Part shown: in pieces, positions 1-52,136 of the stretch
Position numbering within the stretch: the stretch's first letter is position 1
Layout: the number at the start of each line of letters is the position of its first letter
Source of the DNA: Desulfobacterales bacterium
Lineage (GTDB): Bacteria > Desulfobacterota > Desulfobacteria > Desulfobacterales > JARGFK01
Direction: 5' to 3'
DNA: 52,136 nucleotides
NCBI GenBank assembly: GCA_029211065.1
Contig: JARGFK010000021.1
Coordinates: 1-52,136 of the forward strand
Program-made: the position numbers and the translations under genes
The notes under the pieces: model-generated
What the model was told of the DNA's origin: nothing
Database searches by the model: none
Seen by the model: the letters and a program-made list of their open reading frames with translations, nothing else

Positions 1-90
1 AATCACAAATCAACAATCACAAATCAACAATCACAAATCAACAATCACAAATCAACAATCACAAATCAACAATCACAAATCAACAATCAC
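1..90. repeat. 14-bp tandem repeat array (two related heptamers)
   Basis: Six full copies and a partial seventh of AATCACAAATCAAC. The unit divides into two similar heptamers, AATCACA and AATCAAC, so the array also has a 7-base period. It starts at the window edge, so its true length is unknown. There are no spacers, so it is not CRISPR. It belongs with the other 7- and 8-base word arrays in this window. Confidence 0.95.
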
Positions 91-110
91 ATGGCACCTA
101 ACCCCCCGGG

Positions 111-1310
111 TTATAATAAGAAAATGCCATTTTCATAAATGACGGTTTTTTTGCCGGAAGTGAGTCGGGCGGTAACCCGTTTTTTTGTGGTGTTCACTAT
201 ATCCCAGTGCAGGGCCGAATCGTTAAAGCCGAGTTTTTTCTTGGCCGCGGTTGTCAGTCGCCCGGGGTCGCCGGTGTAGCTGTCCGAATAGGAAGAACCC
301 AGGGCCAAATGGCAATTGCCGTGTTTTCCGCCGTAATTTTCATCAAAAAGCGTATTGGCCATGAAACGGTTTATCCGTGAAAACCGCCGGTCGGTCAGGG
401 AGAATTCCCCAGCTTTGTTGGCGCCCTTGTCCATGGCAAGCTGTGATTTGAGAAACCGTTCTCCCTCCCGGGCCGTTGCGTCCACCACCGCCCCTTTATT
501 AAATTCCAGTCGAACCCCCTCGACATAATTGCCGCTGCGAAAGGAGGGCTGATTGGCATAGTAGACCCCCTGGGTCCCGCGCCAGTCAGGGGATAAAAAC
601 AATTCAAAACTGGGGATGTTATGACCGGATATGCCGATCCATTTACGGTTTTTACCGGGGGTAACGATCAAATCGGTGTCTTCTGCTTCGATGTGATAGG
701 CGTCCACCCTCATTCCATTCAGCCATTTTTTAATTCTCAGGGCAGTTTTATAAATGTTGTCCCACTGGTCCAGCGGTGATGTCCGGTTGAGAAAACAGGC
801 GGAAACGATCTGGCCGGTATAGTCCGCCGGGGAAAGGCCGGCATGCCTGGCCAGTTCCGGGGTGGGAAATGTGCACAGGGTCCAGCTGAAATCTCCGGCT
901 TCCTCTCTTTTGTTCAGAATGTCGCGGAGATATTTTGCGGCAACGGTGAACTTGCCGATTTTTTTGGGATCAATATCCTTCAGGTGGGTAATGGATTCGG
1001 GGGCATGCAGAAAAATGCTGCCGTTCAGGTTTTGAAAAAGCGTTTTGTCCCCGGGGGCCTGGAATATCAACTGGCGGGGGTTGGAAAGCGTGAAAAAATC
1101 TTTCTCCATTACCGGCGTTGGAATCATGCGCTGCAGGGGCTGCATCCCCATGGCAAGGATTTTGGCATACAGGATTTCCGCCAGTCGTAAGGCCGGCCGA
1201 TGATAACGGATAAGGATAATATCGTTCTTTTTAAAGCGTCGGCTGCGGGCTTTTTTAAGCCCCCACAAGAGAACTTCAGCATATCGATCCAACTGTTTTT
1301 CAGTGAACAT
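111..1310 (-). CDS. M29 family metallo-aminopeptidase
   Basis: About 399 residues; likely a thermophilic-type (AmpS/PepS, family M29) aminopeptidase that removes N-terminal residues from peptides in the cytoplasm. Visible family motifs are NIPSFE (Glu about 236, where most members have GE), AGEF (Glu about 302), GNCHLALG (His about 334) and ALHWD (His about 368, Asp about 370), which together would form the two-metal site. The reading frame opens further upstream, but the ATG at 1310 is chosen because a GGGAGG ribosome-binding site lies 8 bases before it and the extension runs into a repeat array. It is followed by the tandem array at the window edge. Family assignment is firm; substrate unknown. 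Confidence 0.85.
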   Translation of the reverse strand: MFTEKQLDRYAEVLLWGLKKARSRRFKKNDIILIRYHRPALRLAEILYAKILAMGMQPLQRMIPTPVMEKDFFTLSNPRQLIFQAPGDKTLFQNLNGSIFLHAPESITHLKDIDPKKIGKFTVAAKYLRDILNKREEAGDFSWTLCTFPTPELARHAGLSPADYTGQIVSACFLNRTSPLDQWDNIYKTALRIKKWLNGMRVDAYHIEAEDTDLIVTPGKNRKWIGISGHNIPSFELFLSPDWRGTQGVYYANQPSFRSGNYVEGVRLEFNKGAVVDATAREGERFLKSQLAMDKGANKAGEFSLTDRRFSRINRFMANTLFDENYGGKHGNCHLALGSSYSDSYTGDPGRLTTAAKKKLGFNDSALHWDIVNTTKKRVTARLTSGKKTVIYENGIFLL

Positions 1311-1334
1311 GACGGATGCCTCCCTTAAGAACCT

Positions 1335-1496
1335 GGCGCAAGGCACAGGGCTCAGGGCGCACGGAAAAAGCTCATTCACTCTTTCTTGAGCCGTAAGCCC
1401 TTAACCTTGCGCCGTTTAGTAGTCATTCTCTTTCTAAGCCCGGGCCTAAAATTTTATCTTTCTTCGCCCTTTGCCCTGCGCCGCGAGCCCTGTGCC
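1335..1496. repeat. Inverted pair of degenerate heptamer arrays
   Basis: Three tracts with a 7-base period, consensus near CCCTGNG: 1335-1364 on the minus strand, then 1391-1413 and 1467-1496 on the plus strand. The left tract is the inverted counterpart of the right ones, so the segment could fold into a long imperfect hairpin. It lies between the M29 gene and the small gene at 1502. A similar tract occurs near 21402. Confidence 0.75.
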
Positions 1497-1501
1497 TTTT
1501 T

Positions 1502-1771
1502 TTACCCGTCCTTTAAAAACAAACGGTGATATTCGTCGTCGGACAGATGTTTCTTCAGCAGCCGCGTCATACCATCGAACAACTCCTGGAGCTCCTCATC
1601 AGACAATTTCTTTATCAGTTTTTCCATCAGGGCGTCATCGGAAAACTTTTGCAGATAATAGCATACCGTCTTCTCGTCTGTTTCCCGGTTGAATCCGAAG
1701 CCCACCAGCCCGTCGTATGATTCGATAAAATGGTGTGTATGTTTCATGGTCATAAAATAATCTATTGACAT
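1502..1771 (-). CDS. Small conserved-looking hypothetical protein
   Basis: 89 residues, acidic to neutral and predicted largely helical, with no membrane segment or recognised domain. It opens with a His-rich stretch (MKHTHHF) and has an LSDEELQELFDG-type helix. The sequence is protein-like with a dense non-repetitive composition, unlike the arrays on both sides. Alternative Met codons at residues 7 and 9 are possible starts; none has a clear ribosome-binding site. Function is unknown. Confidence 0.55.
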   Translation of the reverse strand: MSIDYFMTMKHTHHFIESYDGLVGFGFNRETDEKTVCYYLQKFSDDALMEKLIKKLSDEELQELFDGMTRLLKKHLSDDEYHRLFLKDG

Positions 1772-1903
1772 TACTGATAATATTTGAAATATGGAACCGT
1801 CGGCCGCCGCCGGAAAAATTTGGTCGGCAGATGGAAAATGATTCCCTGTTAATAGGGCGGCGGTATAATTTTGTCAAGTTGAGACCCTAATTTTGAATGT
1901 AAT

Positions 1904-2842
1904 ATGACGCCACCGTTTTCTTTTTTCAAAACTTACGATGATCTGTCTATCCGTTATGCCGTCCGGCTGTGCCGGTCTGAACAAAAAGCGGGGAGCCTCA
2001 TTCTGCTGGGCGGGCGGCGGGAATTTATCGAAAAATATACCGAGACCATTGCCGAACTGAACGGGCGCAATTTTGACGTTTATGCCATGGACTGGCGCGG
2101 GCAGGGACTGTCCGGCCGTCAGCTGCCGAACCGGCATAAAGGCTACGTGCGTTCCTATGACGATTATCTGGAAGACCTGAACCGGTTTTTCAGAGAGGTA
2201 ATACAGCCCCGGGCGGTTTTACCCTGCATCATTCTGGCCCACTCCATGGGCGGACACATTGCGCTGCGGTATTTGCACGACCATCCGGATTGCGTCGCAA
2301 AAGCCATACTCACCGCACCCATGATTGATATTGCCTTGTCCCCCTTCAAAGTGCTCCTGATCCGGGTTTTCGCCCGGTTTGCCGTTTCCGCCGGCATGGA
2401 CAAGGCGTATGTCCAAGGCTCCGGGGATTATCGGGCAGTCGATCAGAATTTCAACGGCAACCGGCTCACATCCGATCCCCGGCGCTTTACGGACGAACAA
2501 AGAGCGATTCATGCAAACCCGGACCTGGCACTGGGCGGCGTGACCTACGGGTGGCTTAAGGCGACATTGGAATCCATCGATATCCTCAAGGGGACCGGAT
2601 ACCCGGAAGCGATTCGGACGCCGGTCCTGATTGTCGGCGCCGATTGCGACCGGGTTGTTTCCTTAAAATCCCAGGAACAGATTTGTGAGCGCCTGCCGTT
2701 CGGTCGTATCCGGATTATCCCCCAGGCCCGGCACGAAGTGTTAAAAGAAACCGATCAGGTCCGCGGCCTGTTCTGGCAGGCATTTGACCGGTTTGTTGAA
2801 ACGCAAAGGGAACCGTTAAAGCACCATGATGATATTGCTTGA
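1904..2842 (+). CDS. Alpha/beta hydrolase, monoacylglycerol lipase/lysophospholipase-like
   Basis: 312 residues, serine hydrolase of the PldB/monoacylglycerol-lipase group (hydrolase_4 / S33 type). Nucleophile elbow AHSMGG puts Ser at 114; the acid is probably Asp 249 (GADCDRVV) and the base His 277 (ARHEVLKE). The MDWRGQGLSGR segment at 62-72 is the typical strand before the oxyanion loop. No signal peptide, so cytoplasmic. The likely role is hydrolysis of lipid esters, perhaps in membrane lipid turnover; the substrate cannot be read from the sequence. It is monocistronic by orientation and spacing, with a poor ribosome-binding site at the ATG. Confidence 0.85.
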   Translation: MTPPFSFFKTYDDLSIRYAVRLCRSEQKAGSLILLGGRREFIEKYTETIAELNGRNFDVYAMDWRGQGLSGRQLPNRHKGYVRSYDDYLEDLNRFFREVIQPRAVLPCIILAHSMGGHIALRYLHDHPDCVAKAILTAPMIDIALSPFKVLLIRVFARFAVSAGMDKAYVQGSGDYRAVDQNFNGNRLTSDPRRFTDEQRAIHANPDLALGGVTYGWLKATLESIDILKGTGYPEAIRTPVLIVGADCDRVVSLKSQEQICERLPFGRIRIIPQARHEVLKETDQVRGLFWQAFDRFVETQREPLKHHDDIA

Positions 2843-2936
2843 TGTTGTATGCATTTTTGATTTATGCTTGTTACTCTTTAAACGATGATTGGAAACAACC
2901 CACTAAATTTTTCGATTTTTCTCTGGAGGTATACCC

Positions 2937-3596
2937 ATGAAATGGAAAGATTCAAACGACACCGTTGAGTTGGATGCCGAGACCGGTGATGACCCTAAAG
3001 ACGGCAAATCGTTTTCAATTAAAAAGGACAACGGTATTTACCATTCAGGTCAAAATTCTTTGCAGGGAAAGAAGATGCCGGTCATGCTTGTGGGCGGCGG
3101 GATCCTGATACTGGTGGTTTTGATAATCTGGCTGATTTACGGCTCCGGGGGGAATTCCAACGTTCAGCAGGTCAATTTGCTGGAGCCCAGAGTCAAAGCG
3201 CTGGAGGACAGGCTTTCAAGTCTTGAGCCCTTTGCCGGAGCGGCAAACATTGCGGCGCAGCAGGAGAAAACCATTGCAGAACTGACCAGAAGAATCGATG
3301 GCCTTGAAGCGGTATTCACGAAAGAGATTGATAGTCTATCGAAGCGGATGGCTACGGTAAAGCCCCAGAAGACGGCTGCGCCGCTGCCGGCTAAATCTCA
3401 ACCGGACCAGACAGCTCCGGGAACGGCTGATGCGCGCAAGGCAACTCACCATGTGGTTCAGGCGGGGGAAAATCTCTATCGGATCAGCCTGCGCTATAAT
3501 ATAAAATTGGATGAATTGCTCCGTCTGAACAACCTGAAACCCGGCGCGGCGATTCAACCCGGGCAAAAGTTGCTGGTGAGCCCCCAGAAGCCTTAG
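2937..3596 (+). CDS. Single-pass membrane protein with C-terminal LysM domain
   Basis: 219 residues. Order: charged cytoplasmic N-terminus (1-45), one membrane helix (about 48-68, rich in V/I/L/G), a predicted coiled coil with heptads (about 78-130), a Pro/Ala/Gln-rich linker and a LysM domain (about 172-216, HVVQAGENLYRISLRYN...LNNL...IQPGQKL). LysM binds N-acetylglucosamine in peptidoglycan, so the protein probably tethers the inner membrane to the cell wall with its C-terminus in the periplasm. GGAGG lies just before the ATG. The exact role is unknown. Confidence 0.85.
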   Translation: MKWKDSNDTVELDAETGDDPKDGKSFSIKKDNGIYHSGQNSLQGKKMPVMLVGGGILILVVLIIWLIYGSGGNSNVQQVNLLEPRVKALEDRLSSLEPFAGAANIAAQQEKTIAELTRRIDGLEAVFTKEIDSLSKRMATVKPQKTAAPLPAKSQPDQTAPGTADARKATHHVVQAGENLYRISLRYNIKLDELLRLNNLKPGAAIQPGQKLLVSPQKP

Positions 3597-3651
3597 CAGG
3601 CTGTTGCGTTTAAGTCGTTGCGGGATTTTCCTGGATAACCCTGAAGCAAAA

Positions 3652-4095
3652 TTAAAGCGAATCGTCGGTTTTGGTGACCCGGCGCCGCATCCCTTTTTTG
3701 GTCCCTTGGCGCCGTTTATGTTCCAGCCGGCGCTTTATCGAAGCCCGTGACGGTTTTGTTTTGCGGCGCCGTCTGGGTTTTTGGGCTGATTTAGAGACGA
3801 GATCCACCAGGCGCTGGACGGCATCCTGGCGGTTCTGGTCCTGGGAACGAAATCGCCGGGCGGTGATGACCAATACGCCGTCTGCGGTAATCCGCCTGTC
3901 CGGAAGCTGCAAGAGGCGTTCGCGAATGACATCGGGCAGTGACAATGAATTCTTAATGTCAAAACGCAATTGTACGGCCGTGGATGTTTTGTTTACATGC
4001 TGCCCGCCGGGTCCGGATGCCCGCATGAACTGAATCTGTATTTCATCCTCGCTGATTGTAATGTTGGGGGTGACCTTAATCATTTTTTGCATCAT
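3652..4095 (-). CDS. Alternative ribosome-rescue factor ArfB (YaeJ-like peptidyl-tRNA hydrolase)
   Basis: 147 residues. The RF1-type GGQ domain is at the N-terminus with the catalytic GGQ at 30-32 (ASGPGGQHVNKT). The C-terminal 35 residues are Lys/Arg-rich and would enter the empty mRNA channel, the hallmark of ArfB as opposed to a release factor. It frees peptides from ribosomes stalled on mRNA without a stop codon. A Met at residue 5 is an alternative start. It is convergent with the LysM gene and has its own transcription unit. Confidence 0.9.
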   Translation of the reverse strand: MMQKMIKVTPNITISEDEIQIQFMRASGPGGQHVNKTSTAVQLRFDIKNSLSLPDVIRERLLQLPDRRITADGVLVITARRFRSQDQNRQDAVQRLVDLVSKSAQKPRRRRKTKPSRASIKRRLEHKRRQGTKKGMRRRVTKTDDSL

Positions 4096-4342
4096 ACCGT
4101 TTTTGGGATGGGTTTGTCAAAACATGCGGTTGAAACCGAACCGCATTGTTAAAAACGACTATAGACTTGCATTCAGACAAGAACCGTAGTATTAATCAAG
4201 AAATCAAGAATTTGAACATTGTTTTTTTGGGAGTTATGCCGAACATATCTGATCCTGATATTCCTCACAGTATGCTGATGGCCGGTCCATCCATTCGCCG
4301 GCCATGCAGGGTGGCATTTTTCATCAGCAGGGGTGAGGCGTG

Positions 4343-5635
4343 ATGGATTACACATTCTGGATTGAACTTGTCCTGTTTGCCATTTTGATGGCACTCTCCG
4401 CGTTTTTTTCCAGTTCAGAGACCGCCCTTTTTTCCCTCAGCAGCGTCCAGTTGGAACAAATGCGTCGCAAGGGGCATCCCCGGGTCGGTCTGATCGAAGG
4501 GCTGCTGACCCGTCCGCGGCGACTGATCATGACCATTCTGATCGGAAATGAACTGGCCAATGTGGCTGCATCGGTCATTTCGGCAACCATCATTATCCGG
4601 TTGATGGGCGCCGGGAGCGAGTGGCTAAACCTGCTTGTGATGGTGCCGATCCTGCTGCTGGTGGGCGAGGTGACGCCAAAAACGCTGGCGATCCGCAATA
4701 ATATTGCCTTTGCCGCTTTTGAGTGCCGTCCCATTGAATTTTTCGCCCTGATCGTTAAGCCCCTGCGATGGATGATCCGGACGATTGCGGATGTATCCAT
4801 CACTTTCATTATCGGAAAAGAGCGCTCCCGCGGAAATATCGTTACGGAAGATATGGTGCGAGTCCTGGCCCACGATGCCGTCGGAGAGGGCGCTCTTGAC
4901 CGCACCGAGGCCCAGTTCATTGATCACATTTTTGACTTCGGCAACAAAACGCTTGAAGATGTGATGACGCCGCGGTCGGACATCTTCTTTCTGCCCCTCA
5001 AGAGCAGCATCTATGAAAAAGTTGAAGAACTGCGCCGAACGCGGCATACCAAGGTGCCCATTTACCGTGAGCACCGCGATAATATCGTGGGAATTTTATA
5101 TGCACGGGATCTGCTGGGTGCGGATCTTGAAAAATTGTCGGCGGAGTCGCAAGAATTCATTGACCTGTTGCGGGAACCGTATTTTGTGCCGGAATCCAAG
5201 CAGGCCGCCGAACTCTTTAATACGTTTCGCGAGCGCCGGATGTCATGCGCCTTGACGGTGGATGAATACGGCGGTGTGACCGGACTGGTCACCATGGAGG
5301 ATCTGCTGGAATGCATCTTCGGGGATATCCACAGCCCTTCGGATATCAGCCCGCATGAATATATCAAGGAACTCGAAAAGGGACGCTATCGCATCGACGG
5401 CGCTATGCCTATTTCGGATTTGAACGAGCGGATCAACAGCAATTTGGACGAGGAGTCGGCCGAAACCATCGGGGGGCTGCTGTTGAACGAATATGGAGAG
5501 CTGCCATCCGAGGGCACCGTTATCGTCATCAATAGCCTCAAGTTCAAGGTGGTGGAGGTGGAAGAAAACCGGGTCAAGGAATTGCATCTGGAATTAGAAG
5601 ATACGGAAACGGCCGTTTCCGAAACAAAAGAATAA
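4343..5635 (+). CDS. CNNM/CorC-type transporter-associated protein (DUF21-CBS-CorC), first copy
   Basis: 430 residues. The N-terminal DUF21 membrane domain (about 1-185) opens with AFFSSSETALFSLS, the signature of CNNM/CorC/HlyC-like Mg2+ efflux proteins. Two CBS domains follow (about 205-330, PRSDIFFLP and VDEYGGVTGLVTMEDLLE), then a C-terminal CorC_HlyC domain. Family members are linked to Mg2+ or Co2+ efflux and resistance. A GTG three bases upstream is possible, but this ATG is better placed after GAGG. Only 16 bases separate it from the second copy, so the two are probably co-transcribed and may form a heteromer. Confidence 0.88.
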   Translation: MDYTFWIELVLFAILMALSAFFSSSETALFSLSSVQLEQMRRKGHPRVGLIEGLLTRPRRLIMTILIGNELANVAASVISATIIIRLMGAGSEWLNLLVMVPILLLVGEVTPKTLAIRNNIAFAAFECRPIEFFALIVKPLRWMIRTIADVSITFIIGKERSRGNIVTEDMVRVLAHDAVGEGALDRTEAQFIDHIFDFGNKTLEDVMTPRSDIFFLPLKSSIYEKVEELRRTRHTKVPIYREHRDNIVGILYARDLLGADLEKLSAESQEFIDLLREPYFVPESKQAAELFNTFRERRMSCALTVDEYGGVTGLVTMEDLLECIFGDIHSPSDISPHEYIKELEKGRYRIDGAMPISDLNERINSNLDEESAETIGGLLLNEYGELPSEGTVIVINSLKFKVVEVEENRVKELHLELEDTETAVSETKE

Positions 5636-5651
5636 GGAAAAACGATAAACG

Positions 5652-6884
5652 ATGGACTGGGTTTGGACACTGATTACCATGCTGGTCTGTCTGCTGCTGG
5701 AAGGTTTTTTTTCCGGATCGGAAATTGCCCTGATCAGCGCCGATCAGATGAAACTGCGCCATGACGCCGCCAAAGGGTCCCGGGGCGCCCGGCTGGCCTT
5801 GAAGATGCTGAAGAAGCCCGAGTGGCTGCTTTCCACCACACTGGTGGGAACCAATGTCGCTGTGGTGGCGAATACAACCATGGCCACAGCACTGGCGATC
5901 TCCCTTTTCGGTGAACAAAACAGCTGGGTCGCCATTGTCGTGGCGGCACCCCTGATCTGGATATTCGGTGAAATTGTTCCCAAAAGTGTTTTTCAGCACC
6001 GCGCCGATACGCTTACCCCCCGGGTGGTGTTTTTTTTACGAATCGCCTCCTATGTTTTTTCCCCCATTTTGATCTTCTTCAGTATGCTGACACGTATCGG
6101 CAACCGCATTTTCGGCGGCCGGGGCCAGAATCCATTTACCTTGCGTGAAGAAATGATCACCATGCTGCAGATGCCGGCCAAAGACAGCGACATCCAGCAT
6201 GTGGAAAAGGACATGATCAACCGGATCTTCAGCTTTTCAGAGACAACCGCCGACTCCGTGATGCTGCCGCTCATTGATGTGGTTGCCATTGACCAGAAGG
6301 CCACCTGCGGGGAGGCGATACGGGTGGCGGCGGAGAACGCGCATGTACGCCTGCCGGTTTATGAGGATCGCGTGGATCGGGTTGTCGGCGTCCTGAACAC
6401 CCTGGAACTGCTGGGGGTGGACCCGGCCCAGTCCATTACGCCTTACATCCGGCCGGTGCGGTATGTGCCCGGATCAAAAAGCATCCGGGAACTGTTGCTG
6501 GACTTGCGCCAGGACGGTGATACGGTGGCCGTCGTGGTGGACGAATATGGCGGCGCCGAGGGGCTCGTTACCATAGAAGATGTCATGGAAGAAGTGGTTG
6601 AGGAAATGGAAGATGAATACGACTCTAAAGAAGGGTCGCAGCAATGGGTTCGAAAGGTGGCCGACCGGGATTATATTGTCAGCGCCCGTATCGAAATCGA
6701 CACCCTTGAGGAAAAGCTGCATATTGATATCCCCAAGGGAAAATATGTGACCCTGGCCGGGTTTCTGCTGGAGAGGGCACGGGAGGTTCCGCCGGTGGGA
6801 ACAGCCATCAAGGCCGACGGCATCACCTATACCATCCAGGAAGGTACGCCCCAGACGATTCAGGAGGTTCGGGTGCGCTGGTAG
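5652..6884 (+). CDS. CNNM/CorC-type transporter-associated protein, second copy
   Basis: 410 residues, paralogue of the preceding gene with the same order: DUF21 membrane domain (GFFSGSEIALISAD at the start), CBS pair (VDEYGGAEGLVTIEDVMEEVVEEMEDEYD) and CorC_HlyC domain. The two copies are clearly divergent, so this is an old duplication rather than a recent one. The acidic stretch after the second CBS domain (EEVVEEMEDEYDSKE) is typical and may sense Mg2+ or ATP. The operon ends at the terminator that follows. Confidence 0.88.
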   Translation: MDWVWTLITMLVCLLLEGFFSGSEIALISADQMKLRHDAAKGSRGARLALKMLKKPEWLLSTTLVGTNVAVVANTTMATALAISLFGEQNSWVAIVVAAPLIWIFGEIVPKSVFQHRADTLTPRVVFFLRIASYVFSPILIFFSMLTRIGNRIFGGRGQNPFTLREEMITMLQMPAKDSDIQHVEKDMINRIFSFSETTADSVMLPLIDVVAIDQKATCGEAIRVAAENAHVRLPVYEDRVDRVVGVLNTLELLGVDPAQSITPYIRPVRYVPGSKSIRELLLDLRQDGDTVAVVVDEYGGAEGLVTIEDVMEEVVEEMEDEYDSKEGSQQWVRKVADRDYIVSARIEIDTLEEKLHIDIPKGKYVTLAGFLLERAREVPPVGTAIKADGITYTIQEGTPQTIQEVRVRW

Positions 6885-6900
6885 TTTTTAAAGTGGAAGG

Positions 6901-6950
6901 AAAAAGGGCCTGTTTGAGAACTAAAAAAAACAGGCCCTTTTATTATTTTG
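6901..6950 (+). terminator. Rho-independent terminator after the CorC-like pair
   Basis: A 13-14 bp stem (AAAAGGGCCTGTTT at 6902 paired with its complement ending at 6941) with a short A-rich loop, followed by a T-rich run. It sits 17 bases after the stop codon and is flanked by A and T tracts, so it may work in both directions. Confidence 0.9.
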
Positions 6951-6963
6951 CTTTTAAAAATAC

Positions 6964-6991
6964 TTGACAAAATGGTCTGGTCTGGTCAGAC
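6964..6991 (+). promoter_or_regulatory. Promoter region and likely operator of the toxin-antitoxin pair
   Basis: TTGACA at 6964-6969 is a perfect -35 box. The region where a -10 box is expected overlaps the inverted repeat GTCTGGTCAGAC (6980-6991), preceded by another GTCTG copy. Phd/YefM-type antitoxins autoregulate by binding such sites, so this is a plausible operator. The -10 box itself is weak. Confidence 0.55.
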
Positions 6992-7018
6992 TATGCGCAT
7001 GGAAAGGAGGTGTCCATT

Positions 7019-7258
7019 ATGCAGATAACCAATATTTCAGAGGCAAAGGCCCAGTTGTCCGCGTTGATAGAAAAAGTTTTGGCGGGCGAGGATGTCATTA
7101 TTGGGAAAGCCGGCAAACCCGTCGCTAAGCTGATCCGGTATGAAAATAACAGGCAACCGAGACACCCCGGTGCGTTGAAAGGAAAGATCAAAATCGCTGA
7201 TGATTTTGATTCATTACCTGATGATATTGCACAAGTATTTGGAATGGAGAAGAAATGA
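7019..7258 (+). CDS. Phd/YefM-family antitoxin
   Basis: 79 residues. The N-terminal DNA-binding part (NISEAKAQLSALIEKVLAGEDVIIGKAGKPVAKLIR) is the classic Phd/YefM fold; the acidic C-terminal tail (DDFDSLPDDIAQVFG) would bind and neutralise the toxin. The ATG at 7019 is chosen because AAGGAGG ends 8 bases before it; a GTG at 7010 lies inside that ribosome-binding site. It overlaps the toxin gene by 4 bases (ATGA), so translation is coupled. Confidence 0.9.
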   Translation: MQITNISEAKAQLSALIEKVLAGEDVIIGKAGKPVAKLIRYENNRQPRHPGALKGKIKIADDFDSLPDDIAQVFGMEKK

Positions 7259-7632
7259 ATCTGTTTCTGGACACTCACATCCTTTTATGGTGGCTTGATG
7301 ACAGCCCGTTACTGCCAGAGCAGGCACGAAACGCTATCGCTGACATTGATAATTTGATAATCATCGGCGCTGCCGTTATTTGGGAGATTCGCATTAAACA
7401 AGCATTGGGCAAGTTGAAGATAGCGCCGGATTTTTTTGACGTGATTAAACGGCAGGGTTTTGAAATGTTGTCAATTACACCCTATCACGCCTATGCAGTC
7501 GGGGACCTTCCGAAACATCACAGTGATCCCTTTGATAGAATCCTAATCGCCCAGGCTAAACTGGAAGGGCTCATGGTAGTGACCCATGATGCTATTTTTA
7601 AAAAATATCAAATTCCTATCTTAGAAATCTGA
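7255..7632 (+). CDS. PIN-domain toxin, VapC type
   Basis: 125 residues. PIN-domain endoribonuclease; the four acidic metal ligands appear to be Asp 6 (LDTHILLW), Glu 44 (WEI), Asp 91 or 94 (SDPFDRILIAQA) and Asp 112 (THD). The LLWWL and HHSDPFDRLLIAQA-like motifs mark the VapC subgroup that pairs with Phd-type antitoxins. Expected to cleave tRNA or rRNA when freed from the antitoxin. Full length for the family. Confidence 0.9.
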   Translation: MNLFLDTHILLWWLDDSPLLPEQARNAIADIDNLIIIGAAVIWEIRIKQALGKLKIAPDFFDVIKRQGFEMLSITPYHAYAVGDLPKHHSDPFDRILIAQAKLEGLMVVTHDAIFKKYQIPILEI

Positions 7633-7745
7633 CCCCTAGTGGTAATAGTCCTGAATCATCTCAAACCAGTCCTCTAAACCACCATAAATATTCAATATCT
7701 TTTAATTACAGTCTTTGTTAAACAATAGCGATTCGCAACGAATTT

Positions 7746-8092
7746 TTGTCACCTACAATTAATAAGAAAACAATCCTAAAGCGCTTGGAATTTTTGCGTT
7801 ATATCGTACCGGAAACAGATAAAACCGGCGGATCGGGAGCTAATTTTATTGTTAAATGGGAATCCGATAGATTCGTTAATCCGCCTATTATTGAATCTGT
7901 AATGATTGGCACACAAAGACAGCAAGGCATTTCTTTCACCTCTCGCGGTCAAGTAATCATTCCATCTGAGTAGTTTATTGAACAACAGGTGAAACGCGCG
8001 CTACCGCAATAGATTTTCAATAAAGGACCTGTTCTCTGTCTCAGAGCTCGTTCAAGATGATCTACGAGCACTAGAAAAGCGACCGGGCGGGC
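7746..8092 (+). pseudogene. Decayed coding stretch downstream of the toxin gene
   Basis: An open frame with a TTG start covers 7746-7973 (75 codons, ending ...RGQVIIPSE). Past its stop the same frame continues with FIEQQVKRALPQ, and another frame nearby reads DLFSVSELVQDDLRALEKRPGGR before a stop at 8092. These look like broken remains of one or two small genes, possibly another toxin-antitoxin gene. There is no ribosome-binding site and no recognised domain. The rest of 7633-8120 holds nothing else I can support. Confidence 0.25.
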
Positions 8093-8121
8093 GGTAAATT
8101 CATGGAAGCCTACGATGATTT

Positions 8122-8163
8122 GAAAAGGAAAACCCCTGACAATTGGTCACACCTGTCAGGGGG
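8122..8163 (-). terminator. Rho-independent terminator of tRNA-Pro
   Basis: Reading the minus strand, CCCCTGACA and TGTCAGGGG form a 9 bp stem with a 12-base loop, followed by TTTTCCTTTT. It lies about 36 bases beyond the 3' end of the tRNA gene, as expected for its terminator. Confidence 0.8.
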
Positions 8164-8198
8164 ATAAAGAAAAACATGTTTTAAAACAGAAAGTTGAG

Positions 8199-8275
8199 TG
8201 GTCGGGACGACTGGATTTGAACCAGCGACCCCAGCGTCCCGAACGCTGTGCTCTACCAGACTGAGCCACGTCCCG
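8199..8275 (-). tRNA. tRNA-Pro (CGG)
   Basis: 77-base cloverleaf on the minus strand with CGGGACG acceptor start, matching CGTCCCG at the 3' end, discriminator A and an encoded CCA. The D-arm contains GGCTCAGTCTGGTAGAGC, the T-arm GGTTCAAATCC. The anticodon loop TTCGGGA gives anticodon CGG, reading the Pro codon CCG. Confidence 0.97.
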
Positions 8276-8289
8276 ACTTTTTTTTTGAG

Positions 8290-8318
8290 TTCTTATGTTA
8301 GTATGCCTGAATTGTCAA
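8290..8318 (-). promoter_or_regulatory. Promoter of tRNA-Pro
   Basis: On the minus strand, TTGACA (8318-8313), a 17-base spacer and TAAGAA (8295-8290) lie 15-40 bases before the tRNA 5' end. The box order and spacing fit a sigma-70 promoter. Confidence 0.6.
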
Positions 8319-8355
8319 TGAAAAATACTCCTCTTCATCGAACAAACCATTGCGT

Positions 8356-10120
<1,765 letters not shown>

Positions 10121-10158
10121 GGGGGCAGTATAGTATGGTTTTTGATTTTATCAATATT

Positions 10159-10210
10159 AATTTCCCTTGGGTAAACATTGGCGCTCCCGGAGGCTTTCCC
10201 AAGGGAAATT
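10159..10210. repeat. 13-bp perfect inverted repeat
   Basis: AATTTCCCTTGGG (10159-10171) and its exact complement (10198-10210) are separated by 26 bases. It lies between the divergent tadA and tRNA-Arg genes, just before the tRNA promoter. It has no T-run, so it is more likely a protein-binding site or cruciform than a terminator. Confidence 0.7.
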
Positions 10211-10214
10211 ATCA

Positions 10215-10243
10215 TTGACATAGCGGCAGTCTTGGCTTATGAA
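10215..10243 (+). promoter_or_regulatory. Promoter of tRNA-Arg
   Basis: TTGACA at 10215-10220, a 17-base spacer and TATGAA at 10238-10243 place transcription start near 10250, about 26 bases before the tRNA 5' end. Confidence 0.6.
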
Positions 10244-10275
10244 AAGATCAAAAATTATTTAAAACCGTTGCATAC

Positions 10276-10352
10276 GCGCCCGTAGCTCAGTTGGATAGAG
10301 TGCCGGACTACGAATCCGTAGGCCGCAAGTTCGAATCTTGCCGGGCGCGCCA
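10276..10352 (+). tRNA. tRNA-Arg (ACG)
   Basis: 77 bases with GCGCCCG acceptor pairing CGGGCGC, discriminator G and encoded CCA. D-arm AGCTCAGTTGGATAGAGT, T-arm AAGTTCGAATCTT. Anticodon loop CTACGAA gives ACG, whose first base is the target of TadA encoded nearby. Confidence 0.97.
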
Positions 10353-10386
10353 ACTAAAATACAATAAGGAAGCCTTCGGCAGCCTG

Positions 10387-11475
10387 TCACGTTTCGTCCG
10401 GTTTCAGCCGGCACAAGGAGGCGAGGAGTTCGGAAACCGCCGTACATTGGAGGCCGAAAGGCAGGTAGCCGGCGTATCCCAGAGCCGGCATTTCGAATAC
10501 CCGGAAGCGATCCACATAGGGGATGCTGTACTGCCACTTTGCCAGGCTGTAAAAATTCCACATTTCCCAGAACAGCCCGCAGACCAGCGCGGCCAGGGCG
10601 GATGAAATGATCAAACGCCAATCACCTGACGTTAATCCTTCCAGCACATGGGACTCTCCTGTAAGTACCTGCAGGGAAACAAGAACCATCAGCGGCGCCG
10701 ACCACAGCAGCGAGAAAAGGTGATCGGGCCAAACACCGGTCAGCGCCAGTCCGACGCCGGCAATCAGCAGGAAAATGCAGGCAATCTTTGGGGATTCGAA
10801 GAGACCCGTGGGGATATATTTTTCAAACCCTTTATGAAGCCATGAATATGTCAAAAGGTATTCGCGTACACTCATGACCGCCGGCAAAACCGTTGAAAAG
10901 GAAAGGGTCGCATACAAAAAGTATTCGCCGGGGCCGTAGCGGACGCCGACATAATGCCAGTTTTGCACAAAGCGGTTCAAGTATTCAAAAAACCACCAGA
11001 AAACAGCACTGGCCGGGAACAGCAATAAAAAATATCCCCGGTGTTCCGTGATCAGACAGCTTCCCCTGCGTCTGGATGAAAGGGCGTTGATGACCAGGAT
11101 AAAAGACAGCCACAGGGGGGTAAACGTATGGGGTTGAAAAAGCCCAAACCAATGGAAACGGGTCCATGCCAGCACCCAGAAAAGGAGGCCGGAAAAAAGA
11201 CCCAGCCATCCCCACCAGGGAAACGGGTATCGTTGGGTTGAGGGTGCCTCCAGCCAATTTTTGGCGCGAACGGCTCTGCGCACCAGGGGATAGAGCACCG
11301 CAAAGACAAACAACCCGTACCCCCCCCAAACCGTCCAGGAAAAAGGGGCATGCAGGACATAACGGGACCGGGGGGGGAACTCCAGATACCGGCCGATGGG
11401 ATGACCGGCCAGAACGACACCCAGCAAAGGGAGTCCCAGCAAAATGCCTGACAGGATAAAAAATTTACGGGCCAT
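10387..11475 (-). CDS. Polytopic membrane protein of unknown function
   Basis: 362 residues with about 9-10 predicted membrane helices and very high Trp and Phe content. The most conserved-looking part is the C-terminal third, with FWEMWNFYSLAKWQY, IPYVDRFRVFEMP and LGYAGYLPFGL; the charged residues within helices (E, R, D, K) suggest an enzyme or cofactor-binding membrane protein rather than a simple channel. I do not recognise the family with certainty. It is convergent with tRNA-Arg and follows the stress-protein gene on the same strand with a terminator in between. Confidence 0.75.
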   Translation of the reverse strand: MARKFFILSGILLGLPLLGVVLAGHPIGRYLEFPPRSRYVLHAPFSWTVWGGYGLFVFAVLYPLVRRAVRAKNWLEAPSTQRYPFPWWGWLGLFSGLLFWVLAWTRFHWFGLFQPHTFTPLWLSFILVINALSSRRRGSCLITEHRGYFLLLFPASAVFWWFFEYLNRFVQNWHYVGVRYGPGEYFLYATLSFSTVLPAVMSVREYLLTYSWLHKGFEKYIPTGLFESPKIACIFLLIAGVGLALTGVWPDHLFSLLWSAPLMVLVSLQVLTGESHVLEGLTSGDWRLIISSALAALVCGLFWEMWNFYSLAKWQYSIPYVDRFRVFEMPALGYAGYLPFGLQCTAVSELLASLCRLKPDET

Positions 11476-11551
11476 TTGTTTAGAGGCTATCGGGTGTGTT
11501 TGATTTTACGACCCGGGGTTATTCTCCAAACCGGCAGGGAGAATTTTTAAT

Positions 11552-11601
11552 ATTTAAATAATATAAATTTTCCAAATACGTTGACGTATTTAGGAAAATT
11601 T
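11552..11601 (-). terminator. Rho-independent terminator after the universal stress protein gene
   Basis: A 16/17-base stem with one bulge (AAATTTTCC...AAATACG against its complement) and a TCAA loop on the minus strand, followed by an A/T-rich tract. It begins 4 bases after the stop codon of the stress-protein gene. Confidence 0.8.
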
Positions 11602-11604
11602 ATG

Positions 11605-12525
11605 CTAAGTCGGGTTTTGCGCCTTTTTACAGACCGAGAGAACCGGGCAGGGTGCTCTGCGGACCACCCGGTCGGTCGTTGATCCCACAAATAGTTTTTC
11701 CACCAGACCTTGTCCGCGAACACCCAGCACAATCAGATCGATATCCTGGGATACGGCGTAGCGGGTCAATTCTTCATCGGGCTGCCCCTCCAGCAGCACC
11801 ATATTGGGTGAGCACCAGTTCAGGGCTTCGGGGGGAATCAGGGCGGCCAGTTTTTCCTTTAGATGCTGCTGCATGGGCGGTTGAGAATCCTCTTTGGTTT
11901 CTGTCGGCTTGGTTGCCGGGATCGGATAGGCCGGTTTTTCAATGACATGGACCAGATAAAGCTCGGACTGGAATTCCTGGGCCAGACTGAGGCCGTGTTG
12001 AAATGCCAGCGCCGCATCCGGTGAAAAATCACAGCCGATTAAGATGCGCTTAAACCTGAGGGGCCTGTCGACAACAGCGCGGGCATTCGACGCCGGGTCC
12101 GGTATAATCAGCAGCGGACAGGGTAGGATGCGCATGAGCCTCTCGGTAACAGATCCCAGCAGAAAGCGTTTCAGTCCGGAGCGGCCGTGGGTTGCGGCAA
12201 TAACCAGGTCGGCCGATTTCGTCGCGGCCAGGCGTGAAATTTCATCTGCGGTATGTCCCGTTGCAATGAGTGCTTCCCATTCCACCTGCTGCGGACCGAT
12301 GAGGCTGCCGAGCTGTTCCTGGACATAGCGGACCGCCTTGTCCTGCTGCTCGGCGGGGTCCAGCAGGATCTCTCCGTAAATCGCTGTGGACGGCAGGCCG
12401 ATGACATGGCAGAAATAGAGCTTGGTGTTGAATTCCTTTGCAAGGGAGATTGCAAATGGGATGGCGCGATTGGACAAATCGGAAAAATCGGTGGTGCAAA
12501 TGATACGTTTAAGTAAGACTCTCAT
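11605..12525 (-). CDS. Tandem universal stress protein (two UspA domains)
   Basis: About 306 residues with two UspA domains in a row (about 5-145 and 155-300). Each carries the nucleotide-binding motif: ATHGRSGLKRFLLGSVTERLMR in the first and GVRGQGLVEKLFVGSTTDRVVR in the second (G-2x-G-9x-G-S/T type), indicating ATP binding. Such proteins help cells survive starvation and redox or energy stress. Of two close start codons, the ATG at 12525 is preferred because GGAGG is 8 bases upstream; the one at 12531 is only 2 bases away. It is followed by its own terminator. Confidence 0.9.
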   Translation of the reverse strand: MRVLLKRIICTTDFSDLSNRAIPFAISLAKEFNTKLYFCHVIGLPSTAIYGEILLDPAEQQDKAVRYVQEQLGSLIGPQQVEWEALIATGHTADEISRLAATKSADLVIAATHGRSGLKRFLLGSVTERLMRILPCPLLIIPDPASNARAVVDRPLRFKRILIGCDFSPDAALAFQHGLSLAQEFQSELYLVHVIEKPAYPIPATKPTETKEDSQPPMQQHLKEKLAALIPPEALNWCSPNMVLLEGQPDEELTRYAVSQDIDLIVLGVRGQGLVEKLFVGSTTDRVVRRAPCPVLSVCKKAQNPT

Positions 12526-12904
12526 AGCCATTTCCTCCTTTTATAATGTAGGTTGGCGGCAGAGACAATGGTCACAAAGTTGCGTTCAGAGAGTATTCAA
12601 CAGCGTATGGATATTGAAGAACATGCTAAAACGCGTCGTTGCAGTTTCTTTATGCGATCAGGCGATTTGGGAAGTGATATGGAATGATTATAGGGAAAAG
12701 GCGCCGGTCTGTCAAAGAAAAAACTTTGGGATTTTTCCAACAGGGTTAATGATACGATACGGTTTTGTCTTGACGCCATCCGGTCCAGGGGTTAAAGGAT
12801 GATTTCGCATTAAAACCCATATGAACGGCGGTTATGCCCTGATTTCGCAATAGCCGGATGGAAGGGAAAAATCAGGCCGACCGATAAAATTAAAGGAGAG
12901 GATT

Positions 12905-13597
12905 ATGCCTGAGTTTGTGACCCTAAGCCCAAAGGAGTTGGAAGCGCTTAAAAAAAATTCAACGCCATCGGTTTGTAACGCCATCGAAACGTTTAATCTC
13001 CAGCGTAGAACCGAAGGATTCATAAAAGAGGATATTCATCCATTCTTTCCGGAGCTGGGGGTCATGGTCGGCTATGCCGCAACAGCCCGGGCCAGCGCCG
13101 CCAGCCCGCCGACGTCGGATCAGGCGGCGCTGCGATACGAGCTGATGAATCTGCTGCAGACCCTCCCGGAACCCCGCATCGTCGTTATTGAGGATATTGA
13201 TTCACCGGACTGCCTGGGGGCTTTCTGGGGCGAGGTCCAGACCAACATCCATAAATCACTGGGGTGCATCGGTACCGTAACCAACGGTGGCGTCAGGGAC
13301 CTGGACGAGGTTCGTGCCATGAAGTTCCAACTGTTTGCAAAGAGGGCCATCCCTTCCCACGCCTATGTTCACCTGGTTGATGTCGGCAAGCCGGTTACCA
13401 TCGGCGGACTGACCATCAAAACCGGGGATATTATCCATGGAGACCAGCACGGGGTGACGCGGGTCCCGGGCGAAGTTGTCCCTGAAATCCCCGGGGCGGT
13501 AAAAAAAATAGAGGAAAAAGAACAGGAGATCATCCGCTATTGCCGCTCGTCGGCGTTCACTGTTGAAGGTCTCAAGCGTTTGCAAAAACAGGGATGA
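12905..13597 (+). CDS. RraA-like / HMG-CHA aldolase-family protein
   Basis: 230 residues of the RraA / 4-hydroxy-4-methyl-2-oxoglutarate aldolase fold (formerly annotated as dimethylmenaquinone methyltransferase). The family's G-x20-R-D motif is present (WGE at 108-110, then GTVTNGGVRDLDEV with Arg 131 and Asp 132), so it could be a divalent-metal lyase of a 4-hydroxy-2-oxo acid or oxaloacetate decarboxylase. AAAGGAGAGG precedes the ATG. It is 15 bases from azlC, so it forms an operon with the AzlCD exporter. The 379-base region before it shows no gene; TTGACG...TTAAAG near 12771 is a weak promoter candidate. Confidence 0.8.
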   Translation: MPEFVTLSPKELEALKKNSTPSVCNAIETFNLQRRTEGFIKEDIHPFFPELGVMVGYAATARASAASPPTSDQAALRYELMNLLQTLPEPRIVVIEDIDSPDCLGAFWGEVQTNIHKSLGCIGTVTNGGVRDLDEVRAMKFQLFAKRAIPSHAYVHLVDVGKPVTIGGLTIKTGDIIHGDQHGVTRVPGEVVPEIPGAVKKIEEKEQEIIRYCRSSAFTVEGLKRLQKQG

Positions 13598-13612
13598 TAT
13601 CTGCTGTAACAA

Positions 13613-14326
13613 ATGGTAATCATTCCAAATAAAACCAAAGTTCCTATCGGTCGGGTGCTGAAAGACGGCGCGTTGGCAGCCTGGCCGATTTGTCTGGGAT
13701 ATATACCCATCGGCCTGGCCTTCGGGGTGCTGGCCCAGAAAGCCGGTTTGCACCCATTTGCCATCGGGATGATGTCCCTGTTTGTCTTTGCCGGAAGCTC
13801 CCAATTCATCGCGTTATCCATGCTTGCGGCCGGCGCCGCACCCCTTGCGATTATCCTGACGGCCTTTACGGTGAACCTGAGGCACTTTCTGATGAGCTCC
13901 TCCCTGGCGATGTATATGGGACAGACCTCCAAAAAACGGCTGTCCCTGTTTGCCTATGGCGTTACGGATGAAAGTTTTGCCGTAAACCTGTTCCGTTTCC
14001 GGCAGGGCGGCTGGGATGTAAAGCGGGCGCTGACGGTCAATCACATCGCAAATATAGCCTGGGTGGCGAGCACCCTGATGGGCGGGTACGGGGGGGAACT
14101 GATACCGGAGCGTGCCCTCGGCATCGACTATGCCCTGAACAGTATGTTCATCTGCCTGCTGGTATTTCAATTGCGGGGGAAAAAATATGTGATAACGGCG
14201 GTGCTTTCAGGCGGCATAGCAGTCCTGCTGGCCCTGGTGCTCCCGGGGAATTCATATGTTGTCTTGGCATCGATTATAGCGGCGACGCTGGCTGTCTATC
14301 TGGGCAGAAAGGGAGCTCAGTCGTGA
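13613..14326 (+). CDS. azlC: AzlC-family branched-chain amino acid exporter, large subunit
   Basis: 237 residues, about 7 membrane helices. AzlC family signature regions are PICLGYIPIGLAFGVLAQKAG, FAGSSQFIALSML and NLRHFLMSS. With AzlD it forms an inner-membrane exporter of branched-chain amino acids or analogues such as azaleucine. The stop codon overlaps the start of azlD. The ribosome-binding site is weak, suggesting coupling to the upstream lyase gene. Confidence 0.92.
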   Translation: MVIIPNKTKVPIGRVLKDGALAAWPICLGYIPIGLAFGVLAQKAGLHPFAIGMMSLFVFAGSSQFIALSMLAAGAAPLAIILTAFTVNLRHFLMSSSLAMYMGQTSKKRLSLFAYGVTDESFAVNLFRFRQGGWDVKRALTVNHIANIAWVASTLMGGYGGELIPERALGIDYALNSMFICLLVFQLRGKKYVITAVLSGGIAVLLALVLPGNSYVVLASIIAATLAVYLGRKGAQS

Positions 14327-14649
14327 TGCCGGCAAGTGATTATATCCTTCTGGTCTTTGCCATGGGGCTTGTTACCTATGTGCCCCGCTGGGCGCCCCTT
14401 TTTTTTCTGACGTCCCGCCGCCTGCCGGACAGGATGATCGAATGGCTCGATCTGATCCCGGCAGCCATTCTCAGCGCCTTGCTGCTGCCGGCGCTTCTGT
14501 TGAGCGCTGAACCGCGCCAAATGTCTCTGCTCCGGCCGGAACTGCTGGTGGCCGTGCCCACTTTTTTGTTCGCCCTGAAAACGAAATCGCTGGGCTCAAC
14601 AGTCGTTGTGGGGATGATGCTTTACTGGCTGGCCGGCAGGTTTATTTAG
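14323..14649 (+). CDS. azlD: AzlD-family exporter, small subunit
   Basis: 108 residues, four predicted membrane helices; the motif TYVPRWAPLFFLTSRRLPDRMIEWLDLIPAAILSALLLP is typical of AzlD. It starts at GTG 14323 or ATG 14326, both following AAGGGAG and both overlapping the azlC stop, so translation is coupled. It partners AzlC. Confidence 0.92.
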   Translation: MMPASDYILLVFAMGLVTYVPRWAPLFFLTSRRLPDRMIEWLDLIPAAILSALLLPALLLSAEPRQMSLLRPELLVAVPTFLFALKTKSLGSTVVVGMMLYWLAGRFI

Positions 14650-14754
14650 ACTGGTTGTCACAAATATGTTCCAGTTGAATGATCTCCATATATCTGCTAC
14701 GCCAGCCGCCGGCTGAATCGGAACGTCTTGTTGGCAACTGCTATAGACGCTATC

Positions 14755-15668
14755 TCAAACAAGTTTTTCCCCGGCGACTTCTTCCTGCCAGCAGACCACA
14801 GCCGTATGATCGGAGCCTTCCGGCAATGAGGATCGGGCGGCCGCCCACAGTTCCCGGCAGAGACTGCTGAACAGGGCGGGCGTACGGCTCTCCCGGGCCA
14901 TCTGGACGGCCGTACTCAGGTCTTTGAGCATGAGGTCCAGTGAAAACCCCGAATCGAACGAGCGCGACAGAATGAATTGCTTGAACTTATTCTCAGTACT
15001 GTTGTTGCGGCCGGTTGAGCTGTTCAGCACATCGATCATGACGGCGGGGTCGAGGTTAAAGCGGCGGCCGACAATCAGTGCTTCAGCCGCAGCAATCAAA
15101 CCGGCGGCTGAAACCAGATTGTTCAGCACCTTCATGGCATGGCCGGAGCCCAGTTGACCCGTTTGAAAAATCCGGTCTCCCATTGTCTGCAACAGCGGGC
15201 GGCAGCGGGTGATCTGGGTCTTTTGGCCGCCGGCCATGATTGCCAGCGTGCCGGATTTTGCCCGGCCCACGCCGCCTGAAACCGGCGCGTCGATCATGGC
15301 AATACCCTGTTTCGCCAGGATGCGGCCGAGGTCGCGGGTTCCGCTGGGGAAGAAGAACTCATGTCGATGAGCACCGCCTTCTGTGGCATCGATAATAGAA
15401 GCGACGGTGTTCCGCGACGGTCTTCTTCCAGAACCACCCGACGGACCGTATCGCCGTCGGGAAGCATGGTAATCACCGCCTGGTTGTTGCGGCCGGCTTC
15501 GCCGGCGTCGGCAGCCGGTCTGGCGTGATATTGCCTGCTGAACGATTTCAGTACCCGGGGATTCACATCAAATACCGTCAGGTTAAAACCCGCCTCAGCC
15601 AGCCGGGCGGCCATGGGACGCCCCATGTTCCCTAGTCCGATAAAACCGATATCCATCAACCGTTTCAT
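14755..15668 (-). pseudogene. Frameshifted NAD-binding beta-hydroxyacid dehydrogenase (3-hydroxyisobutyrate dehydrogenase-like)
   Basis: Two overlapping frames together make one normal-length enzyme. The first (15668-15294) has the Rossmann motif GFIGLGNMGRPMAARLAEAGF and ends ...VLIDMSSSSPAEPATS; the second (to 14755) resumes with MIDAPVSGGVGRAKSGTLAIMAGG and carries the helical dimer domain with GSGHAMKVLNN, holding the catalytic Lys. Adding one G near 15341-15343 restores a continuous frame (SSSPAGTRDLGRILAKQG). So it is either a recent frameshift or a sequencing error. It follows dadA by 4 bases and would reduce or oxidise a 3-hydroxy acid. Confidence 0.85.
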
Positions 15669-15672
15669 CTTT

Positions 15673-16965
15673 TCACCTTTTACCTGTAATTTGTTCGGAT
15701 AGAATTCTGCCGCTGCCGCAGCCCATGGTCAATCCCAGCGTGCCGTGCCCGGTGTTTAACCACAGATTCAGATAATCGCTGCGGCCGATGTAGGGAACAT
15801 TCGAGGGGGTAGCCGGACGCAGACCGGTCCAGAATACGGCCCGGTCATAGTCCCCGGCTGCCGGGATGACACCCCGGGCGTTTTCAACAATCGCCCGGCA
15901 GCGAACCGGATTTAAGGCGGTGCTGTAGCCGCTCAATTCCGCCGTGCCGGCAACCCGCAGCCGGTCGCCCAGACGGGAGTAGACCAGTTTGTACTGGTCG
16001 TCGGTCAGACTGACCCGGGGAGCACCGTACGCACCTGCGGTGGAAACGGTAATGGAATACCCTTTGGCCGGATAAATATTGAGATAAATACCGATTTTTC
16101 TCAAGAGCGGTGCGCTGTAAGATCCCAGGGCCACGACATAATTTCTGCTCCGGTAGCGTTTCGTGCGGCCTGATGCGCTGTCCCTGAGGTTAACGCCGGA
16201 AATGGTGCGAGCCCCCTTGTCATACTCGAAACCGACCAGTTCGGTGCGGTATAAAAACGCGACGCCCCTGCGGCGGCATACCTTGGCCAGTTCAACCGTA
16301 AATATGCGGGCGTCACCGCTTTCATCCCGGTCGGTGTAAGTTCCGCCGACAATATCGCCGGCGGAATAGGTCAGGGCCGGTTCGATTTCCAGGATGCGAC
16401 GGGTGCCCACCACCTGCCGGTGGCAGCCGTATCGCTGCATGAATTCAGCCACCTCAACGGCGTTTTCAAATTCCCGCAGATCCCGGTAAAAATGGAGGAT
16501 TCCCAGCGTGCGCTGATCGTACTGGATCCCTTCGCGCTTGCGGACTTCCTGTAACTGGGTCCGGGAATAGGTGGCCAGGTTGACGATTTGCGCAATATTG
16601 CGGTGGGTCCGGTGCGGCAGGCATTCCAGCAGCCACTGCAGCAGCCACCACCACTGGTAAGGATCCAGCCGGGGGCGGTACAGCAGCGGCGCGTCTTTCC
16701 GGGTCAGCCATTTCAGGACTTTCACAGGCGCCGACGGATTGGCCCAGGGCTCGGCGTGACTGACGGAGATTTGCCCGCCGTTTGCAAATGAAGTTTCCAG
16801 GCCGGGGCCGGGCTGTCGGTCGATCACCACAACGGACTGCCCCTGGCGGGAAAGCCAGTAGGCCGTGTTGACGCCGATAATACCTGCTCCCAGCACAATC
16901 GTATCGATATCTTTGGTGGATGTCGTCAAAGGCCTTATTCCAATCAAAAAATTATTTGGGATCAC
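15673..16965 (-). CDS. dadA: D-amino acid dehydrogenase, small-subunit type (DadA-like)
   Basis: 430 residues, FAD-dependent oxidoreductase of the DAO family. VLGAGIIGVNTAYWLSRQG is the FAD-binding GxGxxG motif; DRQPGPGLETSFANGGQIS and WANPSAPVKVLKWL are close to DadA of E. coli type. It oxidises D-amino acids to 2-oxo acids, passing electrons to the membrane chain. The N-terminus is uncertain: the open frame starts at GTG 16965, but the true start may be a few codons later near the TTG before ACGACATCC. The downstream gene, 4 bases away, is a beta-hydroxyacid dehydrogenase. Confidence 0.85.
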   Translation of the reverse strand: MIPNNFLIGIRPLTTSTKDIDTIVLGAGIIGVNTAYWLSRQGQSVVVIDRQPGPGLETSFANGGQISVSHAEPWANPSAPVKVLKWLTRKDAPLLYRPRLDPYQWWWLLQWLLECLPHRTHRNIAQIVNLATYSRTQLQEVRKREGIQYDQRTLGILHFYRDLREFENAVEVAEFMQRYGCHRQVVGTRRILEIEPALTYSAGDIVGGTYTDRDESGDARIFTVELAKVCRRRGVAFLYRTELVGFEYDKGARTISGVNLRDSASGRTKRYRSRNYVVALGSYSAPLLRKIGIYLNIYPAKGYSITVSTAGAYGAPRVSLTDDQYKLVYSRLGDRLRVAGTAELSGYSTALNPVRCRAIVENARGVIPAAGDYDRAVFWTGLRPATPSNVPYIGRSDYLNLWLNTGHGTLGLTMGCGSGRILSEQITGKR

Positions 16966-16979
16966 CTCGATAAAGCTTG

Positions 16980-17133
16980 GTGATCCTATAAGGGTTCAAG
17001 GATTCCAGGGTTCAGGGGTTTGGTTTTAGTAATTTTATCAGTATTCCAGCACCCGTCCAATTGCTTCGATATCTCTCTGAATCTTTACATACATATCATT
17101 TCTAAGCATTTCCCTTGACCCCTCTCAGGATCA
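16980..17133. repeat. Inverted octamer-repeat element
   Basis: An 8-base-period tract, consensus AGGRTTCM, runs from 16991 to 17022. Its neighbourhood (TGATCCTATAAGGGTTCAAG at 16981) is matched in inverted form by 17112-17133 with roughly four in five bases the same. The whole fills the gap between dadA and the Smr gene. Inside is a 23-codon open frame that I do not call a gene. Confidence 0.65.
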
Positions 17134-17847
17134 TCAACTGATTTGGAGATGATCCTTTTTTTTACGCCACCGCTTGGTCAGCGGGCGCTGGCGCAGCAGC
17201 ACATAGGTGGCGCCGGCGCCGCCGTCACAGGCCCTGGCGCTGGAGAAGGCAATGACCCGGTTGCGCCAGCGGCCGCGGGTCAGCCAGTCGTAAACCCGGG
17301 TTTTCAAAACCGGCTCCGCCGGTGACGAGAGGCCTCTGCCATGGATCACCAGGACCGCCCTTTTCCCCATTTTAACGGCGGTGGTCATAAAGGATTCAAA
17401 GGCGTCTTTGGCGGCGGCAACGCTGAGTCCGTGCAAATCGATGAATGCCTGGATCGAAAAATCACCCCGATGGAGACGCCGGGTCATCAGCTCCGGGACC
17501 CTGTATCCGGTTCCTTCTATGTATTCAGGTGTATCGGATATGACAAAACCATCCCCCCGGCAGACAAGGTTTTTTAACTGAATCAGCGCATCCCTATCGG
17601 GATTACAGGGGGATGCTTTCGGCCGCGACGTATTTACAGGTTTTGGGGTGCGATTTCGGCGCAGGATAGGGGTGACGTCTGACATGGCCGAGCGGAACAG
17701 CTCATGTTCGCTTTGAACACAAGGTTGAATTAAAGCCGGCCGGCCGGCAGTTGCCGGGGCATCCGGCGGGGGAACGGAACGGTTTTTCAGAAGAATTTTT
17801 AAATCGCTGAAAGATTTAAGCACTTTTTGGGGTTTGGAAGACCTCAT
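17134..17847 (-). CDS. Smr-domain protein
   Basis: About 237 residues. The C-terminal Smr domain (about 135-225) has IDLHGLSVAAAKDAFESFM, VLVIHGRGLSS and GGAGATYVLLR, the LDLHG/HGxG/GGxGAT signature of small MutS-related nucleases. Stand-alone bacterial Smr proteins are linked to DNA nicking or, for some, mRNA cleavage on ribosomes. The N-terminal 120 residues are low-complexity and basic. The ATG at 17847 has AAGG 7 bases upstream and is preferred over the GTG at 17853. It lies 12 bases after the Nudix gene, so the two are co-transcribed. Confidence 0.88.
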   Translation of the reverse strand: MRSSKPQKVLKSFSDLKILLKNRSVPPPDAPATAGRPALIQPCVQSEHELFRSAMSDVTPILRRNRTPKPVNTSRPKASPCNPDRDALIQLKNLVCRGDGFVISDTPEYIEGTGYRVPELMTRRLHRGDFSIQAFIDLHGLSVAAAKDAFESFMTTAVKMGKRAVLVIHGRGLSSPAEPVLKTRVYDWLTRGRWRNRVIAFSSARACDGGAGATYVLLRQRPLTKRWRKKKDHLQIS

Positions 17848-17859
17848 GTCCACACCTTA

Positions 17860-18306
17860 TCATGTTTTCCGGAATCGGAAGACCTCGTTTTTTGCGATTC
17901 CATTTTTATATCGAAAGTAGTCGCTGATGATTCCGGCATGGTCGAAAACCAGGGGCTTCGGCAGGGTTTTCTCTGTGAAAAGGCCCAGGGCGCCGGCGTC
18001 GTCACCTGCCCTGGGGACCCCGGAAGCCGTGGCAATAAAAACGGTGGAAATGCTGTGGTGGCGCGGGTCGCGCCGGGGGTCTGAATAGGTATGAAACTGT
18101 TCCACCAGCTCAACATCCAGTGAAGTTTCCTCCCGGGCCTCGCGGATTGCGGAATGTTCCAGCGGCTCGCCGTAATCGACAAAACCTCCCGGCAGGGCCC
18201 AGCCCGGCGGGGGATTGGCTCTTTGGATCAAAACAATTTTTCGGTCGATTTCGATGATTATGTCAACCGTAATAAAAGGATTTTTATATTTGGTTTTCAT
18301 ATTCAT
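17860..18306 (-). CDS. Nudix hydrolase
   Basis: 148 residues. Nudix box [24 protein letters not shown] at 40-63 with Gly 41, Glu 47, Arg 55 and the Glu pair 59-60; the usual final Gly is Ser. The surroundings ([26 protein letters not shown]) resemble ADP-ribose or NADH-type pyrophosphatases. It removes nucleoside diphosphate derivatives; the substrate is not decidable. It is upstream of the Smr gene on the same strand. Confidence 0.9.
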
Positions 18307-18361
18307 GTGCTCAAATGCAGCCTATCGCTTCTGACCGCGGATAAATGTTCCGGCGCTTGGC

Positions 18362-18490
18362 GGTTGTTTGTGGTTCGTTGTCAGTTGAAATTTTCTGCCC
18401 AGCCGCTAAGGTTCTGCTTGAAGATAATGATTCAACAATTTGATTTTATATCAATTGCTACGGACAACGGACAACCAGCAACGGACAGCG
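18362..18490. repeat. Inverted pair of heptamer arrays in a 324-base gap
   Basis: 18363-18387 has a 7-base period with consensus GTTGTYN; 18460-18487 holds four copies of ACGGACA-like heptamers, which is the inverted form of the same word. Together they could form a hairpin of about 130 bases. The gap 18307-18630 between the divergent Nudix and CoA-transferase genes otherwise holds only the promoter candidate listed separately. Confidence 0.7.
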
Positions 18491-18564
18491 TGCATTTTGG
18501 TTATATTAACAGTCAACCGTGGGCGGGTCAATTGTTACCTGAGGCGTGCATGAAAATTGATCTC

Positions 18565-18593
18565 TTGACTACGGGCTTTAATTGGGAGATATA
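18565..18593 (+). promoter_or_regulatory. Candidate promoter of the CoA-transferase/GNAT gene
   Basis: TTGACT at 18565-18570 is followed after 17 bases by GATATA (18588-18593). The -35 box is good, the -10 box only fair. The gene's ATG is 38 bases further on, with AGGAGG at 18619-18624. Confidence 0.4.
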
Positions 18594-18630
18594 GGCCTCA
18601 TAATATTACCTATTTTTCAGGAGGAATTAC

Positions 18631-20553
18631 ATGGATTACAAGGACTGGCTGCAGGAGAATTGTCGCCAGAAGGTGGTCAGCGCTGCAAAGGCGGTTTCCA
18701 AGATCAAACGCGGCAGCCGCGTTTTTATCGGAACCGGTTGCGGAGAACCCCAGCACTTGATCCGGACCATGGTGGGAGACATGAACATGCAGGACATCAT
18801 GGTGTATCAGATGCTTTCTTCAACTTTGTCCAATTATATCGATCAGGAATCCTTTCATCGTCGCTTTTCGGTAAAGCTTTTTTTTATCAGCAACAGTATG
18901 CGCAAAGCCGCATTTGAAGGTAAAATTGACTATGTGCCGGCCTATCTTTCACAGATACCGCGTCTGTTTTCAAGCCATCGGATCGGCCTGGATGTGGCGC
19001 TGATCCAGGTCAGCCCGCCGGACAGGTTTGGTTACTGCAGCCTGGGCGTGTCAGTGGATATCACCCTTTCCGGTATGGAAAATGCCGGGATGGTTATTGC
19101 CCAGCTCAATCCTAAAATGCCGCGAACCTGGGGCGACAGCTTCGTACATGTGAACGAAATTGATTATCTGGTGGACCACGAGGAACCGCTGGTGGAATCG
19201 TTGCCGACCGTAAAGGACAATCTGGTAACCATGCGGATCGGTCATTTTGTCTCTCAACTCATTGATGACGGCGCCACCTTGCAGATCGGCTTCGGCAACC
19301 TGCCCAATGCCATTTTGCAATATCTTGACAAAAAGAAGGACCTGGGGATTCACACCCAGCTGGTTACCGACGGCATGGTGCCTCTGATCGAAAAGGGGGT
19401 AATCACCAACAAGAAAAAATCACTGCTTCCGGGAAGGATTGTGGCGTCTTTGTGCATGGGTTCGGAGGATCTGTACCGTTATGTTGATGACAATCCCATC
19501 TTTTATTTTCGATCATCTGAATTTGTAAATGATCCGCTTCAAATTGCGCGAAACGACAACCTCATATCCATCAGTTCGGCCCTCGAGGTCGATTTAACCG
19601 GGCAGGTCTGCTCGGATTCCATGGGATACCTGTTTTACAGCGGTATCGGCGACCAGGTCGATTTCCTGCGGGGCAGCGCCATGTCCAAGGGTGGTTTTTC
19701 CATCGTCGCGCTGCCGTCAACGGCTGACAACGGAAAGGTTTCCCGGATAGTTTCACACCTGAGCGAGGGCGCCGGCGTGGCCACCACCCGGGGGGACGTC
19801 AACTTTGTTATCACCGAATACGGTATTGCCGAACTGAAAGGTAAAACCATCTATCAACGCGTGGTGGAACTGGCCCAGATCGCGCATCCAAAATTTCGCC
19901 AGAAGCTGATTGATGTGGCTAAAAAACGCCATTATATATTCGGGGACCAGCTGCCGCCTTCGGAAGACGACCTCCTTTTTCTGGAGGCTTATAAAAGCAC
20001 GCTGGAATTAGAGAACGGAAAAACCGTTGAGTTCCGGCCGCCTTTTCCGTCGGACGAGTTTGCCTATCGAAACTTTTTTTATTCGCTCCAGGAAAAGACC
20101 ATTTATTACCGGTTTTTCTGCAAGATGAAAATATTTTCCCATGAGGTGGTTCAGAAACAATGGGCCAGTGTCGATTACCGTAAAAATATGACCATTATCG
20201 GTCTGATCCAAAAAGGCGGCTACAAGGAAATCGTTGCCATCGGTTCTTATGCCATGGAAGACGAAGACAGCGCCGAGGTTGCATTTGTGGTGCGGGAGGA
20301 TTTTCAAAAGATGGGAGTTGCTTCCTATTTGCTTGAAGTCCTGGAAAAAATCGCCAGAGAAAACAAATACAAGCGCTTCAGGGCAACGGTTTTGCGGGAG
20401 AATCAATCCATGCTGCACATATTCAAAAAGAGATATCCCCAGGCGAAATCATCCTCCGGCGGCGGGAACGAGGTGTTGATCACCATGAACTTTGAAGAAA
20501 AGAAAGATGAAGCCGATCCGGCCGGGAAGGGCAGCGGTACCGGCGTTTCATAG
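18631..20553 (+). CDS. Acetyl-CoA hydrolase/CoA-transferase fused to a C-terminal GNAT domain
   Basis: 640 residues. Residues 1-430 match the acetyl-CoA hydrolase / 4-hydroxybutyrate CoA-transferase family (IGTGCGEP, GFGNLPNAIL, RSSEFVNDPLQIARNDNLISISSALEVDLTGQV, GGFSIVALPSTA). Residues about 460-620 form a GNAT acetyltransferase domain with the acetyl-CoA loop VREDFQKMGVASYLLEVLE. In the place where the family has its catalytic Glu (IHTE), this protein has Gln 243 (LGIHTQLVTDG). That would prevent the covalent glutamyl-CoA step, so it may bind CoA esters as a sensor or feed the GNAT domain. The ribosome-binding site is excellent (AGGAGG, 6 bases). It is followed by rsmG after 17 bases. Confidence 0.9.
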   Translation: MDYKDWLQENCRQKVVSAAKAVSKIKRGSRVFIGTGCGEPQHLIRTMVGDMNMQDIMVYQMLSSTLSNYIDQESFHRRFSVKLFFISNSMRKAAFEGKIDYVPAYLSQIPRLFSSHRIGLDVALIQVSPPDRFGYCSLGVSVDITLSGMENAGMVIAQLNPKMPRTWGDSFVHVNEIDYLVDHEEPLVESLPTVKDNLVTMRIGHFVSQLIDDGATLQIGFGNLPNAILQYLDKKKDLGIHTQLVTDGMVPLIEKGVITNKKKSLLPGRIVASLCMGSEDLYRYVDDNPIFYFRSSEFVNDPLQIARNDNLISISSALEVDLTGQVCSDSMGYLFYSGIGDQVDFLRGSAMSKGGFSIVALPSTADNGKVSRIVSHLSEGAGVATTRGDVNFVITEYGIAELKGKTIYQRVVELAQIAHPKFRQKLIDVAKKRHYIFGDQLPPSEDDLLFLEAYKSTLELENGKTVEFRPPFPSDEFAYRNFFYSLQEKTIYYRFFCKMKIFSHEVVQKQWASVDYRKNMTIIGLIQKGGYKEIVAIGSYAMEDEDSAEVAFVVREDFQKMGVASYLLEVLEKIARENKYKRFRATVLRENQSMLHIFKKRYPQAKSSSGGGNEVLITMNFEEKKDEADPAGKGSGTGVS

Positions 20554-20570
20554 TCAGGGGTTGCAGCTTT

Positions 20571-21308
20571 ATGAAAATCGGATCCCCTTCATGGAAAAAG
20601 ATCATTCAGACGGGCGCTGAGTCCCTGGAAATCGATGTGGAACTCCAGCAGCTGGATCAGTTTGTTCGGTACGCCGAAGAGTTGATCAGATGGAACCGGA
20701 AAATCAATCTAACGGCCATCACGGATGCGGAAGCGCTGGCGATCAAACATTTTCTGGATTCGATTGCCCCGGCTGCGCTGATACCCCCGGGCGCTTCCCT
20801 GCTGGACATCGGCTCCGGGGCCGGTTTTCCCGGGATCCCCCTTAAAATCGTGAGGCCGGACCTGAAAGTGACCCTCATCGATGCCGTCCGTAAAAAGGTA
20901 AGCTTTCAAAAACACGTCATCCGGACCCTTGGGCTCCAAAACATCCGGGCGCATCAGGTCCGGGCCGAACAGTTCTCTTCGGAAACCCCCTTTGACGTGG
21001 TCATAACCCGGGCGCTGTCCACCCTGACGGAGTTTGTAAAGCTGGCCCTGCCCCTGCTGACTGAAGACGGCGTGATGCTCTCTTTGAAAGGCGTGCCGGC
21101 TGAGGCGCAGGCGGAAGTCGCCGTGTTGCAGTCGGATGTAGACAGGGACCGGTTGGCGGTGGCGCTGTCGTCCTATCGCCTTTCCGGCATAGCCGCCGAT
21201 AGGACCATCGTTGCTGTTAAAAGAAAGTCGGCGCCGGAATGCAGTCCATCATTGAACGGACAGGCTTTTATCCCAATAAATATCCCCCATAAAGACAGTA
21301 GGCAGTAA
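20571..21308 (+). CDS. rsmG: 16S rRNA (guanine-527-N7) methyltransferase RsmG
   Basis: 245 residues. Class I SAM-dependent methyltransferase; LLDIGSGAGFPGIPLKI is the SAM motif and INLTAITDAEALAIKHFLDS is the RsmG family signature. It methylates G527 of 16S rRNA, loss of which gives low-level streptomycin resistance. The last residues (DSRQ) and the stop codon are supplied by the heptamer array that starts at 21296, so the C-terminus has been rewritten by the repeat. It sits 17 bases after the CoA-transferase/GNAT gene. Confidence 0.95.
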   Translation: MKIGSPSWKKIIQTGAESLEIDVELQQLDQFVRYAEELIRWNRKINLTAITDAEALAIKHFLDSIAPAALIPPGASLLDIGSGAGFPGIPLKIVRPDLKVTLIDAVRKKVSFQKHVIRTLGLQNIRAHQVRAEQFSSETPFDVVITRALSTLTEFVKLALPLLTEDGVMLSLKGVPAEAQAEVAVLQSDVDRDRLAVALSSYRLSGIAADRTIVAVKRKSAPECSPSLNGQAFIPINIPHKDSRQ

Positions 21309-21527
21309 ACAGTAGGCAGTAGACAGTAAGCAGTAGACAGTAAGCAGTAAGCACAGGCGGTAACATTAGCCTTTGACTTTTACCTATATACCTGTTTTCT
21401 CCGTGCGCTGTGTGCCTTGCGCCGGACAAGAGACTAAGGGTGGCACCCGTGCCGATTACCTGCCGACAGCCGTTTAACTTGCATATAGCCCCTTGCTTTT
21501 TGCCTACTGCTGCTTACTGCTTACTGT
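21296..21527. repeat. CAGTARR heptamer array with inverted partner
   Basis: Eight consecutive heptamers of consensus CAGTARR occupy 21296-21351. The inverted counterpart, three to four units of the same word, is at 21503-21527. Between them, 21402-21423 carries another 7-base tract (CCGTGCG-like) similar to the one at 1335-1364. The 277-base gap between rsmG and carB consists mostly of such words. Confidence 0.85.
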
Positions 21528-21585
21528 TCCTATCCCTCCTCTTCCCGCAAGGCCGAAGGCCGCTCATTAAGAAAAGCGCACCCTT

Positions 21586-24500
21586 TTATTTAATGTCCGC
21601 ATGATAACGCTGGAGCGACTTGACGTTGGATTTGCCTTCCTTGCGGGCGGCAATCCCCTTGGCGGCCGCCAGGGCGGCAGCGGTGGTGGTGATATGGGAC
21701 ACCTTGTACTTGATGGCCGCCTTGCGGATGTAGGAATCATCCTCCTGGCTTTCCTTGCCGCTGGGGGTGTTGATCACCAGTTTGATTTCATTGTTTTTAA
21801 TAGCGTCGACAATGTCCGGCCGGCCATACCCCAGTTTGCGGATCAACTCGGTTTCAATCCCGTTGGCTTTCAAAAACTCAAAGGTTCCCTTGGTGGTAAG
21901 GATCTTAAAACCCATATCCCTGAAAAGCCGGGCCGGCTCGAGGGCGCTGGGCTTATCCCGGTCTGCAACGGTAATCAGGACGCTTCCCTCGAGGGGCAGG
22001 GAAAGCTGGGTAGCCTCCTGGGATTTGAAATACGCCAGTCCGAAAGAATCCGCCATGCCCAACACCTCGCCGGTGGAGCGCATTTCAGGGCCCAGGAGCG
22101 GATCGACTTCCGGAAACATGTTGAAGGGAAACACCGCCTCTTTTACCCCGAAATGCGGTATGGGGCGGTGGGTTAACTTCAAGTCGGCAAGCTTCTGGCC
22201 CAGCATGATGCGGGTCGCCAGATTGGCCATGGGGATATTGCAGACCTTGGACACAATGGGCACGGTGCGGGATGCCCGGGGATTGGCCTCCAGGATATAA
22301 ACCGTATCGCTGGCAATGGCATACTGGATATTCATCAGACCGACGACATTGAGTTCAATGGCGATTTTTCGGGTATATTCCTGAATGGTTTCAATATGCT
22401 TACGGGAAATGCTCACCGGCGGGATCACGCAGGCCGAATCGCCGGAATGAACACCCGCCAGTTCAATGTGTTCCATCACGGCCGGGACAAAGGCGTCGGT
22501 TCCGTCGGCAATTGCGTCGGCTTCGGCCTCGATGGCGTTTTCAAGGAACTTGTCGATCAGGATCGGCCGCTGGGGCGACACATTGACGACGGCCTCCATA
22601 TAGCGGGACAGCATGTCGTCGTCCAGCACCACTTCCATGGCGCGTCCGCCCAGGACATAGGAGGGGCGGACCATCAACGGATAGCCGATCTTTTTCGCTA
22701 TTTCCAGGGCTTCTGTTAAATTGGCGGCCATGCCGGATTCAGGCTGGGGAATGCCCAGTTTGCGCATGACCTTGCGAAAACGGTCGCGGTCTTCAGCAAG
22801 GTCGATGGTTTCCGGCGTCGTGCCGATGATGCGGACGCCGGCTTCAGCCAGCTCACCGGCAATATTCAGCGGCGTCTGGCCGCCGAACTGCACAATGACG
22901 CCTTCGGGATTTTCCTTCTGGTAGATGCTCAGAACGTCTTCAACCGTCAGCGGTTCGAAATAGAGCTTATCGGAAGTGTCGTAGTCGGTTGAAACGGTTT
23001 CAGGATTGCAGTTGACCATGATGGATTCGTAACCGGCATCACGGATGGCAAAGGCGGCGTGGACACAGCAATAATCAAATTCAATGCCCTGGCCGATGCG
23101 GTTGGGGCCGCCCCCCAAGACCATGATTTTTTTCCGATCGCTTACCGGTACGCTGTCGGGGGCATTATAGCTGGAATAGTAATAGGCGGCATTTTCGACG
23201 CCGCTGACAGGGACCGGTTCCCATGATTCGGTGATCCCCAGGGAAATTCGCCGGGTGCGGATATCTTTTTCGGGTATGTTCAGCCGTTCGGCCAGATAGC
23301 GGTCGGCAAAACCGTCTTTTTTGGCCTGGATCAACAGATCGTCCGGGAGCTTTTTGCCCTTGTATGCGAGAATGGATTCTTCAAGTTCCACCAGCTCCTT
23401 CATCTGCCGGAGGAACCAGGGCTTAATGTGGGTTGTTTCATAAAGGGTTTCAATATCAATCCCCTTGCGCAGCGCTTCATACATGATAAACTGGCGCTCG
23501 CTGGTGGGCGTTCTCAGCATCTGCAGCAATTCTTCGGCCGATTTTTTGTTGAAATCCTTGGCAAAGCCCAAACCATAGCGGCTCGATTCCAGCGAACGGA
23601 TGGCTTTTTGCAGCGCTTCCTTGTAATTTTTGCCGATGCTCATGACTTCGCCCACCGCCCGCATCTGAGTGCCGAGCTTGTCTTCAATGCCTTTGAATTT
23701 TTCAAAGGCCCAGCGGGCGAATTTAACCACGACATATTCCCCTGAGGGTGTGTATTTTTCAAGGGTGCCGTCGCGCCAGTAGGGGATTTCATCCATGGTC
23801 AGTCCGCCGGCCAGGAGCGATGAAACAAGTGCGATGGGAAATCCGGTGGCCTTTGAAGCCAGTGCGGATGATCGCGAGGTGCGCGGGTTGATCTCGATGA
23901 CGACGACCCGTCCGGATTTGGGGTCATGGGCGAACTGGATATTGGTGCCGCCGATGACTTCGATGGCTTCCACAATTGCATAGGAATACTGCTGCAGGCG
24001 CTGCTGCAGGTCTTTGGCAATGGTCAGCATCGGCGCCGTACAGAAGGAATCGCCGGTGTGAATTCCCATGGCATCGACATTTTCGATAAAGCAGACGGTG
24101 ATCATCTGGTTTTTGGCGTCGCGCACCACCTCCAGCTCCAGCTCTTCCCATCCCAGGACCGATTCTTCCACCAGCACCTGGTGCACGAGGCTGACCGCCA
24201 GTCCGCGCGTCGCAACCGTGCGGAGCTCTTCAACATTGTAGACGAGTCCGCCGCCGGTGCCGCCCATGGTATACGCCGGCCGGATGACAACGGGGTAGCC
24301 GAGTTTTTCAGCCTCACTTTCAGCAGCTTCCACCGTGGTGACAATCTCGCTGCGGGGCATGTCAATGCCCAGCCGGGTCATGGTTTTTTTGAAAGCCAGG
24401 CGGTCTTCACCGCGTTCGATGGCGTCGATATTGACGCCGATGACCTTGACGCCGTATTTTTCTAAAACACCGCTGCGGTACAGCTCGGAAGAAAGATTCA

Positions 24501-24786
24501 GGCCGGTCTGTCCGCCCAGGTTCGGCAGCAGCGCGTCCGGACGCTCCGTTGCGATAATTTCCGTTAATACGGTCACATTCAGGGGTTCGATATAGGTTGC
24601 ATCCGCCATGCCGGGGTCCGTCATTATGGTTGCCGGGTTGGAATTGACCAGTACGATTTCATAGCCGAGGGACCGCAGCGCCTTGCAGGCCTGGGTGCCG
24701 GAATAATCGAATTCACAAGCCTGGCCGATGATGATGGGGCCGGAGCCGATGATAAGAACCTTGTGGATATCCTCTCTTTTTGGCAT
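21586..24786 (-). CDS. carB: Carbamoyl-phosphate synthase large subunit
   Basis: 1066 residues, the normal length. Two homologous ATP-grasp halves are visible, each opening with a nucleotide-binding start (VLIIGSGPIIIGQACEFDYSG at about 10-30 and VLGGGPNRIGQGIEFDYCC at about 555-575), followed by the C-terminal MGS-like regulatory domain (about 935-1060) that binds UMP or ornithine. It makes carbamoyl phosphate for pyrimidine and arginine synthesis using ammonia passed from CarA, which is not in the window. GAAGGAG lies 5 bases before the ATG. It is transcribed alone here. Confidence 0.98.
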   Translation of the reverse strand: MPKREDIHKVLIIGSGPIIIGQACEFDYSGTQACKALRSLGYEIVLVNSNPATIMTDPGMADATYIEPLNVTVLTEIIATERPDALLPNLGGQTGLNLSSELYRSGVLEKYGVKVIGVNIDAIERGEDRLAFKKTMTRLGIDMPRSEIVTTVEAAESEAEKLGYPVVIRPAYTMGGTGGGLVYNVEELRTVATRGLAVSLVHQVLVEESVLGWEELELEVVRDAKNQMITVCFIENVDAMGIHTGDSFCTAPMLTIAKDLQQRLQQYSYAIVEAIEVIGGTNIQFAHDPKSGRVVVIEINPRTSRSSALASKATGFPIALVSSLLAGGLTMDEIPYWRDGTLEKYTPSGEYVVVKFARWAFEKFKGIEDKLGTQMRAVGEVMSIGKNYKEALQKAIRSLESSRYGLGFAKDFNKKSAEELLQMLRTPTSERQFIMYEALRKGIDIETLYETTHIKPWFLRQMKELVELEESILAYKGKKLPDDLLIQAKKDGFADRYLAERLNIPEKDIRTRRISLGITESWEPVPVSGVENAAYYYSSYNAPDSVPVSDRKKIMVLGGGPNRIGQGIEFDYCCVHAAFAIRDAGYESIMVNCNPETVSTDYDTSDKLYFEPLTVEDVLSIYQKENPEGVIVQFGGQTPLNIAGELAEAGVRIIGTTPETIDLAEDRDRFRKVMRKLGIPQPESGMAANLTEALEIAKKIGYPLMVRPSYVLGGRAMEVVLDDDMLSRYMEAVVNVSPQRPILIDKFLENAIEAEADAIADGTDAFVPAVMEHIELAGVHSGDSACVIPPVSISRKHIETIQEYTRKIAIELNVVGLMNIQYAIASDTVYILEANPRASRTVPIVSKVCNIPMANLATRIMLGQKLADLKLTHRPIPHFGVKEAVFPFNMFPEVDPLLGPEMRSTGEVLGMADSFGLAYFKSQEATQLSLPLEGSVLITVADRDKPSALEPARLFRDMGFKILTTKGTFEFLKANGIETELIRKLGYGRPDIVDAIKNNEIKLVINTPSGKESQEDDSYIRKAAIKYKVSHITTTAAALAAAKGIAARKEGKSNVKSLQRYHADIK

Positions 24787-24804
24787 AAAATCTCCTTCGC
24801 GTTG

Positions 24805-24827
24805 CCGGTTGAACCAGACGCAACCGG
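24805..24827 (-). promoter_or_regulatory. Leader hairpin before carB
   Basis: CCGGTTG and CAACCGG pair across a 9-base loop 19 bases upstream of the carB start, ending just before the ribosome-binding site. The outer arm is part of the palindrome CAACCGGTTG. It may be a leader hairpin or protein site that affects carB translation; evidence is structural only. Confidence 0.3.
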
Positions 24828-25026
24828 TTGTTTTTTAAGATCATCCGTAAACCCGTGTACAGGGGATATGTTTGGGGAAATTAGAAATACTAATCCTGAT
24901 TCACTTATCGTGAGTCATACTGAAAATCAAGTCTAAATCCATCCCGGATCCAGGCAAAATTTTCATGATATGTTCTGTTTGTAAAAAAAGGTGATATCGG
25001 GTTGACGGAAGGGATAATGTTCTTCT

Positions 25027-25088
25027 TGAACCGCAACAGCGAGGGCATTCCCCGTCCAGCCGGGGCGGGACTGCAGGGTTCTTCAATC
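25027..25088. repeat. GC-rich hairpin repeat (related copy at 46624)
   Basis: The stretch begins GCAACAGCGAGGGCATTC and ends CTGCAGGGTTCTTCAAT. Both ends recur in the segment 46624-46740, with a different GC-rich centre, so they are two members of one dispersed family. It lies in the 331-base gap between carB and the thioesterase gene, where I see no gene. Confidence 0.65.
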
Positions 25089-25117
25089 TGTCATGACAAA
25101 TGATTTAGGCCACTGCA

Positions 25118-25531
25118 CTACTGCGGGTTTACTTCCAGCAGTTTTTCCTTTTTGCGGTAAACCATTCCCTGAAAGGTCGCCACCAGGTCGCCGCCCTCAT
25201 CGGTGATATCCACCAGGTACAGGGCCAGCTTGGGATTGCGGGAAACTTCCCTGGCCCTGGCAAAGAGAGTTCCCCGGCCGAGGGCCTTGATGTAAGCGAT
25301 GCTGACGTTGATGGCGACCGCCACGGTTCCATGGGAATTTGAAGCTGCCGCAAAGGCCAGGTCGGCCAGGGTAAAAATCGCGCCCCCGTGGACGGTATTG
25401 ACACCATTCAGATGCCCGCGGGTAATTTTCATTCTGGCGCTGGCGGTTCCCTCAGCGACTTCCAGCAGTTCAATACCGGCAAGCTTTGCAAACCGGTCAT
25501 TTTCAACGATGAATTCCTTGATTTTTTCCAT
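25118..25531 (-). CDS. Hotdog-fold acyl-CoA thioesterase, PaaI type
   Basis: 137 residues. HGGAIFTLADLAFAAASNSHG is the PaaI/hydroxyphenylacetyl-CoA thioesterase signature, with Asn and His-Gly-Gly upstream (NGVNTVHGG) forming the active-site region. It hydrolyses small or aromatic acyl-CoA esters, releasing CoA. Expected to be a cytoplasmic tetramer. It stands alone, with long repeat-bearing gaps on both sides. Confidence 0.88.
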   Translation of the reverse strand: MEKIKEFIVENDRFAKLAGIELLEVAEGTASARMKITRGHLNGVNTVHGGAIFTLADLAFAAASNSHGTVAVAINVSIAYIKALGRGTLFARAREVSRNPKLALYLVDITDEGGDLVATFQGMVYRKKEKLLEVNPQ

Positions 25532-25655
25532 ATGGCGTATACCTTTTCAGCAGAGAAAACCGTGTTTTCAAGGCCAAGTAAGAATTAAGCGGCTTTACCT
25601 TGGATCCTCTTATTTAAAAATACAAAATTCAAGCATCAAATTACAAAAAAATCTC

Positions 25656-25800
25656 AATATTGATGAACTCGTAAAAAATACTCCAATTGTCATGCCGGAC
25701 TTGATCCGGCATCCAGAACCGTCTGAATTTCCTGGATTCCCGCCTTCGCGGGAATGACGAAAGAGGCGCATTTTCGACTTTTTACAAGAGCATCAATATT
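25656..25800. mobile_element. MITE-like element with 22-bp terminal inverted repeats
   Basis: AATATTGATGAACTCGTAAA at 25656 is matched by its complement ending at 25800 (19 of 22 bases). Inside are two hairpins: GTCATGCCGGACTTGATCCG-type and GGATTCCCGCCTTCGCGGGA-type. Reading the ends as TA plus TTGATG...CATCAA plus TA gives the TA duplication expected of IS630/Tc1-mariner transposases. The element has no coding capacity. It sits in the 495-base gap 25532-26026, the rest of which holds no gene I can see. Confidence 0.8.
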
Positions 25801-26026
25801 CAATGACCAAAACTTTCCAGAACAAAACATTTTTTGGATTTTCGAATTTTGGTCATTTTAATTTGCCCTTCGACCGACTCAGGGCGGTGAGACAGTCGAA
25901 CCATTTGATGTTTGGACTTTGGTGTTTGAGATTTCAATAAGTGAATGAGATCCCAATAAAGTAAATTCCCTCTGAGAATAACCAAATATGGGTCCTCTGG
26001 ACCCGGATTTTAGCTTTCTGAACCTC

Positions 26027-26950
26027 TCACTGTTCTTTACAATGATTGACCTCGATAGTTACGTGCTGACTATCCATGATTTCTGCAATCAGGTTTTTAT
26101 AGTAGGCCGGCGGTTTGGGATCGCGGGTTACGATGGATATCATGACGGCGTGCTGATGGGATCCGACCTGCCAGATATGAATGTCCGATATTTTGCTCTC
26201 GGCATCCGATTCAATGGCCGCGCGGACGGCAGAAACCGTATCTCTGCCGACATTCCGGTCGAGCAATATCTTGCTGGTGTCTTTCAGCAGGCCGTACGCC
26301 CAGCGGCTGATAACAGCCGAGCCGACGATCCCCATCAATGGATCCATCCATATCCATCCGAATACTTTTCCGGTGAAAAGGGCCATGATGGCCAGTACAG
26401 ACGTCAGGGCGTCGGCCAGCACATGCAGATAGGCCGCTTTTAAATTGTAGTCTTCGGGGTGATGATGACCGGCGTCATGGTGATGGGAGCGACCATCGCG
26501 GCGCTGCAGGAGAAACGCGCTGATCAAATTGACGGCCAGGCCGATCACGGCAACGGCAATGGCTTCGTTGAAGCGGATCGGCGTCGGCGAAAACAACCGC
26601 TTGAGGGACTCAGCCGCCATCAGCAGGGCCACAACGGCCAGAATAATCGCGCTGCTGTAGCCGCCCAGAACCCCTACTTTTCCGGTGCCGAAGCTGTAGC
26701 GCGGATCTTCGGCGTTACGGCGGGCGTAACTGTAGGCAAAGGCGGTGATGCCCAGGGCAGCGGCATGGGTTCCCATGTGCCAGCCGTCGGCCAGGAGGGC
26801 CATGGAGCCGTATATGAAACCGGCAATGATTTCGATGGTCATCATGATGACCGTCAAAAGGATCACCTGCCGGGTATTCTTTTCGCTTCTGGGGGATGTG
26901 TCGTTAAAACGATGGTTGTGCCGCCATTTTTGCAGGTTATGCTGATGCAT
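26027..26950 (-). CDS. Cation diffusion facilitator (CzcD/DmeF type)
   Basis: 307 residues. Six membrane helices; metal site residues in helix 2 (LLADGWHMGTHA) and helix 5 (HVLADALTS). A His-rich loop between helices 4 and 5 (SHHHDAGHHHPED) and a His-bearing N-terminus (MHQHNLQKWRHNHRF) bind metal. The combination resembles DmeF and related Zn/Co/Ni/Cd exporters. It exports divalent cations from the cytoplasm by proton exchange. It starts 2 bases after the HD-domain gene ends, so the two form an operon. Confidence 0.92.
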   Translation of the reverse strand: MHQHNLQKWRHNHRFNDTSPRSEKNTRQVILLTVIMMTIEIIAGFIYGSMALLADGWHMGTHAAALGITAFAYSYARRNAEDPRYSFGTGKVGVLGGYSSAIILAVVALLMAAESLKRLFSPTPIRFNEAIAVAVIGLAVNLISAFLLQRRDGRSHHHDAGHHHPEDYNLKAAYLHVLADALTSVLAIMALFTGKVFGWIWMDPLMGIVGSAVISRWAYGLLKDTSKILLDRNVGRDTVSAVRAAIESDAESKISDIHIWQVGSHQHAVMISIVTRDPKPPAYYKNLIAEIMDSQHVTIEVNHCKEQ

Positions 26951-26952
26951 GT

Positions 26953-27864
26953 TTATTTTTGAAAATGTTTCGAGCCGGTTTTATTCGAATCTAAATTCCG
27001 TCGCAGATACTTGCGCGGATCGGAGGATTTTTGCAGAATTTGGGAAAGATAATCCTTTTGCCGCAATATCGATTCTTGATATAAATTTTCGCTGATATTC
27101 CAGCGATTAGAAAAATGATAAAACATAAACCGGTCGCTTGCGCCCAAGGTGGTCTCGATGCGGTGGGCAATAAAGTCGTAAAATGCGACTGTTTTTTTAA
27201 GGAGGTCCACCTCGCCTTCATAGTTTCCGATATTGGCCTCGCTGAATTCGCGATAAAGGAATAAAAGTTTTTCCAGATAGGTGCGATCCGCCATTTGGGC
27301 CAGCAGGTCGGCGGCGCCCAGCATTTTGCCGAGGAGTTCTATCTCGGGCGATGGGAAAATGATCGTCTTGAAATCAACGGAAAGGTCGGTGCAGAGAATT
27401 ATGGTGCGGCCGGCTGCAATAGATTCCTCGGAAACCCCCTGTTCTTTTCCATAGACCGCCAGAAAATCCATGCTGCGCGTGACGTGGGTGCTGGTATGCT
27501 TTGCACCGGTCCCTTCCGTGTCGCAGTCTTCCTGGATGTAGCCGGCGTCATGCAGGATGGACGTTGTCAGCCCTAACACAATCTGTTCTTGTGAAAAGAC
27601 TTTGCCGTCCAGGGTGGCGCCGTGGATGAGGCGCGCCATGGCCAGAAAGGTTTCCACACTGTGGCGCAGATCATGGAATTCGGTGTTGCAGGCCTGGAAG
27701 CCGGGGTATAAGCCTTCATAAAGGCCGATGGCGGTTATATAGGAATGGGTGACCGGGGCGACATCGAAATCCGGAGATATGCGTTTTAATATCAGTCGGA
27801 CTTCTTCCAGGACCGCCTCGGCGGATTCCGTTCGGACCAGATCGTAAAATTTTGTTTTGCTCAT
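26953..27864 (-). CDS. HD-domain (PDEase-like) phosphohydrolase
   Basis: About 303 residues. The motifs FHDLRHS and SILHDAGY give the H...HD...D metal site of an HD-domain phosphohydrolase. The rest is helical, without a receiver or GYP motif, so it is not a c-di-GMP HD-GYP enzyme. The ATG at 27864 is chosen because TGGAGG lies just upstream; the longer frame from 27942 has no ribosome-binding site. It is directly upstream of the cation efflux gene. The substrate is unknown. Confidence 0.8.
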   Translation of the reverse strand: MSKTKFYDLVRTESAEAVLEEVRLILKRISPDFDVAPVTHSYITAIGLYEGLYPGFQACNTEFHDLRHSVETFLAMARLIHGATLDGKVFSQEQIVLGLTTSILHDAGYIQEDCDTEGTGAKHTSTHVTRSMDFLAVYGKEQGVSEESIAAGRTIILCTDLSVDFKTIIFPSPEIELLGKMLGAADLLAQMADRTYLEKLLFLYREFSEANIGNYEGEVDLLKKTVAFYDFIAHRIETTLGASDRFMFYHFSNRWNISENLYQESILRQKDYLSQILQKSSDPRKYLRRNLDSNKTGSKHFQK

Positions 27865-28111
27865 CCAACCTCCAGAAGACACGGAGATTCGGGCGGCATG
27901 CCGGAGGGTGTCCATTTGTTGATCAGATGTCAATGCAACCATCGAAAAAAACCCAAATACATGCCATCCTAGAAATTAAGATATTTTAGGATGTATTCAA
28001 AAGAACCCTGCAACCCAATGTCAACAGTTTAGTACATAATAACCCGAGCGTAATACAATCAAAAAATATGAAACGCAAGAATGAATTCCGTTTCATTTGC
28101 AAAGGGATATG

Positions 28112-28594
28112 CTAATCGGAAAAGGTGAGCTCCTCGCGTTTGCCGAAATCAACGGCATTGCTGATAAAAAAGATTCTATCGGGTTTTATCTTATAAAATC
28201 TTACCCCGGCGACTTTTTGAGCGATGGCCTGACCGAGCTTGCGGGGGGAAAAGAGAAAATCGGCGACGTCCGGATATTTTTTGACAAATGCCCGGGCGAT
28301 CCGGCTGTTGTCCAGGATGCCGCCGACGTTTTCCACACGGCCCTCCAACTGGATCCCCTGTATCTTCTGCCACTTGTCATGGTCTTCATTTATCGTGGCC
28401 GAGACTTTGGGATTTTGGCTTAAATTTTCGCCGTGACGGCTGGTGGGGCTGCTGAGAAAATAGAGATCGAACCCGATACTGACGTAAAATACGGTGGCGG
28501 CATGGGGGCTGCCGCCGCTTTCCGTTGCCAGCGAGACGGTATGGTGGTGCTGCAGGTATTCCAGAACGGCTTTTTTGAGTTCTTCTTTTTCCAT
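28112..28594 (-). CDS. Pyridoxamine 5'-phosphate oxidase-family (FMN-binding) protein
   Basis: 160 residues with the split-barrel flavin fold (LEYLQHHHTVSLATESGGSPHAATVFYV; FLSSPTSRHGENLSQNPKVSATI; LEGRVENV). These small members bind FMN, F420 or heme and often act as stress-linked reductases; this one lacks the C-terminal PNPOx dimerisation region. Its ATG overlaps the fni stop codon by one base (TAATG), so it is translationally coupled to fni. Confidence 0.85.
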   Translation of the reverse strand: MEKEELKKAVLEYLQHHHTVSLATESGGSPHAATVFYVSIGFDLYFLSSPTSRHGENLSQNPKVSATINEDHDKWQKIQGIQLEGRVENVGGILDNSRIARAFVKKYPDVADFLFSPRKLGQAIAQKVAGVRFYKIKPDRIFFISNAVDFGKREELTFSD

Positions 28595-29649
28595 TATTCC
28601 ATCCGGCGGATGCAGTGTCCCTGCCGCAATCGGTCCAGTGTGTCCATGCCGCAGGAAAACATGGCCATTTTAAGTTCATCCACCACCCGTTCGATTTTTT
28701 GTTTAACGGCATCAGCGGAAAGGCTTGCGGGCGCCACCAGGGGCAGGGCCATCCCGGCATAGTCGGCCCCCAGGGCGATGGCCTTGGCGATGTCGATGCC
28801 GGTGCGGATGCCGCCGGAGGCGATCAGGGGGGTTTTTTTTGCGGCATTGCGGGCCGCAATCAAGGCGTCGACAGTGGGGATGCCCCAGTTGTCAAAGCAG
28901 GCATTGTCGCCGCTGCCGGGATCCTTTTTGATGAGCCGGGTAATTTTGGTCCATGAGGTCCCGCCTGCGCCGGCAACGTCCAGCATGGCGACCCCGGCTT
29001 TTTCGAGCCTTTGGGCCGCATCTGCGGAAAGCCCGAAGCCGACCTCCTTGACGATGACCGGGACGCTGAGATGGCGGCAGATATGGTCGATTTTTTCAAA
29101 AAGGCCATCAAAATTGGTATTGTCCGGCCCCTGGACTATCTTCTGCATGGGATTGAGATACAGACACAGCGCATCCGCTTCGATCATTTTCACGGTCCGT
29201 TCGCACTCTTCGAGGCCGTAATTGTAATTGAGGTAGATGGCCCCCAGGTTGGCCAGCAGGGGGATGTCCGGGGCCACATCTCTGACCTGATAGGTCGGCG
29301 CCAGGGATGCGTCTTCGATCCCCAGCCGCTGGGACCCCACCGACATCACCACGCCGAGCGCCTGGGCCGCCTTTGCCAGGTTTTTATTGATGACGGCTGA
29401 GTTTTCGTAACCGCCGGTGATGGGCGATATGATAAAGGGTGCGGTAATCTTTTTCCCCAGAAACGTGCAGTCGGTTGCGACGCTGGAAAAATCCATGTCC
29501 GGCAAAGGGTTGTTGACGAGATAGAATTTTTCAAATCCGGTCGTTTGGATGGACTCCACATTTTCATCCAGACACACCCGGATATGATCTTTTTTATCCC
29601 GGGATGAAGAGTGCGGTTTGGGATTGTACGATTTTTTTTTGTCTGACAT
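28594..29649 (-). CDS. fni: Isopentenyl-diphosphate delta-isomerase, type 2
   Basis: 351 residues. FMN-dependent isomerase interconverting isopentenyl and dimethylallyl diphosphate. Family motifs: DKKDHIRVCL at the N-terminus, FIISPITGGYENS, SVGSQRLGIED, LYLNPMQKIVQGPDNTNFDG, VIVKEVGFGLS, DVAGAGGTSWTKI and SGGIRTGIDIAKAIALGADYAGMALPLV. It supplies isoprenoid precursors balance. It is first in a two-gene operon with the flavin-binding protein. Confidence 0.95.
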   Translation of the reverse strand: MSDKKKSYNPKPHSSSRDKKDHIRVCLDENVESIQTTGFEKFYLVNNPLPDMDFSSVATDCTFLGKKITAPFIISPITGGYENSAVINKNLAKAAQALGVVMSVGSQRLGIEDASLAPTYQVRDVAPDIPLLANLGAIYLNYNYGLEECERTVKMIEADALCLYLNPMQKIVQGPDNTNFDGLFEKIDHICRHLSVPVIVKEVGFGLSADAAQRLEKAGVAMLDVAGAGGTSWTKITRLIKKDPGSGDNACFDNWGIPTVDALIAARNAAKKTPLIASGGIRTGIDIAKAIALGADYAGMALPLVAPASLSADAVKQKIERVVDELKMAMFSCGMDTLDRLRQGHCIRRME

Positions 29650-29687
29650 GTTTTGGGGTCAACTCCAAATTAACAGATGCTTCTGAT

Positions 29688-29872
29688 AGGATTCAAGGAT
29701 TCAAGGATTCCAGGGTTCAAGTGCAAAGGAGAACAAGCTCTAAAGCCGGGAGGCTGGGAAGTTGGGATGCAGGGAAAAATCCTATCATCATTGCCGCCAT
29801 GCCTCCTGGCGTCCCGGCTACATTGTGTTTGCCACCATTGGCCCCTTGGATCCTCGACCCCTGGACCCCTTT
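29688..29872. repeat. Nested inverted pairs of octamer arrays
   Basis: 29688-29719 holds four octamers of consensus AGGRTTCM; 29842-29872 holds the inverted form (AGGRTCCR). Nested inside, GGGARGYT octamers at 29752-29778 are matched in inverted form near 29801-29822. The 253-base gap between fni and the gene at 29903 is built almost entirely from these words. The first word is the same as at 16991. Confidence 0.75.
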
Positions 29873-29902
29873 CTCCCAATGATTTGGGAGAATAACCATT
29901 TT

Positions 29903-30478
29903 TCACATACTGGACTGATACAATATTTTTTTAATTTTATCCAGCTGCGATTTGACATTCCGGGGATGTTTGATCAAGGTGATCGGGCGCCAGTCCTGCC
30001 AGGGGCCCAGAATATCTTTAAAGAGCACTTCGCAGGCCCTGGATATTTGGGCGGTTTCGTCCTGTCCGATGCCGGCCAGACAGCTGTTCAAAGCCTTTTG
30101 GATACGGTCCCGTTCCGCTGGCGTGTCCGCGTGGAAAACAACCGCCCTGGTTTCCGAGTCCGGACGGCCGCTTCCGAATTTACCGTACACATGACCGTGG
30201 GGGTGTTTTTTTTCAAATTGCTCTAGAAGCGCCAGGCATTCGTCGATTCCCGCTACAATGGCGGTGATTTTCCAGCAATTGTATGCGCTGCCCAATTGAA
30301 TCCGGTCTTTACCGTCTTTTAACTGGACATAAAGATTCTGAATGCAGGGAAGGCAGCGGCCGTAGATATTCGCATTTGTTCGGGTCAGTTCCGGATCGCT
30401 CTCAAAGCTGACCCAGAAGGCGCCTTTGGGGCTGTAGGGTATCTTGCCCGTATAGATATGAAAGTTTTGTTTGTCCAT
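29903..30478 (-). CDS. Hypothetical protein
   Basis: 191 residues, soluble, no domain I can name. It has two Cys near position 43 (GRCLPCIQN), a central HGHVYGKFGSGRPDSETRAVVFH block and a helical C-terminus. The start follows a short octamer array (30482-30509), whose AAAGG provides the ribosome-binding site 9 bases upstream. Its gap to the ABC permease upstream is 71 bases on the same strand, so it may be the last gene of the ABC/kinase cluster. Function unknown. Confidence 0.7.
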   Translation of the reverse strand: MDKQNFHIYTGKIPYSPKGAFWVSFESDPELTRTNANIYGRCLPCIQNLYVQLKDGKDRIQLGSAYNCWKITAIVAGIDECLALLEQFEKKHPHGHVYGKFGSGRPDSETRAVVFHADTPAERDRIQKALNSCLAGIGQDETAQISRACEVLFKDILGPWQDWRPITLIKHPRNVKSQLDKIKKILYQSSM

Positions 30479-30481
30479 TCA

Positions 30482-30509
30482 CTTGAACCTTTGAACCCCA
30501 ACCCCTTCC
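30482..30509. repeat. Octamer array at the start of the hypothetical gene
   Basis: About three and a half octamers of the AGGRTTCA family, in minus-strand orientation, immediately before the ATG at 30478. Part of the array seems to serve as the ribosome-binding site. Confidence 0.6.
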
Positions 30510-30549
30510 TCAATCGATTATCAACAGATCCGGAGATGATCCACTGTTT

Positions 30550-31377
30550 TTAGTATACCCCCAGCAATCCCCTCTCCCGGGCGACGCCTTCAAACATACG
30601 AAAACTGATAAGACCCAGGGTGATATAGCCGGCGGAATTGATGATCAGCCACAACAGATCTCCGCTTTTTACAACTGCCGTAAACGGGATGTTGTCGACC
30701 ATCAAGAGCCGCAGAATTTTCAATCCCTGGGTCATGGGCAGGGTTTTGGCAATCGTCTGCAGCCACGTCGGAAAATTTTCGATGGGGGTCACCGCGCCGG
30801 TGAGGATCAGAAACGCAAAACGGATGACAATGGTGACATTGCCCAGACGCTTGTATATCAAGGTTAAACCGCCGAAAAAAAACGCCAGTCCATACAGCCC
30901 CGACAGGGTCAGGACAAACACAATGGCGACGGACAGCGGCGGAAAGCTCAACGAGATGCGCGTGGAAACAATGATCGTGATCAATACCAGCCCGATGGTG
31001 AGGCAATCCACGATGGTTTTGCCGATGGCGCGCCCCCACATATCCGCAATCAGGCCGGACGGGCTCAGGGCGATCTGTTCCATGATGCCGATATGGGCCT
31101 CGTCGCGGATGGCATTGCTGAAGTGTCCGATGGAGTTGAGTGCAAACAGCCAGAGGATAAAACCGACTGCGCGGTGGGCCAGGTCAGTGGAATTTGCCGG
31201 CAGGGAAGGGCTGCTCCCAAATGTCTGCGCTGAAAAAAAGAAACCTAAAAAGAGGATATACACCATGACCAGGCCGGAGACCGCTTCTAAAAAATAGCGT
31301 TTCAGCGTGATGAATTCACGGACGATTTCGGCAACCAATACATAGCCGGTGTTTATGATTCGCTTCGCCTTAAACAT
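30550..31377 (-). CDS. ABC-2 type transporter permease
   Basis: 275 residues, six predicted membrane helices with an N-terminal cytoplasmic amphipathic stretch (EIVREFITLKRYFLEAVSG). ABC-2 family: the motif IRDEAHIGIMEQIALSPSG and TGAVTPIENFPTWLQTIAKTLPMTQGL are typical of drug or lipid export permeases. The ATPase partner is probably the gene at 33827, with the kinase gene in between on the same strand. The substrate is unknown. Confidence 0.88.
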   Translation of the reverse strand: MFKAKRIINTGYVLVAEIVREFITLKRYFLEAVSGLVMVYILFLGFFFSAQTFGSSPSLPANSTDLAHRAVGFILWLFALNSIGHFSNAIRDEAHIGIMEQIALSPSGLIADMWGRAIGKTIVDCLTIGLVLITIIVSTRISLSFPPLSVAIVFVLTLSGLYGLAFFFGGLTLIYKRLGNVTIVIRFAFLILTGAVTPIENFPTWLQTIAKTLPMTQGLKILRLLMVDNIPFTAVVKSGDLLWLIINSAGYITLGLISFRMFEGVARERGLLGVY

Positions 31378-31461
31378 TGGCTATACTCCAGCATGGAAAC
31401 GCTGTTCCTATGGGCAAGATCTGTGTTAAACGGCTTTGCCGTAAGAAATAAAAACAACGCA

Positions 31462-31595
31462 CGAAATCCGAAATCCGAAACAATATTTATTGGCCAAAAT
31501 TCAAATGATCCAAACAATAGGCGTATCTGACATCGTGAATATGATTTTGTTTTTGTCATTAGGACATTTGGTATTTGAATTTGTTTCGAATTTCG
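31462..31595. mobile_element. MITE-like element with inverted ends
   Basis: CGAAATCCGAAACAA at 31469 is matched by its complement ending at 31595 (14 of 15 bases), preceded by a second CGAAATC copy. The centre is A/T-rich with imperfect symmetry (CAAATGATCCAAACAAT against ATTTGGTATTTGAATTTG). There is no coding capacity. It lies in the 296-base gap between the kinase and permease genes. Confidence 0.6.
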
Positions 31596-31673
31596 CCAAT
31601 GACTTTTTCGTAAACCATTCCCAGGGATTAGAACAAAGTCTGCGACGTGGATTTGGAAATTTTCTATACAACT

Positions 31674-33758
31674 TCAGGGTTTCCGCTGTCGCGCCAATAT
31701 CCGATCGATCACCCGGGTAACATCTTTAATTTTAAAAGGTTTGGAAATGACGTAATCGACCTTTTTGGCTTTGATTTCATCTTCCCGCAGTTGAAACCCC
31801 CACCCGGTGATTAAAACCGCGGGAAGGGTGGGATCCAGGGTTTTCAGCTCCCGGACGAGATCCCATCCGGATATGCCGGGCATTCCCAGATCGGTAAAGA
31901 CCATATCCCAGGGGCCTTCGGCCTTGAATTTTTTCAATGCCGCTTCACCATCCGAGGCCCTGCCGGCATGATGTCCCAGCCGTTCGAGCAGCTCTGACAG
32001 GAAGTCCAGATTGTCCGGCTCATCATCCACAACCAGTATTCGCGCTGTCCGTTTTTGGCGGGGCGCATCATCCAGGGGTTTGGGCGTTCCGGAGACGGTT
32101 TTCTTCAGCGGCAGGTAGATGGTAAACGTGGTGCCGAAGCCTTTGCGGCTATCCACTTTCATGTCGCCATGGTGTCGCTTGATAATTCCGTAGGCGATGC
32201 TTAACCCCAGACCCAGGCCTTTGACGCCCTTGGTGCTGAAAAACGGGTCAAATATCTTCTTGCGGGTCTGTTCATCCATGCCGATCCCCGTATCGGTAAT
32301 TTTAACCCGGAGAAATCCGGCCGGGTCGATTTTGTGCTCATTTTGATAAGCCGGCAGATTGTCCAGAAAACGACTCTCAATTTCAAGGGAGCCGCCATGG
32401 GGCATGGCATCCAGGCTGTTCAAAATAATGTTGACAAAGGCTTCCTGCAACTCCGATTCATCTCCCGGAAGAGTGGGAATTTCGTTCAGGTTGAGTTTCA
32501 GCTCAAACGGGTACCCTTCTTTCTGGTATACATTCTTCCAGCGAGAAGCGGTGAACTCCAGCGCGTTATGGATGATTTGGCGAAGATCCACCGGCACCAA
32601 CTCCGTCTCTTTAGGCGCTGTACGGGTGAAGTCGCCGATTTTTCGGACGGTTTCAGAACCGTCCAGGGCTGCCCGTTCAATGATTCTTAATTTTTTTATC
32701 AGGATTTCATCTTTGGCTTCATATAACAGCAGTTCGGTATGGCCTAAAATGACCATAAGAATATTATTGAAGTCGTGGGCGATTCCCGACGCCATCTCTC
32801 CCAGGGATTGTAATTTGGCGGTTTGGAGAAGTTTTTCTTCTGTTTTTCTCTTTTCCGTCAGATCACGGGCCGTAATAAAATAGCCGGTCGTTATACCGGC
32901 GGTTTTTACGAGACTGGCGCCTTGGAGAAGTTCAATGATATGCTCTTGGCCTGTTTTATCGATAATTCTGATTTCAGCGGACATTTTGGAAAAGTTTTCA
33001 TAACCGCTGTCAAAGATGCCGGATATGAGATCAAGGTCCTGGGGCGAAACGAGCATTTTGAAATGGTTTCCGATGAGTTCCTCACGGGTGTAGCCGGTAA
33101 TCTGCTCCACGGGGTGATTGACCAGATGGAATTTCCCATCAAGATCCAGGACCAGCAGCGCCTCCCTTGATGTTTCAAAAAGGGCTTTATATTTTTTTTC
33201 AGATTCCAGCAGCCGGTTGTGTAGCCGCGCATTTTCAATGGCTACACCAATTTGGTCGCCGATGTGGCGGAACAGTTCTATTTCTTCCCTGAAAAACGTG
33301 CGGCTGGTTTTCTGATGCAGGGCCATGGTGCCGATGATTTTTCCTTTGGACTTTAGGGGGATGGTGGCTGAAATTTGAAGTCCGCCCTCATGCAGAATCG
33401 TTGAAGTTTTCAGCGGCTTTTGAATCAAGGGTTTTCCGGATCGGGCGCAGCGCCAGCTAGTGCCCTCGCCGAATTTCCTGCGCCAGACGATTCTTTCTAA
33501 ATCTTCGGGTGTTAATCCCTGATGAACGGTTAAAACCAGTTCGTTGGTTTCTTCATCCATCAGCCGGATGTGTGCGGCATCTGCATTGAATACCGCTTTG
33601 ACGCGTTCAAGGGATATTTTTAATGTTTCCTGAAGGTTGAGGGATTGATTGACGGCCTCAGCCAGCGCGAAGAAGGCGGAAAGGACTTTGTTGAGTTCTT
33701 CGATCTTTTGCGCTAAATTTTCCGGCGAGTTTGACAGTTTATCAGACATAAGGTTCAT
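31674..33758 (-). CDS. Hybrid sensor histidine kinase (GAF-PAS-HisKA-HATPase-REC)
   Basis: 694 residues, no membrane segment, so cytoplasmic. Order: N-terminal helix, GAF domain (about 40-178), PAS domain (about 190-305, GYTREELIG), dimerisation/phosphoacceptor domain with SGIAHDFNNIL (His 328), HATPase (about 400-560, TDTGIGMDEQTRKKIFDPFFSTKGVKGLGLGLSI), and a C-terminal receiver (phospho-acceptor Asp 623 in FTDLGMPG). An internal sensor for redox, ligand or gas signals is likely. It lies between ABC ATPase and permease genes on the same strand, so it may control or respond to that exporter. The cognate output regulator is not in the window. ATG 33749 is an alternative start. Confidence 0.92.
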   Translation of the reverse strand: MNLMSDKLSNSPENLAQKIEELNKVLSAFFALAEAVNQSLNLQETLKISLERVKAVFNADAAHIRLMDEETNELVLTVHQGLTPEDLERIVWRRKFGEGTSWRCARSGKPLIQKPLKTSTILHEGGLQISATIPLKSKGKIIGTMALHQKTSRTFFREEIELFRHIGDQIGVAIENARLHNRLLESEKKYKALFETSREALLVLDLDGKFHLVNHPVEQITGYTREELIGNHFKMLVSPQDLDLISGIFDSGYENFSKMSAEIRIIDKTGQEHIIELLQGASLVKTAGITTGYFITARDLTEKRKTEEKLLQTAKLQSLGEMASGIAHDFNNILMVILGHTELLLYEAKDEILIKKLRIIERAALDGSETVRKIGDFTRTAPKETELVPVDLRQIIHNALEFTASRWKNVYQKEGYPFELKLNLNEIPTLPGDESELQEAFVNIILNSLDAMPHGGSLEIESRFLDNLPAYQNEHKIDPAGFLRVKITDTGIGMDEQTRKKIFDPFFSTKGVKGLGLGLSIAYGIIKRHHGDMKVDSRKGFGTTFTIYLPLKKTVSGTPKPLDDAPRQKRTARILVVDDEPDNLDFLSELLERLGHHAGRASDGEAALKKFKAEGPWDMVFTDLGMPGISGWDLVRELKTLDPTLPAVLITGWGFQLREDEIKAKKVDYVISKPFKIKDVTRVIDRILARQRKP

Positions 33759-33826
33759 TTCCGAAATGATGGTAATAAATAGTTCTCTTAAAAAAAATTA
33801 CATTATATGGACGGCTCAGGAATCCG

Positions 33827-34786
33827 TCAATTGTCTCCGATCATCCGAACATAAACATCTTCCAGTTTTGGGTCGGATTTTTCGACGGACAATATTCTGG
33901 CGCGAGCCGACTGAAGCGCTTCCACAACTTCAAAAAAAATGTTTTTGCGGTCCAGGATCAGGCGGAAAGCGGTTGCCTGTTTTTTTGCGTCTCCCTGCAA
34001 CGGCTGAATATCCCGGACTATCCGGAGTTTTTGTAATACGGAAATGTCGGGCGGGGCGTCAAACGTGATGATGTAGTGTTCCCGGCCCATATTCCCGAGG
34101 AGCATTTCGGTCTTTTCAAAAGCAATCAGTCGCCCCTTATGGATGATTGCCACGCGGTCGCAGATTTCCTCGACAATCTCGATCTGGTGGGTTGTCAGGA
34201 AAATGGTTTTGCCTTGTTTCCGGGCCAGATCAACGATACGCTTTTTAACCAGGGCGGCCGTGTGGATGTCGAGACCCAGGGTGGGTTCGTCCAGCAAAAT
34301 CAATTCCGGGTCGCTGATGAATGCCAGGATAATGGCCAGTTTCTGTTTCATCCCCTTGGAAAGATTTTTTACCACCTCATTTTTCTTTTTATCAAGTTGA
34401 AAAAAATTGAGGAGTTCGTCGCCCCTGTCCCTCAGCGGTTTTCCATGGGTATTTTTAAGGTGTCCGAAATAGGTCAGGTTCTGTTTGATTGTTAAGGACC
34501 AGAGCGCGTTGCGCGACCCCTCCAGAACGGCGCCGATCTGTCCCAGGACAGTGGCGCGGTGCTGCCGGAAAGACAGGCCATTAATAAAAACCTCTCCGCG
34601 GGTGGGCGCCAGGAGTCCGCAGATCATTTTCAAAAGCGTGGTTTTGCCGGCCCCGTTAATGCCGAGCAGTCCGATAATTTCACCTTTGTCAACCCTGAGG
34701 CTGACATCGTCAACCGCAACCAGCCGCTGCCGATTGAAGATGCCTTTAAATTCTTTAGTCAGGTTTTTGGCTTCAATCGTGGACAT
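33827..34786 (-). CDS. ABC transporter ATP-binding protein (ABC-2 exporter type)
   Basis: 319 residues. Walker A GINGAGKTT at 42-50, Q-loop region near 83, signature LSKGMKQ at 142-148, Walker B ILLDEPT at 163-169, switch His 200. The C-terminal 90 residues form the extra domain seen in exporters of the DrrA/NodI/CcmA class. It energises export together with the permease at 30550. The gap to the kinase gene is 68 bases. Confidence 0.93.
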   Translation of the reverse strand: MSTIEAKNLTKEFKGIFNRQRLVAVDDVSLRVDKGEIIGLLGINGAGKTTLLKMICGLLAPTRGEVFINGLSFRQHRATVLGQIGAVLEGSRNALWSLTIKQNLTYFGHLKNTHGKPLRDRGDELLNFFQLDKKKNEVVKNLSKGMKQKLAIILAFISDPELILLDEPTLGLDIHTAALVKKRIVDLARKQGKTIFLTTHQIEIVEEICDRVAIIHKGRLIAFEKTEMLLGNMGREHYIITFDAPPDISVLQKLRIVRDIQPLQGDAKKQATAFRLILDRKNIFFEVVEALQSARARILSVEKSDPKLEDVYVRMIGDN

Positions 34787-34931
34787 ATGTTAAGAGTGGC
34801 ATCTCTTGAAAAAAATAACAAGAGCGAAGTCATCGTAGCATAGGTATCTGTTTAAAGGCAAACTCAAATCACCTGCATTTCGAGTATAATCAGACAAATA
34901 TAAGGGGAGATGGCTGTAGAAAGAAGAGGAC

Positions 34932-35096
34932 AGGCGTCAGAAGTCAGGAGTCGGAAGCCAAGAGTCACAAGAGCAGTGACAAGTTGCGTGTTGCGGCTTA
35001 CGGGGGCAGGGGATGGAAGACAACAAAAGTAAGCACTAAGCAGTTGACAGGGCCAAGACCTTAGCCACCAGCTTATCAGCTCAACAGCTTAATTTT
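34932..35096. repeat. Cluster of heptamer and octamer word arrays
   Basis: 34932-34966 has a 7-base period, consensus RGRAGTC. Shorter tracts follow: GTTGCGK (about 34986-35000), AGTAAGC-like heptamers (about 35028-35050) and CAGCTYAW octamers (about 35066-35092). The 311-base gap 34787-35097 between the ABC ATPase and the molybdenum enzyme holds no gene. Confidence 0.65.
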
Positions 35097-35097
35097 C

Positions 35098-35562
35098 CTA
35101 TTTTTTCTCAGCTGCCGCCATGATGGCTTCTTCAATTTTCTTGTACCCTGTACAGCGGCAGAGATTTCCGGCGATGCCTTGCCGGACGTCCGCCAGTGTG
35201 GGGCGGGGGGTGTTTTCCAGCAGGGCTTTTGCCGTCAGGATCCATCCGGGCGTGCAGAAGCCGCATTGCACGGCATTGTGGTCAATGGCGGCCTGTTGCA
35301 GGGGGTGCAGCCGGCCGTTTTGGGAAAGCCCTTCTATCGTCAGTATTTCACGGTCCTGGCAGCGTACGGCGAGTGTCATGCACCCCAGGGCCGGCTTTCC
35401 GTCGATGAGAACGGTGCAGGCGCCGCAGACGCCTGAATCGCACCCTTTTTTGCTGCCGGTCAGCGCCAGTTCTTCCCTGAGGACATCGAGAAGGGTCTGG
35501 TTCGGTTCAACGCTGACGTCAAGCACTTCCCCATTTATTTTTAACGTGATCGGTATTTTCAA
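35098..35562 (-). CDS. Molybdenum hydroxylase, [2Fe-2S] subunit (HcrC/CoxS-like)
   Basis: 154 residues, the small iron-sulfur subunit of the xanthine dehydrogenase family. The plant-type [2Fe-2S] cluster ligands are Cys 41, 46, 49 and 61 (GCDSGVCGACTVLIDGKPALGC); the second cluster uses Cys 100, 103, 135 and 137 (QCGFCTPGW; GNLCRCTGYKKI). It carries electrons between the molybdenum site and the flavin subunit. It overlaps the preceding FAD-subunit gene by 4 bases (ATGA). Confidence 0.95.
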   Translation of the reverse strand: MKIPITLKINGEVLDVSVEPNQTLLDVLREELALTGSKKGCDSGVCGACTVLIDGKPALGCMTLAVRCQDREILTIEGLSQNGRLHPLQQAAIDHNAVQCGFCTPGWILTAKALLENTPRPTLADVRQGIAGNLCRCTGYKKIEEAIMAAAEKK

Positions 35563-36572
35563 GCGGCACCTCCATCACCGGCAGCAAGGTCGATTGACCG
35601 GCGCACGGCCTCTTTGACATAGGTCCTGGCCATATTTTTACGATAGCCGGGGGTATATCCATAGGTGTTGTTAATCGGGTGGGACTTTTTAAAGGCGGCT
35701 TCCGCCAGTCCGTCGATTAAATCATCCGTAACCGTTTTGCCCTTGAGTTCTTCCGCCGCTGCAATCATGATCGGCGCTTTTTCAACCGCCGTCAACACCA
35801 GTGCAATATCAGCGACTGTTTTTTTGTCGGGCTGCAGTGCCAGGTGGAGCGCAACCCCCAACAGGGGATAGTCAATGGCTTTGCGGATCCTCATCTTTAA
35901 ATACACAGCAGCAGAATGGGCCGCAGGTGCAGGAACCTGAATTTCGGTGACCACCTGACCCGGTTGAAGGGTACAGGGCTGTTTGCCGTCGCCGGAAAAA
36001 AGCCGGTGGACCGGAATGACGGCGTCTCCGGACGCATCGGATATCTTGACCACGGCATTGAGCACCATCAGAACAGGCGCCAGATCTCCGCAATAGGTTG
36101 CCCAGCAATCTTTGCTTCCCCGGACGGCATGGCAGGCATCGCCGTCCAACTTCAGGCACGGTCCCAGCCCCTGGCGCAGCATGGGCGGGCGGTTGTAATA
36201 GAGGCAGCAGGTATCCTGACAAAGATTGCCGCCGATGGTTCCCATGGCCTGGAGTTGCCTGCTGCCGACATCCCGGGCGGCTTTTGCCAGGACCGGGTAC
36301 TTTTTCCGAACCAGGTCGTGTCCAGCAAGCTGGCAGAGGGTCGCCAGTGCGCCGATGTTCAGGCCGCCGTCTTTTCGCTCGGTTATCCCGTTCAGACCGG
36401 GGATGCCGCAAAGATCAACCACGATTTCGGGAATTTTGAGCCAGTGTTTCAGGGCCATCATCAGATCGGTTCCGCCGGCAACTGGGATGGCCGTTGGGCC
36501 GTGTTCTCTGAGCAAAGTGCAACATTCGCTGACAGAACCGGGTTTGGCGTAATCGAACTTCGGCAGCTTCAT
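35559..36572 (-). CDS. Molybdenum hydroxylase, FAD subunit with extra [4Fe-4S] loop (HcrB-like)
   Basis: 337 residues. FAD-binding motifs VAGGTDLM (31-38) and GTIGGNL (111-117). A Cys-rich insertion follows at 118-161 with Cys 123, 139, 147 and 156; I recall the [4Fe-4S] ligands of 4-hydroxybenzoyl-CoA reductase beta subunit as Cys 122, 138, 146, 155, the same spacing. This loop is absent from ordinary xanthine dehydrogenases and CO dehydrogenases, so the enzyme belongs to the group that can also work reductively. It is second of three genes, 61 bases after the large subunit. Confidence 0.92.
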   Translation of the reverse strand: MKLPKFDYAKPGSVSECCTLLREHGPTAIPVAGGTDLMMALKHWLKIPEIVVDLCGIPGLNGITERKDGGLNIGALATLCQLAGHDLVRKKYPVLAKAARDVGSRQLQAMGTIGGNLCQDTCCLYYNRPPMLRQGLGPCLKLDGDACHAVRGSKDCWATYCGDLAPVLMVLNAVVKISDASGDAVIPVHRLFSGDGKQPCTLQPGQVVTEIQVPAPAAHSAAVYLKMRIRKAIDYPLLGVALHLALQPDKKTVADIALVLTAVEKAPIMIAAAEELKGKTVTDDLIDGLAEAAFKKSHPINNTYGYTPGYRKNMARTYVKEAVRRSIDLAAGDGGAA

Positions 36573-36633
36573 GTTTGTCTCCTTCTATGGTTAACCCGTC
36601 GTGGCTGGTTCGGCTTTAAAAACGAATGCCGCA

Positions 36634-38949
36634 CTATTTTTTTTCGGATTGCGCCTTTTGTTTAAGCGCTTCCAGAATTTTGTCCGGTGTGATGGGCAGA
36701 CTCCGGATGCGAACGCCCACCGCATCATAAATTGCGCCGGCAATCGCAGGGGGCAGCGGCACGTTGTTGGTCTCGCCCATTCCTTTGGCGCCGTATGGAC
36801 CCTCCCGGTGGCTGTATTCCACCAGAACGGATTCAATGTCCGGAACCTCCAGGGCGGTGGGCACCTTGTAATGTAAAAAGTTGGGATTCAATACCTCGCC
36901 CTCTTTATACATGTACGCTTCATACATGGCGTATCCCAACCCCGTGGCAACGCCCCCTTCCAATTGTGAAATGCAGTTGGAGGGATGAATGGCCTTGCCG
37001 ACATCGTGGGCTGCATAAACCTTTATAATTTTGACCTCGCCGGTCTCCGGGTTGACTTCAACTTCAACCCCATGGGCGCCCAGCAGCCAGAAAATCATAA
37101 AAGTCGAAAAATATTGACCGGGGATGTCCAGTTCCGGGTAGTAAAATCCTCTGCCAAGAACAGTGGCGCTGGAGCCGTAGTGTTTCTTGAGGATATCGGC
37201 GATGGGGACGGCCTGCTGGGGTGCGCCTTTAACAAAGATATTGCCGGCCCTGGCCACCAGGTCGTCCGGGTTTGCCTCCATGGTCGCGGCCGCCAGTTTA
37301 AAGATCTGGTCCCGGGCGTCTATCGCCGCCGTTTTAACGGCATTGCCCATATGAAACGTCGATCGGCTGGAGGTGGTGGAGGCGTCAAAGGGCGTAAAAG
37401 CGGTGTCGGGCGTGGCCTTGCGCACCCAGCCGATGGGCACGCCCAGTTCTTCGGCAGCAATCTGGCACAGAATGGTTTCGGAGCCCTGGCCGACTTCGGT
37501 CGTGCTGCTCAATATTTCCACGGTGGCATCCTCGTTTACTTTGACAAAGGCTGCGGATGCAAACGGGGTCTTGACCGCTCTTTCCATGCAGGCGACGCCT
37601 CTCCCCCTGTTTTTTTCCTTGGGCTTTTTGCTCCAGTTCATTTTTTCAGCAACCTGTCCCAAACAGGTATCCAGTCCTTCGGAATAAAGGACCTGTCCCG
37701 AAGTGTGCCGGTCGCCGTCCTTGTATACATGCTTTCGTCTGAATGCCAGGGGGTCCAGGCCCATGTCCTGGGCGATCCGGTTCATGTGGGACTCATAGGC
37801 CCAGGCTGATTGGGCGCCGCCGTAGCCCCGCATGGCGCCGGCGACCTGGCGGTTGGTATAGACGCAGTAGCTGTCGATGCTGACATGGGGAATGTTGTAA
37901 GGGCCGGGGCCGGATACGCCGCCGAAGCGGCAGACGGTCGGCCCTTTTTCGGCATATCCGCCGGTGGCCCAGTACAATGTCACTTTGCGGGCCAGGATGG
38001 TGCCGTCTTTTTTAACGCCGGTTTTGAGGTGAATGGTGGCGGGATGCCGGACAAGGGAAGAGCAGAACTCCTCCTCGCGGGTGTAAATGACCCGGATGGG
38101 ACGATTGCGCAGCTCCCATGCCAGGGCAATGGCGGCGGCTTCGGCCTTCAGACCGCCCTTGCCGCCGAAATTGCCGCCGATATAGGGGGCGCAGATCACC
38201 CTGACGTTGCTGTTGGGTATATTCAGCGCCTTGGAGATTTCGCTGCGGCAGCGGTAGGGCGAGTCATTGTTGGCCCAGAGGGTCATGCGGTTTTCATCGT
38301 CAATCAGGCAGATGGCGCCATGGGGCTCGATCGAGCAGTGCTGCTGCATGCCGGATGTGATCGTGTCTTCAAAAATATGGTCCGATTCGGCAAAGCCTTT
38401 TTCAACATCCCCCTGGCGAAGCTGAAAATTGTTGCAGATATTGCTGCCCGCCGTCGGGTCGATGCCCGGGGCATGTTTGTATTTCCCGAGATCTTCATGA
38501 ATGATGGGCGCACCCGGCGCTGCGGACGCTTCCGGATCAAAGACCGCCGGGAGTTCTTCATACACCACCTCAATCAACCCCAGGGCCCTTTCAGCAATGG
38601 CCTCATCCACAGCGGCAACGGCGGCGACGCCTTCACCGGCGTATCGGACCTTGCCGATGGCCAGGAAGGGTTCGTCACAAAGGGATTCGCCGTGCAGGAA
38701 GGGTATGTCGGCGCCGGTGACAACCCCTTTGACGCCGGGAAGCGCTTCGGCACGGGACGTATCGATACGGATGATGCGGGCGTGGGCAAATTTGCTGCGA
38801 AGCACCTTGCCGTAGAGCATCCCTTTGATTTGCATGTCTTCGATAAATACTGCCCTTCCGGTTACCTTGCTTCTGGCATCGAGACGGACGGGAGATTTGC
38901 CGATGTATTCGTACTGTTCCTTTTCCCTGTCGCTGGCTTCAGCTGCCAT
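36634..38949 (-). CDS. Molybdenum hydroxylase, molybdopterin-binding large subunit (HcrA-like)
   Basis: 771 residues, near the length of HcrA. Domains: aldehyde oxidase/xanthine dehydrogenase a/b hammerhead (about 20-130) and the molybdopterin-binding region (about 150-760). Motifs: PYIGGNFGGKGG, GAMRGYGGAQSAWAYESHMNRIA, GQGSETILCQIAAEELGV and the catalytic Glu in GAKGMGETNNVPLPPAI. With the FAD and [2Fe-2S] subunits it adds or removes a hydroxyl on an aromatic or N-heterocyclic ring or acyl-CoA; the exact substrate is unknown. AGAGGA precedes the ATG. It is divergent from the cupin pair. Confidence 0.93.
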   Translation of the reverse strand: MAAEASDREKEQYEYIGKSPVRLDARSKVTGRAVFIEDMQIKGMLYGKVLRSKFAHARIIRIDTSRAEALPGVKGVVTGADIPFLHGESLCDEPFLAIGKVRYAGEGVAAVAAVDEAIAERALGLIEVVYEELPAVFDPEASAAPGAPIIHEDLGKYKHAPGIDPTAGSNICNNFQLRQGDVEKGFAESDHIFEDTITSGMQQHCSIEPHGAICLIDDENRMTLWANNDSPYRCRSEISKALNIPNSNVRVICAPYIGGNFGGKGGLKAEAAAIALAWELRNRPIRVIYTREEEFCSSLVRHPATIHLKTGVKKDGTILARKVTLYWATGGYAEKGPTVCRFGGVSGPGPYNIPHVSIDSYCVYTNRQVAGAMRGYGGAQSAWAYESHMNRIAQDMGLDPLAFRRKHVYKDGDRHTSGQVLYSEGLDTCLGQVAEKMNWSKKPKEKNRGRGVACMERAVKTPFASAAFVKVNEDATVEILSSTTEVGQGSETILCQIAAEELGVPIGWVRKATPDTAFTPFDASTTSSRSTFHMGNAVKTAAIDARDQIFKLAAATMEANPDDLVARAGNIFVKGAPQQAVPIADILKKHYGSSATVLGRGFYYPELDIPGQYFSTFMIFWLLGAHGVEVEVNPETGEVKIIKVYAAHDVGKAIHPSNCISQLEGGVATGLGYAMYEAYMYKEGEVLNPNFLHYKVPTALEVPDIESVLVEYSHREGPYGAKGMGETNNVPLPPAIAGAIYDAVGVRIRSLPITPDKILEALKQKAQSEKK

Positions 38950-39048
38950 ATGTCCTCTCCGGTTGTGATCCCATTATTGAGTTGTGATTTTCCCTTTATT
39001 GAAAAAAGAGGGGTTCCGTCAAGCGCTTATCGGGAAAAAATTTTACAC

Positions 39049-39084
39049 TTGACTTGGTAATTACAATGTAGCTAAAATGTAATT
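39049..39084 (+). promoter_or_regulatory. Promoter with palindromic operator, between the hydroxylase and cupin genes
   Basis: TTGACT (39049-39054), an 18-base spacer and TAAAAT (39073-39078) make a good sigma-70 promoter for the cupin pair. AATTACA (39059-39065) and TGTAATT (39078-39084) form an inverted repeat around TAGCTA, overlapping the spacer and -10 box. A repressor bound there would block transcription. It is in the 239-base divergent region, so it may also affect the hydroxylase. Confidence 0.65.
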
Positions 39085-39188
39085 CGATGTCAAAGGAAAA
39101 AATATCAGAAGTGAACAATATAAATTCGGCAAAGGCCTTGAATGTATCGGCACCAAATTACCCCTAACTGATAGAGGAGGGATCAAGG

Positions 39189-39731
39189 ATGAGCGCAGAA
39201 GAACAAGACGGCAAATGGATCCGCTGGCAGAAACGGCGCGTATTTGTCAGGGAGGTTGCCGGGAAATACGGCGAAGTTTATCGCACCCTGCTGGAACAGC
39301 CCAGGGTTTACAGCAGCAAGGATGTTCCGTTTCATGGCGGACCGACCAAGTACGGCAAGAATATCGTTAACCCCATGCGAATCATGGTAACCCAACTCAT
39401 TGAAACCCACATGGATGTCATTCCGCCGGGAACCTATGGCCAGAAACATGCCCACATGAACAGCGCGGTCTTTTTTATTCTCGAGGGCAAGGGCTTTGAT
39501 GTCCATGACGAAGAAAGAATCGACTGGGAGGCCGGAGATGCCTGCATTGTCGAGAATGCCTGTGTGCACCGTCATCATAATGACGGCGATAAACCGGCCC
39601 GCATCGTGATTATAAAGGCCAAGCCGGCGTTTTTATTCTCTCACCTGTTGTTCCAGAAAGTTATGGAGTATCCGCCGGAAACCGCACCGCCCGGTTACGA
39701 AGACTATAAACCCGAAGATTGGAGGGAATAA
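39189..39731 (+). CDS. Cupin-domain protein, first of a pair
   Basis: 180 residues. One cupin domain (about 65-150). The first metal motif reads HAHMNSAVFFILEG: His 87 and His 89 are kept, but the usual Glu is Ala 93. The second motif is VENACVHRHHN (His 127). So it may bind metal with three His or be a non-catalytic partner. GAGGAGG is 8 bases before the ATG. It is 3 bases from the second cupin and divergent from the molybdenum enzyme. Related proteins resemble small-molecule dioxygenases or isomerases; function unknown. Confidence 0.85.
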   Translation: MSAEEQDGKWIRWQKRRVFVREVAGKYGEVYRTLLEQPRVYSSKDVPFHGGPTKYGKNIVNPMRIMVTQLIETHMDVIPPGTYGQKHAHMNSAVFFILEGKGFDVHDEERIDWEAGDACIVENACVHRHHNDGDKPARIVIIKAKPAFLFSHLLFQKVMEYPPETAPPGYEDYKPEDWRE

Positions 39732-39734
39732 AAA

Positions 39735-40289
39735 ATGGCTTATGATGAAAGCAAAGTCGCGAATATCGGAAATCAAAAAGCCGATTTTTACAAAGAAGCC
39801 CTGAAGGAGTCAAAAGAATTCAGGGAGGAGTATAAAAAACGCAAGGGAACCGTAAGAGTGGCTGAGATGCCGTGGGAAGATTCACCCGACGGAAAAATCA
39901 AACATGTCATCAATGAAAAGATGAATACCAAGGAATGCGCCCTGGATATTTATATGCAGTTTCTGAAGCCCGGCGGCCGCTCCGGTCAGCATCGCCATTT
40001 GTCCGAAGAAGTGTTCCTGGTCCTTGAAGGCAGCGGCTATGATCTTCATTGGGATGTGGATTTTAAGCTCCATGATAAAGGATATGACTGGATCTGGAGC
40101 AAAGAGCCGAAGAAGTTTGAGTGGAAGGAGGGAGATTTCGTCTATATCCCGCCCTACACAACGCATCAGCACTTTAACAGCGATCCCAAAAAAACGTCCA
40201 GGATACTGGTGACCACCAGCCGCCTGGTGAAAGCGCTCGGGTTTAACTGGTTTGAACAGGTTGAAAATGCGCCGGGGTACAAGGGATAA
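39735..40289 (+). CDS. Cupin-domain protein, second of a pair
   Basis: 184 residues, paralogue in layout of the previous protein but with a complete metal motif: HRHLSEEVFLVLEG with His 86, His 88 and Glu 92, plus His 144 in IPPYTTHQHFN. An insertion rich in aromatic residues (HWDVDFKLHDKGYDWIW, about 105-121) lies between the motifs. A helical Lys/Glu-rich N-terminus of about 45 residues precedes the barrel. Probably a metalloenzyme acting on a ring compound together with the first cupin; inference only. Confidence 0.85.
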   Translation: MAYDESKVANIGNQKADFYKEALKESKEFREEYKKRKGTVRVAEMPWEDSPDGKIKHVINEKMNTKECALDIYMQFLKPGGRSGQHRHLSEEVFLVLEGSGYDLHWDVDFKLHDKGYDWIWSKEPKKFEWKEGDFVYIPPYTTHQHFNSDPKKTSRILVTTSRLVKALGFNWFEQVENAPGYKG

Positions 40290-40296
40290 AATTTAA

Positions 40297-40340
40297 GCCT
40301 GCCCCTGTAGGAATAGATTATTTAGGCCATAGGGGCAGGC
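40297..40340. terminator. Inverted repeat at the convergent end of the cupin operon
   Basis: GCCTGCCCCT (40297-40306) and its exact complement (40331-40340) are separated by 24 bases. It lies 8 bases after the cupin stop codon and 25 bases before the end of the gene on the other strand. There is no T-run, so it may be a weak or bidirectional terminator or an mRNA-end stabiliser. Confidence 0.5.
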
Positions 40341-40364
40341 ATCGAAATCGAACAACAGGGGCCT

Positions 40365-41033
40365 TTATGCAAAGGTCTCTATTAAACGGGCTTCCACCGG
40401 CCTGACCCTTTCAAGGGGTGAAAAATCCGGCACCGGGTCGTAATTTTCAGGATCGAAAGAAACAAGGTCGCTGATCAGATTGGCCCTGCGGCCGGTGTTG
40501 GTATTCATGCGAAAAGGGAGTTGAATCCGGTCGCCGGTTGTTCCGGCTTCCACGGACCGGGGATAAAAAGGCGTTTCCGCCAGACCGCTCTGTTCAAGGG
40601 TTGATTCCACAAAGCGTTTTACCTTCATTGCCGATACCGGCCGGGTAAAGTAAAGGATCAGATGGTATCCGACGGTGGGGAATTCCATTAAAATATTTTC
40701 CCTTTGAATTCCCAGGGATGCCAGCGTGCGGATCACCCGCAGGGTTTTTTCCTTTTCCAGAACAATTTTATCTTTTAATATGCGCCATTCCTGTTTCCGG
40801 GGCAGCACATCCAGGTCATACAGACAGAACGAGACATTTCCGGCAGGGTCCATCTGATAGATGGCATAGGTGTTGACCAGTGTGACATGCTCTCGGAATC
40901 TTTCAAAGGTCAGGCCGCCGGGCACCTTTGAATAGGCGCCTGCCTTTTTAACGGCAGCACAATCGTCTCTCCCGCGATAGATCTTGATAAAATTCCGGTA
41001 GGCCGTTTCCAGCGAACTGTTTGTCGTTGCCAT
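40365..41033 (-). CDS. Stand-alone archaeo-eukaryotic primase (AEP)-like domain protein
   Basis: About 222 residues. The catalytic-type motif DxD is in FCLYDLDVLP (about Asp 73, Asp 75), the sxH-type His in TVGYHLILYFTRPVSAMKVKRF (about His 124), and the pattern ...FYPRS...GDRIQLPFRMNTNTGRR corresponds to the FPxQ...GNLIxLP part of primases from TOTE conflict systems. So it is probably a primase-polymerase fold. No helicase, nuclease or other TOTE partner is next to it. ATG 41033 is chosen since AAGGAAG is well placed. Recognition is from motifs only. Confidence 0.55.
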   Translation of the reverse strand: MATTNSSLETAYRNFIKIYRGRDDCAAVKKAGAYSKVPGGLTFERFREHVTLVNTYAIYQMDPAGNVSFCLYDLDVLPRKQEWRILKDKIVLEKEKTLRVIRTLASLGIQRENILMEFPTVGYHLILYFTRPVSAMKVKRFVESTLEQSGLAETPFYPRSVEAGTTGDRIQLPFRMNTNTGRRANLISDLVSFDPENYDPVPDFSPLERVRPVEARLIETFA

Positions 41034-41138
41034 GGGCATCTTCCTTTATTGTCGGTTGAAAAATAGTCCGAAAAGTCATATCAGGCATAATCGGTTTGTG
41101 TCAATCGATCTAAGTATAACCTGCCAAGAGGTTCGACG

Positions 41139-42452
41139 ATGGGAAAATCACTGTTAGTCGCCGACCAGCCGTACGCAATGATGTCCCCTGATGTTTTAAG
41201 ACAAATGGGAGAAGCGCTGGAACTGCCCGACAATGGAACACAGGTGCAGGCGTTGGCAGACCAGGCGCCATCGGGGGCATTTGACCCGCGCGAACTTGAA
41301 AAGCTTTCGCCGGCAGCGCTGGGTTACGAACCGGCCTGGGTCACTGCCCGGTTCCCGTATTACGGTCTTGACTGGGATATTACCGGGCTGCGGCTGGAAA
41401 GTCAGTCTGATGGCGCCGCGCAATTGCCGTGGCTGGTATTTATCAACGGCGGTTCCGCCAACTTTTACGAGTTCTTACTGGACCCGCTGAATCGTCCGGG
41501 GCTGGGACAATACCTGGCCCAGAAAGCCAACGTCCTGCTGCTAACGATACCGGGAAACTTTAAATACGGCGGCTGGACAGCGCCATGTTCCGAAAGAATC
41601 CCGCAATATCTGTTGGATCGGGATCTTCCGACCGACGAAGTGCAGGTGCGAAACGCGATGTTTACGAACCGGCTGATACTATCGGGCCTGGAGCGGCTGG
41701 TTTCAGTCCATACGGGCGGAGACATTCTCATCGTAGGGCACTCCACCTCGGGAGAAATGGCTTATCTGGCAAAAGGGACGGCGGTCTTAAACGAACGCTT
41801 AAAGGATCGCTTTCTGGGGTGGGGGAGCGGCGGTCCGGCAGGACTTCGCAGCGCCTGGGAAACGGAACAGGGGTTCAGGGAAGCGTCGGTGCAAAAGGTA
41901 TCCAAATACCCACCGCTGTGGCAGGTCCGTGGCCGCAGCCCGGAAAATTATCTCCGGTCCGGATATATCGGCCCCTTGAATCCGTGCAAGGCGCCCGGCA
42001 TGAGCGATCTGGGTGTTGCCGAACGATGGCTTTCCCTGGAGGAACGGCGGCGGCCCAATTTTAAACAAGTCCTGCAGGACCTGGAGCACAAGGGGATGGT
42101 GGAGCTGCTCCCCAAGCTGGCAGGCGAATTGACGGATGTTTTGTTTAGAACCGGATCAAAAATCCAGCCAACGGAGATACAGGCGGACCTGTTCAGCGTC
42201 AACCCTTCAATGCTCGGGGGATACCGGAAAATGGTCTGGGTGGTGGGAAAATGGGACCGGGGGCATTGGCACAAAGAATCTCCCCGGAAAGCGCGGGAGC
42301 TGACCATTGCCGATCAGTTCCGCGTCCACAATCCTGAAGCTGACATCCGCATCCTGGTATTGGACATGCCCCTGACGCACTACGGCCATATTGAAGCGCC
42401 CCGGGAAGTGGCGGGATGTCTGCTGGCGGCTACTCGGTGGCTGATTGAATAG
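41139..42452 (+). CDS. Alpha/beta-hydrolase-fold protein
   Basis: 437 residues. A nucleophile elbow at IVGHSTSGEMAYL (Ser 202), an oxyanion-loop region FINGGSANFYEF (about 102-112), and a C-terminal THYGHIEAPREVAG (likely catalytic His). It lacks a signal peptide. The long N-terminal and central parts do not match a subfamily I can name; could be an esterase or amidase. GAGG lies 7 bases before the ATG. It is divergent from the primase-like gene, with 105 bases between them. Confidence 0.75.
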   Translation: MGKSLLVADQPYAMMSPDVLRQMGEALELPDNGTQVQALADQAPSGAFDPRELEKLSPAALGYEPAWVTARFPYYGLDWDITGLRLESQSDGAAQLPWLVFINGGSANFYEFLLDPLNRPGLGQYLAQKANVLLLTIPGNFKYGGWTAPCSERIPQYLLDRDLPTDEVQVRNAMFTNRLILSGLERLVSVHTGGDILIVGHSTSGEMAYLAKGTAVLNERLKDRFLGWGSGGPAGLRSAWETEQGFREASVQKVSKYPPLWQVRGRSPENYLRSGYIGPLNPCKAPGMSDLGVAERWLSLEERRRPNFKQVLQDLEHKGMVELLPKLAGELTDVLFRTGSKIQPTEIQADLFSVNPSMLGGYRKMVWVVGKWDRGHWHKESPRKARELTIADQFRVHNPEADIRILVLDMPLTHYGHIEAPREVAGCLLAATRWLIE

Positions 42453-42496
42453 CCAATTATGCATATTCATGTTGGATGACGAATATAATTTCTCCC

Positions 42497-42632
42497 GAGC
42501 GGCTGTCCGACAATCTATTATTCCTCTCCCCCTTGTGGGGAGAGGTTAGGTGAGGGGGGGTATGTTTTCGCCCCTTACACCCTCACCCCAGCCCTCTCCC
42601 TCAAGGGAGAGGGAGTTGTCGGATAGGCTCTC
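42497..42632. mobile_element. MITE-like element with imperfect inverted ends
   Basis: Ends GAGCGGCTGTCCGACAA (42497) and TTGTCGGATAGGCTCTC (to 42632) are imperfect inverted repeats. Inside are two hairpins of the CTCTCCC...GGGAGAG type around 42533 and 42593. It has no coding capacity. It occupies the space between the hydrolase and the mocA-like gene, whose ends converge here. Confidence 0.65.
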
Positions 42633-42641
42633 AGGGGGATT

Positions 42642-43271
42642 TCATTCAAGATTTCTATTTTTCATAATGGCGGTTAGTTCCTCCAGATCCTTTTCGGTGT
42701 CGATGTCAAAAAAGGGCAGAGGGTCCTTTGTTTCCACCAAAAGCACCGCTTCCGGGTGCGCCCGGATGATTTCTCTGGCGCCGATATCCCCGGATACGTT
42801 CAATAGCTGTTGGTAGAACTTGCTGCTGAAAAGCGTTGGATTTCCCCGTTTGCCGTTGTAAACGGGGACGCAGATGTCTTTTTCCGACTCCCAAAAGCTT
42901 TCCAGTAACTGATCGATCAGGGCTGAACTCACCAATGGTTGATCCCCCAGCAAAAACATCACCGCGGGAAAGTCCTTCATGACGTTGGCTAAACCCGTGC
43001 GCAGGGATTGACTCATACCGTCCTTGTATTGAGGATTTATGATCGTGAGAACCTGCCGGTCGTTGTATCTCAGCGACAGATTGGACGCGATTTGCCGGGC
43101 GTCATGGCCGAGGACCACAACGATATTATCCAGCCGGGAGGATAAACAGGCATCCACCACCCATTCGATCAGCGGTTTGCCGTTTAAGTCCATGAGCTGC
43201 TTGGGCCGGCCGAACCGGGTGGACAGGCCGGCCGCCAGAATGATTCCTGCTGTAGGTCTTTTGGGGTTCAC
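42642..43271 (-). CDS. mocA: Molybdenum cofactor cytidylyltransferase-like (MocA-type) nucleotidyltransferase
   Basis: 209 residues. MobA-like NTP-transferase domain: GIILAAGLSTRFGRPKQLMDLNGKPLIEW, VVVLGHDA, PQYKDGMSQSLRTGL, FLLGDQPLVS and GKRGNPTLFS. MocA converts molybdopterin-Mo to the cytosine dinucleotide form used by enzymes of the xanthine dehydrogenase family, which fits the HcrABC-like genes 4 kb away. The family also includes other nucleotidyltransferases, so the symbol is likely rather than certain. Confidence 0.82.
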   Translation of the reverse strand: MNPKRPTAGIILAAGLSTRFGRPKQLMDLNGKPLIEWVVDACLSSRLDNIVVVLGHDARQIASNLSLRYNDRQVLTIINPQYKDGMSQSLRTGLANVMKDFPAVMFLLGDQPLVSSALIDQLLESFWESEKDICVPVYNGKRGNPTLFSSKFYQQLLNVSGDIGAREIIRAHPEAVLLVETKDPLPFFDIDTEKDLEELTAIMKNRNLE

Positions 43272-43397
43272 GGGATATTTTCCGGTTTAATTTTAATGAG
43301 CATAATAAAAAAAAGTTTTGACAGCAAGTACTAACGAATGCTAACGGGAAACGATTTTAACACCTTTGGCCGCTTTTGGCAGGAGAATGGATAAAAC

Positions 43398-44186
43398 ATG
43401 ATTGACAGGGAAACAGAAATCGCATTCAACACGCAGGTGGCAGCCGATACCTATGTGATGGGGTTTAAAGCCCCTGAAATCGTCGCTGCGGCAAGCCCCG
43501 GACAGTTTGTCATGATCCGGGTGGGCTCGGCCCTGGAGCCGCTCTTGCGGCGGCCGTTCTCCATCGGGGGAACCTTGCAGGGAGAGCTGCTCCTGATCCT
43601 TTATAAGGTCATCGGCAAAGGGACGGCCCTCATGGCTAAAGCGGAAAAGGGGGACCATATGGCGGTCTTGGGGCCGCTGGGCCGGGGATTTTCCCAGCCC
43701 CGGCCGGGAAAAAGGCCGATACTGGCAGCGGGCGGAATCGGCATTGCCCCCCTGCTGTTTTTGGCCCAAACCCTCGCTGTTTCCAAACCGCTGTTTCTGG
43801 CCGGTTATCGCCGCGAAGCCGAAAAGGTCCCCTTCGACACATTCGGGTTGACGGATGAAAACCTTCTGATTGCAACCGATGACGGCAGTCTCGGGCATCA
43901 TGGTTTTGTTACGGAATTGCTTGAAACCCATATCCATCAGGCAGAGAAGGCTTCAGCGATCGTCTATGCCTGCGGACCGGCGCCCATGCTCAAAAAGGTG
44001 GCGGCTTTGACCATCTCAAGCCAAACCTCCTGCCAGATGTCTTTGGAAGCCAATATGGCCTGCGGCCTGGGGGCCTGCCAGGGGTGTGCGGTGAAATCAT
44101 CGACACCGGACCGAATAACCTACTATCTGGTATGCAAGGACGGGCCGATATTTCCGGCCCGCGCCATTGATTGGGAGACCCTATGA
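43398..44186 (+). CDS. pyrK: Dihydroorotate dehydrogenase B, electron-transfer subunit
   Basis: 262 residues. FAD motif RRPFSIG (51-57), NAD motif GGIGIAP (112-118), [2Fe-2S] ligands Cys 222, 227, 230 and 246. It moves electrons from PyrD flavin to NAD+. It overlaps pyrD by 4 bases (ATGA). The ribosome-binding site GGAG is rather far, 12 bases. Marks class 1B PyrD, used by anaerobes in place of quinone-linked enzymes. Confidence 0.95.
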   Translation: MIDRETEIAFNTQVAADTYVMGFKAPEIVAAASPGQFVMIRVGSALEPLLRRPFSIGGTLQGELLLILYKVIGKGTALMAKAEKGDHMAVLGPLGRGFSQPRPGKRPILAAGGIGIAPLLFLAQTLAVSKPLFLAGYRREAEKVPFDTFGLTDENLLIATDDGSLGHHGFVTELLETHIHQAEKASAIVYACGPAPMLKKVAALTISSQTSCQMSLEANMACGLGACQGCAVKSSTPDRITYYLVCKDGPIFPARAIDWETL

Positions 44187-45118
44187 GTATAACCAAACCG
44201 GACCTGTCCGTCACATTAGGCCCCTTAAAGCTGCAAAATCCCCTGATGACCTCTTCCGGCACTTTCGGCTACGGTCAGGAATACAGTGAGCTGTTTGATC
44301 TGAATTCACTGGGCGGAATCGTTGTCAAAGGGCTGTCGGTGAATCCGAAAACCGGGAACCCGCCCCCCCGGATCGTGGAAACCGCCTGCGGCATGCTCAA
44401 CGCCATCGGTTTGGCCAACATGGGGCTGAAGGCCTTTGTGGAGAAAATCGTGCCGTGGCTGGCAGAGCTCACCACCAGGGTCGTCGTGAATATCTATGGC
44501 CACACCATTGATGATTATCGCGCGGTGGCCGAAGGACTTAAAGGGATTGATGCGGTTTCCGCTCTGGAAGTCAATATATCCTGCCCCAATGTGGAGTGCG
44601 GCGGCATGGTATTCGGCACCGACCCGAAGGTTGCGGCCCAGGTGACGGAGCAGGTTTTGAAAATTGCGGACAAGCCGGTGATTGTGAAGCTCTCCCCCAA
44701 TGTGACCGATATCCGGGTAATGGCCCGGGCGGTGGAAGGGGCCGGGGCCCACGTGATCTCCCTGATCAACGCCCCCACGGGAATGGCCGTGGATATCAAG
44801 ACGCGGCGGCCGAAGCTGGCCAATGTTTCCGGCGGGCTCACCGGTCCGGCCATCCGTCCCATCGCGCTGCATATGGTGCACCAGGTGGTGCGTACGGTGA
44901 AAATCCCGGTCATCGGCATCGGCGGGATCATGAACTACCAGGACGCCCTTGAGTTTTTTATCGTGGGCGCCCGGGCGGTGCAGGTGGGGACCGCGAACTT
45001 TATCAATCCCCGCACGGCCCTGAATATCGTGGAAGATCTCGAACGCTACTGCATCGAAAACGGCATCGCCGCCATAACCGACATCATCGGAACCCTCGAT
45101 CTGCCGCCGTGGAAATAA
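44183..45118 (+). CDS. pyrD: Dihydroorotate dehydrogenase B, catalytic subunit (class 1B)
   Basis: 311 residues. FMN-dependent oxidation of dihydroorotate to orotate, the fourth step of pyrimidine synthesis. Motifs: NPLMTSSGTFGYG, NISCPNVECGG (catalytic Cys 134), VIVKLSPNVTDI and VIGIGGIMNYQDALEFFIVGARAVQVGTANF. The ATG at 44183 follows GGGAG and overlaps pyrK; a TTG 12 bases earlier is less likely. Its last 13 codons and about 100 following bases recur at 46741. Confidence 0.97.
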   Translation: MSITKPDLSVTLGPLKLQNPLMTSSGTFGYGQEYSELFDLNSLGGIVVKGLSVNPKTGNPPPRIVETACGMLNAIGLANMGLKAFVEKIVPWLAELTTRVVVNIYGHTIDDYRAVAEGLKGIDAVSALEVNISCPNVECGGMVFGTDPKVAAQVTEQVLKIADKPVIVKLSPNVTDIRVMARAVEGAGAHVISLINAPTGMAVDIKTRRPKLANVSGGLTGPAIRPIALHMVHQVVRTVKIPVIGIGGIMNYQDALEFFIVGARAVQVGTANFINPRTALNIVEDLERYCIENGIAAITDIIGTLDLPPWK

Positions 45119-45225
45119 TGTCATCACTGACTGTCGGCCGGGTTAAAATGAGTCACTTGTAACGAGCGAATATTCCGATGAATGCTCCCCTGCATGCCCG
45201 GAACTTTTTCACCAACGCTCCCTTT
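45080..45225 (+). repeat. Left copy of a diverged direct repeat (pyrD 3' end and flank)
   Basis: Covers the last codons of pyrD (GACATCATCGGAACC onward) and about 100 bases beyond. The sequence at 46741-46885 aligns to it with a few small gaps: near-identical in the coding part (32 of 39 bases), then shared blocks such as GTCAC-TGT, ATATTC and CTCCCC/CATCCCC, and CTTTTTCAC/CTTTTCAC. The MFS gene lies between the copies. Confidence 0.7.
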
Positions 45226-45242
45226 AGGCTTTTAAACTGCGA

Positions 45243-46622
45243 ATGAGTAACCACCATCACCAAAAAAATTCGACTATTCTGCTCGTTATTTTAATTGCCT
45301 ATGTCATGATGCCGATCATCGGGATGTCGGTTAATGTGGCGCTTCCCGCCATCGGGAAAAGCCTTTCCAGCAACCCGGTGGAGCTGGGCTGGATTTCGAT
45401 TTCCCTGCTGCTGTCCATCGCCGTGTTCGCCATTCCCGCCGGAAGAATCGCCGACATCTATGGCCGCAAAAAGATATTCTTGTGGGGGGTTGTGATTTGC
45501 ACGGCGACTTCCTTTCCGTTGGCGGTTTCCGATTCGGCGGCGGCTTTGATTTTTTTCAGGGCGATTCAGGGGGTCGGGGGCGCGATGATCCTGAATACCG
45601 GGCTGGTGATTGTCAGTTCGATATACCCGGCCGGCACCAGAGGCAAACCCCTGGGGATGTGCATGGCCGCCGTCTATACCGGGCAAACCCTGGCACCGTT
45701 TTTAGGGGGGCTGCTGACCCATCACCTGGGATGGAGAAGTATTTTTCTGGCCAATGTCCCCTTCGGGCTGTTTGTCATCGTTTTCATAGTCTGGAAAATC
45801 AGGGATGGACGGATCGAGACCATGGACGAAAGGATCGATTGGGTCGGTGTAATCCTTTTCGGTACCATGATCGTGTCCTTGATGTACGGGCTTTCCATCC
45901 TGCCGTCCAGGCAGGGCCTCTGGCTGGTTTCAGCAGGCCTGGTGTGCGGGATCGTATTTGTCAAATGGGAACTGAAAGCCGAGCTGCCGATTTTGGAAAT
46001 GAAACTTTTCATGGAAAACCGCGCCTTTTCATTTGCGATCCTGTCCGCCTTTATATTTTATTCAGCCGTGTTCGCGGTCACCTTTTTGCTAAGCCTTTAT
46101 CTGCAGTATGCCAAAGGGTTTTCGCCGCAAAGGGCCGGACTCTTCCTGGTGTCCCAGCCCCTTTTTCAGGCTGTTCTGTCTCCCCTGGCCGGCAGACTGG
46201 TGGATCGGGTCAAGCCGCACTTCCTTTCACTGATCGGCATGGCATCGGCCACGTCGGGCATGCTGCTGTTTGCCTTTATAACGGTTCATACCCATCCGCT
46301 GGTGATTCTTACGGGCTTGTTTCTGGTGGGTGCCGGCTGGGCGTTTTTCATCTCCACCAATATGAACGACGCGATCGGTTCGGTGGACAAAAAATATTAC
46401 GGAACGACCTCCGGCATGATCGTAACTATCAGGCAAATAGGAATGATGTTCAGCATCGCACTGGCCATGTTTACCTTTTCACTATTTATGGGCCGGGTCC
46501 AGGTTACTCCCGAACATCTCGGTTTGTTCCTAAAGAGCGTCAAAATAGCCTTTGGGCTCCTTACGGTGTTGTGCTTTTCAGGATTGTTGTCATTGGGCTT
46601 CAGAGGAAAAATTAAAAGCTGA
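45243..46622 (+). CDS. MFS transporter, DHA2 (EmrB/QacA-like) drug exporter
   Basis: 459 residues, 14 predicted membrane helices. Signature motifs: VNVALPAIGKSLSSNPVELGWISISLLLSIAVFAIPAGRIADIYGRKKIF (helices 1-2 with motif A), FFRAIQGVGGAMI (motif C region) and LAPFLGGLLTHHLGWRSIFLANVPFG. Drug-proton antiporter of the DHA2 family, exporting toxic compounds or metabolites; substrate unknown. An N-terminal HHH stretch is unusual. It lies between two copies of the pyrD 3' end. Confidence 0.9.
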   Translation: MSNHHHQKNSTILLVILIAYVMMPIIGMSVNVALPAIGKSLSSNPVELGWISISLLLSIAVFAIPAGRIADIYGRKKIFLWGVVICTATSFPLAVSDSAAALIFFRAIQGVGGAMILNTGLVIVSSIYPAGTRGKPLGMCMAAVYTGQTLAPFLGGLLTHHLGWRSIFLANVPFGLFVIVFIVWKIRDGRIETMDERIDWVGVILFGTMIVSLMYGLSILPSRQGLWLVSAGLVCGIVFVKWELKAELPILEMKLFMENRAFSFAILSAFIFYSAVFAVTFLLSLYLQYAKGFSPQRAGLFLVSQPLFQAVLSPLAGRLVDRVKPHFLSLIGMASATSGMLLFAFITVHTHPLVILTGLFLVGAGWAFFISTNMNDAIGSVDKKYYGTTSGMIVTIRQIGMMFSIALAMFTFSLFMGRVQVTPEHLGLFLKSVKIAFGLLTVLCFSGLLSLGFRGKIKS

Positions 46623-46623
46623 A

Positions 46624-46740
46624 CGGCAACAGCGAGCGCATTCTCTGCAGCTTGCTGCGGGTTTAGCGAGCGAATCAAAAATTAGATTAAAAATCCTTAC
46701 GGTCGAAGATTCCCTGCAGCTTGCTGCAGGGTTCTTCAAT
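46624..46740. repeat. GC-rich hairpin repeats after the MFS gene
   Basis: Two related units: one starting GCAACAGCGAGCGCATTC and one ending CCCTGCAGCTTGCTGCAGGG, the latter a perfect 8 bp stem with a CTTG loop, followed by TTCTTCAAT. The same start and end words occur in the unit at 25027. The hairpin could act as a terminator for the MFS gene, though there is no long T-run. Confidence 0.7.
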
Positions 46741-46885
46741 GATTTTATCGGAACCTTCGATCTGCCGCATTGGCAATAAACGCGGCCTGGAATGACGGCA
46801 GGGTTTATAAAAGGGTCACCTGTTACGGAACGATATTCAAAGGGCATCCCCTCATCTCGCCCCAGACTTTTCACGATCCAGCTCA
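46741..46885 (+). pseudogene. Remnant of a second pyrD 3' end (right copy of the direct repeat)
   Basis: A frame reading DFIGTFDLPHWQ and then a stop matches the true pyrD end DIIGTLDLPPWK and stop. The following 100 bases also match the flank of pyrD. Only the last 13 codons survive. It reaches the stop codon of the antitoxin gene on the other strand. Confidence 0.7.
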
Positions 46886-47209
46886 AGTGTCATGATGGGC
46901 TGTTGCGTTATTTACGGAAACGGCTTCCGCATGCAATTTTAAGCCAAGTGCGCCAATAACTTTAAGTATGGTGTCGAAACCTGGGCTTCGTTCCCCAGAG
47001 AGTGCTTTGTAAAGGCTTTCGCGGGATAGACCTGCATCACGCGCAACTTGCGACATGCCCTTAGCCCGGGCGATATCACCCAGCGCTTTTGCAATGAAAG
47101 CAGCATCGCCGTTCGCCTCTTCTATGCAAGCTTGAAGATAAGCAGCCATTTCCTCTGGGGTGCGAAGATGCTCAGCGACATCGTATCGGGTAGTGATGGT
47201 TCTTGCCAT
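46883..47209 (-). CDS. higA: HigA-type antitoxin (helix-turn-helix, addiction-module antidote)
   Basis: 108 residues. YDVAEHLRTPEEMAAYLQACIEEANGDAAFIAKALGDIARAKGMSQVARDAGLSRESLYKALSGERSP is the putative addiction-module antidote family, with the helix-turn-helix at about 52-80. It binds the toxin and represses the promoter. It follows the toxin gene by 9 bases; AGGAG overlaps the toxin's stop codon, 6 bases before the ATG. Confidence 0.92.
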   Translation of the reverse strand: MARTITTRYDVAEHLRTPEEMAAYLQACIEEANGDAAFIAKALGDIARAKGMSQVARDAGLSRESLYKALSGERSPGFDTILKVIGALGLKLHAEAVSVNNATAHHDT

Positions 47210-47218
47210 GATGGTCTC

Positions 47219-47509
47219 CTATAAGTTCTGTGCTAGGCGCAAGGCGGTTTTGATATCGTTGGCTTGGGTCCGCTTATCGCCGCCAGCCAATAAAATTACC
47301 ACCTTTTGCCCGTACTTTTTGTAATACACCCGATAGCCGGGTCCATAGTCAATTCGCAACTCTAAAACGCCTTCACCTACTGCCTTAACATCTCCGGGAT
47401 TCCCGCCTGCCAGTCTCTCAACCCGGGCTTGGATACGAGCACGGGCACGGATATCGTGCAGACCATCAATCCATTTTGCGAAGATTTCAGTCTTGCGAAT
47501 TTCAATCAT
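47219..47509 (-). CDS. higB: RelE/HigB-type toxin (addiction-module killer)
   Basis: 96 residues. RelE-like fold with the family motifs FAKWIDGLHDIRARARIQARVERLAGGNPGDVKAVGEGVLELRIDYGPGYRVYY and GGDKRTQANDI. Ribosome-dependent mRNA interferase when free of its antitoxin. The toxin-first order is typical of this group. It has no ribosome-binding site: the -10 box of the promoter ends only 5 bases before the ATG, implying a leaderless mRNA. Confidence 0.92.
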   Translation of the reverse strand: MIEIRKTEIFAKWIDGLHDIRARARIQARVERLAGGNPGDVKAVGEGVLELRIDYGPGYRVYYKKYGQKVVILLAGGDKRTQANDIKTALRLAQNL

Positions 47510-47514
47510 GGCCT

Positions 47515-47543
47515 ATTGTATCCAGTTGGATACATGTTGTCAA
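47515..47543 (-). promoter_or_regulatory. Promoter and palindromic operator of the HigBA module
   Basis: On the minus strand: TTGACA (47543-47538), a 17-base spacer, TACAAT (47520-47515). The inverted repeat TGTATCCAGTTGGATACA (47517-47534; 8-base arms) overlaps the spacer and -10 box, ideally placed for repression by the antitoxin. Transcription would begin at or within one base of the toxin ATG. Confidence 0.85.
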
Positions 47544-47603
47544 TATATGATATGTGTAAATTTAGGGTATGATCTTGACTCTTATGAGATGGCTTCTATT
47601 TTT

Positions 47604-48146
47604 CTATGGCGACACTTTCAGAATGAAGGCTTCCCGGTGATGAAAATCGGGTTTCGGGCCCGGATGGGCGGCTGCATGGTAGGTGTTCCGGCCGTCACTG
47701 GACCGGACAACGGCTGCGACACCCATGTCCAGCGTTTGCCGATCCAGTCCGAGGCCGCCCAGGTCAATCATGCAGCCCAGACACAGCAGGTTCGGTTCTT
47801 TTTGCATATTCAAGATTAATTCCGGGATCGCCGGTTCCTCACGCATGTCCCGGCGGTAATCGTCGAATCGGTAGAGGTTCCAGTCTCCGGACGGAGACAG
47901 GTTGAATTCCCAGTAGGCTTGAGAGCCTTCGGCAGACACAAAGCATTCCAGGCAGGTGTTTTCCCACAACTGGTGATGGCGCGCCGGACGCCTGGCAGGC
48001 GTTGGAATTGCAACGGCTTTCAGGTCGCCCTGCAGCCTGAAGTCAACCTTCAGCAGGTGGGATTGCCGGCCGATGGTGCAGGTGATGTCCAGTTCGACTG
48101 CGGCCTGGACTTGGAAAGGCTGAAGCCGGATGGTTTTCTGTTCCAT
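47604..48146 (-). CDS. DOMON-like (type 9 carbohydrate-binding-like) protein
   Basis: 180 residues. LWENTCLECFVSAEGSQAYWEFNLSPSGDWNLYRFDDYR is the signature of the DOMON-like family found in many Gram-negative bacteria near or fused to murB-type genes. All-beta fold, no signal peptide. Possibly ligand-binding; role unknown. AAGGAA precedes the ATG. The next genes on the strand have their own units. Confidence 0.78.
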   Translation of the reverse strand: MEQKTIRLQPFQVQAAVELDITCTIGRQSHLLKVDFRLQGDLKAVAIPTPARRPARHHQLWENTCLECFVSAEGSQAYWEFNLSPSGDWNLYRFDDYRRDMREEPAIPELILNMQKEPNLLCLGCMIDLGGLGLDRQTLDMGVAAVVRSSDGRNTYHAAAHPGPKPDFHHREAFILKVSP

Positions 48147-48229
48147 GGATATTCCTTAACAGGCTGTTGAAAAACGGCGCCTAAGTTTATACGATTACAT
48201 ATAATATTTAACTGTGCGGCCTTTGCGTC

Positions 48230-48517
48230 TCAAGCGAAGCGGGCGATGAGATAAATATAATATGTCACCGCCGCTGGCGGGACTGCTTTCCCATAAAGCC
48301 TTTGCCGCTCCTGCCGCAGAAGTTCAAACGCCGGGTGCTCCAGATCATAGAGCTTGTAATATTTCTTTCCGCAGCAGGCCGCCGCAGACTTGCCGCCGCT
48401 GCTTTCCACGGCAGGTTTGATGCACATGGATGCGCAGTAATCGAACCGTGCGAAGAAATGATTGAGCAGGCATTCCGTATCCAAATAGCGTTTCAGATTT
48501 GTTTCAATATCACTCAA
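48230..48517 (-). CDS. Small Cys-rich hypothetical protein
   Basis: 95 residues with a TTG start (AGT GAT ATT next). Cys residues in YCASMC and AACCGKKYY could bind a metal or an iron-sulfur cluster, with an aromatic C-terminus. No ribosome-binding site is obvious, so the true start may differ; an in-frame stop lies 9 bases before the TTG. It sits right after the ferredoxin remnant on the same strand. Not recognised. Confidence 0.55.
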   Translation of the reverse strand: MSDIETNLKRYLDTECLLNHFFARFDYCASMCIKPAVESSGGKSAAACCGKKYYKLYDLEHPAFELLRQERQRLYGKAVPPAAVTYYIYLIARFA

Positions 48518-48547
48518 GGATAATCAACCAAAACAGTCGCTCAGTTT

Positions 48548-48801
48548 TTACAACAGCCCCCGGTTTTTGGCCATGATCATCATCTGCTCCATGCCGGTTG
48601 CCGGCGGCGTCATGTGTTCTTTTCCAGGCTTCGGCACCAATCGCATGGCCTCTACTGAACAGGTCGTTACACACAGACCGCATCCGATTTTTTAAAGAGT
48701 TTTTTGAGGATCTTCAATTCAATGCCCGACTCGGTGGCCGGAAAACCGAGGGAATACATGTCCAGCTGTTTTTGAAGCTGCCGATAGATGTCTGATGCCA
48801 T
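48548..48801 (-). pseudogene. Internally deleted 4Fe-4S ferredoxin-family gene
   Basis: The 5' part reads MASDIYRQLQKQLDMYSLGF... and is like the start of helical 4Fe-4S proteins that open 'GFPATESGIELKILKKLF'. After KKSD the frame ends in VCV and stop. In another frame the region then reads CGLCVTTCSVEAMRLVPKPG...MAKNRGLL and stop, the tail of a bacterial-type ferredoxin. So the middle of the gene is missing and the frame is shifted. AAGGAG precedes the ATG at 48801. Confidence 0.75.
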
Positions 48802-48884
48802 GCCTGACTCCTTTAGGTAAAGAATGTCCCCGTTACCTTCCTTTCCCCGGTTGTGTTTTCTGCCCATGATGCGTCCTTACAACA

Positions 48885-49757
48885 TCACAGGTTGCGCGCT
48901 GCCTTATACCAATCGAGGATCCAGCCGCCGGTGGTGAACATTACCCTGTTCTTGGCGGCCAGCTCGTCGAGCGTTTGTTCAAAATAGCCGATGCGGTGCG
49001 GTACGCCATGCAAGAACGGATGGCAGGCCAGGGCGAGCACGCGGGCCTGCTCGGGACCCTCCTGCAAGTATCGCTCGACCGTCGAGAGCGCCCGTTCATA
49101 CAATCCGGAGGAGGGGCGTTTTTCGATTGCCATCAAAACCACGTCGTTTACCTCCACCGAGTAGGGAATGCTGTAGAGCGGGCCGTTCCGGGTCTCGATC
49201 ACCGTGGGCTGGTCATCCAGCACCCAGTCGGTGGTATACTCGATGCCGGCCTTCACCAGCAGTTCCGGCGTGTTGTGAGTCTCGGTCAATCCCGGCCCCA
49301 TCCAGCCGCGCGGTTTGGAGCCGGTGAACTTCTCGATCACCTCGACGGTCCGGAAGATCGCTTCTTCCTCATTCTCCATCGCGTGCATGGGTTTTTGGAC
49401 GATGTTATGGCCCATAAACTCCCAGCCGGCCTCAAGGGCTGCTCCACAGATGCGCGGATAGCGATCGATGACCGATCCATTGATGCACAGGACGGACTTC
49501 AGCCCCCTTTGATCGAGCGCCGCTTTCATCCGCCAGAAACCGATGCGCGCCCCGTACTCCGCCCAGCACCAGTTCGGCACGTCGGGAATATACCGGACCT
49601 CCTGGGGGGGCGTGAGGATCGTCCGCGGCATCGGACCGTCCGGATCCCAGACCTCGACGGTTACAAGGGGCCAGACCGCTACTGTTTTCTCGTCCGGCAA
49701 GCGGAGTGGTTCTCGATCTATGATGGCACTGTACTTCACTCGTTCCCACAGTTTCAT
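48885..49757 (-). CDS. Polysaccharide deacetylase-family hydrolase (PuuE/allantoinase-like)
   Basis: About 290 residues. NodB-like deacetylase fold as in PuuE: PNWCWAEYGARIGFWRMKAALDQRG, GHNIVQKPMHAM and LACHPFLHGVPHRIGYFEQTLDEL. PuuE members are metal-free or metal-dependent allantoinases and amidohydrolases of small cyclic amides. The ATG at 49757 follows AGGAG by 6 bases; the longer frame overlaps the previous gene. It is the last gene of the cupin-FAH-deacetylase operon. The catalytic substrate is not clear. Confidence 0.82.
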   Translation of the reverse strand: MKLWERVKYSAIIDREPLRLPDEKTVAVWPLVTVEVWDPDGPMPRTILTPPQEVRYIPDVPNWCWAEYGARIGFWRMKAALDQRGLKSVLCINGSVIDRYPRICGAALEAGWEFMGHNIVQKPMHAMENEEEAIFRTVEVIEKFTGSKPRGWMGPGLTETHNTPELLVKAGIEYTTDWVLDDQPTVIETRNGPLYSIPYSVEVNDVVLMAIEKRPSSGLYERALSTVERYLQEGPEQARVLALACHPFLHGVPHRIGYFEQTLDELAAKNRVMFTTGGWILDWYKAARNL

Positions 49758-49777
49758 ATTCATCTCCTGTCCGACGG

Positions 49778-50599
49778 CTATCGGGTTTGACATGTATTCG
49801 CGAGGCGGCCGATGCCTTCGACCTCTATCGTCACCGTGTCTCCTGACTTCATAAAAATCGGCGGATCCCGGAAAGCGCCGACTCCCTTGGGGCTGCCTGT
49901 CAAGATAACATCCCCGGCTTCCAGCGTAAAGCGGTGGGACAGGAAGCTGATGAGGTAGGGGACACTGAAGATCATCAAACCGGTATGACTGTCCTGCATG
50001 AGGGTGTCATTCAACCATGATCGGATTTTCAGCCTGTTCGGGTCCGGTATTTCATCGCTCGTCACGATCCATGGGCCGAGCGGGCAGAAGGTGTCCAGTG
50101 ATTTTCCACACACTAGTTGCGCATTGGTAAATTGGATATCCCTTGCGCTTACATCGTTGGCGCATGTATATCCGAATACCGCGGCCAGAGCCTCCTCTTC
50201 AGAACAATCCCGAACGGTCTTGCCGATAATGACGGCCAATTCCGCTTCAAAATCCACTTGGTCGGTCACGGTTGTATTCCAAGTGATCGGATCGTTGGGT
50301 CCGATGAGCGTGTTGGGGAATTTGGCAAAGATTTTCGGGTCATCGGGCAATTTTACACTTTGCTCTGCTGCGTGATCCTTGTAGTTTAATCCGATGCCGA
50401 TGATCTTTGCGGGCCGGGTCAACACTGGCGCCAGCCGCACCTGGTCGAGGGGAATGGCCTCGCCGGTTTGCGTGTACGCGCGTTTATCGTTGTTGATATA
50501 GGAAATCATGTCCCCGTAAAAATCGATGGGGAGGATGCTTTCGTCCTGGATCTCGCCCAGACGGATTCTATTTTCATCATGGAACTGCGCAATCTTCAT
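49778..50599 (-). CDS. Fumarylacetoacetate hydrolase-family protein
   Basis: 273 residues. KIIGIGLNYKDHAAE, DFEAELAVIIGK and GYTCANDVSARDIQ carry the metal-binding Glu and Asp residues; LEAGDVILTGSPKGVG is typical of 2-oxo acid hydrolases or decarboxylases and isomerases (2-hydroxyhepta-2,4-diene-1,7-dioate type). It would cleave or isomerise a ring-opening product in degradation. ATG 50599 follows CAGGAG and overlaps the cupin stop by 4 bases. Next gene after 20 bases. Confidence 0.9.
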   Translation of the reverse strand: MKIAQFHDENRIRLGEIQDESILPIDFYGDMISYINNDKRAYTQTGEAIPLDQVRLAPVLTRPAKIIGIGLNYKDHAAEQSVKLPDDPKIFAKFPNTLIGPNDPITWNTTVTDQVDFEAELAVIIGKTVRDCSEEEALAAVFGYTCANDVSARDIQFTNAQLVCGKSLDTFCPLGPWIVTSDEIPDPNRLKIRSWLNDTLMQDSHTGLMIFSVPYLISFLSHRFTLEAGDVILTGSPKGVGAFRDPPIFMKSGDTVTIEVEGIGRLANTCQTR

Positions 50600-50973
50600 G
50601 GCTTCTCCTGTTTCACTTCGATCCAATCTGCTTCGTGCGGCGGATTGGTATAAAACTCCATGAATCGAAATTCCTCATGCGATTCATTTGTTATGGTGTG
50701 TTTTTCTCCTGCGGCAAGATGAATGATATCGCCGGCCTTGATGGGATATTCCTTGTCATCTATCTTTGCAGTCGCCGTGCCGCTGATGATGACGAAAAGA
50801 CATTCGCGCTTTTTGTGGAAGTGGTAGCGGCCATGGCGGATCGGAGGAAACACGACAAAGATGCCTTCAAGATCCTTGGCATTATCCTCACGCGTCAATA
50901 TTTTTGTCAATGCCTTCCCGGGAGGCGTTGGATCCTTCATTTTTTTATAATCATCCATCTTAAACATTTTCAT
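50596..50973 (-). CDS. Cupin-domain protein, third in window
   Basis: About 125 residues, single cupin. Complete metal site: HFHKKRECLFVIISG (HxHxxxE) and GEKHTITN. Such small cupins act as isomerases or decarboxylases, or store metal. ATG 50973 has GAGG about 8 bases upstream. It is first in the operon with the FAH-family gene, overlapping it by 4 bases. Different from the pair at 39189 in length and motif. Confidence 0.85.
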   Translation of the reverse strand: MKMFKMDDYKKMKDPTPPGKALTKILTREDNAKDLEGIFVVFPPIRHGRYHFHKKRECLFVIISGTATAKIDDKEYPIKAGDIIHLAAGEKHTITNESHEEFRFMEFYTNPPHEADWIEVKQEKP

Positions 50974-51054
50974 TGCGAGCACCTCATCATTTAATGATTT
51001 AAAGACGTACCTGTTGACAAAGAAATAACAGACGAGATTGACATGTGCAAGCGC

Positions 51055-51303
51055 TTAAACGGCATCTCTCGCGAGCCATTCGAGCGCCTGTTCCTTGTCC
51101 CGAAAGGCCATCGTCCGTGCACTTGGGGTTTCGCGCAAGGCCTCGAACATCCTGACCAGACCAAATTCCAGGTCCGTGGATACTACGAAAGCTGTCCGGA
51201 GGTCGCCGGGAGGTGAATGCTGCTTGATGAATTCGGCCAGACTCTGAACGTCGTTTGTCGATAGCTTGAATCGGGCAGTGCGCAGTCCGCTGGACAGACA
51301 CAA
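51055..51303 (-). pseudogene. 5'-truncated STAS/SpoIIAA-like protein
   Basis: 82 codons ending in the typical tail of SpoIIAA-like STAS proteins (RTAFVVSTDLEFGLVRMFEALRETPSARTMAFRDKEQALEWLA). The N-terminal half of the domain (strands preceding the VDL motif) is missing; an in-frame stop is only a few codons before the TTG start, so the gene is cut at its 5' end. There is no ribosome-binding site. Probably not functional. Confidence 0.6.
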
Positions 51304-51325
51304 ATCGACCGATCGGGTTTAATTA

Positions 51326-51694
51326 TCAGATATTTGTGAATCGCATGATCTTGTCATAGACAAACGCGGCGACCTGGGATTCGATTTCAATGCTTTTCCT
51401 CTTAAAATCCGCTCCCACCCGCCTAAAATCAAACCGGCCGTCTGCTATCAGGATCGGGATGCCCTTGAAAGCGGTGGTGTCCGGGCATTCGCCGTCATCA
51501 ACGCGGTGATGGTAATAGCCGGATTCTTCATACCAGGTCAGGGCATGCGGGTCCATGGGCCGGTCGTAAACCAGCTGAAATCCGACGATATCGCCGCTGT
51601 CGTCGATCCAGATGACAAGCTCCATGGCCGGGTCAAAAAACCATCGGCGCAGGGGTTCGCCTTCTGGCTGCTGAATGTCCTTTATTTCATGCAA
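51326..51694 (-). CDS. Hypothetical protein
   Basis: 122 residues, soluble, mixed alpha/beta. FDPAMELVIWIDDSGDIVGFQLVYDRPMDPHALTW and GYYHHRVDDGE are the most conserved-looking blocks; the frame starts at TTG 51694 with AAAGGA about 10 bases upstream. It resembles hypothetical proteins common in deltaproteobacteria, but I cannot name the family. It is 22 bases from the STAS-like remnant on the same strand. Confidence 0.65.
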   Translation of the reverse strand: MHEIKDIQQPEGEPLRRWFFDPAMELVIWIDDSGDIVGFQLVYDRPMDPHALTWYEESGYYHHRVDDGECPDTTAFKGIPILIADGRFDFRRVGADFKRKSIEIESQVAAFVYDKIMRFTNI

Positions 51695-51734
51695 AACGGG
51701 TTGTTCCTTTAATTCTCCCGATCAGACGGGAGAA

Positions 51735-51758
51735 GGGGACTGAGGATTTGAGGATCCA
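51735..51758. repeat. Short octamer array
   Basis: Three octamers of the AGGATYYR family (GGGACTGA, GGATTTGA, GGATCCAA), continuing the 8-base word family seen at 16991, 29688 and 30482. No partner in inverted form is seen before the window ends. Confidence 0.5.
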
Positions 51759-51871
51759 AAGGTCTTTTTTTATATCAACGCGATGATTCATTATCTCGAT
51801 TAAAACATAACCGTTTAAAAATCAACAAATGATATATAAATGTTATACATGTAAAAGATAATGAAGTTTGA

Positions 51872-52060
51872 CAGGATTTACAGGATATTCAGGATTTTTT
51901 TGCCTTACCTGAAGAAAGGCAAAAAGGGTCTTACTGCTATGATATCGGGAAGCTGCTTTTTGGATGGTCTGGTTTAACGTTAAAGTTGGATTGGCTTTTT
52001 ACGGCCTTAACCGGTGGCAGAAAAAAAATATATCCTATCCGGATTATCCTGTAGATCCTG
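51872..52060. repeat. Inverted-repeat element interrupted at its right end
   Basis: CAGGATTTACAGGATATTCA at 51872 and its inverted counterpart ending at 52060 match in 21 of 24 bases. Within it lies a hairpin TTTTTGCCTT/AAGGCAAAAA near 51899. The left repeat is preceded by TTTGA, but the right one runs straight into GTGCGCC, as if another element had inserted exactly there. There is no coding capacity. The 442 bases from 51695 hold no gene. Confidence 0.65.
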
Positions 52061-52136
52061 GTGCGCCAGGCAAAGCCTGGTCAATCTTGTGAACTGAAAG
52101 GAGTTCACCTTGTAAATTGTCCGTTTGACAAGTAGC
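52061..52136 (+). mobile_element. Probable 5' end of a group II intron (truncated by window end)
   Basis: Starts GTGCGCC, matching the GUGCG 5' consensus of group II introns. Two hairpins follow in the manner of domain I: CCAGG/CCTGG around GCAAAG, and GTGAACT/AGTTCAC around GAAAGG, then CTTGTAAATTGTCCGTTTGA. Upstream bases (GTAGATCCTG) would be the 5' exon with intron-binding sites. The reverse transcriptase gene would lie beyond the window. Judged from the first 76 bases only. Confidence 0.45.

Follow-up and report, generated by a model that had tools for sequence, protein, structure and literature searches.

The closest described counterparts of the protein reported here are the type I and type II Pat acetyltransferases, whose GNAT domain is joined to an acyl-CoA synthetase domain that has lost catalysis, binds acetyl-CoA and is believed to act as a regulator of its partner (PMC8556138). 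The five-type scheme into which the bacterial GNAT acetyltransferases have been sorted contains no type with a CoA-transferase (PMC8556138), and our searches of the open-licence literature turned up no paper that describes CoA-transferase/GNAT fusions or the loss of their catalytic glutamate. As for the class I CoA-transferases themselves, replacing the catalytic Glu by Ala or Ser is known to kill the activity and replacing it by Asp yields a hydrolase (PMC12400318). In A. aceti AarC, the E294A variant is inactive and its crystals are fully closed both with CoA and with an acetyl-CoA analogue, and in the wild-type enzyme the carboxylate of Glu294 is proposed to hold the site open on free CoA; moreover, the amide of Gly388 forms the external oxyanion hole, and this glycine has been called strictly conserved across the superfamily (PMC4876117).

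Post-translational control of acetyl-CoA metabolism in sulfate reducers and related anaerobes has been little studied. Herein we describe a fusion protein encoded in a stretch of 52,136 nucleotides from a Desulfobacterales bacterium (contig JARGFK010000021.1; this whole stretch is called the window below), in which a class I CoA-transferase domain changed at two catalytic positions is joined to a GNAT domain of the Pat type.

Architecture of the fusion protein

The features of the gene and its product are collected in Table 1. The ribosome-binding site ends 6 bases ahead of the ATG, and both the length and the domain order of the 640-residue protein are unchanged in its relatives. Pfam assigns AcetylCoA_hydro (PF02550) to residues 5-188, AcetylCoA_hyd_C (PF13336) to 277-428 and GNAT to 521-600, and solved relatives match the CoA-transferase domain with E 5e-114. 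In an AlphaFold2 model built with 95 sequences (mean pLDDT 89.4, pTM 0.86), the predicted N-terminal part superposes on 2OAS with a VIA Z of 54.2 (rmsd 1.5, 425 residues aligned) and on 3GK7 with a VIA Z of 51.4; the two-domain fold and the family profile of the class I CoA-transferase superfamily are both present. Against the butyryl-CoA:acetate CoA-transferase profile TIGR03948 the fusion scores 251.9 bits, far below the NCBIfam equivalog cut-off of 674.8.

Table 1. Features of the fusion gene and its product, with positions in the window
Feature	Position	Strand	Basis
AGGAGG ribosome-binding site	18619..18624	+	direct sequence reading
Gene for the CoA-transferase/GNAT fusion protein, 640 aa	18631..20553	+	ORF, ATG start
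Class I CoA-transferase domain with a degenerate catalytic site as judged from sequence, residues 5-436	18643..19938	+	Pfam; solved relatives; VIA
GFGNLP glycine motif, residues 220-225, retained	19288..19305	+	alignment
Gln243 (CAG) at the catalytic Glu position	19357..19359	+	aligned to 3GK7 Glu238 and AarC Glu294
Asn300, corresponding to internal oxyanion-hole Asn347 of AarC, retained	19528..19530	+	mapping, conservation
Asp341 (GAC) replacing the external oxyanion-hole Gly (AarC Gly388)	19651..19653	+	mapping to AarC
GNAT acetyltransferase domain, Pat type, residues 454-621	19990..20493	+	VIA, phmmer
Glu549 in the AEVAF stretch, at the position of the catalytic-base Glu proposed for Pat GNATs	20275..20277	+	alignment
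GNAT motif A QKMGVA, acetyl-CoA pyrophosphate loop, residues 559-564	20305..20322	+	sequence, conservation

To place the protein among its relatives, 58 of them were collected by scanning genome contigs and others from 395 sampled genomes of the phylum, and 149 ORFs of relatives were aligned. Two clades matter for what follows. Clade 1, the clade of the window, comprises 87 loci at about 57% identity and above, a count in which a few species drawn from two collections are entered twice and 2 loci do not cover residue 243. Clade 2 is a second clade without the catalytic glutamate, with 42 distinct loci counted as 43, as a gene from the window's own genome was entered both as L002 and as L152; this gene is a paralogue on contig C78 (L002/L225). 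In the order to which the window belongs, 62 of the 96 sampled genomes carry the fusion protein, and one genome (G161) has three copies of the Glu-less fusion (L068, L113, L114). When plasmids were searched for relatives in other phyla, the matches were confined to the CoA-transferase part and none of them spanned 80% of the query.

For the GNAT part, residues 450-621 of the model resemble the GNAT domain of S. lividans Pat (SlPat, 4U5Y) with a VIA Z of 25.1 (165 residues aligned at rmsd 1.5), E. coli PatZ (9IT0) with 23.2 and M. tuberculosis Rv0998 (4AVC) with 20.1; all three are protein lysine acetyltransferases, and in sequence as in fold they are its best solved relatives. The phmmer alignment brings the proposed catalytic-base glutamate of SlPat (4NXY) and of mycobacterial Pat onto Glu549, and a glutamate stands there in 75 of 82 clade 1 proteins and in 43/43 of clade 2; basal members of clade 1 (L079-L085) have Met instead (AMLAF). 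Motif A of the GNAT proteins is defined as Q-x-x-G-x-G/A (PMC8556138), and QKMGVA conforms to the Q/R-x-x-G-x-G/A loop which, together with the GNAT fold, marks the Pat type. Taken from sequence and model, the GNAT domain probably belongs with the protein lysine acetyltransferases, a lysine acceptor being predicted.

Two catalytic positions are changed together

The first-pass annotation had claimed that a CAG codon puts Gln243 where the family has its catalytic glutamate, known as Glu238 in 4-hydroxybutyrate CoA-transferase, and both points proved correct. In the numbering of the 3GK7 sequence the residue is Glu238; the column of residue 243, set by phmmer alignment to 9VAG, 3EH7, 2OAS, 3D3U and 3GK7, holds Glu in all five of these closest solved 4-hydroxybutyrate CoA-transferases; and Glu294 of AarC aligns with the Gln of the fusion, whose context is LGIHTQLVTDG. 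By the same alignment, to the five solved relatives and AarC, some other residue as the true catalytic glutamate is ruled out, and the fusion thus has Gln243 in place of the Glu that forms the glutamyl-CoA thioester in class I CoA-transferases. Not one of the 85 clade 1 loci that cover the site has Glu, since 79 have Gln, 5 have His and 1 has Pro (codons CAG 73, CAA 6, CAT 5, CCC 1), and Gln stands at 243 in all 27 of 27 additional loci from the same order as the window, which rules out a sequencing or assembly error as well as an oddity of one genome. From the published glutamate mutants, Gln243 is expected to end transfer and to leave a site still able to close on acyl-CoA; the CoA-transferase domain would then have lost CoA transfer and retained binding.

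The second change concerns the oxyanion hole. In the family motif YSGIGGQxDF the second Gly of GG is position 341, and it is Gly in all Glu-type fusions (those with Glu243) and in 38/38 unfused relatives; in clade 1 it is Asp in 87/87 loci, and the external oxyanion-hole glycine, Gly388 of AarC, is hence missing from the fusion. Asp341 and an intact carboxylate at 243 were never seen together among the relatives examined, fused or unfused. Judged by these two tested features, the glutamate and the external oxyanion-hole glycine, the fusion does not qualify as an active class I CoA-transferase.

Most of what surrounds the two positions has stayed. The carboxamide of the internal oxyanion hole is present (residue 300 is N in 75/87 and S in 12/87 of clade 1), residue 221, in the glycine motif, maps to AarC Val270, and the mean retention in clade 1 is 0.91 for the 77 positions of the CoA-transferase domain that Glu-type fusions conserve. 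The initial claim that the surrounding CoA-binding motifs are intact is thus right for most of them and wrong for residue 341. The mean pairwise identity within clade 1 is 0.74 for the CoA-transferase domain versus 0.63 for the GNAT domain, and the former is the higher in every group. Since this constraint exceeds that on the GNAT domain within clade 1, the CoA-transferase domain appears to be in use, and a decaying pseudo-domain is disfavoured. As read from the alignments, two catalytic elements of clade 1 have changed together, at 243 and 341, while the scaffold has been preserved along with the greater part of the site.

Distribution and separate losses of the glutamate

A check proposed along with the first-pass annotation was whether the glutamate is lost throughout the GNAT-fused clade, and when run it gave a negative answer: outside the two Glu-less clades, 55 GNAT fusions keep Glu243, all with Gly341, and 14 have Asp243 with Gly341, which rules out a loss across the whole fused family. 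The Asp243 fusions are L104, L122, L125, L127, L132, L143, L186-L190 and L200, and separately L118 and L199; from the published Glu-to-Asp mutants, they are predicted to be natural acyl-CoA hydrolases tethered to a GNAT domain.

In a tree built without columns 243 and 341, clade 1 branches from within the Glu-type fusions, with a sister (L086/L088) that keeps both Glu and Gly, so the direction of change in clade 1 was from Glu to Gln. Clade 2 has 38 Gln, 2 Pro, 2 Leu and 1 Gly at 243, and mostly Gly at 341 but with altered surrounding glycines; its root is not fixed in the tree, and its polarity is taken from the solved distant relatives, which have Glu. Holding clades 1 and 2 together is rejected by an AU test (p = 0.0026), for a group that was named after seeing the tree and with a quick tree search, and one single loss for all Glu-less fusions is rejected within the same limits. 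On sequence grounds, the simplest reading is that Glu was lost twice separately among the GNAT fusions.

Nor is the loss confined to GNAT fusions, since 10 of the 38 unfused CoA-transferase relatives in the phylum have no Glu at 243 (28 Glu, 9 Gly, 1 Ala). The unfused Glu-less homologues (L266, L268-L271, L275, L276, and the more divergent L272-L274) have Gly or Ala there, and their branch shows the motif HSGMxSDG and keeps Gly341.

Gene neighbourhoods and genome context

Around the clade 1 genes, rsmG lies downstream in 23 loci (17 bases downstream in the window), an elongation-factor-like GTPase and an Smr-type gene, both named by sequence reading, lie upstream, and an AMP-forming ligase is found within 2.5 kb in 10/87 loci; as far as gene content can be read, this neighbourhood is uninformative and gives no functional lead. 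In L079-L085 an AMP-forming ligase is often downstream. Elsewhere in the window, two overlapping ORFs on the minus strand (14755-15297 and 15294-15668) together appear to make up one hydroxyisobutyrate-dehydrogenase-type protein split by a change of frame, possibly through a frameshift or an assembly error.

The surroundings of clade 2 are of another kind. An acetyl-CoA synthetase gene (acs) is directly downstream in 10 loci from at least three families, RACo, the corrinoid-protein activator, follows in 9-10 loci, and acetyl-CoA synthetase or CODH/ACS-related neighbours occur in nearly half of the loci, whereas among the 69 Glu- and Asp-type fusions Acs is a neighbour in one and RACo in none (Fisher p 3e-4 for Acs and 3e-5 for RACo, with no correction for relatedness and with the gene from the window's own genome entered twice). 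For example, the Glu-less paralogue in the window's own genome (L225:176-2053) is followed by a RACo-like activator (2140-4101) and by the CODH/ACS delta subunit CdhD (4468-6057).

Reversible lysine acetylation is plausible in this organism, whose genome has genes for an Acs bearing the Pat target motif PKTRSGK (locus L207), for two sirtuins and three HDAC-type deacetylases, and also for a type I Pat of the ordinary kind (L227, 875 aa). Moreover, a RACo-like protein, a sirtuin, a CBS-pair protein, an AcuC-like HDAC-type deacetylase and a CooC-like ATPase are clustered at L224:1881-9073; the gene content of this cluster suggests an acuBC-type deacetylation module adjoining genes for CODH/ACS maturation.

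Possible functions of the degenerate domain

With catalytic residues lost in at least two separate lineages, it is suggested that the dead enzyme domain serves as a built-in gauge of acetyl-CoA-type fuel. Our preferred reading, to which we give a probability of about 0.58, is that the fusion acts as a lysine acetyltransferase of the Pat type, in which a dead CoA-transferase domain closes on acyl-CoA and thereby gates the activity. The dead domain would bind acetyl-CoA or another short acyl-CoA and shut around it without reaction, the closure would be transmitted to the GNAT domain, and the acetylation of metabolic enzymes would then track the acyl-CoA level, with AMP-forming acyl-CoA synthetases as the best candidate targets. 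We only infer the acyl-CoA sensing, the direction of its effect and the targets, the sensing coming from the AarC-E294A structures, and the substrates of the GNAT domain cannot be told from its sequence.

A sensor of acetyl-CoA level had been proposed in the first-pass annotation, and the proposal survives in part. In its favour stand the missing nucleophile, the preservation of the fold and of most conserved residues, the Pat type of the GNAT domain and the precedent set by Pat itself; it needs correcting in that the oxyanion-hole glycine is lost as well, the loss marks two subclades only and unfused Glu-less homologues exist. Fusion alone does not imply sensing, because the fusion predates the loss and the Glu-type fusions are presumably active transferases. 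Nor need one mechanism cover both clades, given D341 in clade 1 versus mostly G341 in clade 2. Besides the unfused homologues, we count the uninformative clade 1 surroundings and the Met of L079-L085 against the preferred reading.

Another possibility is that the CoA-transferase domain has no ligand role and acts as a structural or oligomerisation scaffold, or as a docking surface for targets. CoA-transferases are oligomeric, which counts for such a role. In PatZ and SePat, too, oligomerisation depends on the N-terminal domain (PMC8556138). However, the CoA-site residues are nearly as conserved as in the Glu-type fusions, which is not required of a pure scaffold, and we regard this explanation as unlikely.

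The strongest catalytic rival is that Asp341, adjacent to the acyl group at the former place of the oxyanion-hole Gly, took over from Glu243 as nucleophile or general base, so that the domain would still be a transferase or a hydrolase, coupled to the GNAT domain. In fact Asp341 is invariant while 243 tolerates Q, H and P, which is the pattern to be expected of a working residue, and D341 is seen as well in some members of clade 2 that lack Q (L185, L196, L198); since Glu-to-Asp mutants are hydrolases, a carboxylate near the thioester can suffice for hydrolysis (PMC12400318). On the other hand, the glycine it replaces supplies the strictly conserved external oxyanion-hole amide, and its replacement should harm that very site (PMC4876117), and in most of clade 2 no Asp was gained when Glu was lost, so the fusion can persist with no carboxylate; we therefore hold a relocated carboxylate to be rather improbable.

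It is quite improbable, moreover, that the GNAT domain modifies a small molecule in place of a protein, with the dead domain as its substrate-binding or regulatory part: the acceptor is not defined by GNAT sequence alone and the basal members do without the Pat glutamate, but the best solved relatives by both sequence and fold are protein lysine acetyltransferases. Finally, that Gln243 is a pro-nucleophile, turned by CoA attack or deamidation into a glutamyl thioester or Glu in an otherwise normal transferase, is hardly credible even though Gln far outnumbers every other replacement in clade 1 (79/85) and in clade 2 (38/43), as His and Pro in clade 1 and Leu, Pro and Gly in clade 2 are not convertible in that way, the accompanying G341D is left unexplained and no literature support was found.

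Comparison with known systems

The described enzymes nearest to the N-terminal domain are the 4-hydroxybutyrate/butyryl-CoA:acetate CoA-transferases (class I, AbfT/Cat1 type; 3GK7, 2OAS, RipA), which have the fold and most conserved positions in common with the fusion; it differs from them by Gln for Glu, by Asp for the oxyanion-hole Gly and by the added GNAT domain. The Glu-type GNAT fusions of the same phylum share the two-domain architecture at 40-54% identity, and differ in having Glu243 and Gly341 in all 55, by which they are presumably active transferases. The type III GNATs (Rv0998/MsPat, AAPatA, MxKat) likewise carry a small-molecule-responsive N-terminal domain before a Pat-type GNAT (PMC8556138), but their cAMP-, ACT- and NADP-binding domains are unrelated to the CoA-transferase domain.

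The likeness is greatest to the type I/II proteins (S. enterica Pat, E. coli PatZ, S. lividans PatA), where a GNAT domain, the one most similar to that of the fusion, is joined to a large acyl-CoA enzyme domain deprived of its catalytic residue: they lost the His of an NDP-forming acyl-CoA synthetase, and the fusion lost the Glu of a CoA-transferase. In contrast to them, its putative regulatory domain has the unrelated class I CoA-transferase fold and about 440 residues versus about 700; with such a second domain the fusion is not a type I/II member, although it may work alike. We give about an even chance to the wider reading that it represents an undescribed type of bacterial lysine acetyltransferase, with a dead class I CoA-transferase as sensor, which would have evolved at least twice in GNAT fusions, once with an oxyanion-hole Asp (clade 1) and once beside acetyl-CoA synthetase and CODH/ACS genes (clade 2), and would be convergent with Pat. 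The two linked substitutions offer a direct route to ask whether the loss of catalysis makes a sensor. More generally, the family suggests that nature has repeatedly built sensors for lysine acetylation by disabling an acyl-CoA enzyme and then tethering it to a GNAT domain, an acyl-CoA synthetase in Pat and a CoA-transferase in the fusion.
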